Positions 1-39,804 of a DNA stretch of 39,804 bases are shown here, in pieces (the first letter of the stretch is position 1; the number at the start of each line of letters is the position of its first letter). Source of the DNA: a virus. The stretch is from the IMG/VR virus record IMGVR_UViG_3300005957_000052, positions 1 to 39,804 of that record. The stretch is one strand, 5' to 3'. A model generated the notes under the pieces. It searched no databases, was not told where the DNA came from, and worked only from the letters and a program-made list of their open reading frames with translations. A program made the position numbers and the translations under genes.

Positions 1-291
1 ATGACGATCATCTACAGATGGGACAGCTGGGTGCTTCGTCAGGCATGCCGGGCGCTCAACGCGATCCATGATCAGGCCAGGCGGATCGACCCCTCGATCG
101 ACACCGAGGTCTACCGCCCCGAACGCCTGGACGGCGTGAGCCACCGCGAGCTCGTCGATCTGCTCTGCGAGGCGAGGCAGCGGCTGGAAGGCGCCCGGGC
201 TGGAAGCGCGACGTCGCGCTCTCGAGCGCGGGAGCGACACGACATGACGCAGCCGCCCATGACGGGCCTTCTCCTCGACGTGAGCGCGTGA
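1..291 (+). CDS. Small hypothetical early protein (96 aa)
   Basis: The reading frame opens with ATG on the first base of the window, so the true start could lie further upstream. The product is 96 aa, predicted mainly helical in its first 65 residues (around LVDLLCEARQRLEG), with a basic, low-complexity tail (SRSRARERHD). I do not recognise a family. Its stop overlaps the GTG start of the next gene (GTGATG at 288-293), so the two are probably translationally coupled. It is the first gene of the early block that runs through the CsrA-like and primase genes, which suggests an early or regulatory role, but nothing in the sequence shows this directly. Confidence 0.5.
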   Translation: MTIIYRWDSWVLRQACRALNAIHDQARRIDPSIDTEVYRPERLDGVSHRELVDLLCEARQRLEGARAGSATSRSRARERHDMTQPPMTGLLLDVSA

Positions 292-863
292 TGCTGGCGC
301 CGAAGCACACCCCGGAGCATCGGCACGCCTGGCCCACACCGGAGTCGGTCGCCAGCAAGCTCGGCCCGACGGTCGACCCCCAGGCGGACGCCTGGGCGTT
401 CGTCAAGGAGCGTTGCTCCTTCGGCCGCGAGGCGATGCTCGAGGCGTTCGTCGCCTTCCAGACGTTCCGAACGTGGGAGGTCGACCGCATGAGCGAGATT
501 CAGGCGTTCGCGCTGCACTTTGGGCGCGGTCGGAGGACGCTCTTCAAGTGGAAGTCGGCGTCGGGGTTCATTGACTCCGATCGGTCCCAGGCCATTCGGC
601 GAGGGGTCGCCGAAAGTGCACAAAGTGCACTTCGGACAGATACCGAACTTCCGGAACGATCCACCTGGCGGGCGTGCGGTCAGATGGACCTGCCCTTCGG
701 CGTCGGCTTCGTCGACGACCTTCAGCGCGCGGGCGAGAGCCTGATCGACGCGGCCCACCGCCTCGGCGAGCTGTCAGACGCCCACCGCCGCGCCTTCCGC
801 GCGAGCTGCCAGAGCGTGCGCGATCTGGTCGAGCGGTGCCTGGCGCTGGCGGGCGACTCGTGA
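288..863 (+). CDS. Hypothetical protein with a possible helix-turn-helix
   Basis: A 191-aa product; translation can begin at GTG 288 or at the adjacent ATG 291. Residues about 69-91 (EIQAFALHFGRGRRTLFKWK) have the look of a helix-turn-helix followed by the W-K seen at the end of recognition helices in excisionases and small terminases. The rest of the protein is helical, and the C-terminal part (RASCQSVRDLVERCLALAG) could pair as a helix. No family is recognised. Its TGA overlaps the GTG of the CsrA-like gene by four bases. A role as an early DNA-binding regulator or replication accessory is inferred from the motif and position only. Confidence 0.55.
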   Translation: MMLAPKHTPEHRHAWPTPESVASKLGPTVDPQADAWAFVKERCSFGREAMLEAFVAFQTFRTWEVDRMSEIQAFALHFGRGRRTLFKWKSASGFIDSDRSQAIRRGVAESAQSALRTDTELPERSTWRACGQMDLPFGVGFVDDLQRAGESLIDAAHRLGELSDAHRRAFRASCQSVRDLVERCLALAGDS

Positions 864-1096
864 GCGCCCCGGGCCAGGCGGGCGATCCCAGCGACCTCGG
901 ACGCCTGACGCTGACGAGGCGCGAGGGCGAGCGGATCGTGATCGAGACCGTCGACGGCATGGTGACGCTGCACGTCGGCAAGATGCAGAAGAACTCACAC
1001 GGTCGCGGTCGCGTGAGGATCGCCCTCGACGCGCCGAAGAGCGTGCGCATCGTGCGCGAGGAGCTGGTCGAGCCCGCCCGGAAGCGCACGGGCTGA
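860..1096 (+). CDS. csrA: CsrA-family RNA-binding translational regulator
   Basis: This 78-aa protein matches the CsrA/RsmA fold signature. After a 14-residue N-terminal extension it reads RLTLTRREGERIVI, equivalent to the conserved LILTRRVGE start of CsrA, and it continues to RIALDAPKSVRIVREEL (53-69), equivalent to the RIGV-APK-V-V-HREEI block. The arginines that contact RNA in CsrA (family R6/R7 and R44) are kept here as R20/R21 and R66. The strand 3-4 loop carries a longer basic insert (KMQKNSHGRGR). CsrA dimers bind GGA motifs in mRNA leaders and usually block ribosome access. The start is GTG 860, overlapping the upstream TGA; a longer upstream extension in this frame is an overlap artefact. 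The gene precedes the primase, so it is probably expressed early. Targets could be phage or host transcripts. Confidence 0.85.
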   Translation: MSAPGQAGDPSDLGRLTLTRREGERIVIETVDGMVTLHVGKMQKNSHGRGRVRIALDAPKSVRIVREELVEPARKRTG

Positions 1097-1121
1097 TCTC
1101 AGCAGCAGGGAGGGCTGCGGC

Positions 1122-3920
1122 GTGGGCTGGAAACACTTCCGGCGAGGGGTCGCGTGCCCCGTCTGCGGGGACGACAACGAGTGGTGCTCGGAGACCGACG
1201 ACGCGGCGCCCGGCGAGGCCGGCTACCGCGTGCGGTGCATGCGGGCGGACAGCGCTCCGGGCTGGACGAAGATCCCGTCCAAGGCTCGCCAGGGCGGCAC
1301 CTTCGTTCCGGACGGCGCTCCGCAGTCCTGCCCGGCCGACCGCGAGCGGATCGAGCGCGAGAAGCTCAAGGCCAGGAAGCAGAGCGACGACGCGAGGCAG
1401 CGCGCTCGCGAGCTGTACGCGGCCGCCAGGCCGCTTGAGCGCGGGGACCGGGCGAGCGAGTACCTCGCGTCTCGAGGCCTGAGCGTCCCGGGCGAGCTCG
1501 TTCCGTCGCTTCGCTTCGATCCCGCGTGCGACTATCGCCCGACGCCGGGCGCTCGAGACGCTTACGACCAGCGCGCCATGATCGCCGGCCGCCAGGGGTG
1601 GCCCGTCGAGAGCGACGGACGCCCCCGCAGCCGCCCGACCCCGTGCCTGGTGTGCGCCGCGACCGACCCCGAGACGGGTCGCGTCAGCGCCGTCCAGCGG
1701 ATCTACCTCCACCCGCGCGAGGGCGAGCGCGGCAAGCTGCCCATGCCCGACGCCAAGAAGATGCTCGGGAGGATGGATCACTCCGCCGTCCGTCTCATGC
1801 GCGAGGGCGCGCAGGGCGTCGCCGGCGAGATCGTCATCCTCTGCGAGGGCGTGGAGACGGGGCTCGCCCTCTGGCTGGCGACTGGGATGACCGTGTTCGC
1901 GTGCGTCTCGACGGCGGGCCTGCGCGACGTGCGGATGCCCAGCGGCCAGCGGCCGGCCAAGGTGATCATCGCCGCCGACCGCGACGCGTGGGACGAGCAG
2001 GGCCGATGCCACCCGGGGCTCGAGGCCGCGACGCGATGCGCCGCCCGCATGAGCGTGGTCTGCGGGGACGTCAAGATCGCGCTGCCCCCGATCCCCCAGG
2101 GTGTTCGGCTGGCCCGGCGGACGCCCGCCGCCGTCAAGAGCGTCGACTGGCTCGACGTCTACTCGAGCAGCGACTACGGGCCCGAGCGCGTTCGCGAGCT
2201 CGTCCTCGGCGCCTGCGTGGCCCCTGACGATGAGCGGATCGCGACCGCCCTTGCGCCGCCCGACGGCGTCCCGCCGGCTAAGGACGGCGCATCAGGGGGA
2301 GGGGGCGCCAAGGACGACGGACGCTACGTCGACGCGCGCCGCGTGTGGGTGCGAAAGAGCGACCCGATCGACCACGCCGAGCAGTTCCTCAGGACGCCGT
2401 TTCCACCGCGAAAAGACGAAACGTTTGTGCACCCCAGCGGCGCGCCGATGATTCGTCGCTTCGCCGAGACGTGGTGGCGCTACGACGGGCAGCGATACCG
2501 GATGATGAAGGACGAGAAGCTGCGCTCCCTCGCCCAGAACTTCCTGCGCTGGACGGTCGTCGCCAAGGGCAAGCCCGGCGAGGACGGTGAGTACGACTAC
2601 GAGCCCTTCGGCTCGAGTCCGACGCGCGCCGCTTCGCTCGTTCAGCACCTTGCCGGCGTGACGATGCTCGGCGGCCTCGGCGAGGAACCCGAGACGATGC
2701 CGCTCTGGATTCGCGCGACGGGCGAGCCCGACCGCGACGCGCCGCCGCCAGCCAACTGCATCGCGTTCGAGAACGGCATCCTCGACGTCGAGGCCTGGAG
2801 GCGGGGGGAGAAGCGACTGATGCCGCACTCGCCGGGGTGGTTCTGCACGGCGAGGCTCAACTACTGCCTGCCTGAGGACGCGCACCCGACCCGGTCGGAG
2901 CTCGCCTGGGAACGCGCGCCGATCTACCGGCGATTCATCGGGCAGGTGTTCGGCGAGGACACGTCTCGGGACGTTGACGACTTGCACGGGCTCGATCAGA
3001 TCGACCTGTGGCACGAGTGGATCGGGTACTGCATGGTGCCCGACTACAGCGTGCAGGCGGTGCTGGGCATCCAGGGCAACCCGGGCACGGGCAAGGGGAC
3101 GCTGATCCGGGTGTTTCGCAAGCTCTTCGGCGGCGATGATCAGGTCGCATCGACCTCGATGAGCGACCTGGGCGAGAAGTACGGCCTCGAGCCGCTTGTC
3201 GGCAAGCTGGTGGCGATCGACCCGGACGCCGAGTCGGCCTCGCACACGCAGTCCAGGGAGGGCGTCAGTCGGTTGAAGAAGATCAGCGGCGGCGACGCCG
3301 TGCAGGTGCGGCGCATGAGCGAAAAGAGCATCCCGAGCATCCAGCTGCCGGCGAGGTTCACGATCGTCTGCAACGAGCTGCCCTGGATGCCCGACTCGGG
3401 CGGGGCTCTGAAGCGCCGCTTTCGGTGGCTGCACACGCCTCGCCCCGTGCCCCCTGATGAGGTCGATGGCGACCTGGACGCCAAGCTCGCCAAGGAGCTC
3501 GGATGGATCGCCGTGCACGCGCTTGACGGACTCTCGAGGCTTCGGAACCGGATCGAGCGCGGCGGGCCCTCGCTCGTGACGCCGGAGGCGGCGAGGCACG
3601 TCGCCGAGCAGTTCACCGAGAAGACGGCGCCGCTGGCGGCCTTTGTGGAGGAGTGCCTGATCCGCTCGCCGGAGATGGAAGCCACGAAGGACGAGATGTA
3701 TCAGGCCTACCAGCGGTTCTGCGAGGCCGAGGGGATCACGAAGGGCCAGCTGGGCAAGCCTCGCTTCGGGGAGCTGCTGGCGATCGAGTGCCCGTGGATC
3801 GAGAGCGGGCGGATGGGCTCGACCGTCGAGGGGACGGGCAAGCGGCCCCGGCTTTGGCGCCACGTGAGAATCCGAGATGAGTGGCTGCCTCATGGTCGCG
3901 AGGCGTCCACGCCGCTGTAA
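1122..3920 (+). CDS. P4-type primase-helicase (zinc finger, TOPRIM, SF3 helicase)
   Basis: A 932-aa replication protein that should prime and unwind phage DNA. The N-terminus carries a zinc-binding domain (C12, C15, C22, C39), as in DnaG- and P4-type primases. A TOPRIM catalytic domain follows at about 230-330, with the CEGVETGLAL motif (E242) and the metal-binding AADRD motif at 284-288. A long linker leads to a D5/P4-type superfamily 3 helicase: Walker A GNPGTGKGT at 652-660 (K658), Walker B near VAIDPDAE, sensor-1 at TIVCNELPW, and basic ALKRRFRW as the arginine-finger region. Start GTG 1122 is preceded by a purine-rich ribosome site (GCAGGGAGGG). The length fits fused phage primase-helicases. 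No phage DNA polymerase is seen, so host polymerase is presumably recruited. Confidence 0.93.
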   Translation: MGWKHFRRGVACPVCGDDNEWCSETDDAAPGEAGYRVRCMRADSAPGWTKIPSKARQGGTFVPDGAPQSCPADRERIEREKLKARKQSDDARQRARELYAAARPLERGDRASEYLASRGLSVPGELVPSLRFDPACDYRPTPGARDAYDQRAMIAGRQGWPVESDGRPRSRPTPCLVCAATDPETGRVSAVQRIYLHPREGERGKLPMPDAKKMLGRMDHSAVRLMREGAQGVAGEIVILCEGVETGLALWLATGMTVFACVSTAGLRDVRMPSGQRPAKVIIAADRDAWDEQGRCHPGLEAATRCAARMSVVCGDVKIALPPIPQGVRLARRTPAAVKSVDWLDVYSSSDYGPERVRELVLGACVAPDDERIATALAPPDGVPPAKDGASGGGGAKDDGRYVDARRVWVRKSDPIDHAEQFLRTPFPPRKDETFVHPSGAPMIRRFAETWWRYDGQRYRMMKDEKLRSLAQNFLRWTVVAKGKPGEDGEYDYEPFGSSPTRAASLVQHLAGVTMLGGLGEEPETMPLWIRATGEPDRDAPPPANCIAFENGILDVEAWRRGEKRLMPHSPGWFCTARLNYCLPEDAHPTRSELAWERAPIYRRFIGQVFGEDTSRDVDDLHGLDQIDLWHEWIGYCMVPDYSVQAVLGIQGNPGTGKGTLIRVFRKLFGGDDQVASTSMSDLGEKYGLEPLVGKLVAIDPDAESASHTQSREGVSRLKKISGGDAVQVRRMSEKSIPSIQLPARFTIVCNELPWMPDSGGALKRRFRWLHTPRPVPPDEVDGDLDAKLAKELGWIAVHALDGLSRLRNRIERGGPSLVTPEAARHVAEQFTEKTAPLAAFVEECLIRSPEMEATKDEMYQAYQRFCEAEGITKGQLGKPRFGELLAIECPWIESGRMGSTVEGTGKRPRLWRHVRIRDEWLPHGREASTPL

Positions 3921-3991
3921 ACGGCCATCGCTGGGGGGCGAGGCGTCCGGGCGTCCATGCCTTTTTTGCTGGGCTGAGATCTCGGTGTGGA

Positions 3992-4012
3992 ATGTCACGC
4001 ATTGTGTGACAT
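3992..4012. promoter_or_regulatory. Perfect 7-bp inverted repeat, operator candidate
   Basis: ATGTCAC (3992-3998) and GTGACAT (4006-4012) are exact reverse complements separated by the 7 bases GCATTGT, giving centres one helical turn or so apart. This is the usual geometry of a site bound by a dimeric helix-turn-helix repressor. It sits about 70 bases after the primase stop. No protein is shown to bind it; the 70-aa HTH protein at 37824-38036 is one candidate. Confidence 0.45.
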
Positions 4013-4017
4013 CTGCG

Positions 4018-4045
4018 CCCTTTTCCCTCTGGGGGAAGAGAAGGG
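4018..4045 (+). terminator. Imperfect hairpin, possible terminator of the primase operon
   Basis: CCCTTTTCCC (4018-4027) can pair with GGGAA plus AAGGG (4033-4037, 4041-4045), leaving a 3-base GAG bulge and the loop TCTGG. Only two T residues follow, so intrinsic termination would be weak. It is placed about 100 bases after the primase stop and could equally be an RNA structure or a protein-binding site. Confidence 0.3.
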
Positions 4046-4274
4046 TTGGACGCCTGGACGTGAGGGGCTTGGGTCCTTCCAGAGGGGGGTGGCCTAAATG
4101 CGGGTTTTTCGACCTCGAAGGGGGGTGGCGTGGGGTGTTTTGGCGGCGCAACAACGCGACGTCGAGTGCGGCGGCGGTCGAACGGAAGTCTAGAGCGAGC
4201 GCGGACTTAGGGCGCTCATCGCGAGCGGCGCCCGCGGCGGTTGAGAAAATGCGCAACGCGTCGTCTCGAAGATC

Positions 4275-4303
4275 TTGATCCTCTGTTGCGTCTGTTGTAT
4301 CTT
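4275..4303 (+). promoter_or_regulatory. Sigma-70-like promoter for the 4435-8243 gene block
   Basis: TTGATC (4275-4280) and TATCTT (4298-4303) match four of six bases each of the -35 and -10 consensus and are separated by the optimal 17 bases. Transcription would start near 4310, inside the palindrome GGCGGTGACCGCC, giving a leader of about 125 bases to the first proposed start. It is the best plus-strand promoter candidate seen in the window. Confidence 0.45.
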
Positions 4304-4306
4304 TCA

Positions 4307-4319
4307 GGCGGTGACCGCC
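4307..4319. promoter_or_regulatory. 13-bp palindrome at the predicted transcription start
   Basis: GGCGGT (4307-4312), a central G, then ACCGCC (4314-4319) form a perfect dyad. It begins 4 bases after the predicted -10 hexamer, so a bound protein would block initiation or early elongation. An RNA hairpin role is less likely because the loop would be only one base. Repressor identity is unknown. Confidence 0.4.
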
Positions 4320-4434
4320 AGGCGACGGCTTCATCACCCGTCGCCGCAGCTGCGAAGGAACGCGGCAAGGCTCGCGCCCGCTCCCGCCAAGGCTTTGGCG
4401 TCTCGCGGGTTGCGCGCCTCTCTGCCCGGCGGTC

Positions 4435-4824
4435 ATGCGCATCCTCCGTCATCGCGCCTGTTCCTGTCATCACGCGCCAGCTCGCCGCCACGTCGCGGTC
4501 TCGCTCGCGCCCTGCGATCGTCGGCGCCCTCCCGCAGCGCGCACGTCCGCCGTTGAGTCGGCGTCGCGCCCGACGATCGCGCCCGCGGGGCGCCGCGCGT
4601 CACGCGGCCCCGCTCGGCTCGCCTGGCTGCTCGCCTGGGGCGCCGTCGTCCTCGCCGCGTGGTTTGGGCTCGCGTGGTGGGTCGATCCCGTCCTGCCCGC
4701 GGCCGCGGGCCGCTGGATCGTCGTGGCGTGGGCCTCGTGGCTCGCGGCCTCGCTGCTGGCGTTTGCGCTCTCCGGTTCATCCGGCGAGCGCGAGGTCCTG
4801 TCCGGCGACGGGGGCCCGCGATGA
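4435..4824 (+). CDS. Small membrane protein with two predicted transmembrane helices
   Basis: A 129-aa frame whose supported part is the C-terminal half. Two hydrophobic stretches, about 62-80 (LAWLLAWGAVVLAAWFGLAW) and 92-112 (WIVVAWASWLAASLLAFALS), are separated by a short loop. The N-terminal 55 residues are basic and low in complexity, and the start ATG 4435 has no clear ribosome site, so the true start may be later. The stop overlaps the next ATG as ATGA (4821-4824). A holin-like or exclusion role is conceivable for any small two-helix phage protein, but the location beside replication-type genes gives no support. Confidence 0.45.
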   Translation: MRILRHRACSCHHAPARRHVAVSLAPCDRRRPPAARTSAVESASRPTIAPAGRRASRGPARLAWLLAWGAVVLAAWFGLAWWVDPVLPAAAGRWIVVAWASWLAASLLAFALSGSSGEREVLSGDGGPR

Positions 4825-5210
4825 CGCCGCCTCCCGCCCCGACGATGACCTCGATCGTCGACGCCGTGTGCGAGTCGATCGGCCTGCGGCCCTCGCTCGT
4901 CTGGGCCTCGACGCCCACGCGCGGCAACGGCAAGAACGACCCGATCGTCATCGCCCGCCAGCTCGCCTGCCTGCTCGGCCGCGAGCTGACGCCGCTGACC
5001 TACGTCATGATCGCCGCCGGCACGGGCTACCGCACGGGACAGAGCGCGGTGCTCGCGGTTCGCCGCGCCCAGGAGCGCGTCCGCGGCGACGAGCCCCTGC
5101 TCGCGGTGGGCGACGGCCGCCTCTCCCTGACGACGACGCGGGCCGTCCTCGGCGGCGCCCGCCGCATCCTCGCCGCCCGCGGGCTGCGGGGAGAGGGGGC
5201 CGCCGCGTGA
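4821..5210 (+). CDS. DnaA domain IV-like DNA-binding protein
   Basis: A 129-aa protein whose residues about 10-90 resemble the DNA-binding domain IV of the replication initiator DnaA. An N-terminal helix (TSIVDAVCESIGLRPSLVWA) is followed by VIARQLACLLGRELTPLT at 43-60, equivalent to the DnaA block around R-x-R-Q-x-A-x-x-L. Then comes AAGTGYRTGQSAVLAVRRAQ, which takes the place of the signature GRDHTTV and its following helix. The DHT residues that read DnaA boxes are replaced by TGQ, so target specificity probably differs. There is no AAA+ domain, so it cannot be an ATP-driven initiator alone. The start ATG overlaps the upstream stop and its own stop overlaps the next GTG. It may mark or regulate the nearby origin-like region. 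Confidence 0.6.
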   Translation: MTPPPAPTMTSIVDAVCESIGLRPSLVWASTPTRGNGKNDPIVIARQLACLLGRELTPLTYVMIAAGTGYRTGQSAVLAVRRAQERVRGDEPLLAVGDGRLSLTTTRAVLGGARRILAARGLRGEGAAA

Positions 5211-5575
5211 GCGTCTCCGCCGCCGAGGTCGTGGAGCTGGTCGCCGAGACGCTGGGCGTCCCGCCCGAGGTCGCGAGCCGCCGGCCGGGCGTCGGTCGCC
5301 CGAGCGACCGGGCGTCGATCTTCCGGGCGGTCGCCGCGTCGCTCCTGCGTCGTCACCTCGCCCTGCCGTGGGCGGAGGTCGCCGAGGAGATCGGCCTGGC
5401 GACTGCCGAGTCGGCGACCAAGGCCGCGGCGCGCTGCCGCCGCCGGTGCGCCGCCGGCGAGGATGTCTCGGTCCGGGTCGGCGGCCGCCGGTCCGTGCGT
5501 CCGCTGCGCGACGTCGTGCTCGTCCTGGACGCGGAGCTTGACCGCCGCCGCCGGCGCGGGAAGGGGGCGGCGTGA
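5207..5575 (+). CDS. Second, diverged DnaA domain IV-like protein
   Basis: A 122-aa product from GTG 5207. Residues about 6-80 follow the same plan as the neighbour: helix AAEVVELVAETLGVPPEV, basic turn, a helix ASIFRAVAASLLRRHLALPW, then AEVAEEIGLATAESATKAAA in the position of the DnaA helix-turn-helix and final helix. Similarity is weaker than for the upstream protein, and a general HTH protein is the alternative. The C-terminal 40 residues are basic (DAELDRRRRRGKGAA). Overlapping GTGA junctions on both sides tie it to the same operon. The pair may have arisen by duplication; that is an inference from shared layout. Confidence 0.5.
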   Translation: MSVSAAEVVELVAETLGVPPEVASRRPGVGRPSDRASIFRAVAASLLRRHLALPWAEVAEEIGLATAESATKAAARCRRRCAAGEDVSVRVGGRRSVRPLRDVVLVLDAELDRRRRRGKGAA

Positions 5576-5772
5576 GCGACTGGTCGCGACTGCTCGACGA
5601 GCTCCTCGAGGTCGAGGGCGCCCTGCCCGCCTCGGCCGCGACGCTCCTCCGCTCGCTCGCGCGGCAGCGCGACGAGCACCTTGTCGGCTGGGAGCCGACG
5701 GCCGGGCAGCGCAGCGCGCTGCGTTCGATCCACCACGAGCACGAGCAGCGCCTGCTCGCGGGGGAGGCGTGA
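5572..5772 (+). CDS. Small hypothetical protein (66 aa)
   Basis: A 66-aa, probably all-helical acidic/basic protein starting at GTG 5572 and overlapping the preceding stop by four bases. The sequence (SDWSRLLDELLEVEGALP at the start, RSIHHEHEQRLLAGEA at the end) shows no motif that I recognise. It sits between the DnaA-like and sigma-like genes and shares a TGATG junction with the latter at 5770-5774, so it is part of the same coupled unit. Confidence 0.5.
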   Translation: MSDWSRLLDELLEVEGALPASAATLLRSLARQRDEHLVGWEPTAGQRSALRSIHHEHEQRLLAGEA

Positions 5773-6047
5773 TGCGTCCCGTCCGCTCGATCCGCCTCCA
5801 CGACCGAACCGCCGAGCCCTCACGCCCGCCGGCGCGCCGCTACGAGCGCACGGTCTGCCCCGCGACGACGCTCGAGGACCTGCTCGCGAAGGTGATCGCG
5901 GGGGCGACGCTGAGCGTCGAGGAGACGGCGCTGTGGCTCGGGCTGCCGCCGCAGACGGTGCGCGACGCCGAGCGCCGGGCGCGCCGCAAGATCGCCGCCG
6001 CGTTCGCGGAGCGCCACCCCACCCAGCTCGCGGAGGCGCTCGCGTGA
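5772..6047 (+). CDS. Sigma-70 region 4-like helix-turn-helix protein
   Basis: A 91-aa protein. Residues 47-75 (LSVEETALWLGLPPQTVRDA followed by ERRARRKI) match the pattern of sigma factor region 4: a first helix with E-E-T-A, the turn L-G-L-P, a recognition helix with T-V, and a basic R-x-R-K-I tail. In sigma factors this region binds the -35 element. No region 2 is present, so it is not a full sigma factor. It could be a phage transcription regulator or a HTH of another type. The start ATG shares one base with the previous stop. Confidence 0.5.
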   Translation: MRPVRSIRLHDRTAEPSRPPARRYERTVCPATTLEDLLAKVIAGATLSVEETALWLGLPPQTVRDAERRARRKIAAAFAERHPTQLAEALA

Positions 6048-6289
6048 ACCATTCCGTCTCCACCGCCGCCGGGACGACTACCGTGCGCTACGGGCGCCGC
6101 ATCGTCAGCATGCACGCGCTCGAGTGGCATCACTGGGCGCCGACGCCGCTGCTCAGGCGTCGGATGCTCCGCCGCCGCCGGCGCGTCCAGCGGCTCCCGC
6201 TCGGCGTGATCGGACAGCTCGAGGCGATCTTCGACCGAGAGGTCAGGCCGCTGACGCCCGCGCAGCGGAGAGATCGGGGCCTGGCGTGA
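6044..6289 (+). CDS. Small basic hypothetical protein (81 aa)
   Basis: An 81-aa, strongly basic product from GTG 6044, with an arginine cluster in the middle (LLRRRMLRRRRRVQRLPLG) and a C-terminus LTPAQRRDRGLA. No family is recognised. The charge suggests nucleic-acid contact. It overlaps the previous stop and the next GTG start by four bases each, which supports it as an expressed gene even though the sequence alone is unremarkable. Confidence 0.45.
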   Translation: MNHSVSTAAGTTTVRYGRRIVSMHALEWHHWAPTPLLRRRMLRRRRRVQRLPLGVIGQLEAIFDREVRPLTPAQRRDRGLA

Positions 6290-7254
6290 GCGCTTACCCC
6301 CCGATGAAGATCCGCGCGACGCTGCCGTACTTCGGCGGCAAGCGGGCGATGGCCAGCGACATCCTCGACCTGCTCTGCCCCGACGTCTCGGCCGTGCGGC
6401 AGTACTTCGAGCCCTTCCACGGGTCGCTCGCCGTTTTGCTCGAGCTGCGCGACCGCGGCTACGCGGGTCCGGCGGTCGTCAACGACCTGCACGAGCTGAC
6501 GCACAATCTCGCGACGGTCCTGTCGACCCCCGAGAGCGCCGCGGAGATTGCCGAGCGTCTGGCGGTCGGCCTCTGCCACGAGTCAGCGATGCGCGAAAGC
6601 GCGGCGTACATCGACACTCATCTCGGCGAGCGCGGCGACGGCAAGCTCGGGTTTCATTTCGGGCTCGCCTTCCACCACCTCCGCTTCTCCTGGCTCCACC
6701 GATCGGGCATGGCGGGGACGGAGATCGACTGGAGCGCCGTCGCCGGCGGATTCGCGGCTCGATGGACAAGCTCCGGCGGCGACCCCGCCGCCCGCTTCGC
6801 CGCGATGCGAGAGTCGATCCCCGGCTGGTGGTCTCGGATTCAGCGGACGACGTTCCTCTGCCGCGACGCGATCGACGTCCTGGCGAAGGTCCCCGACAAG
6901 CCCGGCGTCGCGATCTACCTCGACCCGCCCTACCTGCGCGGCTCGCGCTCCGGCGGCGAGTACGCCGTCGACTTCGAGGACGCGAGCGGCGGTCTGCGCG
7001 AGCACGAGGACGACCACGCTCGCCTCGCCGCGGCTGCGCGGCGGTTCGGGAACGCCCGCGTCGCCGTGAGCTACTACGACGACGAGCGGCTCGCGCGCCT
7101 GTACCCCGAGCGCGACGGCTGGCGCGCCGCCGCCCTGGCGAGAAACCGCAACCTGAGCAACGCGCGGCAGGGCTCCGAGGGCGCCGATTCGCCCGAGGTC
7201 CTGGTGTGCAACTTTGAGCTGCCCCAGGCGGCAGAGAGCGAGCGTGAATCGTGA
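6286..7254 (+). CDS. dam: DNA N6-adenine methyltransferase, D12/Dam class
   Basis: A 322-aa enzyme that should transfer a methyl group from S-adenosylmethionine to adenine N6 in DNA. Motif I is seen as LPYFGGKR at about 13-20, the form typical of the D12/Dam class, and the catalytic motif IV is DPPY at 213-216, in the context IYLDPPYLRGSR. A target-recognition insert lies between them. The length is slightly above E. coli Dam (278 aa). Start GTG 6286 overlaps the upstream stop; ATG 6304 is an alternative. No cognate restriction enzyme is recognisable nearby, so it is probably an orphan methylase used to protect phage DNA or to tune replication or transcription. Its stop overlaps the GTG of the next gene. 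Confidence 0.9.
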   Translation: MSAYPPMKIRATLPYFGGKRAMASDILDLLCPDVSAVRQYFEPFHGSLAVLLELRDRGYAGPAVVNDLHELTHNLATVLSTPESAAEIAERLAVGLCHESAMRESAAYIDTHLGERGDGKLGFHFGLAFHHLRFSWLHRSGMAGTEIDWSAVAGGFAARWTSSGGDPAARFAAMRESIPGWWSRIQRTTFLCRDAIDVLAKVPDKPGVAIYLDPPYLRGSRSGGEYAVDFEDASGGLREHEDDHARLAAAARRFGNARVAVSYYDDERLARLYPERDGWRAAALARNRNLSNARQGSEGADSPEVLVCNFELPQAAESERES

Positions 7255-8243
7255 ACGAAACGAAGAACATCTCCCCCCTCATCGCCGCCGCGCTGCCCAA
7301 GCGCGAGCCCGAAAGCGCGCCGTCCGGCCTCGACGTCAACCGCGGCGCGCACCTGTCCATCAACACCAAGCCCCACCGCGCGAACAAGCGGATGCGCTCC
7401 CTGACCGGCGAGCAGTACCGCGAGGTGCTCGAACGCCGCGCCGACCTCGCCCGCGAGTCCGGGTTTGGGAGGCTGCTCCTGTTTGAGCCGGGCTCTCGCG
7501 ACTTTCGCGACCGCTTCGATCGGTCGCGAGCGGTCAGGCCGCTGAATCAGGCTTCCACTCTCGCCGCAGGGCACTGCGCGGCAATCGAAGCGTTCATCCG
7601 CGACGAAAACGAACTCGACGACGGCGTAGAGGTCGACGTGTACGTCTCGACGTTCAACCGCTGGGGCTGCGACGAACCGCCGGGCGCCACCGAGGCGTGG
7701 ATCGACGAGACCCTTGCTTGGTCTATGACCGGCGTTCGCGTCCTCTACATCGACGCCAGCGGGTACAACGCCGGCGACCACAACATCACCCGCGTCGGCG
7801 ACGAAAAACGCCCCGACCACTTCGGCGGCGGGCGACGCCTCGACGGGCTCGCGATGCTCAACCGGGCCATCGACTCGCTCGAGGTCTCCATCGTCTGCGG
7901 GGGCGAGCCGTTTCCGGGGATCAACGAAGACCAGTCGCTCGCGCCCTACGCCTGCTCGCTGCTCCAGAACATCGCCAAACGCGTGAGGCGAGGCGAGGAG
8001 TCGCTCGTCGGCGCGATCCGGATCGCAGTCGCCTCAGGCCACGAGCGGCACGTTTTCGTGCGATCTATCGAGGAGTTCGAGGAGTTCGCGCACGCGGCCC
8101 ACGTCGCCGCCCAGGCCGGGGCGCTTTTCTCGGTCTGGCACGCCGACGAGCAACTCGTCGCCGCGGCGACGGAGCACAACGCCATCTCGCACGCCGCGCG
8201 GGCGAAGCTGCGCGAGGCCGCGAAGGAGGGCGTGACCGCATGA
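7251..8243 (+). CDS. Unknown 330-aa protein downstream of the adenine methylase
   Basis: A soluble-looking 330-aa protein with ordinary composition and alternating strand/helix character, so it is probably a folded enzyme or binding protein. I cannot assign a family. Segments worth noting are VDVYVSTFNRWGCDEPPG near 125-142, SGYNAGDHNITRVGDEKRPD near 170-189, and SIVCGGEPFPGINEDQ in the second half. Its start GTG 7251 overlaps the methylase stop by four bases, so the two are likely co-translated and possibly functionally linked, for example in DNA modification or its control. That link is inference from adjacency. Confidence 0.6.
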   Translation: MNETKNISPLIAAALPKREPESAPSGLDVNRGAHLSINTKPHRANKRMRSLTGEQYREVLERRADLARESGFGRLLLFEPGSRDFRDRFDRSRAVRPLNQASTLAAGHCAAIEAFIRDENELDDGVEVDVYVSTFNRWGCDEPPGATEAWIDETLAWSMTGVRVLYIDASGYNAGDHNITRVGDEKRPDHFGGGRRLDGLAMLNRAIDSLEVSIVCGGEPFPGINEDQSLAPYACSLLQNIAKRVRRGEESLVGAIRIAVASGHERHVFVRSIEEFEEFAHAAHVAAQAGALFSVWHADEQLVAAATEHNAISHAARAKLREAAKEGVTA

Positions 8244-8614
8244 ACCCCGCCGTCATGACTGTCGTCCTGCTAGGCGAGCCCTCGATGCAGGGCTACCCCG
8301 TCCTCACCGCGCCCGTCGTCAGCGTCGCCGAGCACGAGATCGCCACGCTTACCGGCGAGACCGAGCTGCACCGCGTCTACCACGTCGACGCCGAGCGGGC
8401 GCGCTCGCACCGCTGGCCGGGGCCGCCGTTTGAGCTTCCCGCGAGCGCCGACCTCGACGCCGACCTCGACGGCGACGGCGACGTCGACCTCGCCGACTTC
8501 GACCGCCTGGTCGATGCGCTCGGCGGCGGAAGCCCCGCGATGGTCGCCCGCGTCGTCGGCGCCTGGCGAGAGCCGGGCGAGGGCGGCGAGTCGGAGGAGG
8601 CGCTCGAGCGATGA
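8240..8614 (+). CDS. Hypothetical protein with one dockerin-type calcium-binding repeat
   Basis: A 124-aa product. Residues 75-95 read DLDGDGDVDLADFDRLVDAL, matching the dockerin type I / EF-hand-like loop D-x-D-x-D-G-x-V-x-x-x-D followed by its F-helix. Only one repeat is present, while cellulosomal dockerins have two; single repeats are common in large extracellular proteins of several environmental phyla. The N-terminal 65 residues (starting NPAVMTVVLLGEPSMQGYPV) have no recognised family and no clear signal peptide. The protein could bind a cohesin-like partner or calcium. The ATG overlaps the upstream TGA and the stop overlaps the next ATG. Confidence 0.6.
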   Translation: MNPAVMTVVLLGEPSMQGYPVLTAPVVSVAEHEIATLTGETELHRVYHVDAERARSHRWPGPPFELPASADLDADLDGDGDVDLADFDRLVDALGGGSPAMVARVVGAWREPGEGGESEEALER

Positions 8615-9126
8615 TCCACCTCCTGACCCCCCACCTCGAGGCCCTCGCGGGCAAGGCCGCCGGACCGGCCATCTCCACCGGCGGCGCCATGGCGCTCGTG
8701 CTCGGCTCGGCGGGCGGCGAGGTCCCCGCGAGCACGCTCATCGAGACCGGGGGCCTCGCCGCCGTCGCCGTCGGCATGGTCGTTACCGTCCGCCAGGCCA
8801 TCAGCGCCCAGCAGCACGCGGCCGATCGGCAGGCCAAGGAAAACGAGCGCGACCGCGAGGCGTGGAAGCGAGAGGCCGCCGAGACGCGCACGCAGCACGC
8901 CTCCGAGTTCGCCGCCCAGCGCGAGGAGCACCGCGCCGTCATCGAGGCGCTCTTCCGCCGCTTCGACGCCACCCACGAACGCCACAGCGCGGACTTCCGC
9001 GCGGTCGTCGAGCCGATCAACCGGCTCATCGCCCAGAACGAGCTGCTCATCGACGAGATCCGCGCCGAGCGCGCCGAGCGCGCCGAGCGTCGACGCGACA
9101 ACCCCCCAGGGAGACCCACGCCATGA
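8611..9126 (+). CDS. Membrane-anchored coiled-coil protein, candidate lysis or tail-accessory factor
   Basis: A 171-aa protein with a hydrophobic N-terminal part (about 18-62, including LAAVAVGMVVTVRQA, likely one or two membrane segments). A long, charged heptad-like helix follows (about 65-120, rich in E, R, K and A) and the tail is basic (EIRAERAERAERRRDN). The layout resembles inner-membrane spanins and also some phage proteins of unknown role. It is directly followed, through an ATGA overlap, by a gene for a lipoprotein. An inner-membrane plus outer-membrane lipoprotein pair would be the layout of a two-component spanin, though both proteins are larger than usual. Confidence 0.5.
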   Translation: MIHLLTPHLEALAGKAAGPAISTGGAMALVLGSAGGEVPASTLIETGGLAAVAVGMVVTVRQAISAQQHAADRQAKENERDREAWKREAAETRTQHASEFAAQREEHRAVIEALFRRFDATHERHSADFRAVVEPINRLIAQNELLIDEIRAERAERAERRRDNPPGRPTP

Positions 9127-9818
9127 ACCGTCCGACCGTTTGCCGCCGCGCCGCCGGCTGCCTCGCGGCCCTCGCCGCGTGCCTCGCCCTCGCCGGCTGC
9201 AACGCCGCGCCCGTCATCGAGTCAACCGCCATCCCCGCCGGCGGCGGCGTCGACGCCGTCAACGGCGGCGCCAACGCCGCGGTGTTCGACTCGAACTCCT
9301 ACCGCGTGCGCACGAGCGGACAGCTGTACCAATCCGACGTGACCAGCGAGGGCGCCTCGACGTTCGGCGAGAGCCCCGCCGGCATCGCCTCGATCATCCG
9401 CGGCGACCTCAACCTCACGAACGCCCAGGACGCGAGCTTCGACGCCCTGCGCATCGAGTACCAGGACGCGGTGCAGATCGGCTCGCCGGACGGCCCGCCC
9501 GCCCTGGCCACGCCCCTGCGCTCGATCGAGCTCACGGGCTTCAACGGCTCGGGCTCCGCCGCGATCACCGCCGGGCTCGCCCGGCTCCAGGCCCACGCCG
9601 CGATGGCCGCCACCTACTCCGGCGACGCCCGCGAGGCCTACCTCGCCCGCGTCGCCCAGGTCGACGGCCCGCTGATCGCCGGGCTCGTCCGCCTGGGCGA
9701 GCTCGCCCTGACCGGCGGGGCCTCCTCGCTCATCCCCCGGCCCGACCCGAGCTCGCCGCCCGACGGCCCGGACGGCGACGACCTCGTGAGCCCCTTCCCC
9801 CGCGACGACGGCGACTGA
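9123..9818 (+). CDS. Phage-encoded lipoprotein (signal peptidase II lipobox)
   Basis: A 231-aa protein with a clear lipoprotein signal: basic start (NRPTVCRRAAG), hydrophobic core, and lipobox LAGC with C26 as the acylated residue. Asn at +2 gives no inner-membrane retention signal, so outer-membrane sorting is expected. The mature part has a beta-rich middle and a Pro/Asp-rich C-terminus (RPDPSSPPDGPDGDD). No family is recognised. Possible roles are outer spanin in lysis (unusually long), superinfection exclusion at the cell surface, or a lysogenic trait. It is followed 13 bases later by a strong intrinsic terminator, so it ends its transcription unit. Confidence 0.65.
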   Translation: MNRPTVCRRAAGCLAALAACLALAGCNAAPVIESTAIPAGGGVDAVNGGANAAVFDSNSYRVRTSGQLYQSDVTSEGASTFGESPAGIASIIRGDLNLTNAQDASFDALRIEYQDAVQIGSPDGPPALATPLRSIELTGFNGSGSAAITAGLARLQAHAAMAATYSGDAREAYLARVAQVDGPLIAGLVRLGELALTGGASSLIPRPDPSSPPDGPDGDDLVSPFPRDDGD

Positions 9819-9831
9819 ATCACGTTCACGC

Positions 9832-9870
9832 CCGCTCGCCGCCGGCGGGAACGCCGCGGCGGGCGGTTTT
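9832..9870 (+). terminator. Strong rho-independent terminator
   Basis: CCGCTCGCCGC (9832-9842) pairs with GCGGCGGGCGG (9856-9866), with one T-G wobble. Inside, GGCG and CGCC (9844-9847, 9852-9855) close a GGAA tetraloop with one bulged C, and TTTT (9867-9870) follows. This is the clearest terminator in the window. It ends the early/middle block after the lipoprotein gene and isolates the downstream structural genes. Confidence 0.75.
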
Positions 9871-9909
9871 CCGACCGCGCCCCGCTCCCCACGCCCAGGA
9901 GACCCACCG

Positions 9910-10305
9910 ATGAACCAGACCACCACCCGACCGCGGCCCGCCGCCCCGCCGCCGCCCGACCCGAATCGCGGCGCCGAGATCGTCCGCCGCCTGTCCCGCC
10001 CGATCGCCGTCTGGATCGTCGCGGGCGTCGCCGGCTACTTCACGATCGAGCTCTCGCCCGCCGACGCCGAGGCGATCACCGCCGCGGTCGCCGTCGCGAT
10101 CGCCGCTGCCGCGTCCGTCGTCACGACCTTCCTCATCGAGCGCGACCGGGCTGCCCGCCTGCTCGCCGAGGCCGACCGCCGGATGCTCATCGCCAAGAAC
10201 AGCGCCTTTTGCCGCGGCGTGCGGCAGGGCCGCGACATCCAGGCCCGCGAGAGCGAGCGGCGAGCGCCGGACGGCGACCCCGCCGCCGCAGGCGGGGAGG
10301 GCTGA
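9910..10305 (+). CDS. Two-helix membrane protein, holin candidate
   Basis: A 131-aa protein with a Pro-rich cytoplasmic-type N-terminus, then two membrane segments at about 32-50 (PIAVWIVAGVAGYFTIELS) and 55-76 (AITAAVAVAIAAAASVVTTF). A charged C-terminal helix and tail (RDRAARLLAEADRRM) follow. Two helices with a short loop and a charged tail fit class II holins. The start ATG 9910 has a good ribosome site (CAGGAGACC, spacing about 6). It lies three bases before the large structural gene and after the terminator. No endolysin is recognisable nearby, which weakens the holin call; a virion membrane or tail-accessory role remains possible. Confidence 0.5.
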   Translation: MNQTTTRPRPAAPPPPDPNRGAEIVRRLSRPIAVWIVAGVAGYFTIELSPADAEAITAAVAVAIAAAASVVTTFLIERDRAARLLAEADRRMLIAKNSAFCRGVRQGRDIQARESERRAPDGDPAAAGGEG

Positions 10306-10308
10306 GCC

Positions 10309-13300
10309 ATGCCCGTTCGCACCGCCCGCGTCTTCTCGGAGGTCTTCGGCGCCGTCGCCTCGCACACGGTCGAGGCCCTCGACCTGCGCTGCGCCGGCCC
10401 CGATTCGCTCCTGCTCGTCTTCGTCGGCAACGACAACAACAGCGTCGACGTCGACAGCGTCACCTTCGGCGGGCAGAGCCTCTCCCGCCTGTCGAGCTCG
10501 AGCGTGCCCGCCCAGATCTTCGAGCGCGGCACCGTCTTCTACCGCGTCAACCCGACATCCGCGCCCGTCGGCGACCTCGTCGTCACCTTCGGCGGCGAGA
10601 TCGGCAGCGGCGGCGGCTTCGTGGCGGTGGTCACGAAGACCGGCGTGCTGCCGTCGTGGTCGCATTCGCCCCTGAACTTCGTCACCGAGATCGGCACGGG
10701 CGGCGCGACCTCGCTCGAGATCGAGCTGACCGGCGCCGAGAAGGGCGACGGGCTCGTCGCGTTCACCGTGCTCGGCTTCGGCGGCGGCGGTCCGGTCAGC
10801 TCGACGAACCGCTTCTCCACGCTCCCGCTCGTGCTCGACATCCGCGCCGAGGAGGGCAACGACGACAAGCAGGGCTACGTGCTGGACGGCCACGCCCTCG
10901 AGGCGGGCGACCAGACGGTGCGGCTCGAGTGGACGAGCGGCGCCCGCGGCTACATGCAGGCGCTCCTCGTGTCCGCCGCCCCCGCGGCGGACGCGTCCGA
11001 TCGCAAGCGCTGGGCCTTCGACGGCGGCGTTTTGGTCGAGTCCAGCGCCCCCGCGCTGCCCGAGTTCGTCGGCGGCGCGGCGACCAAAGACGGCCTCTTC
11101 CGGCCCGTCGGCGCCGGCGCGGGCCGCTACGGCGCTCGACTCGGCGTCAGCGCGCCGGCGCTCGCCCCGCAGACCTACCGCTCGTCGACCGCCACCGCCC
11201 AGACGCGCGAGTTCGGCAGCGAGCAGGGCGGGCTGCGCTTCCTCGCGGCGTACAACGACGCCACCGGCGGCGTCTCGGGCCTCATCATCGGCGAGCCCGC
11301 GTCCGCCGCGACGCAGGTCGCGCTCCGCCAGCGCATCCCCGACGCCGTCGCCGACGAGGACGGCGTCTACGACGGCCCCGAGGGCTACCTGCGATTCCTG
11401 GAAGGCGGCTGGAACTTCGGAGACCAGGGCACGGACACCTACACCACGATCGGCGCCCGCTTCGTCGACGGCCTCCTCGTGGCGATGCTGAGAAAGACCA
11501 ACGCCGACGGCGACGGCGTGGGCCTCGTCTCGCTCGTTTTGCCCAAGGACGCCGCGGACGTCGCGGACTACGACGGCGCGGGCTGGGGCGACGAGGGCGC
11601 GATCGAGCTGACCGTCGCCGACAACGTCGACGAGCCCGTCAACTTCGACGAGCGGGCCTACGACTACGACGACCCCGCCGGCGACGGCTCGCGCGACCCG
11701 ATCACGATCGCCGCGCGCGAGTGGGCGGACCCTCCGAACACCTACACCCCCGACCGCGAGGCCGCGGGCGACGATCTGCTCGAGTGGTGGGTCTGCTGCA
11801 ACGACTACCCCTCGTCGGACGGGGCGAACCCTGTCGGCGGGCGCGCGTACGTCAAGCGGTTCACGCGCGCCTCGACCAGCGGCCCCTGGTCGCGCGGCGG
11901 CCTCGTGATCGCCTTCGAGCTGCCGATCAACGAGTTCAAGCACCTCCAGGGCGCCGGGCTCGTCTGGAAGGGTGATGACCCTGTCCTGATTGCCTCGCGC
12001 GGCGACACCGAGGACGCCAACGAGGTCATCGTGCGCCGCATCGCGGACGTCGACAACTACGACTCCGCCGACTGGTCGGCCGGGATCAACGCCGCCAACG
12101 ACGCCTGGGACGCCGCGATCCGCCAGGCCCAGGGCCACGCCGAGCTCGTCGGCGGACCGGTCATCAGCGCGCTCGGCTACCAGTTCGTGGGCTGCGCGCC
12201 CGACGGAGACCCGGCGTACCTTCTGTGCGGCACGGATCACCAGACCCCGCAGATCGCCCGCGCGACCGTCGTGGACAACGACGTCGACGGCGGGCCGCCG
12301 CTGATCGTTCGCTTCGAGCCCTCGGGGCTCCGCAACCAGCCCGCGGGCCACGTCCGCGTCAGCACGGGCGAGGAGGTGTTCTGCATCGCCAACTTCGACG
12401 CCTTCCGGGGCGGGCCGATCGCCGCGTCGATCTACCCCAACTTCGGGTCGCTCGACACCGACGAGTTCCCGGAGAACGAGGCCGAGGCGCTCGACAAGTT
12501 CGGGCGTCTCTGGTGGTCAACCGACGGCGGCCGCTCGTGGGCGCACACGCACGCGGGCGTCTTCAGCCACGAGATCAGCGACCGGAGCCTCTCGGTCCTG
12601 AGCGGGCTGGTCTCCCGCCCCAAGCCGCGGCGTCTCAACCGCGCGCAGGAGAACACCGCCGTCGCGGCGGTGCCGCCGGTGGTCTTCGGGCGGCCGCTCC
12701 TGGTCGCCCCCGGCGCCGAGAACCTCGCCGTCTCGGAGTTCACCGTCGGCACGATCGCGACGGGCGCGACCGTGCAGGTGCTCGCAAACGCCTCGGCCGC
12801 CGTCATCACCCCCGAGCAGGTCCCCGCGAACCTGCGCCCGCTGCCCGCGTCGGGTCCGCTCGTCGAGATCCTCGTCGACGGCGACTACGCCGAGGGGGAC
12901 ATCCGCATTAAGCCCACGAATGTCGCGGCGGTCGCCGGCGCGGCCTACGCGGGCCGGTTCTGGGTCGCGAACGTCCGCGAGTTCTCGAACCTCGAGGCCG
13001 ACGACGAGGCGCTCGGGCAGTGGATCGGCGCCGCCGTCGACGCGCGCGACGTCAACAGCACGCAGGAGCAGTCGATCGGCGGCGGCGGCAACATCCTCTC
13101 GGACGCCTGGTACGGCGTCGACATGGTGTCGGTCAACGACGACCCGCTCACGATCGACGACGTGGTCTGGCGCATCGGCCGCGACGCATCGACGACCAAC
13201 CAGCGCCTCCGATTCCTGCTCCAGCTCGACGGGTTCTGGGCGGTCAACTACCCCGGCGTGCAGACGGCGCCCCCCGGCTCGACCTCGACCGCCCGCCGCG

Positions 13301-14262
13301 TGCGCGTGCCGCTCGCGGACCTGGGCTCGACGTGGACGATCGGGGCGGCGCTCGCGATCGGCGAGCTCGGCGCCGACCGCTACACCGCCTACGACGCGGG
13401 CGTCGAGGACGAGTACCCGCTGCTCGCCCTGACCGGCGGCGCGGCGACGATCACCGCGACCTGGCACAGCGAGGACAACGCCGTGACGGTGACGGACGGC
13501 ACGAACAGCGTCGAGATCGAGCTTCCGGTCTGGCCGCTCCGCACCTCGGGCATCCTGATCGGGCTCAAGAAGATCTCCGCGACGGCGCTCCAGGTCGGTG
13601 TCAGCGTCGCGGGCGCCGAGCCGGTCTTCGGCGTGCTGACCCTCGCGGCGGACGTGACGCCTACGGCGATCGAGACGCCCGAGGGCGTCAACACCGAGAT
13701 CGGCCACGTCGCGGGCTTCGTGGCCCCGACGACGCTCGAGCCCGGCCTCGGCTGGCTCGAGGATCTCGACGTCAGCGGTCTTGAGAACGTCGACCAGACC
13801 GCCCCCACGCCGTCGGGCGCGACGATCGAGCGGACGGACGGCGGCTTCGCCGGCGGCTTTGACTCCAGCGAGCAACTCGGCACGACGCCGGACTCGATCG
13901 TCGCGCAGCTCACGGCGCCCGTGACCGGCAACACCGAACTCAGACGCGAGGACTTCGCGGAGGTCGACAACGGAGACGGGACCTGGTCCTACGAGTTTGA
14001 GCAAGCGGTCGCCGACCCCGCCCAGGGCGTGTGGACGTTCCGGCTGACCGCCTGCCGCGACACCGCGGGCAACATGAGCCTCCAGGTGCTGACGGCGCAG
14101 ACGACGGTGGGCTCGGCGCCGACGACCGCCGACCCGGCGGATCGCTACCTGCCGGCGAAGCGGGGCTCCGGAACGCCTCGGGACTTCGGCCATCACTTCG
14201 TCGGCGACCCGCTGCCCAAGCGGCCCGGCGGCGAGCCGCGCGATCCGGCGCCGCGCCTGTAG
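10309..14262 (+). CDS. Large multidomain virion protein, likely receptor- or glycan-binding
   Basis: A 1317-aa protein, the largest in the window, rich in Gly, Asp, Ala and Val with beta-strand periodicity throughout. The N-terminal 220 residues form one beta domain (VTFGGQSLSRL, VVTFGGEIGSG). The central part contains WWSTDGGRSW at about 735-744, a textbook Asp-box (S-x-D-x-G-x-x-W) of sialidase-like beta-propellers, with other propeller-like text around 480-780. The region about 1161-1260 (DQTAPTPSGATIERT onward) resembles an Ig-like domain. There is no signal peptide, which fits a virion part better than a secreted enzyme. The likely role is a tail fibre, spike or head decoration that binds cell-surface glycans. 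Its position before the terminase genes is unusual. Enzymatic activity cannot be judged. Confidence 0.65.
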   Translation: MPVRTARVFSEVFGAVASHTVEALDLRCAGPDSLLLVFVGNDNNSVDVDSVTFGGQSLSRLSSSSVPAQIFERGTVFYRVNPTSAPVGDLVVTFGGEIGSGGGFVAVVTKTGVLPSWSHSPLNFVTEIGTGGATSLEIELTGAEKGDGLVAFTVLGFGGGGPVSSTNRFSTLPLVLDIRAEEGNDDKQGYVLDGHALEAGDQTVRLEWTSGARGYMQALLVSAAPAADASDRKRWAFDGGVLVESSAPALPEFVGGAATKDGLFRPVGAGAGRYGARLGVSAPALAPQTYRSSTATAQTREFGSEQGGLRFLAAYNDATGGVSGLIIGEPASAATQVALRQRIPDAVADEDGVYDGPEGYLRFLEGGWNFGDQGTDTYTTIGARFVDGLLVAMLRKTNADGDGVGLVSLVLPKDAADVADYDGAGWGDEGAIELTVADNVDEPVNFDERAYDYDDPAGDGSRDPITIAAREWADPPNTYTPDREAAGDDLLEWWVCCNDYPSSDGANPVGGRAYVKRFTRASTSGPWSRGGLVIAFELPINEFKHLQGAGLVWKGDDPVLIASRGDTEDANEVIVRRIADVDNYDSADWSAGINAANDAWDAAIRQAQGHAELVGGPVISALGYQFVGCAPDGDPAYLLCGTDHQTPQIARATVVDNDVDGGPPLIVRFEPSGLRNQPAGHVRVSTGEEVFCIANFDAFRGGPIAASIYPNFGSLDTDEFPENEAEALDKFGRLWWSTDGGRSWAHTHAGVFSHEISDRSLSVLSGLVSRPKPRRLNRAQENTAVAAVPPVVFGRPLLVAPGAENLAVSEFTVGTIATGATVQVLANASAAVITPEQVPANLRPLPASGPLVEILVDGDYAEGDIRIKPTNVAAVAGAAYAGRFWVANVREFSNLEADDEALGQWIGAAVDARDVNSTQEQSIGGGGNILSDAWYGVDMVSVNDDPLTIDDVVWRIGRDASTTNQRLRFLLQLDGFWAVNYPGVQTAPPGSTSTARRVRVPLADLGSTWTIGAALAIGELGADRYTAYDAGVEDEYPLLALTGGAATITATWHSEDNAVTVTDGTNSVEIELPVWPLRTSGILIGLKKISATALQVGVSVAGAEPVFGVLTLAADVTPTAIETPEGVNTEIGHVAGFVAPTTLEPGLGWLEDLDVSGLENVDQTAPTPSGATIERTDGGFAGGFDSSEQLGTTPDSIVAQLTAPVTGNTELRREDFAEVDNGDGTWSYEFEQAVADPAQGVWTFRLTACRDTAGNMSLQVLTAQTTVGSAPTTADPADRYLPAKRGSGTPRDFGHHFVGDPLPKRPGGEPRDPAPRL

Positions 14263-14270
14263 CCCCCGGG

Positions 14271-14301
14271 CGTGGAGAACCCGTGGAGAACCGTGTGGAA
14301 C
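14271..14301 (+). repeat. Three tandem decamer repeats
   Basis: CGTGGAGAAC (14271-14280), CGTGGAGAAC (14282-14291) and CGTGTGGAAC (14292-14301) lie in the short gap before the coiled-coil gene and about 530 bases upstream of the small terminase gene. The first two are identical. Short iterated sites near terminase genes serve as small-terminase binding sites in several phages. Assignment as a packaging site is inference. Confidence 0.4.
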
Positions 14302-14323
14302 GATCACAACGCGAGGAGACGAC

Positions 14324-14836
14324 ATGAACGCCACGCCGAACGCCGAAACGACAAACCCCCAGCCGAACGCCGACGCCGCCGAGTCGCCGCTCGCCTCCCT
14401 CGGCTTCACGGCGAAACACACGCCGACGAGCGTGTTCCTGTTCTCGCCGCGCATCGCCGCGGGCGAGGCCATGCAGCGGCTCGCCAGCATGCTCACGAAC
14501 GCCGCCGGCGAGGACGCCGAGACGCGCGCCGAGCGCATGCGCGAGGCGATCGCGGGCGCGCTGCTGCCCTTCCGCTCGCTGCTCGGCTACTGCGTTGAGA
14601 TGGAGCAGGGCGCACGGGGAGAGTCTCGCGACCTGCGAAACCGCGTCGCGCAGCTCCAGGACGAGATCGAGGGGCTGCGCGCCGAGATCGCCCGCGAGCA
14701 CGATCGCGCAAGGCACGCGGTCGAGCAGTTCGAGGACGCGCGCCGCGAGCTCGCCGCCGCCGAGGCCCGCCGCGATCGCGCGATCGAGCAGGCCGAGCGC
14801 GCCCAGGCGGACGCCGCGGAGGCGGCCCCGACGTGA
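14324..14836 (+). CDS. Coiled-coil hypothetical protein upstream of the terminase genes
   Basis: A 170-aa protein starting at ATG 14324 behind a good ribosome site (CGAGGAGACG). The first 30 residues are polar and repetitive (NATPNAETTNPQPNADAAE), residues 30-95 are mixed, and 95-165 form a long heptad coiled coil (RNRVAQLQDEIEGLRAEI, then RRELAAAEARRDRAIEQAE). No family is recognised. Its TGA overlaps the GTG of the small terminase gene, so it belongs to the packaging operon. It might be a terminase accessory or a scaffold-like oligomerising protein. Confidence 0.55.
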   Translation: MNATPNAETTNPQPNADAAESPLASLGFTAKHTPTSVFLFSPRIAAGEAMQRLASMLTNAAGEDAETRAERMREAIAGALLPFRSLLGYCVEMEQGARGESRDLRNRVAQLQDEIEGLRAEIAREHDRARHAVEQFEDARRELAAAEARRDRAIEQAERAQADAAEAAPT

Positions 14837-15648
14837 CGAGCCGGGCGGACTATCACGACCCGCGGGCGTGGTCCGACGCGGAGGTCCTCGAGCTCGTCGA
14901 CGCCGGCCTCAGCGAGCACGCGGCCGCCCGGCGCCTCGGATGCCGCCGCGCTCGCGTTCGCGCCGCCAAGGACCGCCGCGCCCGCGGCGAGCCGCCGCTG
15001 GCCGCCGATCCCGACCTCAAGGCCGCGCGGCTCAAGGGCGCCCCGCCCGCTCTGGACCCGGCCGCGCGCGGCGGCGCCGAGGCCGGGTCCGACTACGCGA
15101 CGAACCAGGCCGCGCTCGCGCGCGTCTTCGACGTCGACCGCTCCACCGTCACCCGCTGGAAGCAGATCGGCGAGCCGTCCTCGCGCGACCCCTTCCCCGA
15201 GAAGGGCGCGCGCGGCTACAACGTCGCCCAGGTCCGCGCGTGGGTCTCGCGGAACATCGACCCCGACCAGCGCCGCTACCACAGGCGCAAGGGCGAGCCC
15301 GGCTCGGCCGACGCCGCCGCCGGCGCCGCGACCGCGGGCGGCGAGCCCGAGAGCGTGCGCGACGAGCTCAAGCGCGAGCAGGTGCGCAAGCTCAAGCTCG
15401 AGAACGACCTCAAGGAGGGCCGGCTCGTCGACGCCGAGGAGGTCCGCCGCGGTCTCGCCGCACGCATGCGCACGCTCGACTCGGCGCTCCGCGCGATGGT
15501 GCAGAAGTCCCACCGCCTCGTCGGCTGCTCCGAGGACGACGCACGCGCCGTGCTCGAGGACCTCGCCGGCGACGTGCGCGCCGCCTTCACCGACCGGCCG
15601 TTGCTCTCGGGCGGCGGCGGCAATCCGCCCGAGCGGGAGGCCGCGTAG
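14833..15648 (+). CDS. Terminase small subunit, Nu1-like
   Basis: A 271-aa protein that should recognise the packaging site on phage DNA and recruit the large terminase. Residues 90-112 (TNQAALARVFDVDRSTVTRW) form a helix-turn-helix very like that of lambda Nu1 and related terminase small subunits, ending in the typical T-V-x-R-W-K. A second HTH-like segment lies at 14-48 (LVDAGLSEHAAARRLGCRRA). The part from about 157 to 230 is a helical, charged segment (VRDELKREQVRKLKLENDL) that likely oligomerises and contacts the large subunit. Start GTG 14833 overlaps the upstream stop. Its TAG shares one base with the GTG of the large terminase gene. Confidence 0.8.
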   Translation: MTSRADYHDPRAWSDAEVLELVDAGLSEHAAARRLGCRRARVRAAKDRRARGEPPLAADPDLKAARLKGAPPALDPAARGGAEAGSDYATNQAALARVFDVDRSTVTRWKQIGEPSSRDPFPEKGARGYNVAQVRAWVSRNIDPDQRRYHRRKGEPGSADAAAGAATAGGEPESVRDELKREQVRKLKLENDLKEGRLVDAEEVRRGLAARMRTLDSALRAMVQKSHRLVGCSEDDARAVLEDLAGDVRAAFTDRPLLSGGGGNPPEREAA

Positions 15649-17996
15649 TGGTCGCCTTCGACCCGATGCAGCTGACGCCGGAGGAGCGCGAGGCGCTCGG
15701 GGTCGGGCCGCGCCTGCCGGGCTCGGTGTACTTTGAGCGCTACGGCGTCGAGATCGAGTCGCGCGACCGCCAGCGACCGCTCAACCTCGAGCTCACGCCC
15801 TTCTGGAGCTCCCCGCTCGACGACTGGACGGACGCCGAGACGTGGATGGTGCTGCTCGTCACCGGCACGCAGGTCGGGAAGACGACGGCGCTGCGGATGA
15901 TGGCCGCCGAGGCCCTGCACCAACGGCCCGCGCCGATGATGTTCGTCTTCCCCACCGACGAGGACGCGCGGCGCTTCAGCCAGGAGCACCTCGTCCCCAC
16001 GATCGAGAGCATCGACGCCCTCGACCGCCAGATCGCCCTCGACCGGCGGCGCCTGGCGACCGCCGAGCGCGTGATGCTCGAGGACGCGACCTGCTGGCTG
16101 ACCGGCCTCCAGAAGCCCGCCAAGGCCAAGAGCCGGACGATCCGATTCCTGATCGGCGACGAGATCGAGGAGCTGCCCGACGACCTCGCCGGACAGGGCG
16201 ATCCGCTCGACCTCGCCCTCGAGCGCACGCGCAAGTACGAGGCCACGCGCAAGGTCGCGCTGGCCTCCACGCCGGGTCGCCTCACCGGCCAGGCGGCGCG
16301 GCGATTCCAGACCGGCGGCGACCGGCGGCGGTTCCTGGTGCCTTGCCCGAAGTGCGGATGCCGCGGCGTGATGAGCTCCAAGCGCACCGACTGGCACGGC
16401 GCCGCGCCGGTCTTTGAGATGGGCATCGCCCCCGGCGCGACCGCCGAGGACCTCGAGGTCGCGGGCGCCTCGGACCTCGTGTGGCTGACCTGCCCCCGGT
16501 GCCGCGCGACGATCCACGAGCGCGACCGCCGCGGGATGATCGAGCGAGGGCGGTGGGTCGCCTACCGAAACGACGACGCGGCGGAGGCCGGCGAGGTCGG
16601 CGAGCGGATCGACGAGGCCACCGGCGATCTGCTCACCGTGCCGCCCGGGACCACGCCCGAGCGCGAGGCCGACCCCGGCTTCGAGCCCGACCGCTGGCCC
16701 GTCGGGACCGAGCCGCGCCCGAGCCAGAGCCGCGAGCGATCGACCGTGGCGGGATACTGGATCAACGCGTTCTACTCGCCGTTTCTCACGCTCCCGATGA
16801 TCGCCGCCAAGCTCAAGCGCGCGCGCCGCGAGGGCGAGGGCGCGCTGCGGAACTTTGTCAACTCCTGGCTCGCCGAGCCCTGGGTCGAGAGGCTCAGCAC
16901 GCTGCGGCCGGGGGCGCTGCGCCGCCGCGTCGACGAGCTGCTCCCGCCGATGACGCTCCCGCCCTGGACCGTGCGGACGATCCTCGCCGCCGACACGCAG
17001 GCGGACGGGTGGTGGTGGCTGCTCATGGCGATCGGGCCCCTCGGGCGACGGCACGCGGCGGGCTGGGGATTCTGCGCGCTCGGGACCGACGTCGCGGGCG
17101 CCCCCGAGGGCTGGCGGCAGCTCGAGCGGATCTACGACGCGCGCCTGCCCGTGCACGGCGCGCCGGACCTGCGCATCGCGGCGGCGCTCCTGGCCGTCGA
17201 CTCCGGCGGCGAGAAGACCGCCGACGTCTACCGGCTCGTGCGCGACAGCGACTGCGAGGCCGTCGCCATGAAGGGCGAATCGAACCCCGAGGCGCCGCAC
17301 CTCTTCCGGCACGCCGCCGCCCCGCAGCTGCCCGGCCGCGTGAGCGATCGCGGCGCCGCGCCGCTGCTGCTGGTCAACACCCACGCCCTCAAGGACCGCG
17401 CGCACCGCTCGCTGACGGCGCCCCTGCCCGAGCGCCCGGCGCCCGGCTCGCCGATGGGCCTCGGCGACGCGCGAGCCATGACGATCGCGAGCGCCGGCGT
17501 CGACCCGATGACCGGCGAGGAGCTCTCGCCCGAGGTGCTCTGCGCGCAGCTTTCGAGCGAGGAAAAGCGACTCGAGGCCGTCGGCCGCCCCGGGCGGCGC
17601 GTCGGGACCCGCGGCGCCGACCGGCGGGCGGTCGAGGTCTGGCGGACCGTGCGCGACGGCGCGGCCAATCACCTCTGGGACTGCAACGTCTACGCCGAGG
17701 CCGCCGCCGTGTACCTCGGCGTCGACTTCCTCGAGCCGAGCGACCCGCGCGTGCGAGCGGTCGAGGAGGCCCGCAGGCACGCCAGGAGCGATCCGGGCCG
17801 CCGAGCTGGTCGCGACGGCCTCGCCGGGGCCGGCGAGCCGCAGGAGGCGCCTGAGCGAGCGGGAGACGGTCGCGAGAGCGAGGGCGGCGGCGTTCATCCG
17901 GCGAGCGCTCCCGAGGCCGTCGCGGGCCTCGCGGGCCCGCGACGACCGCTCTACCGGGGCCTGCCCTCGATGGAGCGATTGCGGGGCAAGCTTTGA
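15648..17996 (+). CDS. Terminase large subunit, lambda gpA family
   Basis: A 782-aa packaging motor. The ATPase domain has Walker A GTQVGKTT at 73-80 (K78) and Walker B FLIGDE near 167-172. Two CxxC pairs (C233/C236 and C282/C285) form a zinc-ribbon-like insert. The nuclease domain starts near 447 with the metal-binding motif AADTQADGWWW, and its second acidic block LLAVDSGGEKTADVY is at about 510-525. These features and the start of the protein (LNLELTPFW then DDWTDAETW) are typical of the GpA/TerL group, which cuts at cos or similar sites. The length is above lambda gpA (641 aa), with a Gly/Glu-rich extended tail. Start GTG 15648 shares a base with the upstream TAG. Confidence 0.93.
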   Translation: MVAFDPMQLTPEEREALGVGPRLPGSVYFERYGVEIESRDRQRPLNLELTPFWSSPLDDWTDAETWMVLLVTGTQVGKTTALRMMAAEALHQRPAPMMFVFPTDEDARRFSQEHLVPTIESIDALDRQIALDRRRLATAERVMLEDATCWLTGLQKPAKAKSRTIRFLIGDEIEELPDDLAGQGDPLDLALERTRKYEATRKVALASTPGRLTGQAARRFQTGGDRRRFLVPCPKCGCRGVMSSKRTDWHGAAPVFEMGIAPGATAEDLEVAGASDLVWLTCPRCRATIHERDRRGMIERGRWVAYRNDDAAEAGEVGERIDEATGDLLTVPPGTTPEREADPGFEPDRWPVGTEPRPSQSRERSTVAGYWINAFYSPFLTLPMIAAKLKRARREGEGALRNFVNSWLAEPWVERLSTLRPGALRRRVDELLPPMTLPPWTVRTILAADTQADGWWWLLMAIGPLGRRHAAGWGFCALGTDVAGAPEGWRQLERIYDARLPVHGAPDLRIAAALLAVDSGGEKTADVYRLVRDSDCEAVAMKGESNPEAPHLFRHAAAPQLPGRVSDRGAAPLLLVNTHALKDRAHRSLTAPLPERPAPGSPMGLGDARAMTIASAGVDPMTGEELSPEVLCAQLSSEEKRLEAVGRPGRRVGTRGADRRAVEVWRTVRDGAANHLWDCNVYAEAAAVYLGVDFLEPSDPRVRAVEEARRHARSDPGRRAGRDGLAGAGEPQEAPERAGDGRESEGGGVHPASAPEAVAGLAGPRRPLYRGLPSMERLRGKL

Positions 17997-18340
17997 GCGG
18001 CCCGTCGATCGCCATGGCGACGGATCGCGAGGCCCGGCTGCTCAAGCTGCTCGACCAGACGGAGCGCGCGCGGTCCGAGGGCGCCGCGGCGCTCGGGCTG
18101 CTGGCGGCGAGCGTCGCGCGGTTCGTCGGGCCGGGGGACCAGGCCGCGCTGCGGCGGACGCTCGCGCTGGTCGCGCGCGAGTCGCGCCGCGAGGGCGACG
18201 ACGCGATGGAGGCCGCGGCGGCGATCGCGCTCGCGACGCTGGCCGAGGCGATGGAGCTCGAGGACGCGGACGCCGCCGATCGCGCGATGGGCGAGGCGAG
18301 CGACGAAGCGGGCGAGCAGCGCCAGGAGGGCGAGCCATGA
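17993..18340 (+). CDS. Small helical protein between terminase and zinc ribbon
   Basis: A 115-aa, Ala/Glu/Arg-rich helical product. TTG 17993 overlaps the terminase stop (TTGA) and fits the four-base overlap pattern of the phage; ATG 18014 is an alternative. Segments such as EARLLKLLDQTERARSEG and AAAIALATLAEAMELEDAD suggest an amphipathic, possibly oligomeric helix bundle. No family is recognised. It ends with an ATGA overlap into the zinc-ribbon gene. A head-assembly accessory role is possible from position alone. Confidence 0.5.
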   Translation: MSGPSIAMATDREARLLKLLDQTERARSEGAAALGLLAASVARFVGPGDQAALRRTLALVARESRREGDDAMEAAAAIALATLAEAMELEDADAADRAMGEASDEAGEQRQEGEP

Positions 18341-18534
18341 GGGACCAGAGGCGAGTCGAGAACCCGGTCGCGACGCGCGTCGAGCGGCTCGAGCGGCCGC
18401 GGCGCAACCAGACGCGGTGCCCGAAGTGCGGGCACTGGGGCTGCCCGACCCAGCGCACGATGACCGAGCGCGGGATCACGGTGCAGTACCGAAAATGCGG
18501 CGGCTGCGGGCACAACTTCAAGCGGTACGGATAG
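18337..18534 (+). CDS. Zinc-ribbon protein, Ogr/Delta- or Com-like
   Basis: A 65-aa protein with two CxxC pairs: C28/C31 (RCPKCGHWGCP, with an extra C36) and C54/C57 (YRKCGGCGHNFKRYG). The spacing and the aromatic/basic end (C-G-H-N-F-K) resemble phage zinc-finger activators of the Ogr/Delta type and the Com translational regulator of Mu. They also fit generic TFIIS-like zinc ribbons. It probably binds nucleic acid. It lies in the late operon just upstream of a 140-base gap with a 16-bp palindrome, so a regulatory role on late genes is attractive but unproven. Confidence 0.6.
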   Translation: MRDQRRVENPVATRVERLERPRRNQTRCPKCGHWGCPTQRTMTERGITVQYRKCGGCGHNFKRYG

Positions 18535-18615
18535 GAATGGGCGCCATGAGCGAAGCGGATCGTCACGATGCCGGTCGAGTAAGGTTTCGCCGCGCCTAAA
18601 AAAGTGCAAATGTTG

Positions 18616-18631
18616 TTTCCAAGGTTGGAAA
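18616..18631. promoter_or_regulatory. Perfect 16-bp palindrome in a head-gene spacer
   Basis: TTTCCAA (18616-18622), GG, TTGGAAA (18625-18631) form an exact dyad. It lies in the 140-base spacer 18535-18674 between the zinc-ribbon gene and the gpW-like gene, one of few A/T-richer stretches in the structural region (with CTAAAAAAGTG just before it). It is a plausible operator or activator site. No convincing -35/-10 pair is seen around it. The only frame in the spacer is a 17-codon one at 18546-18599. Confidence 0.45.
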
Positions 18632-18652
18632 GCGCGCCCTTTTGCGCCCGGC

Positions 18653-18672
18653 GCCCAGCGCCCATGCTGGGC
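18653..18672 (+). promoter_or_regulatory. Hairpin ending two bases before the gpW-like start codon
   Basis: GCCCAGC (18653-18659) and GCTGGGC (18666-18672) are exact complements with a six-base loop (GCCCAT). The ATG of the next gene is at 18675, so the structure covers the place where a ribosome site would lie, and no purine-rich site is visible. It may hold down translation of the joiner gene. No T-run follows, so it is not an intrinsic terminator. Confidence 0.35.
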
Positions 18673-18674
18673 CC

Positions 18675-18902
18675 ATGCGAACGCTCGCCGAGATCGACGC
18701 CGAGATCGCCTCCGTGCGCGAGGCCCGCTCCGCCACCCTTCGGGGCGAGGAGGTCGACGTCCGCACGCCCGGAACCGGCACCCGCATCCGCCGCCCGTCC
18801 CTCGAGTCGCTCTCGGTCCTGCTCCGCGAGCTCGAGCGCGAGCGGTCCGCCGCCAGCGGCGCCCGCATCGACCGCACCGTCGCCGACGTGGGGCGCGGGT
18901 GA
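18675..18902 (+). CDS. gpW-like head-tail joining protein
   Basis: A 75-aa protein lying between the large terminase region and the portal, the same place as gene W in lambda (A-W-B). The pattern also fits lambda gpW (68 aa): an N-terminal helix RTLAEIDAEIASVREARSAT, a short beta hairpin EEVDVRTPGTGTRIRR, and a second helix LESLSVLLRELERERSA. gpW plugs the portal after DNA filling and makes the platform for tail attachment. Start ATG 18675 is chosen for length and position; the frame is open further upstream but lacks a better start. Its TGA overlaps the GTG of the portal gene. Confidence 0.7.
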   Translation: MRTLAEIDAEIASVREARSATLRGEEVDVRTPGTGTRIRRPSLESLSVLLRELERERSAASGARIDRTVADVGRG

Positions 18903-20653
18903 TGATCGCCGACGCCCGAGAGCTCGCCGCCGCCGCCGGCCGCTTCGCCGCCCGCCCCGTCCAGCACGCGCCCGCGCCGCCGCCCGCGGGCTACCGCGCC
19001 ACGCGGTCCGGGCTGCTCGCCCCCGACTCCGCCTTCGGCGCCTCGGCGTCGTTCTCCCCGCTGCCCTTCGACCTGCCCGACGTCGGCGGCGGACGCCACT
19101 ACCGCCAGCTCCGCCGCGACCCCGCTCGCCGAACGCACGTACGCGACCGCCTCAGCAGCGCCGACGCCATCGGCCAGCTCTCCAACGCCGAGCTCCGCTC
19201 GATCAGCCGGGACCTTGCGCGCAACGAGCCCGTCTACGCCGGAGCCATCGACAACTTCGTCACGACCGCCCTCGGCGGGCCCTTCGGACCCGTGCCCGCC
19301 CCGATGCGGAAGATGATCGAGGCCGCCTCGCGCGAGGAGATCGACGCGTTCGTCCGCGCGGCCAAAAAGGAGTGGCGCCGCTGGTCGCGACGGCCCTTCG
19401 TCGGCATGAACCTCAACTGGGCGCGGGGCGTGCAGCTCGTGCTCCGCTGCGTGCTCGAGGGCTTCGACTGCTTTGCCGTCCGCCAACGCCGCACCGACCG
19501 GGAGATCGGGCGCCTGCGCGGCCCCTCGCTCTCGCTCGCCTGGCAGCTGCTCGACGCCGAGCAGATCGCCGACGGCGCCCCCGGCCTCGACGTCGCCCAG
19601 GGCAACACCGTCGCCGGCGGCGTCGAGAAGGACCCCTCCGGCGAGTGCGTCGCCCTGCACGTCTACGAGCGGCACCCGGGCGACCTGACGCCCATCGGCG
19701 GCGGCTCACGCGCCAGCCTCTACCGCACGCGACGCATCCCCTGGCGCGACGCTCAGGGCCGCGAGAACGTCGTCGCGATCTTCCGACCGACGCGCGTCGG
19801 CCAGAGCCGCGGCGTGAGCCCGCTGGTCTCCGGCATGCAGCTGGCGAGCGACATGGGCGAGCTGCGCGATTCCGCGCTCGTCGCGCTCAAGGTCTCGACG
19901 ATGCTGTCGACCTTCCGTGTCTACAACCGCGACAACCCGGCGGCGCCGGGGCGGTCGGGCGTCGTCGGCGCTCAGGGCGAGGACTTCGAGCGCAGCGACC
20001 GAGCGACCTTCGCCACCGAGTACCTCCAGCCCGGCATGATCGGACACCTCGAAGAGGGCGAGGACATCCGCACCGTCAACCCGCCGCAGGTCTCCCCGGT
20101 GCTGCGCGAGATCAGCGAGACGATGCTCGTGCAGCTCGGCTCACTGATCGGCACCAGCTACGAGGTCATCACGCGCGACTTCCGCCAGACAAACTACTCG
20201 AGCGCCCGCGCGGCCTTCGCCCTGACCTGGCGGGCCTACCAGGCCGTCTACGAGATGCTCTCGGACACGATCGTCCGCGCGAGCTACGAGGGCGTCATCG
20301 AGGAGGGCGTCGCCCGCGGACGCATCCCGCTGCCCGGCTACGACCCCCGGCGCCACCGCCCCGGCGACGACCCCTTCGACGGCGCGTTCGAGGAGTGGGC
20401 GCACTACGACCTGATCACGCCCGGCGTGCCCCACATCGACAAGCTGAAGGAGCTCCAGGGCGACGAGAAGGCCATCGAGATCGGCGTCGCGACCCGGGCT
20501 GAGATCGCCGCCGGCAAGGGCGCCGACTACGAGGACCTGCCCGAGCGCCGCGCCGACGAGGAGCGCGAGCTCGACGAGCTGGGCCTGCCGAGCAGGCTGC
20601 GCCGCGGCCCCGGCCGGTCCGATCCGCGGCCGCACGAGGAGGCGCTGGCGTGA
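18899..20653 (+). CDS. Portal protein, lambda gpB family
   Basis: A 584-aa portal subunit forming the dodecameric ring at one capsid vertex through which DNA passes. Start is GTG 18899 or the adjacent ATG 18902. Recognisable lambda-portal features include ARNEPVYAGAIDNFVTTALG near 103-122, the GVSPLVSGMQLASDMGELRD segment near 305-325, LVQLGSLIGTSYEVITRDFR near 410-430, and the following NYSSARAAFALTWRAYQ, typical of gpB-type portals. Length is close to lambda gpB (533 aa). It overlaps the gpW-like gene before it and the protease gene after it by four bases each. Confidence 0.93.
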   Translation: MMIADARELAAAAGRFAARPVQHAPAPPPAGYRATRSGLLAPDSAFGASASFSPLPFDLPDVGGGRHYRQLRRDPARRTHVRDRLSSADAIGQLSNAELRSISRDLARNEPVYAGAIDNFVTTALGGPFGPVPAPMRKMIEAASREEIDAFVRAAKKEWRRWSRRPFVGMNLNWARGVQLVLRCVLEGFDCFAVRQRRTDREIGRLRGPSLSLAWQLLDAEQIADGAPGLDVAQGNTVAGGVEKDPSGECVALHVYERHPGDLTPIGGGSRASLYRTRRIPWRDAQGRENVVAIFRPTRVGQSRGVSPLVSGMQLASDMGELRDSALVALKVSTMLSTFRVYNRDNPAAPGRSGVVGAQGEDFERSDRATFATEYLQPGMIGHLEEGEDIRTVNPPQVSPVLREISETMLVQLGSLIGTSYEVITRDFRQTNYSSARAAFALTWRAYQAVYEMLSDTIVRASYEGVIEEGVARGRIPLPGYDPRRHRPGDDPFDGAFEEWAHYDLITPGVPHIDKLKELQGDEKAIEIGVATRAEIAAGKGADYEDLPERRADEERELDELGLPSRLRRGPGRSDPRPHEEALA

Positions 20654-22431
20654 CGAAGCTGGCGAACATCGAGATCGCGCGCGCCCTGCGGGGCCGCTTC
20701 GCCAGACCCGAGCGCGCGTCGCTCGCGACGCTCGGGGCGCAGCTCTACGGCCAGCCGCTGGCGATGGAGCAGTCGCGACTGCTCGCCGTCGAGGCCGCCT
20801 ACCGCCGGGCCTGCGCGGGACGCGGTCTCAGCGAGGCCGACGTCGCTCGCGCCATCGACGAGGCGCTCGCCACGGGCGCGACGGGCTCGCGGCTCAAGCG
20901 CCTGCGCGAGCGCCGGGGGGAGAGCGCCCGCGGCTACGACCCGGCCGAGGCCGTCGAGGGCGCGGTCGTCGCCGGCACGAGCGTGCCGATCGTCGACGGC
21001 GTCGCGATCCTCGAGGTCCGCGGGATGATCGTCAAGCCCGATTACTGGTTCAACGAGCTCTTCGGCTGGACGAGCACCCACCGCCTAGAGCGAGAGTTCC
21101 AGGCGTGCCTGCGCGACGATCGCGCCGAGGCGATCCTGCTGCACATCGACTCGCCCGGCGGCACCGTCGACGGCACTTTCCAGTTGGCCGACTCGATCCT
21201 CGCCGGTCGCGGCGCCAAGCCCATCGGCGCCTACATCGACGGCGTAGGGGCCTCTGGCGGCTACGCCGTCGCCTGCGCCGCCGACCCCGGACGCGTGAGC
21301 CTCTACCGCACGAGCGTCACCGGGTCGGTCGGCGTGTACCTGATCCGCGAGGACGCGACGCGCTTCCGCGACCAGATCGGCGTCGCCGCGCACGTCATCC
21401 GCTCCGGGCTCTACAAGGCCGCGACGGACCCCGACCGCTTCGCCGACGAGGACGTGCTCGGCCACCTTCAGCGCCACATCGACGCGCTCGCCGACCAGTT
21501 CTTCGAGACCGTCGCCGCCGCGCGCGGCATGACGCCCGAGGAGGTCGCGAACCTCGATGCCGCGACGTTCGTCGGCGCCGAGTCGATCGACGCCCGGCTC
21601 TGCGATTCCGTCGGCGGCTTCGACGACGCCATCGCCGAGCTGCGCGAGGCGGCTGGCGGCGCCGGCGCGTCCGCGGTCGCCCTGGCCGACGTTCGCGCCG
21701 GCGCCGAGACCCAGCCCGAGCCCGTCGCCGAAGCGACGGTCGAAACCGAATCACTCACCCCGTCTGACGGCGCCGCCGAGGCGCGAGAAGGAGACGACGC
21801 CATGCCCACCACCCCCAGCAAGCGCAACGCGACGCACGCCAGCCCCACCAAGCCCCGCGCCGCCTCGGCCGAGGACGACGAGGACGACGAGGAGGAGTCC
21901 GCCTCGGCCGAGGACGACGAGAAGTCGATGGACGACGAGGAGGGCGAGTACGAGGAAGACAAGTCCCAGTCCGCCGCCGCCGCCGCCGTCGCCCGCGACC
22001 GCCGCCGCATCGCCGCGATCTACGCCGCCGCCGACGACCTCGGCATCCCGCGATCCCACGCCGAGGTCGATCGGATGGTCGCCGAGGGCGTCGGCGATGC
22101 GGCGGCCATGAAGACGCTCATCGGTTTGCACAAGAATCGCACCGGCGCCGGCTCGGCGGTCGAGGACGCCCTTGGCGGCGCTCCCGCGCCCGTCAGCGGG
22201 GCCCTCGGCGGCGACGGTTCCGGCAAGGGCGCCGCCGCGGGCAGCTACTTCGAGGCCCGCCTCGCCTTCAGCCGCGACTTCCAGGCGGCTCACGGCCGCG
22301 CCCCGCGCGGCGACGAGATCAACCAGGGCCTCCGCCGCGTTCACGGCGATCAGCAGCTCCGCGCGTGGATCAAGGGCGCCGCCAAGGCCCCGCCGCCGGG
22401 CTTTGGCGAGGGCGCGCAGACCGTCGCCTGA
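20650..22431 (+). CDS. S49-family head maturation protease fused to scaffold
   Basis: A 593-aa protein equivalent to lambda gpC. The S49 (SppA/ClpP-like) domain covers about 110-330. The nucleophile is S202 in GVGASGGYAVACAAD, preceded by the oxyanion-type LLHIDSPGGTVDG and followed by TSVTGSVGVYL. The general-base lysine is probably K256 in SGLYKAATDP. After about 350 comes a very acidic linker (EDDEDDEEES) and a helical scaffold domain to the C-terminus. The protease should process scaffold, portal or itself during prohead maturation. The scaffold part is also made separately from an internal start (21802). GTG 20650 overlaps the portal stop. Confidence 0.92.
   Translation: MTKLANIEIARALRGRFARPERASLATLGAQLYGQPLAMEQSRLLAVEAAYRRACAGRGLSEADVARAIDEALATGATGSRLKRLRERRGESARGYDPAEAVEGAVVAGTSVPIVDGVAILEVRGMIVKPDYWFNELFGWTSTHRLEREFQACLRDDRAEAILLHIDSPGGTVDGTFQLADSILAGRGAKPIGAYIDGVGASGGYAVACAADPGRVSLYRTSVTGSVGVYLIREDATRFRDQIGVAAHVIRSGLYKAATDPDRFADEDVLGHLQRHIDALADQFFETVAAARGMTPEEVANLDAATFVGAESIDARLCDSVGGFDDAIAELREAAGGAGASAVALADVRAGAETQPEPVAEATVETESLTPSDGAAEAREGDDAMPTTPSKRNATHASPTKPRAASAEDDEDDEEESASAEDDEKSMDDEEGEYEEDKSQSAAAAAVARDRRRIAAIYAAADDLGIPRSHAEVDRMVAEGVGDAAAMKTLIGLHKNRTGAGSAVEDALGGAPAPVSGALGGDGSGKGAAAGSYFEARLAFSRDFQAAHGRAPRGDEINQGLRRVHGDQQLRAWIKGAAKAPPPGFGEGAQTVA
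21802..22431 (+). CDS. Nested in-frame scaffold protein, Nu3-like
   Basis: An ATG at codon 385 of the protease gene lies behind a perfect Shine-Dalgarno AAGGAG (21788-21793) with 8-base spacing, in the same frame. The 209-aa product starts MPTTPSKRNATHASP. It then has an acidic stretch, an Ala-rich helix (AAAAAVARDRRRIAAIYAAA) and a C-terminal helical part ending near GEGAQTVA. In lambda the scaffold Nu3 is made in exactly this way from the 3' part of gene C. The scaffold directs capsid protein assembly and is then removed by the protease. The ribosome site lies in the linker between protease and scaffold, where selection on protein sequence is weak. Confidence 0.75.
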   Translation: MPTTPSKRNATHASPTKPRAASAEDDEDDEEESASAEDDEKSMDDEEGEYEEDKSQSAAAAAVARDRRRIAAIYAAADDLGIPRSHAEVDRMVAEGVGDAAAMKTLIGLHKNRTGAGSAVEDALGGAPAPVSGALGGDGSGKGAAAGSYFEARLAFSRDFQAAHGRAPRGDEINQGLRRVHGDQQLRAWIKGAAKAPPPGFGEGAQTVA

Positions 22432-22520
22432 GCCAGCGCCGGCCCGATCCTCCCGCCCGATCCCGCCCGACCGCTCCGTCTCACCGTTCCCGCCTGACCC
22501 CGACCGAAAGGACAACACCC

Positions 22521-22886
22521 GTGTCACGAGCCACCTTTGCCGCCTCCCCCACCGTCACGGCGGGCGAGGCCATCGCGCAGTACCGAGCGATCAAGCTCAC
22601 CAACGACTCCGGCGTCGTCGACGCCGTGTTCGCCGACGCCGACGAGGCGCCCGTTGGGATCGCGCTGCACGCCGCGGCGATCGACGAGGAGCTCTCGTTC
22701 CGTCCCATTCTGCCCGGACAGGAGCACGTCGGCATCGCGAGCAAGGCGATCGCCGTGGGCGACACCGTCTACACCGACGACGACGGCAAGTTCACCGACA
22801 CCGACGGCGGCTCCTACACCGAACGCGGCATCGCCACGAGCGCCGCCGGCGGCGACGGCGAGGAGTTCGGCTTCATCGCGTTCTGA
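22521..22886 (+). CDS. Capsid decoration protein, DUF2190-like
   Basis: A 121-aa beta-rich protein starting at GTG 22521 behind the ribosome site GAAAGGA (22506-22512, 8-base spacing). The pattern AGEAIAQYRAIKLTND, then APVGIALHAA and HVGIASKAIAVGDTVY, fits small capsid-stabilising proteins of the DUF2190 type: an early extended arm, then a compact barrel with G-D-x-V-Y turns. Position between scaffold and major capsid gene corresponds to lambda gpD. It likely trimerises on the expanded capsid. The 89-base upstream gap (22432-22520) has no gene and no clear structure. Confidence 0.65.
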   Translation: MSRATFAASPTVTAGEAIAQYRAIKLTNDSGVVDAVFADADEAPVGIALHAAAIDEELSFRPILPGQEHVGIASKAIAVGDTVYTDDDGKFTDTDGGSYTERGIATSAAGGDGEEFGFIAF

Positions 22887-22979
22887 TCCCGTCCCCGTCC
22901 CTGCCTTGTTTTTTCCCCTCACCAAACCACCCCCGTCTGACACGCGGCCGCGCCGGCCGCCGATCGAAAGGACTCAATC

Positions 22980-23993
22980 ATGCCTCAGATGGCCGCAAGC
23001 ACCGCGCTGCCCCGATCGCCGCTGGCGCAGGTCGCGATGGATTACAACGAGTTCGGCGAGCGGTTCGCCGCCCGGCGGCTCCTGCCGCCCATCATGGTTC
23101 CGGAGCGCGCCAGCGAGTACCTGCACTGGGACGCCAAGAAGGGCATGGGCCTGCCGAAGACCGAGCGCAACATCGACGGCTCCATCCCCACGATGACGCG
23201 CGAGCATCTCCATCGTCGCGTCTACTCTTGCACCGGCGACTTCCTCCAGTATCCGGTGGACGCCGTCGACGACGAGGAGCTCAACGCCGTCTTTGACATC
23301 GACGGCGCGGTCGTCGGCGCCCAGACCGTCATGCGCACGCTCGAGCGGAAGCTCGAGAAGCGCGTCGCGGGCCTGATCAACATCAACACGTTCGGATCGG
23401 GATACAACACCGCCGGCCCGGAGATCAACCGGAACCCCGACTCCGCCGACGTCGAGAAGCTCGTCGCCGACGGTCACAACGCCGTCTTCCAGCAGTGCGG
23501 CGCCTACCCGAACGTCGTCCTCATGAGCCACAAGACGCGGCTGGTCCTCGGCCGGTCCGAGCAGGTTCGCGAGCGCGTGATCTATACGACCACCAGCTCG
23601 CGCATCCGCGAACAGGCGCAGGGCGCCGTGATCCTCAACGAGGAGGCGCTCGCCAACTTCTTCAACGTCGACGAGATCATTGTTGGCGAGGTCCAGGAGG
23701 ACACCGCTGGCCGCGGCGCGGAGCCGTCGCTCTCGAAGATCTGGAGCGAGGACCTGATTCTCTTCGCCCGCATCGCCCGCGGGCCCCGCCTGGACGCCGA
23801 CGTCCAGATGGGCCGAACCTTCTGCTGGGCGCCCTTCTGCGGACCCGACGGCGAGGTCTGGATCAACCCGCCCTACGGGCGCGACCCGCTGACGAGCTTC
23901 GTGCCCGGCTGGCGCTTCACGGATCCGCAGGTCTTCAACGTCGACGCGGGCCACCTCTTCACCGGCATCGACGCCGACACCTCGGGCGGCTGA
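22980..23993 (+). CDS. Major capsid protein
   Basis: A 337-aa protein immediately after the decoration gene, as lambda E follows D. Start ATG 22980 has the ribosome site GAAAGGA (22966-22972, 7-base spacing), the same heptamer as the decoration gene, fitting strong expression. The sequence shows an N-terminal arm (ALPRSPLAQVAMDYNEFG), a spine-helix-like region with TVMRTLERKLEKRVAGLINI, and a C-terminal part with ILFARIARGPRLDADVQMGR and EVWINPPYGRDP. The overall length and layout agree with HK97-fold capsid proteins of the gpE/encapsulin-like type. No protease-cleavable delta domain is evident. The 5' spacer 22887-22979 has a GC-rich palindrome but no gene. Confidence 0.82.
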   Translation: MPQMAASTALPRSPLAQVAMDYNEFGERFAARRLLPPIMVPERASEYLHWDAKKGMGLPKTERNIDGSIPTMTREHLHRRVYSCTGDFLQYPVDAVDDEELNAVFDIDGAVVGAQTVMRTLERKLEKRVAGLININTFGSGYNTAGPEINRNPDSADVEKLVADGHNAVFQQCGAYPNVVLMSHKTRLVLGRSEQVRERVIYTTTSSRIREQAQGAVILNEEALANFFNVDEIIVGEVQEDTAGRGAEPSLSKIWSEDLILFARIARGPRLDADVQMGRTFCWAPFCGPDGEVWINPPYGRDPLTSFVPGWRFTDPQVFNVDAGHLFTGIDADTSGG

Positions 23994-24014
23994 TCCCGAC
24001 TCACGCTTCGCCGC

Positions 24015-24048
24015 CCGCGCCGGACGGGGACACCCGCCGGCGCGGTTT
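24015..24048 (+). terminator. Hairpin with short T-run between capsid and connector genes
   Basis: CCGCGCCGG (24015-24023) pairs exactly with CCGGCGCGG (24037-24045) around a 13-base loop, and TTT (24046-24048) follows directly. The ATG of the next gene is at 24050. It probably works as a partial terminator or attenuator that lowers connector/tail transcription relative to capsid, or as a structure that blocks that start codon. The T-run is short, so read-through is expected. Confidence 0.5.
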
Positions 24049-24049
24049 C

Positions 24050-24457
24050 ATGACCCTCACCGACGCCGATCTCGAGCAGCTCGCCCGCGACGGGCTCGCC
24101 GCCGCCGCCGGGGCCCGCCTAGCCGTGTACCGCGCCGCCGGCGAGGCGCTCACGACTCCTGGCGTGGTCGTGCGCGTCGTCGCCGGCTCGGCGCCGGAGA
24201 GCCCCGCCGAGACCGTCGGTCGCCTGGGCTCGGGCGACAGCCCGATGACGCGGCGCAGCCCGACGCTGACCGTGGCCATGGGCGAGCCGGGCGCCCCGCA
24301 GTTCGGCATCGACCGCACGCCCGGGCGGGGCGACACGTTCACGATCCTCGCCGACCCCGCCGACCCCGAGAGCGGCGAGACCGCGACGCGCTACTCGGTC
24401 TCGGGCGGCTTCCACGTCGAGCACGGCTACGCGCTCGGGGAGGTCGAGGCCCGGTGA
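24050..24457 (+). CDS. Hypothetical head-tail connector protein (135 aa)
   Basis: A 135-aa protein, first gene after the major capsid gene. An N-terminal helix (TLTDADLEQLARDGLAAAAG) is followed by beta strands (TTPGVVVRVVAGSAP, SPTLTVAMGEPG) and a C-terminal strand (ATRYSVSGGFHVEHGYALG). No family is recognised. The place corresponds to lambda FI/FII, suggesting a head-completion or tail-joining function. The start ATG is directly preceded by a stable hairpin and has no visible ribosome site, so translation may depend on readthrough of that structure. Its stop overlaps the next GTG. Confidence 0.5.
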   Translation: MTLTDADLEQLARDGLAAAAGARLAVYRAAGEALTTPGVVVRVVAGSAPESPAETVGRLGSGDSPMTRRSPTLTVAMGEPGAPQFGIDRTPGRGDTFTILADPADPESGETATRYSVSGGFHVEHGYALGEVEAR

Positions 24458-25521
24458 GCGCGTACGACTGGCGCATCCCGGTGCGGACCCCGCGCGTGCG
24501 GACGGCGTCTCGCCAGATCGCCGGCGGTTTCTCGGCGACCTTCGAGAACCTCGTCGGCCTGCGCGTCGGCGAGGCCCGCGTCACCACGTTCGTCCCCGGA
24601 ACGATCGTCAGCCGCCAGGCCAACCGCACCCTCGAGGCGTTCGCCGGGGACGCCATCCTCGCGCCCGGCGCCCGGGGCGCCCGCGTCAGCCGCGTGCTCG
24701 GGCTCGGCGGCCAGGGCGTCGCGCGATCGGGCGTCGCCGACCTCACCCGCCAGCCCTTCGGCTTCCTCTCGCGGTTCGCGCTTCTCGGCTTCGGCGTCTT
24801 CTTCCTCGTCGGCGACGCGCGGCCCACCTTCGCCGTTCGGACCACCGGCGGCGCCCTGCTCATCGGCCGCGAGGAGGGCCTCAACCTGCTGCTCCGTCGC
24901 GTCCGCGGATCGGTCGACATCTTGAACAGCGTGCCCCGCCGCGCCGCCGCCGGCGCCGCCCGCGCCGCCCGTCGCGTTCACGGCCCCCGCGGCGTCATCG
25001 CCGGCGAGCTCGTCGCCGCCGCCCCCTCGGGCCGTCGCGAGCAGGCCGTCCGGGCCGTCCGCGCGGCGCGGTTCCTCACGCAGGACGGCCCGCTCGAGAT
25101 CGACCGCGCCGGGGGCAGGACCGTCCTCGCCGGATTCGGCGCCCGATTCTTCGGCGAGACCGCCGGCGCCGGCGGCCAGACCGAGATGGTCCCCGCCTTC
25201 CCGTGGCGATCCGGCCCCCGTGAGCGGTTCCGCGCGTTCTCGACCGAGCTGTCGCGCCTCGGCCTCGTCCGGGCGCTGCGATCGCTCTCCCGCGGCGGCG
25301 AGGAGCTCCGCTACGTTCCGGGGCGGGGCCTGGTCATGCGCCGGACGCGCCGCGGCGCGGAGTTCCGTCCCTTCGCCAAGTTCCGACCCGTCAGCGCTCG
25401 CCAGGCCCGCGAGCGGTTCGACCTCGACCGGGCCGTCAGCGGGCTCGGCGCCGCGATCCGACCCGTCTACGCCGCCGAGATCAATCGGGCCCTCGGGGGC
25501 GTGCGGGAGGGCCGGCCGTGA
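24454..25521 (+). CDS. Hypothetical connector/tail completion protein (355 aa)
   Basis: A 355-aa, Arg- and Gly-rich basic protein from GTG 24454. It has a hydrophobic stretch near 103-120 (GFLSRFALLGFGVFFLVGDA) that could be a buried core or membrane-interacting segment. Ala/Arg helices (RRAAAGAARAARRVHGPRG) follow and a C-terminal helix ends in AEINRALGGVREGRP. I recognise no family. Location between capsid and tail tube genes suggests a head-tail completion or minor tail protein. It is longer than the usual gpZ-like proteins. Four-base overlaps join it to both neighbours. Confidence 0.5.
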   Translation: MSAYDWRIPVRTPRVRTASRQIAGGFSATFENLVGLRVGEARVTTFVPGTIVSRQANRTLEAFAGDAILAPGARGARVSRVLGLGGQGVARSGVADLTRQPFGFLSRFALLGFGVFFLVGDARPTFAVRTTGGALLIGREEGLNLLLRRVRGSVDILNSVPRRAAAGAARAARRVHGPRGVIAGELVAAAPSGRREQAVRAVRAARFLTQDGPLEIDRAGGRTVLAGFGARFFGETAGAGGQTEMVPAFPWRSGPRERFRAFSTELSRLGLVRALRSLSRGGEELRYVPGRGLVMRRTRRGAEFRPFAKFRPVSARQARERFDLDRAVSGLGAAIRPVYAAEINRALGGVREGRP

Positions 25522-26411
25522 GCGTCCAGTTCTACGCCGACGACGCTCCGGTGCAGCGGTGGGCGCTCGCGAGGATCGAGGGCCTGCTCCTGTCGGCGAC
25601 GGTCGCCGCGGGCGCGACGTGGCCGTTCGCCGTGCAGACGTCGGTCGATCGCGCCGCCCTCCCCGGCGTCAAGTCCGGTCAAAGAGCGCTCCCCGGACGC
25701 CGCGTCAGCGTCGGCGAGGCGAGCCGCCGCGGCTTCGTCGTCGCGAGCGTCGACCCCGGACGCGAGGAGCCCGGCGCCTTGCAGTCGGCGACCCACGACT
25801 CGACGCTCGAGGTCATCGTGACGCTCCGCCTGCCCGCCGATCTCTTCTGGGGCGGTCGACGGGCCGTCGACGTCGCCTACCGCGTGGCGGCCGACGCCTA
25901 CGCCGCGATCCTCTCGGACCGCCAGCCGGCGAGCTTCGTCGTCTCGACCGACCCCGCCGGGGGCATGGGCCTCGTGTGGCAGGAGGCCGACGCGGGCGAG
26001 CCCGTGCCGCTGGCGATGCGCGCCTTCCGCGTGCGGCTCCGCCACCCCGTCGCCGCGCTCTCCTGGCCCGGCGCGGCGCCCGGGGAGCCCGCCGACGCCG
26101 CGCCGGTCGCGTGCTTCACCGCACAGGCGAGCGGAGGGGACCCGGCAAGCGTCCTGATCGAGCGCGGCGCGCTGACGCTGCGGCGCACCGTCGGGATGCA
26201 GACCGTCGTCGACGCGACGCTGCACCTCGCCGGACTCACCGTCGCGAGCGCCCGCGACCAGCTCGCCGCGATCGCGAGCGAGGAGTGGACCATCGGCGCC
26301 CTGAGCGCCGAGGCGACCGACCTCGGCCTCGGCGCCGAGCTCGCCGAGGACCTCTTCGTCGTCGGCGGCGACGACGCGCTCGGCTCGGCCGCGGAGGTGT
26401 CGCTGCGATGA
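25518..26411 (+). CDS. Hypothetical tail-completion protein (297 aa)
   Basis: A 297-aa protein from GTG 25518. The first 180 residues alternate strands and short helices (STLEVIVTLRLPADLFWGG; PLAMRAFRVRLRHPVAAL), in the manner of tail terminator/completion proteins that end in a strand-rich domain. Residues 190-295 may form a second domain (SVLIERGALTLRRTVGMQTV). No family is confirmed. Position just before the tail tube gene corresponds to lambda U/Z. It is coupled to both neighbours by four-base overlaps. Confidence 0.45.
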   Translation: MSVQFYADDAPVQRWALARIEGLLLSATVAAGATWPFAVQTSVDRAALPGVKSGQRALPGRRVSVGEASRRGFVVASVDPGREEPGALQSATHDSTLEVIVTLRLPADLFWGGRRAVDVAYRVAADAYAAILSDRQPASFVVSTDPAGGMGLVWQEADAGEPVPLAMRAFRVRLRHPVAALSWPGAAPGEPADAAPVACFTAQASGGDPASVLIERGALTLRRTVGMQTVVDATLHLAGLTVASARDQLAAIASEEWTIGALSAEATDLGLGAELAEDLFVVGGDDALGSAAEVSLR

Positions 26412-26818
26412 GCGCCTTTGGCACCTACGCCCACGCCGTCAGCGCCACGCTGCTCGACGCCTCGACGGGCGCCGACCTGCTCGACGTCAGCCGCGCCCGC
26501 GTCGAGCAGCCCGCGGACGTCCTGAGCGACGCCGAGGACCGCCCGCTCGGCCACCGCCAGAGCCGGCGCCTCGGCCAGCCCCGCGGCCGCGTGGTGACGC
26601 TGACGATCGACAGCCACGGCGCCGACTTCGCGCTCGTGCGCGACGCCCTGGACGCCGCGCGCGGCTGCGGGCTCATCGAGTTCCGCGCCCCGGGCGACGA
26701 CGACCCCTCCCTCTGGTTCCCCGCTGGCGACGGCGCCGAGCGGGGTCTTCCCGCCACCCGACCCGCGCTCGCCGCCGCGGCCTTTGAGCTACGCCTCGAG
26801 GAGCACCCCCATGCCTGA
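26408..26818 (+). CDS. Small hypothetical tail-region protein (136 aa)
   Basis: A 136-aa product from ATG 26408 (ATGA overlap with the preceding stop). The central strand-rich part (RGRVVTLTIDSHGADFALVR) and the acidic, aromatic patch GDDDPSLWFPAGDGAE are its only notable features. The family is unknown. It lies immediately before the tail tube gene, whose start at 26811 falls inside its last codons. It may be a tail terminator or chaperone. Confidence 0.45.
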   Translation: MSAFGTYAHAVSATLLDASTGADLLDVSRARVEQPADVLSDAEDRPLGHRQSRRLGQPRGRVVTLTIDSHGADFALVRDALDAARGCGLIEFRAPGDDDPSLWFPAGDGAERGLPATRPALAAAAFELRLEEHPHA

Positions 26819-28049
26819 CTCACCCGCCACGCTTGCCCAGAGTCGCGTCGTCGGCGGCAAGCTCTCCGAGACCGACGAGGAGACCTTCGAGACGATCGAC
26901 GCCGCCGACTGCTCGCGGGCGCTCGCGGGCGCCGACCCGACGCTCCCGCAGACGGACGTCGGACAGTTTCTGCGCCCGGTCATCGGTCAGAGCCTCGACC
27001 GCGACCTCGGCAGCCCGACGACCAAGGCGATCACCCTCGCGCACTCCGAGGAGATCATCCCGATCGGCGCCACCACGCCGCCGACCTTCGACGCGTTCCT
27101 TCGCGCGTGCGGGACGCAGCGCGAGGACGTGATGCGCGTCGCCGTGACCTCCCCCTCGGGCACGTTCCAGCGGTTCGAGACGATCAGCGACGGGGTCGAC
27201 AAGGAGGGCATCCTGATCGGCGTGCAGCGCAACGCCGCTGGCGACACGGTGACGCACCTGCTCTACGTGCTCGTCGGCTCGAGCGACGACTTCGCCGACG
27301 AGGACGTCATCGCGGGCTCGATCTCGAGCGCCGAGGCGGTCGCCGACGGCTCGACCGAGCAGGTCGGCTACGCCTACCACCCGCTGAGCGAGTCGACGGG
27401 CGTCGTTCCGCCCTCGATGACGGTCACGCACTTCATCGGCGGCAAGGAGCTCACCGCGATCTGCCGCGGAAACGCCGTCTTCCGCTTCGAGGAATCGAAC
27501 CCGGGCGTCATCGACTTCTCGATGGTGGGCCCGATGAAGCTCAGCGAGACCGGCGGCTGGCCGGAGAACGATCCGCCGGCTGACATCCCGCTCATCAGCC
27601 AGGCCGCGCCCCGCTGCACGCTCAGCGAGCTCGTCCTCGCCGACGGCTCGACCACCTACACCCCGCCCGTCGTGCCGGGCATGACCGTCGACCTCGGCCA
27701 GCAGATCACGCCGCGAACGACGATCACCCGTTCGGTCGGCGCCACCGGGCTCCGGCCCCCGCGCATCCGCCAGCGCGACATCGTCGTCAGCCTCAGCCCG
27801 GAGGACGTGCCCGCGAGCGATCACGACTTCTGGGGCAACGCGCTCAACGGGACGCCGGCGCGCCTGAGCAACGACTACGGCGAGATCGACGGCCTCGGCC
27901 GCGTGATCTTCCACGCCGACCGCGTGCAGTACAGCGCGCAGCTTGAAAACCGCGACAACGTCGTCGCGACCTCGCTGACGATGGCGGTCCGCGCGAGCGC
28001 CCGCAACGACTGGCCCTTCTTCCTCGCGGTCCTGAAGGAGCCCGAGTGA
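26811..28049 (+). CDS. Major tail tube protein (putative)
   Basis: A 412-aa protein placed directly before the G/GT chaperone genes, where lambda has the tail tube gene V. The composition is that of a beta-sandwich virion protein, rich in T, S, G, D and with few cysteines. The C-terminal half has strand pairs (RIRQRDIVVSLSPEDVPAS, GRVIFHADRVQYSAQLENR, VVATSLTMAVRASARNDWPF) typical of tube proteins. It is longer than lambda gpV (246 aa), so an extra surface domain is likely. ATG 26811 is chosen because it follows the ribosome site GAGGAG (26798-26803); an upstream start in the same frame at 26784 lacks one. Confidence 0.7.
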   Translation: MPDSPATLAQSRVVGGKLSETDEETFETIDAADCSRALAGADPTLPQTDVGQFLRPVIGQSLDRDLGSPTTKAITLAHSEEIIPIGATTPPTFDAFLRACGTQREDVMRVAVTSPSGTFQRFETISDGVDKEGILIGVQRNAAGDTVTHLLYVLVGSSDDFADEDVIAGSISSAEAVADGSTEQVGYAYHPLSESTGVVPPSMTVTHFIGGKELTAICRGNAVFRFEESNPGVIDFSMVGPMKLSETGGWPENDPPADIPLISQAAPRCTLSELVLADGSTTYTPPVVPGMTVDLGQQITPRTTITRSVGATGLRPPRIRQRDIVVSLSPEDVPASDHDFWGNALNGTPARLSNDYGEIDGLGRVIFHADRVQYSAQLENRDNVVATSLTMAVRASARNDWPFFLAVLKEPE

Positions 28050-28090
28050 GGCGATGGCGCGACGCACGAACACACCGAAACGGAGACACC

Positions 28091-28498
28091 ATGAGCGATC
28101 ACGAGCGAGCGAGCGTCCACCCCGGAGCCGTCGGGTACGCCCTGTCGACGGGCGGCCGGCTCTCGATCCGCGTCGCCCGCATGAAGCGGGCGGACGCCTT
28201 CCAGGCGCTGCTGGACGAGGCGGCCAGGTCCGGCGAGATCACGCGGAGCGAGACGGACTCGCTCGCGGTCATCCGCCTCATCGCGCGATGGGGGATCGTG
28301 GGCGCCGACGAGAAGGTCGTCGACGAGGACGGGCGTCCCGTCGCGTTCGAGCGGGCCGTCGACGAGGCGCATCCCGAACTCGGACCCATCGCGACCGGGG
28401 CGTTCCTGGAACAGGCCCTGACCTACGCGGAGCTGCCCCGGATCGCCAACGTGACGATCGGCGCCAATGCCGTCACCGAGGCGCAGGGAAAGTCCTGA
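28091..28498 (+). CDS. Tail assembly chaperone, gpG-like
   Basis: A 135-aa protein starting at ATG 28091 after an AACGGAGACACC ribosome region. It sits between the tail tube and tape measure genes, like lambda gpG (140 aa). The sequence is a helical, mixed-charge chaperone type (ADAFQALLDEAARSGEITRS; SDTLAVIRLIARWGIVGAD-like segment in the middle). The codons just before its stop hold GGGAAAG in the frame required for -1 slippage, so a fraction of ribosomes should make a longer GT product. gpG and GpGT bind the tape measure protein and recruit tube subunits, and they are absent from the mature virion. Confidence 0.8.
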   Translation: MSDHERASVHPGAVGYALSTGGRLSIRVARMKRADAFQALLDEAARSGEITRSETDSLAVIRLIARWGIVGADEKVVDEDGRPVAFERAVDEAHPELGPIATGAFLEQALTYAELPRIANVTIGANAVTEAQGKS

Positions 28499-28872
28499 GG
28501 CGTGCGGCGGCCTACCGGCACCATCGCGAGCGCCTCGCCCAGGTTGAGGCCGACCCCGCCCACCCGGCGGCGCACGAGCTGTACGAGCGCCGCCGGCGGG
28601 CCGACGGCTCCTGGAGCGAGCGGGTGCTGCGGGAGTCGTTCGAGCCGCCGCCGCCCTGGCTTGACCCCTTCATCCGCGCGGTCTGGATGCTCGAGGCCCA
28701 CGGCGCCTGGCCGTCGCCCGGGGGATGGGGCGACCAGTCGGCGTGGCTCGTGCGAGCGATGGAGGTGTACGCCGCCGAGCTGCACGAGGCCCGCAGCCGC
28801 AGCGAGCGGCTCGACGCCCGGCGGCGACTGGACGAACGCCGCGCCGCCGAGGCGAGGAGGGTGATCGTGTGA
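28091..28872 (+). CDS. gpGT-like frameshift fusion of the tail chaperone
   Basis: Ribosomes slipping back one base on GGGAAAG (28486-28492) would continue at GTC 28492 in the -1 frame, pass the G stop (28496-28498), and end at TGA 28870-28872. This yields 260 aa: the first 134 residues of G plus 126 residues of T. The T part starts VLRRAAAYRHHRERLAQVEA and includes PPPPWLDPFIRAVWMLEAHG and GWGDQSAWLVRAMEVYAAEL, a compact helical domain with W and P clusters as in T domains of siphoviruses. It has no start codon of its own near the junction, which supports expression only by frameshifting. Coordinates span the whole fusion. Confidence 0.8.
28486..28492 (+). promoter_or_regulatory. Programmed -1 ribosomal frameshift site GGGAAAG
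   Basis: The heptamer reads G GGA AAG in the chaperone frame, the X-XXY-YYZ arrangement needed for tandem -1 slippage, with the zero-frame stop only one codon later. GGGAAAG is the same heptamer as reported for lambda G-T. The downstream sequence is very GC-rich, which could stall ribosomes, but I cannot define a specific pseudoknot by eye. Confidence 0.82.
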
Positions 28873-31046
28873 GCCAGGTCGCTCCGATCAACATCCGAAC
28901 GAACCTCATCGACAACGTCTCGCGGCCGATCGCCGCGGTGACGAGTCAGATGCAGCGGGCGAGCGCGGTGGGCGCGCAGGCCGCCAGCGGCATCGGTCGG
29001 GCGTCGGCGACGGCGGTCGGCGGCGTGCTCCGCCTGGCCGGCGGCGTCGCCACCCTCGGCGGCGTGATGATCGGCATCGGCTCGGGCGTGGTCCTCGCGT
29101 CGCTGCGGCGGGCTGGCGCCTCGATGCGCCAGCTCTCCCGCGACGCCGAGTCCCTCGGGCTCAGCGCCGAGAGCCTCCAGGGGTTTCAGGACGCCGCGCT
29201 GCTCGTCGAGGGCTCGGTCGACGGCGTCAACGAGGCGCTCTCGCGGCTGCGGGGCGGGCTCGACGAGGTCGAGCTCTTCGGCGGGGGGCAGACGTCGCTC
29301 GCGCTCGCCCGCATCGGCGTCGACGCCCGCGACGCCCGCGGCGAGCTGCGACCGCTGTCCGACCTCCTGCCCGAGATCGCCGACGGTCTGGCGGGGCTCT
29401 CGGAGGCCGAGCGGCGCCTGCGGAGCCGCCAGATCTTCGGCAGCTCCGACAGCTCGATCATCGACCTCTTCGGCAGCGGGTCGGACAACCTCCGCCGGCA
29501 GGTCGACGCGGCCCGCTCGCTCACCGGGGAGATCGCCGCCGAGCAGCAGCGACAGCTGATCGAGCTCGACAAGGCGGCCGACCAGTTCGCGCTCGCCTAC
29601 CGGGGGCTCGCGCGGCGCGTGCGCGATGAGCTGGCCCCGCTGGCCACCGTGGTCTTCCGCAACCTCGCCGCGGCCGCCGCGACGATCCCCGACGCGATCG
29701 GCAACATCGGCGACGCGATCAGGGACAGCCTCGACGGCGACGTCCGCGCTCAGGAGCTCTTCCAGAATCTCGCGGACGACACGCTGTACCTGCTCTCGCA
29801 GGTGGGCGTCGAGGGCGCGCGACTCCTCGTGGTCGGCCTGGCCGAAGGCGTCGGGCGATTCCTGCCGCTGACGGTCCGCCTGATCGTGCCCACGCTCCAG
29901 CGCACGATGATCGAGGCGTTCCAGGTCACGATCGAGGAGCTGTCGGACGTGTTCGGGGGCGAGAACACCGTCGTCGGCCGATCGCTGAGGAACCTGGTCG
30001 GGACGGTCGATTTACTCGGCGAGCTTCGCGAGGTCTCGGCGACCGCCAACGGCGCGAGCGAGCGCCTTCGGTTCGAGACGCTGAGCGCGGCCGTCGGCGT
30101 CTCGAACCAGATACGCGCCGACCTTGAGCAGTCGGCGTCCGTCATCGGGCAGGCCGGCCGCGGCGTGCTCGTGAGCCTCGACAACATCGCTCGCTTCACG
30201 GGGGGATTCCGGGAGCGTCTCGCCCAGCTCACGGCGGCGGCGGCGGAGCCCGACACGCAGGACCGGGGGGAGGAGGCGATCACGCTCGGCCGCCGGGTCG
30301 TCGAGCTCTTCCGCGGCATCGAGGAGGGCGCCGTCGCCTTCGGTCGCGGACTCGAAACCGTCGCGGACGTGGGCGTGCGGATCGGTCGCGACGTGACCGC
30401 GACCCTGTCGAGCGACGTCTACCGCGGGCTCCAGGACGTCATCGAGGGCACCGAGAGCTGGGGCGACGCCATGCGGCGGGTGGGGTCGAACATCCTTGAC
30501 GTGATCGGACGCGTCGTCACGCAGCTGCTGGTCGTGCGGGCGCTGTCCGGCATCTTCGGCGCCTTCGGAGGCGGCGCGGCGGCGGGCGCGGCGCCCGCCG
30601 CGTCCTCGGCCGCCTCCAGCGTCGACACCGCGCTCTCGAGCGCCACGCTTGCGGCGCCGCTCCTTCGCCACGGCGGCGTCGGGCTCGGCGATCGCCTCAT
30701 CCGCGCCGCCGACGCGCCCCGCGCCGCCGACGGGATGATCTTCGGGCCTCGGCCCGGCGGGCGGCTTGTCCGCCTGGCCGAGGCGGGACAGCCCGAGGCC
30801 GTCCTGCCCCTGCGGCGCACGCGTTCGGGCGGGCTCGGCGTCATGAGCGAGGGCGGCGGCGGCGGGACCACCGTCGTCAACGAGTACGCGATCAGCGTGA
30901 CGATCAGCGACCCCGGCTCCGACGGCGGCGCCGCCCGCCGCGGACGCCTCGCCGCCCGCGAGCTGCTCGACGCGATCAGGCGAGACGGCGCCCTGCGCGA
31001 CGACTTCGCCGGCGCCGTCGCCGCCACCCGGCGGGGGAGGCCCTGA
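28869..31046 (+). CDS. Tail tape measure protein
   Basis: A 725-aa helical protein that sets tail length and helps DNA injection. Start GTG 28869 overlaps the T stop. The N-terminus (INIRTNLIDNVSRPIAAVTSQ) and the Gly/Ala-rich hydrophobic stretch at about 50-80 (LRLAGGVATLGGVMIGIGSG) are characteristic. Long helices follow, and the late part has the lambda-like WGDAMRRVGSNILDVIGRVV segment near 530-555. A Gly/Ala-rich region (FGAFGGGAAAGAAPAASS) comes next, then LVRLAEAGQPEAVLPLRR near 635, a motif common at tape-measure C-termini. No peptidase or lysozyme domain is visible. At about 0.15 nm per residue the tail would be near 110 nm, a rough inference. Confidence 0.9.
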   Translation: MSQVAPINIRTNLIDNVSRPIAAVTSQMQRASAVGAQAASGIGRASATAVGGVLRLAGGVATLGGVMIGIGSGVVLASLRRAGASMRQLSRDAESLGLSAESLQGFQDAALLVEGSVDGVNEALSRLRGGLDEVELFGGGQTSLALARIGVDARDARGELRPLSDLLPEIADGLAGLSEAERRLRSRQIFGSSDSSIIDLFGSGSDNLRRQVDAARSLTGEIAAEQQRQLIELDKAADQFALAYRGLARRVRDELAPLATVVFRNLAAAAATIPDAIGNIGDAIRDSLDGDVRAQELFQNLADDTLYLLSQVGVEGARLLVVGLAEGVGRFLPLTVRLIVPTLQRTMIEAFQVTIEELSDVFGGENTVVGRSLRNLVGTVDLLGELREVSATANGASERLRFETLSAAVGVSNQIRADLEQSASVIGQAGRGVLVSLDNIARFTGGFRERLAQLTAAAAEPDTQDRGEEAITLGRRVVELFRGIEEGAVAFGRGLETVADVGVRIGRDVTATLSSDVYRGLQDVIEGTESWGDAMRRVGSNILDVIGRVVTQLLVVRALSGIFGAFGGGAAAGAAPAASSAASSVDTALSSATLAAPLLRHGGVGLGDRLIRAADAPRAADGMIFGPRPGGRLVRLAEAGQPEAVLPLRRTRSGGLGVMSEGGGGGTTVVNEYAISVTISDPGSDGGAARRGRLAARELLDAIRRDGALRDDFAGAVAATRRGRP

Positions 31047-31048
31047 CC

Positions 31049-31525
31049 ATGCCCGACCGCGGCGGACCCGCTCGCTTCGCGCCCCTGGCCCCCGGCGCCG
31101 ACCCCACCGACCACCCCGGCGTCGGCGGCGGGCTCGGCCTGCTCGCGCCCCTGGGCGAGCCCACGGTCCGCGGCGAGCCGCCCGTCGCCCCGGACGTCCT
31201 GCCAGCCGCGGAGACCGCCTTCCCCGTCGCCGCCCGCCGCGCCGCCTGCGGCCGCGAGCGAGCCCTGCCCCGCGCCCCGCGCGGCCGCCCGCGATTCACC
31301 GCCCGCTGGACCGGACTGGACGAGAGCGAGGAATCCTCGCTCCGCGCGTTCCTCGTCGCGACCTGCGGCAACGGGCTCGACGGCTTCACCCTGCGCCCCG
31401 ACGGCGAGGGATCGACGCCGATCGCCGTCCGCGCCCGCGCCGCCTACGCCGCCTCGCGGCTGCCGGGCGGCGTCTTCGCCGTTGAGCTGCCCGTCGAGGC
31501 CCTGCACCGGGAGGCCGAGACTTGA
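31049..31525 (+). CDS. Minor tail protein, gpM-like
   Basis: A 158-aa protein directly after the tape measure gene, as lambda M follows H. The first 80 residues are Pro/Gly/Ala-rich and poorly structured. The last 75 fit the gpM-type domain: strand-led RFTARWTGLDESEESSLRAF, then LDGFTLRPDGEGSTPIAVR, then GGVFAVELPVEAL, a repeat of strand, helix, F-rich strand, final E/L strand. Such proteins cap the tape measure complex at the tail tip. The start ATG 31049 lies two bases after the previous stop. Family match is by pattern only. Confidence 0.5.
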   Translation: MPDRGGPARFAPLAPGADPTDHPGVGGGLGLLAPLGEPTVRGEPPVAPDVLPAAETAFPVAARRAACGRERALPRAPRGRPRFTARWTGLDESEESSLRAFLVATCGNGLDGFTLRPDGEGSTPIAVRARAAYAASRLPGGVFAVELPVEALHREAET

Positions 31526-32724
31526 GCCAGATCCCCGCCCTGGTCGCGCCCGTCGAGGGCGACCGCCTCGCCGCCTTCGCCGAGCGCAGCGACGAGAACG
31601 TCCGCGCGATCGCCTCGCTGCACCCGTTCATCCAGGGTGGCTCGCCGCTGATCGGTCAGATGGTCCGCAGCAGCAGCGACGCCCGCGTCTCCATCGTCGG
31701 CTTCCTCGGGGTGGAGTGGAGGCTCTGGCGGCCCGGGCTCCCGCTCGCCGAAGCGCGCAGCTGGGCGACCGCGTCGATCGCCGAGGGCGTGAAGGTCTCG
31801 ACGCCGTGGAGGCCGCTGGCGATCCACCTCCACGTGCGCTGTCCCAACCAGAACTGGTCAGACGGCGGCGAGGAGAGCCGCATGCTGATTTTCGAGCAGG
31901 ACGCCGACGGGACCGACGGCCCCGTCCCCGTCGTCGTCTTCGGCTCGGGCGTCGCCGTCGGCGAGCGCGTGCAGGAGATCTCGGTGGAGTTTGAAAGCGA
32001 CGGCTTCACGGTCACGGTCGAGGGCGATCACCCGGGCGAGGTCGATCTCGTCAGCGCGCTGGTCTTCGGCGAGATCGAGGGCTCGCCCGATCCGTCGTTC
32101 ACGCAGAACCCCGCGTTTCGCACGCCGATCACCGCCTCGATGACGCCCGCCGAGATGGCGACGGCCCGCAACGCGTCGCTCGCGAGCGTCCGCAGCCGCA
32201 ACCGCGGGCCGACGCCGCCGCCCTCGCCCCTCGAGGCCGAGCTCTGGGAGGACACCGCCAGCGGCTTCGTCCGCCAGTGGGTGATCGACGACGACTCGGG
32301 CGCGGGCTCCTGGGTCAACGTGTGGCCGCTCGGCGGGGACGTCGACGGCCTCTGGACGGAGGGGCCCTACGCGCCCGGCAGCGTGCCGGACTTCGGCCAG
32401 TACCGCGTCTTCGACGTCAAGGCCCGCGCGGCCGTGCTGGTCGAGCTGCGCTACCCCCGAGGCGGCGTCGACGGCGGGATCACGCTCTACGACCGCTCCA
32501 CCGCGCTCCTGACCGCCAGCGGAGAGTACTTCGCCGTGCCCGTCGCGCAGGACCCGACCGCGGGGGTCAGCCTCGCCGCGGGCGTCGAGAAGAAAACCGT
32601 GCGCGTCGCGCTCGACATCATCGGCGCGGGCTGGGCGATCACCAGGAGCTCCGTCGAGTCGGACTCGGACGACGCCGTCGCCGCCGTCGAGATCGTCAAC
32701 GTGCTCGACGTGGGGACCTATTGA
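31522..32724 (+). CDS. Tail-tip associated protein with fibre-type W motif
   Basis: A 400-aa protein starting at TTG 31522, whose TTGA overlaps the previous stop; a GGGAGGC ribosome site lies about 7 bases upstream. The first 210 residues are strand-rich and unknown. Around 235-265 it has LEAELWEDTASGFVRQWVID then SWVNVWPLGG, the G/E-L-W-x-D ... W-x-x-V pattern common in tail fibre and collar proteins. The C-terminal part (VKARAAVLVELRYPRGGVDG, VRVALDIIGAGWAITRSSV) looks like a beta sandwich. The next gene has the same motif order, so the two may be related. Likely virion-exposed. Confidence 0.5.
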   Translation: MSQIPALVAPVEGDRLAAFAERSDENVRAIASLHPFIQGGSPLIGQMVRSSSDARVSIVGFLGVEWRLWRPGLPLAEARSWATASIAEGVKVSTPWRPLAIHLHVRCPNQNWSDGGEESRMLIFEQDADGTDGPVPVVVFGSGVAVGERVQEISVEFESDGFTVTVEGDHPGEVDLVSALVFGEIEGSPDPSFTQNPAFRTPITASMTPAEMATARNASLASVRSRNRGPTPPPSPLEAELWEDTASGFVRQWVIDDDSGAGSWVNVWPLGGDVDGLWTEGPYAPGSVPDFGQYRVFDVKARAAVLVELRYPRGGVDGGITLYDRSTALLTASGEYFAVPVAQDPTAGVSLAAGVEKKTVRVALDIIGAGWAITRSSVESDSDDAVAAVEIVNVLDVGTY

Positions 32725-33311
32725 TGAGCACCTACCGGGGCCACGAGCTGACGGACCTGCTGCCGAGCCTCTCGGACGTCGCCGGCGCCGACGACGTCAA
32801 CGTCTCGACCCAGCACGCGATCACCGGCGAGCCCGACGACCCGGCGGTCGGGGAGCTCTGGAGCGACGTCTCGGGCTCCGGGCGCCTGCGCATCCGCAAC
32901 GCCGACGACGACGGGTGGGACGACGTCGCGCCGATCGGGCGCAACGTGCAGCTCGTCCGCCGGGCCACCGGCTCCTGGGCGCTCCGCCAGACCGTGCGGC
33001 TGAACTTCTCGCCGGCAGTCGTCAGCGTGACCTTCGAGCACCTCTACGACCCCGAGACGGGCGAGCGGGACACGAAGACCGTGACGTTCTACCGTGACTC
33101 GACGGCGCTCGGCCCGCGAGCGGAGGTTCAGAGCTCCGACGCCTCGCTCGGCAACACCACGCGCGCCGTGATCGACGACCCGAGCGATCGGCGCTTCAGC
33201 CTGCGCTGCGACTTTCGCTCCGACAGCTTCTCGATCTGGATCAGCGGCTACCCCGGCGTGATCTACTTCCTCACCCCCGGGCGCTACACCGCCATCGGGA
33301 GCAAGACCTGA
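32724..33311 (+). CDS. Tail-tip associated protein, possible paralogue of its neighbour
   Basis: A 195-aa beta-rich protein whose ATG shares one base with the preceding stop (TGATG). VGELWSDVSGSGRLRIRNAD followed by DGWDDVAPIGRNV (about 45-75) parallels the ELW-D ... W-V-P pattern of the upstream protein. The following strands (TVRLNFSPAVVSVTFEHLYD; KTVTFYRDSTALGPRAEV; RFSLRCDFRSDSFSIWISGY) also parallel its C-terminal sandwich. No enzymatic motif is seen. It probably decorates the tail tip or forms short fibres; position between the M- and L-like genes supports that. Confidence 0.5.
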   Translation: MSTYRGHELTDLLPSLSDVAGADDVNVSTQHAITGEPDDPAVGELWSDVSGSGRLRIRNADDDGWDDVAPIGRNVQLVRRATGSWALRQTVRLNFSPAVVSVTFEHLYDPETGERDTKTVTFYRDSTALGPRAEVQSSDASLGNTTRAVIDDPSDRRFSLRCDFRSDSFSIWISGYPGVIYFLTPGRYTAIGSKT

Positions 33312-33314
33312 GCC

Positions 33315-33806
33315 GTGCCCCGCGCGATCCCCTCAACCTACCTGCTCGCCCGCCGGCTGATGCGCAAGACCTCCGCCGTCTTCGAGCTCGCGGAGATCGA
33401 GCTGACGAGCGGGACCGTCGCGCGCGTCGCGAACAGCCCCGTGAACGTCGAGGCCGGCGGCCACGTCTGGCAGGCCGCGGGCTTCGCCGTGCAGGGCCTG
33501 GGCGACGACGGCGAGGGATCGCTGCCGCGGATCACGCTGACGATCAGCAACGTGCGGCGCGAGCCGTCGGCGCAGCTCGAGAGCGGCGCCGTGCTCGGTC
33601 GGCCGGTTCGGCTGTGGCTCGTGAGCGAAACCGACCTCGACGACCTGCCCGCCGCGCTCGCGTGGACGTACACCGCGCTGTCCGCGGCGGTGAACCGGAA
33701 GACCGCGACGGTCGAGTGCGGGCTGCCCAGCCGCCTCGTCGCCGTGCCCGGCATGGTGTACGAGATCCAGCGATTCCCGGGCATCCTGCGGAGGCCGCCG
33801 TCGTGA
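33315..33806 (+). CDS. Minor tail protein L-like (DUF1833-like)
   Basis: A 163-aa protein from GTG 33315. The pattern SAVFELAEIELTSGTVARVA, then a wrap-around strand PVNVEAGGHVWQAAGFAVQG, then SLPRITLTISNVRREPSAQL, and the end MVYEIQRFPGILRR matches the DUF1833/gpL group that lies just before the NlpC-like gene in siphoviruses. Some gpL proteins carry an iron-sulphur cluster in a C-terminal domain; that domain and its cysteine set are absent here. It should sit at the tail tip beneath the J-like protein. Confidence 0.65.
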   Translation: MPRAIPSTYLLARRLMRKTSAVFELAEIELTSGTVARVANSPVNVEAGGHVWQAAGFAVQGLGDDGEGSLPRITLTISNVRREPSAQLESGAVLGRPVRLWLVSETDLDDLPAALAWTYTALSAAVNRKTATVECGLPSRLVAVPGMVYEIQRFPGILRRPPS

Positions 33807-34258
33807 GCGTGGACCCCTCGAGCGTCGGCTCCCTGCTCGCCGGTCGCGAGACCTGGGCCGCCGAGCGGCTCGCGCCGCTCGTCGGTCGCCGCTTCGGCGG
33901 GGAGAGCCCCTGCTGGGCGTGCGTGCGCGAGGGGCTCGAGCGGCTCGGCGTCGAGCTGCCCGCGGCGTACCTCGAGGCGCGGGGCGTCGCCGTCGACCTG
34001 GGCGAGCTCGCGAGCGCCCGCGCCGCGGCGCCGGGCGACGTGCTGCTCTTTGACGCGCGCCGCGAGGGCGAGCGCCCGCACCTGGCGCTCGCCGTCGGCC
34101 GCGGCATGGCGATCCACACGGGCGACCCGAGCGCCGCCGCCGCCCTGGCGCCGAGCCGCGTCGTCGCCGACCCGATCTCGGGGCTCATCGCCTTCGGCCG
34201 TCCGAGACTGCTGCGAGCCCTCGCCCTGCTGACCCCCGCCGAGAGGAGCGCGACGTGA
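33803..34258 (+). CDS. NlpC/P60-like tail tip peptidase, gpK-like
   Basis: A 151-aa protein between the L-like and J-like genes, the usual place of gpK. FGGESPCWACVREGLERLG at about 31-49 is equivalent to the DCWGLVRE catalytic block, with C37 the expected nucleophile, although the usual Asp before it is Pro. The His is probably in RPHLALAVGRGMAIHTGD, after PGDVLLFD. These enzymes cut peptidoglycan cross-links during DNA entry. Lambda gpK has an additional N-terminal JAB-type domain (MPN) that is not present here. Start GTG 33803 and the stop each overlap neighbours by four bases. It is the only recognisable cell-wall enzyme in the window. Confidence 0.75.
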   Translation: MSVDPSSVGSLLAGRETWAAERLAPLVGRRFGGESPCWACVREGLERLGVELPAAYLEARGVAVDLGELASARAAAPGDVLLFDARREGERPHLALAVGRGMAIHTGDPSAAAALAPSRVVADPISGLIAFGRPRLLRALALLTPAERSAT

Positions 34259-37200
34259 CGGCGACCGGCACGCGGACGATCACCGTTCTGCTCGAGACCT
34301 CGCGCGACCCGCTGACCCTCGAGGGGCGGTCGTTTGAGCGTCTCGAGCTGCCCGAGGGCGCCACGCTCGCCGACGCGGCGCGCGCCGCGGGGATCGGGGG
34401 CCGTCTCGTCGCGCAGCTGAACGGCGCGATCGTGCGCCCCGCCGACCTCGAGCGCCGCCGCCTGGCGGACGGCGACCGGGCCTACCTCGCGCCCTCGCCC
34501 GGCGACCCGATCAACGTCGTCCTCGCCGTGATCGCAATCGCCTCGGCCGTCGCGAGCGTGCTGCTGCTGCCGAAGATCGGACGGCTCGACAACCAGCGGG
34601 GCGAGCGCCGCTACCTCTTCGACCGCTACTCGCGCGACGCCGTCGCCGGCGACCCGATCCACGTCGCCCTCGGGCGCCGCGTGCGCCACGGCGGGCGGGT
34701 GATCAGCGTGGTGCCGTTCAGCGGGCCCGCCGGCGAGTCGAAGATGCGAATCCTGATCGACCTCGGCCACGGGGAGGTCGCCAGAATCGGCGACCAGACG
34801 GCCGACTTCGACCGCCTGTCGCCCGGGCCCGGCGGCGCGGGGCAGATCGCGGGCGTGTACCTGAACGATCAGCCCGCGGAGAACTTCTCCGGCGTGTTGG
34901 TCTGGGGACGCACGGGTCACGCCGATCAGGCGGTGATCCCAGGCTTCGGCGACACGCAGGTCGTGCGCGAGGTCGGGGTCGGCGGCGTCGTCCTGCGGAA
35001 CACCTCGGGCGCCGAGCGGACGGGCGATAGCGCGAGCGCCGAGGCCCAGCTCTTTACGACGAGCACCGGCGGCGGCGGCGTCGACGCGCTCGTGCTGCGG
35101 TTCCGATTCGCGCGGGGTCTCTACGATCTGGCGAGCTCGGGGCGTCCGAACGTGCGCACCGTCAAGTACCGCTGGCGGTTCAAGCCCGCGCTCTCGCCGA
35201 CCTACAGCGACTGGACGGTCGAAACCATCACGCGCGCCGAGCAGTCGCCCTTTTTCGCCGAGCGGCGCGTCGACGGCCTCGACCCGGACGACGGCGAGAT
35301 CGACGTGCAGGTCGAGCGAGTCAGCCCCGAGGCGCCCGAGAGCCAGAAGGTCGACGAGATCACCTTCGACAGCGTGATCGAGACGACCTACTCCCAGAAC
35401 CGCTACGTTTACGACACCGGCGACGGCGGCAACGCGCTGCTCGCGCTCGAGATCACCGCCGGCGAGGAGCTCTCGGGCGACACGCCGCGCGTGAGCGTCG
35501 AGCTCGACGGCGTGAAGGTCCGCCGCTGGGACCGCTCGAGCGCCGCGGACGCGAGCGACCCGTGGGAGGAGGACTTCGGCTTCAGCGACAACCCGGGGGA
35601 CCTGGCCCTCGCGCTGCTCACGAACGCCAGGTGGGGCTGCGGCTCGCAGTTCGGGCTCGACGCCGTGGACCTCGAGTCGCTCTTCGCGTGGATCGAGTGG
35701 TGCGAGGAGGACGTCGACCGCTACGACGGCGGCGGCGTGCGGCCGCGGTTCCGCTTCAGCTACACGCTCGGGGAGCGGATGGAGGCGCTCGAGGCGCTGC
35801 GCATGATCTGCCGCGCGGGCCGGGCGACGCCGGCGAACGTCGGCGGCAAGTGGCGGTTCATCCTCAACCGTCCGCAGCTGATCGCCCGGGAGGTCTTCAC
35901 GGAGCGCTCGATCGCCGACGGCGACGACGCGCTCCAGGTGCGATACGAGCTGACGACGGGCGGGCTGACCGTGCCGAACCGCCTGGTCGCGGAGATCGAG
36001 GACGCCGCGCAGGACGGCGAGGCGAACACGATCGCCTTCCCCGAGACCGCCGCCGACGCGCTGATCGCCGGCGAGGTCGCGCGCGACGAGGTCGTGCAGC
36101 TCGACGGCGTCACCGACGCCGATCAGGCCCTCGCCGAGCTGATCCACCTGTGGAAGCGCCTGCGGCTTGAGCGCGTGAGCGTCGAGCTCGTCACCACGCA
36201 CGAGTACGTGCGCCTCCTGCCCGGCGAGCGCTTCGACCTGGCGACGAGCGTCGTCGGCTACGGCGAGGCCTCGGGCGTCCTGCGGGCCGACTCGACGGCC
36301 GGCGTGCTGCGCTTCGAGGGCCTGCCCGATCTCGACAGCGAGGCGACGTACGAAGCGACGGTGATCATGGCCGACTCGTCGGCGGTCACGCGGGAGGTTG
36401 AGTCTTTCGACCAGTCCGAAGGCTACACCGAGCTGACGCTCGCGAGCGATCTGCCCGCCGCGCCGCCGGTCGACGCCGAGTTCGCGCTGCACTCGGCTCC
36501 GCTCAAGCCCTTCATCTGCGAGCGCGTGGAGCTCGACGACGAGGAGTCGCTGACCTGGCGAATCGTCGGGCGCGAGATGAACGACGACGTACACGACGAC
36601 ACGCCGAGCGCCCCGCCGCCGCCGCCGGTCTACGGCACGATCCGCGGGCGCAGCGTGCCGCCCGGGCCCGTGCTCGACCTCGTGGCGCAGCTCGAGGCGG
36701 ACTCCGGGGGCGCCCCGCGCGTGCGCCTCAGCTGGCGCCAGGACCCCGTCGACGCGAGCCGCACCGCGCAGTTCAGCGTCTACCGCCGCGCCCAGGGCGA
36801 CATGGACTGGCGGCTCCAGCCCCCGCGCGTCGAGACGAACGCCGCGCTCGTCGGCGACATCGACGAGGGCGCCAGCGAGGAGTTCGCCGTGGTCGCGGTG
36901 AGCCCGGACGGTGTCCAGCTCTCGCCGCAGGCGGCCGCGCAGGCGGTCTTCGGCGTGACGACCGAGAGCGGCGGGGCGGTCGACCCCGTCGGGGCGCCCG
37001 ACGGGATCTCGATCGACGACGCCGGCGACGGGCAGACGCTGACGATCGAGCGCGTCGAGGGCGCGACCCGGTACCACGTCGAGATCCTCGAAGGCGAAAC
37101 GAGCGCGATCGGCGACGAGCACATCCGCTCCTTCATCGCGAGGACCGTTCCCCAGCCGGGCGCGGGGGACCCGACGCTCACGGGCCTGCGGCTCCTGCCC

Positions 37201-37827
37201 GGCGTGCAGACGCGGCTGCTGGTCCGCGCCGTCGACCCGACGGGGCGGCCGAGCCTCGGCTTCACGGCCGCCGCGCACACGGCGCCGACGCCCGACGGCG
37301 AGACGGTCGTCGCATCGGAGGACTTCGACCTCTCGGACGTCGGCTCCGATCCCGAGGAGGGGTACGAGAACCTGACCTGGAACGCCTCGCTCTCGCGGCT
37401 GGAGGCGACGGACCCGGGCGCGGCGTGGTCGTACACCTCGCCGCTGGTCGAGCTCGGCGAGACCGCCGAGCCTCGCCGCCTGCGGGCCCGCGCGCTCGCG
37501 CAGCAGGACCCCGAGGACGCGACGCTCGACGAGGCGACCTTCCAGGGCACAAGCGCGGAGGCGGACCAGTGGCGGGTCGGCAGCTCGGCGGTCGGGGGCG
37601 AGCTGCGGCTCTTCGCGCCGCCCGCGCCCGCGAGCGCGGTGGATCTGCGGCTCTTCGTCCGCTGGCGCGACGCGGGCTCGGGCGAGCTGACGGCGTGGAC
37701 GCTGCTCGAGCACCTCGGCGAGATCACGGCGACGACGACCGAGGCGCAGCTGCGCGTGGAGGGCTCGCGCTCGCGGTTCCCCTACGCCCTCGCGCTGACC
37801 GAGGCGCGCCTCGTGGCGACGGGCTAG
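34255..37827 (+). CDS. Tail tip attachment protein, gpI/gpJ-like fusion
   Basis: An 1190-aa protein that should form the central tail tip and contact the receptor. Residues 1-80 are a beta-grasp (ThiS/MoaD-like) domain ending LADGDRAYLAPSPGDP, followed by a membrane-like helix at 85-108 (INVVLAVIAIASAVASVLLL). Together these correspond to lambda gpI fused to the front of the protein. The gpJ-like hub follows, with DRYSRDAVAGDPIHVALGRR near 123-142, LALLTNARWGCGSQFGLDAV near 450, and GERMEALEALRMICRAGRAT near 505. Two fibronectin III-like domains lie at about 802-905 and 911-1015, and a C-terminal beta domain ends the protein. Start GTG 34255 overlaps the peptidase stop. Its TAG shares CTAG with the convergent minus-strand gene. 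Confidence 0.88.
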   Translation: MTATGTRTITVLLETSRDPLTLEGRSFERLELPEGATLADAARAAGIGGRLVAQLNGAIVRPADLERRRLADGDRAYLAPSPGDPINVVLAVIAIASAVASVLLLPKIGRLDNQRGERRYLFDRYSRDAVAGDPIHVALGRRVRHGGRVISVVPFSGPAGESKMRILIDLGHGEVARIGDQTADFDRLSPGPGGAGQIAGVYLNDQPAENFSGVLVWGRTGHADQAVIPGFGDTQVVREVGVGGVVLRNTSGAERTGDSASAEAQLFTTSTGGGGVDALVLRFRFARGLYDLASSGRPNVRTVKYRWRFKPALSPTYSDWTVETITRAEQSPFFAERRVDGLDPDDGEIDVQVERVSPEAPESQKVDEITFDSVIETTYSQNRYVYDTGDGGNALLALEITAGEELSGDTPRVSVELDGVKVRRWDRSSAADASDPWEEDFGFSDNPGDLALALLTNARWGCGSQFGLDAVDLESLFAWIEWCEEDVDRYDGGGVRPRFRFSYTLGERMEALEALRMICRAGRATPANVGGKWRFILNRPQLIAREVFTERSIADGDDALQVRYELTTGGLTVPNRLVAEIEDAAQDGEANTIAFPETAADALIAGEVARDEVVQLDGVTDADQALAELIHLWKRLRLERVSVELVTTHEYVRLLPGERFDLATSVVGYGEASGVLRADSTAGVLRFEGLPDLDSEATYEATVIMADSSAVTREVESFDQSEGYTELTLASDLPAAPPVDAEFALHSAPLKPFICERVELDDEESLTWRIVGREMNDDVHDDTPSAPPPPPVYGTIRGRSVPPGPVLDLVAQLEADSGGAPRVRLSWRQDPVDASRTAQFSVYRRAQGDMDWRLQPPRVETNAALVGDIDEGASEEFAVVAVSPDGVQLSPQAAAQAVFGVTTESGGAVDPVGAPDGISIDDAGDGQTLTIERVEGATRYHVEILEGETSAIGDEHIRSFIARTVPQPGAGDPTLTGLRLLPGVQTRLLVRAVDPTGRPSLGFTAAAHTAPTPDGETVVASEDFDLSDVGSDPEEGYENLTWNASLSRLEATDPGAAWSYTSPLVELGETAEPRRLRARALAQQDPEDATLDEATFQGTSAEADQWRVGSSAVGGELRLFAPPAPASAVDLRLFVRWRDAGSGELTAWTLLEHLGEITATTTEAQLRVEGSRSRFPYALALTEARLVATG

Positions 37828-38036
37828 TCGATAAGGCCGAGGCGCTTGTCCAAAGCGATGGCGACGCGGTGAGCGGTCTGAACGGTGATCGTCGTCTTCA
37901 CGCCGCGAAGATAGCTCGATAGGTCCGGTCGGCTGACGCCCGCGCGGCGGGCGACGGCGCTGACCCCGCCTGCGGCCTCAATGAGCCGCGCGAGCTCGGC
38001 GCGGATGGGGTCGGCGTCGGCGGGGAGATCGGGCAC
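37824..38036 (-). CDS. Xre/Cro-type helix-turn-helix protein, repressor candidate
   Basis: A 70-aa minus-strand protein. Residues 23-45 (GGVSAVARRAGVSRPDLSSY then LRG) are a clear Cro/C1-type helix-turn-helix, followed by TVQTAHRVAIALDKRLGL, the usual last two helices of that fold. No further domain is present, so it is Cro-sized or antitoxin-sized. GTG 38036 is chosen because AGGGG lies 7 bases upstream on that strand; the frame is open further back but has a different composition. It lies 4 bases after the 101-aa gene and downstream of a good promoter. With the integrase it forms the only minus-strand block, so an immunity or lysogeny switch function is likely. A toxin-antitoxin reading is the alternative. 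Confidence 0.72.
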   Translation of the reverse strand: MPDLPADADPIRAELARLIEAAGGVSAVARRAGVSRPDLSSYLRGVKTTITVQTAHRVAIALDKRLGLID

Positions 38037-38040
38037 GCGG

Positions 38041-38346
38041 CTACCCCTGAGCGCGAGCCCGGCACGCGTCGGCGGCCAGGACGCAGGCCTCAAAGTCGCT
38101 CGGCCCAAGGGACTCGCGCGACGCCGGGCGCCAGGGGCAATGCGACTCGTCGAGCACCTCGTAGGTCTCGCCGTCGTTGGTGCGGATGACGACAAGGTGT
38201 TGAGGGTGCGTGCAGACCTCGACGCGACCGTAGCGCGTGCCCTGGCTGTTCGTCGCGTAAACCGCCATCCCGTCGTGAAGGCCGAACCGCGCGGCCGTCG
38301 AAATCGCCTGCTGGTATGTGATCTGGTCATGGGTAAGCGTCGTCAT
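38041..38346 (-). CDS. Unknown 101-aa protein paired with the HTH gene
   Basis: A 101-aa minus-strand protein from ATG 38346, with ribosome site AAGGA 9 bases upstream and a promoter at 38389-38416. The N-terminal helix (TTLTHDQITYQQAISTAARF) precedes a compact strand-rich core: GMAVYATNSQGTRYGRVEV, HLVVIRTNDGETYEVLDES. Four cysteines (45, 70, 88, 94) are not arranged as a zinc finger. No family is recognised. Its stop is 4 bases before the HTH start, so the two are one operon, as in regulator pairs or toxin-antitoxin pairs. Composition is less GC-rich than its surroundings, a sign of separate origin. Confidence 0.55.
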   Translation of the reverse strand: MTTLTHDQITYQQAISTAARFGLHDGMAVYATNSQGTRYGRVEVCTHPQHLVVIRTNDGETYEVLDESHCPWRPASRESLGPSDFEACVLAADACRARAQG

Positions 38347-38469
38347 GGCTGCTAGTCCTTTTCTTCGGGCTCCCTGCCCGACGCGTAGATTGTATGCCAT
38401 CACAGACAGCACGCAAGGGCCTCGATGTTGTTTTTGTCGATTTTTTCGTCTGCGCGTCTTAGGCCAAAG
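38347..38469. other. Intergenic spacer between HTH operon and integrase
   Basis: A 123-base gap that is distinctly A/T-richer than the rest of the window (GTTGTTTTTGTCGATTTTTT at about 38424-38443). It holds the minus-strand promoter and the ribosome site of the 101-aa gene. The T-runs read in the plus direction, but no stem precedes them, so I do not call a terminator. No gene is visible. Confidence 0.5.
38389..38416 (-). promoter_or_regulatory. Sigma-70-like promoter of the two-gene lysogeny operon
   Basis: On the minus strand TTGCGT (38416-38411) and TACAAT (38394-38389) are separated by 16 bases; the -10 hexamer matches five of six consensus bases and the -35 three to four. Transcription would start near 38382, giving a leader of about 36 bases to ATG 38346. 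It is the strongest minus-strand promoter candidate and suggests constitutive expression in the lysogen. Confidence 0.55.
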
Positions 38470-39804
38470 TCAGCAGTGCCGCGCCGCGAAGGCGAGTCGC
38501 TCGTCGATGCTCGGGTCGATGTACCCGAGCGTCGTGCGGGCGCTCGTGTGGCGGAGCTGCCGCATCACGTCCTCGAGCGAGACGTCCGGGCGGCGCTCGA
38601 GCCGCGTCGCCCCCGCGTGCCGGAGCTGGTAGGGGCTGAAGCGCGGCACGCCGAGGGCCTCGCACCGGGCGGCGATGATCTTCGCGTAGCGATCGGGCGC
38701 GTAGTGGGGGAGCGCCCGCCCCGGCCGGCGGCTCCACGGGCGGGGGTCGAAGACGTAGGGGCGGCCGTCGCCCTTGGCCTCGTCGAGCCACGGCCGAAGC
38801 GCCCGCCAGCACCGCGGCCCGAGGAGCACCGGCGTCGGGCGCTCGCCCGCCCGGGCGACCTTGTCGGCCGCGGCGTCGGGGACGTAGACGTGCACGCCGG
38901 GCAGGTCCGCCGGGACGACGAGCTCGGGCCGCATGAGGCACACCTCCGCCGGACGCATAGCCGATCGCTGCTGGAGGGCGATCATCGCCGCGACGGCGAC
39001 GTGCTCGCCTGAGGCCCGCAGGGCCCGCCTGACGCACACGACGCTCCGGCGGTCGGCTGGGGCCCTCACCGCCCCGGCGCGGATCTCGGGGCCGCCTGGA
39101 CGCCCTCGGCGGCCCGCTCGCGACGGGAGGACGTCGTCGGCGGCGCCGGGGACGTGGCCCTCGCTCGCCGCCCAGCGGAGCATGTAGCGGGCGCGACCGA
39201 GGTAGCGGTTGATCGTGCCAGCGGTGTAGCGGCTGACGCGCTCGCCGCGAGGGCGGGCCGGGTCGTCGGGCTTGGTTTGCCCCTCGAGCCGCCGGCGGAA
39301 CGCGGCGAGCTCGCGAGCGCCGACCGCGGCCGCGGGCGTGGCGGCGAGCCCCGGCGTCGCGAGCAGGGCGGCCATCGCCGAGCGGTCCATGGGGTAGGTG
39401 CCCGTCTGCTTCCCGCCCTTGCGGTAGGTGTCCCGCGACCAGTCGAGGAACGCGGCGACGACCGCGGCGAGCGTCGGTCCGTCAGGCGCGGCAGCGGGCG
39501 CCGGGCCGGGGCGGGGCGCCTCCTCGCCCGCTTTGAAGGCGGCGTGCACCGCGTCGTCCCAGACGTAGCCCCTCGCCCGCCAGAGCGAGAGCGCCCGGAT
39601 GTAGTTGTCGAGGGCGTCGGGCGTGCCCTCTCGGCCGAGGTAGATCGCCCATCGCCGGCCGCTCGAGGAGAGGCGGATTCGGGCTTGCGATTCGCCCCGA
39701 ATCAGGAAAGCCTCGGGTCGCGGGAGGGCGCGGAAGGGCGGCGCTGGTCTAGTCGGATGGTCTAGCGACCCCGCGGGATTCGCCGTTCTTCGCGTCTGCC
39801 TCAT
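38470..39804 (-). CDS. int: Tyrosine recombinase (phage integrase)
   Basis: A 444-aa protein on the minus strand; the frame begins at the last base of the window, so a start further out is possible. The N-terminal part has an SAM-like core-binding domain around 108-215 (PTLAAVVAAFLDWSRDTYRK; RYTAGTINRYLGRARYMLRW). The catalytic domain shows the first arginine in QQRSAMRPAEVCLM (about 280-293), then box II as FSPYQLRHAGATRL, where the usual H-x-x-R is Y-x-x-R. It closes with QLRHTSARTTLGYID, carrying the second histidine and the nucleophilic tyrosine. It integrates the phage at an attB that is not in view. No excisionase is recognised. Some environmental integrases share the Y-for-H change, so activity is plausible. 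Confidence 0.9.
   Translation of the reverse strand: MRQTRRTANPAGSLDHPTRPAPPFRALPRPEAFLIRGESQARIRLSSSGRRWAIYLGREGTPDALDNYIRALSLWRARGYVWDDAVHAAFKAGEEAPRPGPAPAAAPDGPTLAAVVAAFLDWSRDTYRKGGKQTGTYPMDRSAMAALLATPGLAATPAAAVGARELAAFRRRLEGQTKPDDPARPRGERVSRYTAGTINRYLGRARYMLRWAASEGHVPGAADDVLPSRAGRRGRPGGPEIRAGAVRAPADRRSVVCVRRALRASGEHVAVAAMIALQQRSAMRPAEVCLMRPELVVPADLPGVHVYVPDAAADKVARAGERPTPVLLGPRCWRALRPWLDEAKGDGRPYVFDPRPWSRRPGRALPHYAPDRYAKIIAARCEALGVPRFSPYQLRHAGATRLERRPDVSLEDVMRQLRHTSARTTLGYIDPSIDERLAFAARHC

Follow-up and report, generated by a model that had tools for sequence, protein, structure and literature searches.

CsrA proteins possess a five-stranded fold and form an interlocked, strand-swapped dimer. 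The RNA-contact residues of E. coli CsrA are located in strands β1 and β5 (L4, R6, R7, V42 and R44, with R6, R7 and R44 as the RNA-contact arginines), and the consensus core of the sites to which CsrA binds is A(N)GGA. Genes of this family also occur on mobile elements: a survey from 2020 reported csrA in 30 phages among 2,517 and on 161 of 20,668 plasmids (PMC7366521). In the temperate phage JC1, csrA is a 'moron' gene whose product may be packaged (PMC9144972), while CRISPRi-ART knockdown of the csrA homologue of phage PTXU04 gave smaller plaques (2025; PMC11879866). RsmQ, encoded on plasmid pQBR103, is a global host regulator (PMC9928087), and host Rsm is known to control CRISPR-Cas systems (PMC8450108). 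In view of the survey and the JC1 and PTXU04 reports, the statement in a preliminary description of the DNA studied here that a role of CsrA in temperate phage biology is poorly described overstated the novelty; phage-borne csrA is already known, and the gene discussed below is a diverged example.

The gene is encoded on a viral contig of 39,804 nucleotides (IMG/VR record IMGVR_UViG_3300005957_000052, hereafter the window), of which the main features are listed in Table 1. Judged from its sequence, the 78-residue product belongs to the CsrA family, as the preliminary description had proposed. Pfam family PF02599 (CsrA) matches residues 16-72 with an E-value of 1.5e-10 and a score of 41.3 bits, clearly above the gathering score of 27, and PHROG 9500, annotated as 'CsrA-like regulator', matches with an E-value of 1.3e-5. 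A profile built from relatives retrieves the solved chains of CsrA, RsmE, RsmF and RsmN (E 3e-26 to 2e-12). This is the sole CsrA match across the contig.

Table 1. Features of the csrA region and of the lysogeny region of the window
Feature	Position	Strand	Basis or remark
Upstream ORF, 191 aa	288..863	+	Overlaps csrA start (GTGA)
csrA-like gene, 78 aa, GTG start	860..1096	+	PF02599 and phrog_9500 matches
14-residue N-terminal extension	860..901	+	Start-codon scan and alignment with E. coli CsrA; low model confidence
First RNA-contact segment LTLTRREGE (R20, R21 = E. coli R6, R7)	905..931	+	No variation among 30 aligned CsrAs
Basic stretch VGKMQKNSHGRGRV, residues 39-52, holding the 5-residue β3-β4 insert	974..1015	+	Alignment; model strands 34-44 and 50-57
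Second RNA-contact segment APKSVRIVREEL (R66 = E. coli R44)	1031..1066	+	A58, P59, R66 and E68 (nearly) invariant
Hairpin GCAGC-AGGGAGG-GCTGC, a candidate CsrA site whose loop contains the primase Shine-Dalgarno	1102..1118	+	Sequence, folds, stem count
Primase-helicase, 932 aa, directly 3' of csrA	1122..3920	+	DUF7146, Toprim_3, DUF5906; phrog_864 E 1.8e-41
HTH repressor-like gene	37824..38330	-	HTH_3, phrog_4268
Tyrosine-type phage integrase	38470..39804	-	phrog_1 E 3e-20; supports temperate lifestyle

DNA with 73% GC, the value for this contig, gives frequent long open frames on all strands, and positions 860-1096 might be such a chance frame and no gene. This is extremely improbable given the profile E-value, the preservation of both RNA-contact segments and the tight fit between two neighbours, and the PF02599 match led us to reject it. 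The composition of csrA (GC 71%, GC3 92%) is similar to that of the adjoining genes and thus gives no sign of recent import. Its GTG start and the stop codon (TGA) of the preceding ORF overlap as GTGA, and 25 nt separate its stop from the start of the primase-helicase gene, in agreement with the earlier remark that csrA adjoins a primase. No homology was found between the upstream ORF and the upstream genes at two other viral csrA loci, L036 and L015.

Sequence alignment showed that both segments involved in RNA binding by CsrA are retained. The window equivalents of E. coli L4, R6, R7, V42 and R44 are L18, R20, R21, I64 (a conservative replacement) and R66, and among the positions that do not vary across 30 aligned CsrAs are L16, L18, R20, R21, G23, P59, R66 and E68. 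The protein shares the family profile, the RNA-contact arginines and the predicted β core with bacterial CsrA, RsmA and RsmE, from which it differs by strong divergence, an N-terminal extension and two inserts. Relative to E. coli CsrA, the protein is extended by 14 residues ahead of the M1 position and has three extra residues before β3 and five between β3 and β4. Since ATG, GTG and TTG are absent between the GTG start and the CsrA core, the extension is real, barring a non-standard start codon; the alignment with the E. coli protein bears out its length as originally described. The basic loop insert was likewise recognized correctly, as residues 39-52 comprise five K/R/H and no D/E. Over the span of the profile the net insert is +8, and it is 0 in 40 of the 43 tabulated Myxococcota CsrA spans.

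Inserts also occur elsewhere in the family. The IMG/VR sequences with an H-G-R loop (L008, L012-L017 and L021) resemble the window protein in their LTRREGE start motif and in having csrA a short distance ahead of a gene for DNA metabolism, but their insert in the β3-β4 region is +4, they lack the N-terminal extension and the neighbour is Sak4. RsmN/RsmF of Pseudomonas aeruginosa, another CsrA homologue, likewise contains an insertion and has the motif LSRREGE; its insertion is of about 16 residues and located between β2 and β3, and the RsmN-like phage copies such as L042, L048 and L053 have a similar one (+16 to +18), whereas the additions in the window protein are +3 before β3 and +5 between β3 and β4. 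The window protein is thus not of the RsmN/RsmF type. Tailed, often temperate phages such as the F116-like Pseudomonas phages (RsmM type) and VvAW1 carry csrA in their early recombination region (PMC7366521), but the window neighbour is a primase-helicase, and a tblastn search of INPHARED with the window CsrA gave no match even at an E-value of 1. Gp28 of the Escherichia phage PTXU04 is similarly phage-borne and, within the literature covered, the sole phage CsrA with a tested phage phenotype (PMC11879866), but its gene is found where the lysis cassette ends. RsmQ is comparable as a CsrA homologue on a mobile element, in this case a plasmid, for which global host regulation has been shown (PMC9928087). 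The csrA contig of the window is clearly of phage origin, with terminase, portal, capsid, tail and integrase genes.

The AlphaFold monomer, obtained with a 30-sequence alignment (mean pLDDT 79.6), shows strands at residues 25-29, 34-44 and 50-57, corresponding to β2-β4, and the start of a helix from residue 67, with low confidence at both ends; an earlier model built from four sequences was poor (pLDDT 63.6) and was discarded. A Foldseek search with the monomer model retrieved no CsrA, a result that we regard as uninformative because the query was a monomer and CsrA is a strand-swapped dimer. In a tree calculated on 63 columns the branching was not resolved, including the relation of the window CsrA to the H-G-R-loop family, and the window sequence is on a long branch (5.48). 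This branch length, the two inserts with the extension and the moderate confidence of the monomer model would fit a diverged or partly degenerate CsrA that has lost binding of GGA hairpins and has another role, for example binding of host CsrA or a structural one; the JC1 protein, for which one peptide suggests packaging in the virion (PMC9144972), points the same way. However, both RNA-contact segments are intact with their arginines, the frame is open and its codon use resembles that of the neighbours, and we consider such a loss of function improbable.

The gene content of the contig is that of a lambda-like temperate siphophage, with genes for terminase subunits, a portal protein, a head protease, a major capsid protein, a tape measure protein, tail protein J, an HTH repressor and an integrase; the last two support the temperate lifestyle that had been suggested. 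Both ends of the record, positions 1 and 39804, are exact gene starts (of ORF 1-291 and of the integrase gene 38470-39804), as if the record were a piece cut at gene boundaries out of a longer contig, which would make it a predicted provirus. A pattern scan of IMG/VR with the primase or TerL revealed no close phage relatives. Matches to TerL were only about 34% identical and present in 3 of 141 Myxococcota genomes. Host-directed genome scans returned six loci, of which at least four are chromosomal csrA genes adjoining flagellar genes.

Scanning of IMG/VR with alignments of viral CsrAs gave 20 and then 39 loci, found through similarity to the window protein. Of 21 viral lineages, which were grouped by eye, about 13 have csrA next to or overlapping a gene for replication or recombination, the partners across lineages being primase, Sak4, RecE-like, Bet/YqaJ, Erf, RusA and SSB. 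Among the 14 records with a strong Sak4 match, 13 have csrA just upstream on the same strand, with 24 to 558 bp between the matches; by csrA sequence the Sak4-linked records form five lineages. Sak4 is the neighbour in L011, L002, L041 (which also has RusA), L015 and L022. In L037, 2 nt separate csrA from the RecE-like exonuclease gene that follows it. Further neighbours are Erf (L018), an exonuclease (L027), Bet and YqaJ (L026), a single-strand binding protein and a RecA-dependent nuclease (L050), a primase (L052), a recombination-associated exonuclease (L051) and a helicase (L040). In L036, csrA lies 4 nt upstream of a gene for an 829-aa protein, the N-terminus of which aligns with that of the window primase at 33% identity over 63 residues (E 3e-4) and in which Toprim-like and P-loop stretches are discernible by eye; no profile scored over the cut-offs, so the primase label was not adopted and the locus was counted as a weak case. 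The annotated phages fit this picture in part: F116, phi297 and VvAW1 also have csrA within the early recombination region, but in PTXU04 it belongs to the lysis cassette and in JC1 it is found between the portal and capsid genes (PMC9144972).

The remaining lineages, about 8 of the 21, have other neighbours (CI-like repressors, BstA, unassigned regions). The gene following csrA in L042 (5337-6278) gives a match to phrog_6287, the BstA abortive-infection family (E 2.8e-92). CI-like repressors precede csrA in other RsmN-like phage copies, and this amounts to a second, immunity-type setting for phage csrA. Several copies can occur together: the L042 record has two csrA-like matches about 1 kb apart, and G026 (L048) and G033 (L057) have four each, of which three are RsmN-like with the long insertion and lie close together. 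A record labelled Acinetobacter phage (L034, CAKLQH020000034.1) shows bacterial chromosome around csrA (alaS, aspartokinase, rnhB); counts of phage csrA in public records may therefore be inflated.

The junction between csrA and the primase-helicase gene (1097-1122, TCTCAGCAGCAGGGAGGGCTGCGGCG) contains a perfect 5-bp stem in which GCAGC (1102-1106) pairs with GCTGC (1114-1118). The loop AGGGAGG includes the Shine-Dalgarno sequence of the primase gene as well as AGGGA, which is the layout of a CsrA site. Among the 20 starts in the window with GGA at the Shine-Dalgarno position, this is the sole one with a perfect 5-bp stem. The p-value for this is about 0.02-0.05, shuffling of the flanks giving 0.022; an equal stem is found at 4-5% of all GGA triplets in the GC-rich window. 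The hairpin forms in folds of 27 and 48 nt, a longer helix wins in a fold of 91 nt, and at none of these three lengths does the fold energy beat that of the shuffled sequences. The primase leader is a reasonable candidate for a CsrA site, not a demonstrated one. Autoregulation of viral csrA genes through Shine-Dalgarno hairpins was also considered and rejected, as these occur at 5 of 24 viral csrA genes and at 31 of 161 control starts (p 0.52). Inspection of the other lineages revealed no conserved hairpin ahead of the partner gene.

The shortness of the csrA-primase gap and the overlap of the csrA start with the preceding ORF (GTGA) suggest coupled expression. We propose that the window gene encodes a divergent CsrA-type RNA-binding protein that would be expressed together with the early replication operon and tune its own operon, with effects on the host possible in addition; we hold this proposal to be evenly balanced between right and wrong. 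The phage CsrA would most likely act as a dimer and bind A(N)GGA hairpins in 5' leaders, altering translation. Its nearest target would probably be its own operon, notably the primase-helicase gene with the Shine-Dalgarno sequence in a GGA-loop hairpin, and host transcripts may also be bound. What the analysis shows directly is membership of the family, retention of the RNA-contact residues, the order of the genes and the sequence of the hairpin; we infer co-expression, dimerization, RNA binding and the target, and likewise the sign of regulation.

Phage CsrA is usually discussed as host-manipulating, and a function in host takeover or lysogenic conversion has to be weighed for the window protein as well. 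The preliminary description had raised reprogramming of host translation and timing of late phage genes as possible roles. The phage CsrA would then compete with or override host CsrA and alter host translation (metabolism, motility, defence), the early-operon position merely ensuring early expression, by analogy with plasmid RsmQ. The action of RsmQ as a global host regulator (PMC9928087), the control of CRISPR-Cas systems by host Rsm (PMC8450108) and the retained RNA-contact residues are all in agreement with this. Host takeover on its own, however, would not lead one to expect csrA to be linked repeatedly to recombination and replication genes, and we consider it rather unlikely. The occurrence of this linkage in unrelated phages suggests that csrA serves the phage's own DNA module and is not solely directed at the host, and directs attention to that module first; the alternative is that early regions merely accumulate accessory genes.

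Extending control of the phage's own module beyond the window, we tentatively suggest that across unrelated phages CsrA may be coupled to an adjoining primase, Sak4 or RecE-type gene and set its translation, a generalization that is more doubtful than the proposal for the window operon. If true, phage csrA would be a recurrent regulatory partner of replication and recombination modules, providing post-transcriptional control of phage DNA metabolism. A search for papers in which CsrA and Sak4 appear together, covering few subscription papers, found none, which is weak evidence of novelty, and one further combination of literature terms gave nothing. The recurrent neighbourhood is a more interesting lead than the window gene alone, and because the csrA-primase junction is short and contains a candidate hairpin, the idea of own-module control lends itself to a direct reporter test.

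Some other genes of the window may be mentioned. A 1317-aa open frame (10309-14262) without a Pfam match precedes the terminase genes. ORF 8240-8614 carries DADLDGDGDVDLADFDRLVDALGG, by eye a dockerin-like calcium-binding motif, also without a Pfam match; dockerin-like motifs are common in Planctomycetota. The small gene at 4827-5210 has a weak match to the C-terminal, DNA-binding domain of DnaA (E 3.6e-5, under the curated cut-off), and 6124-7254 encodes a D12-class adenine DNA methyltransferase (E 1.3e-12).
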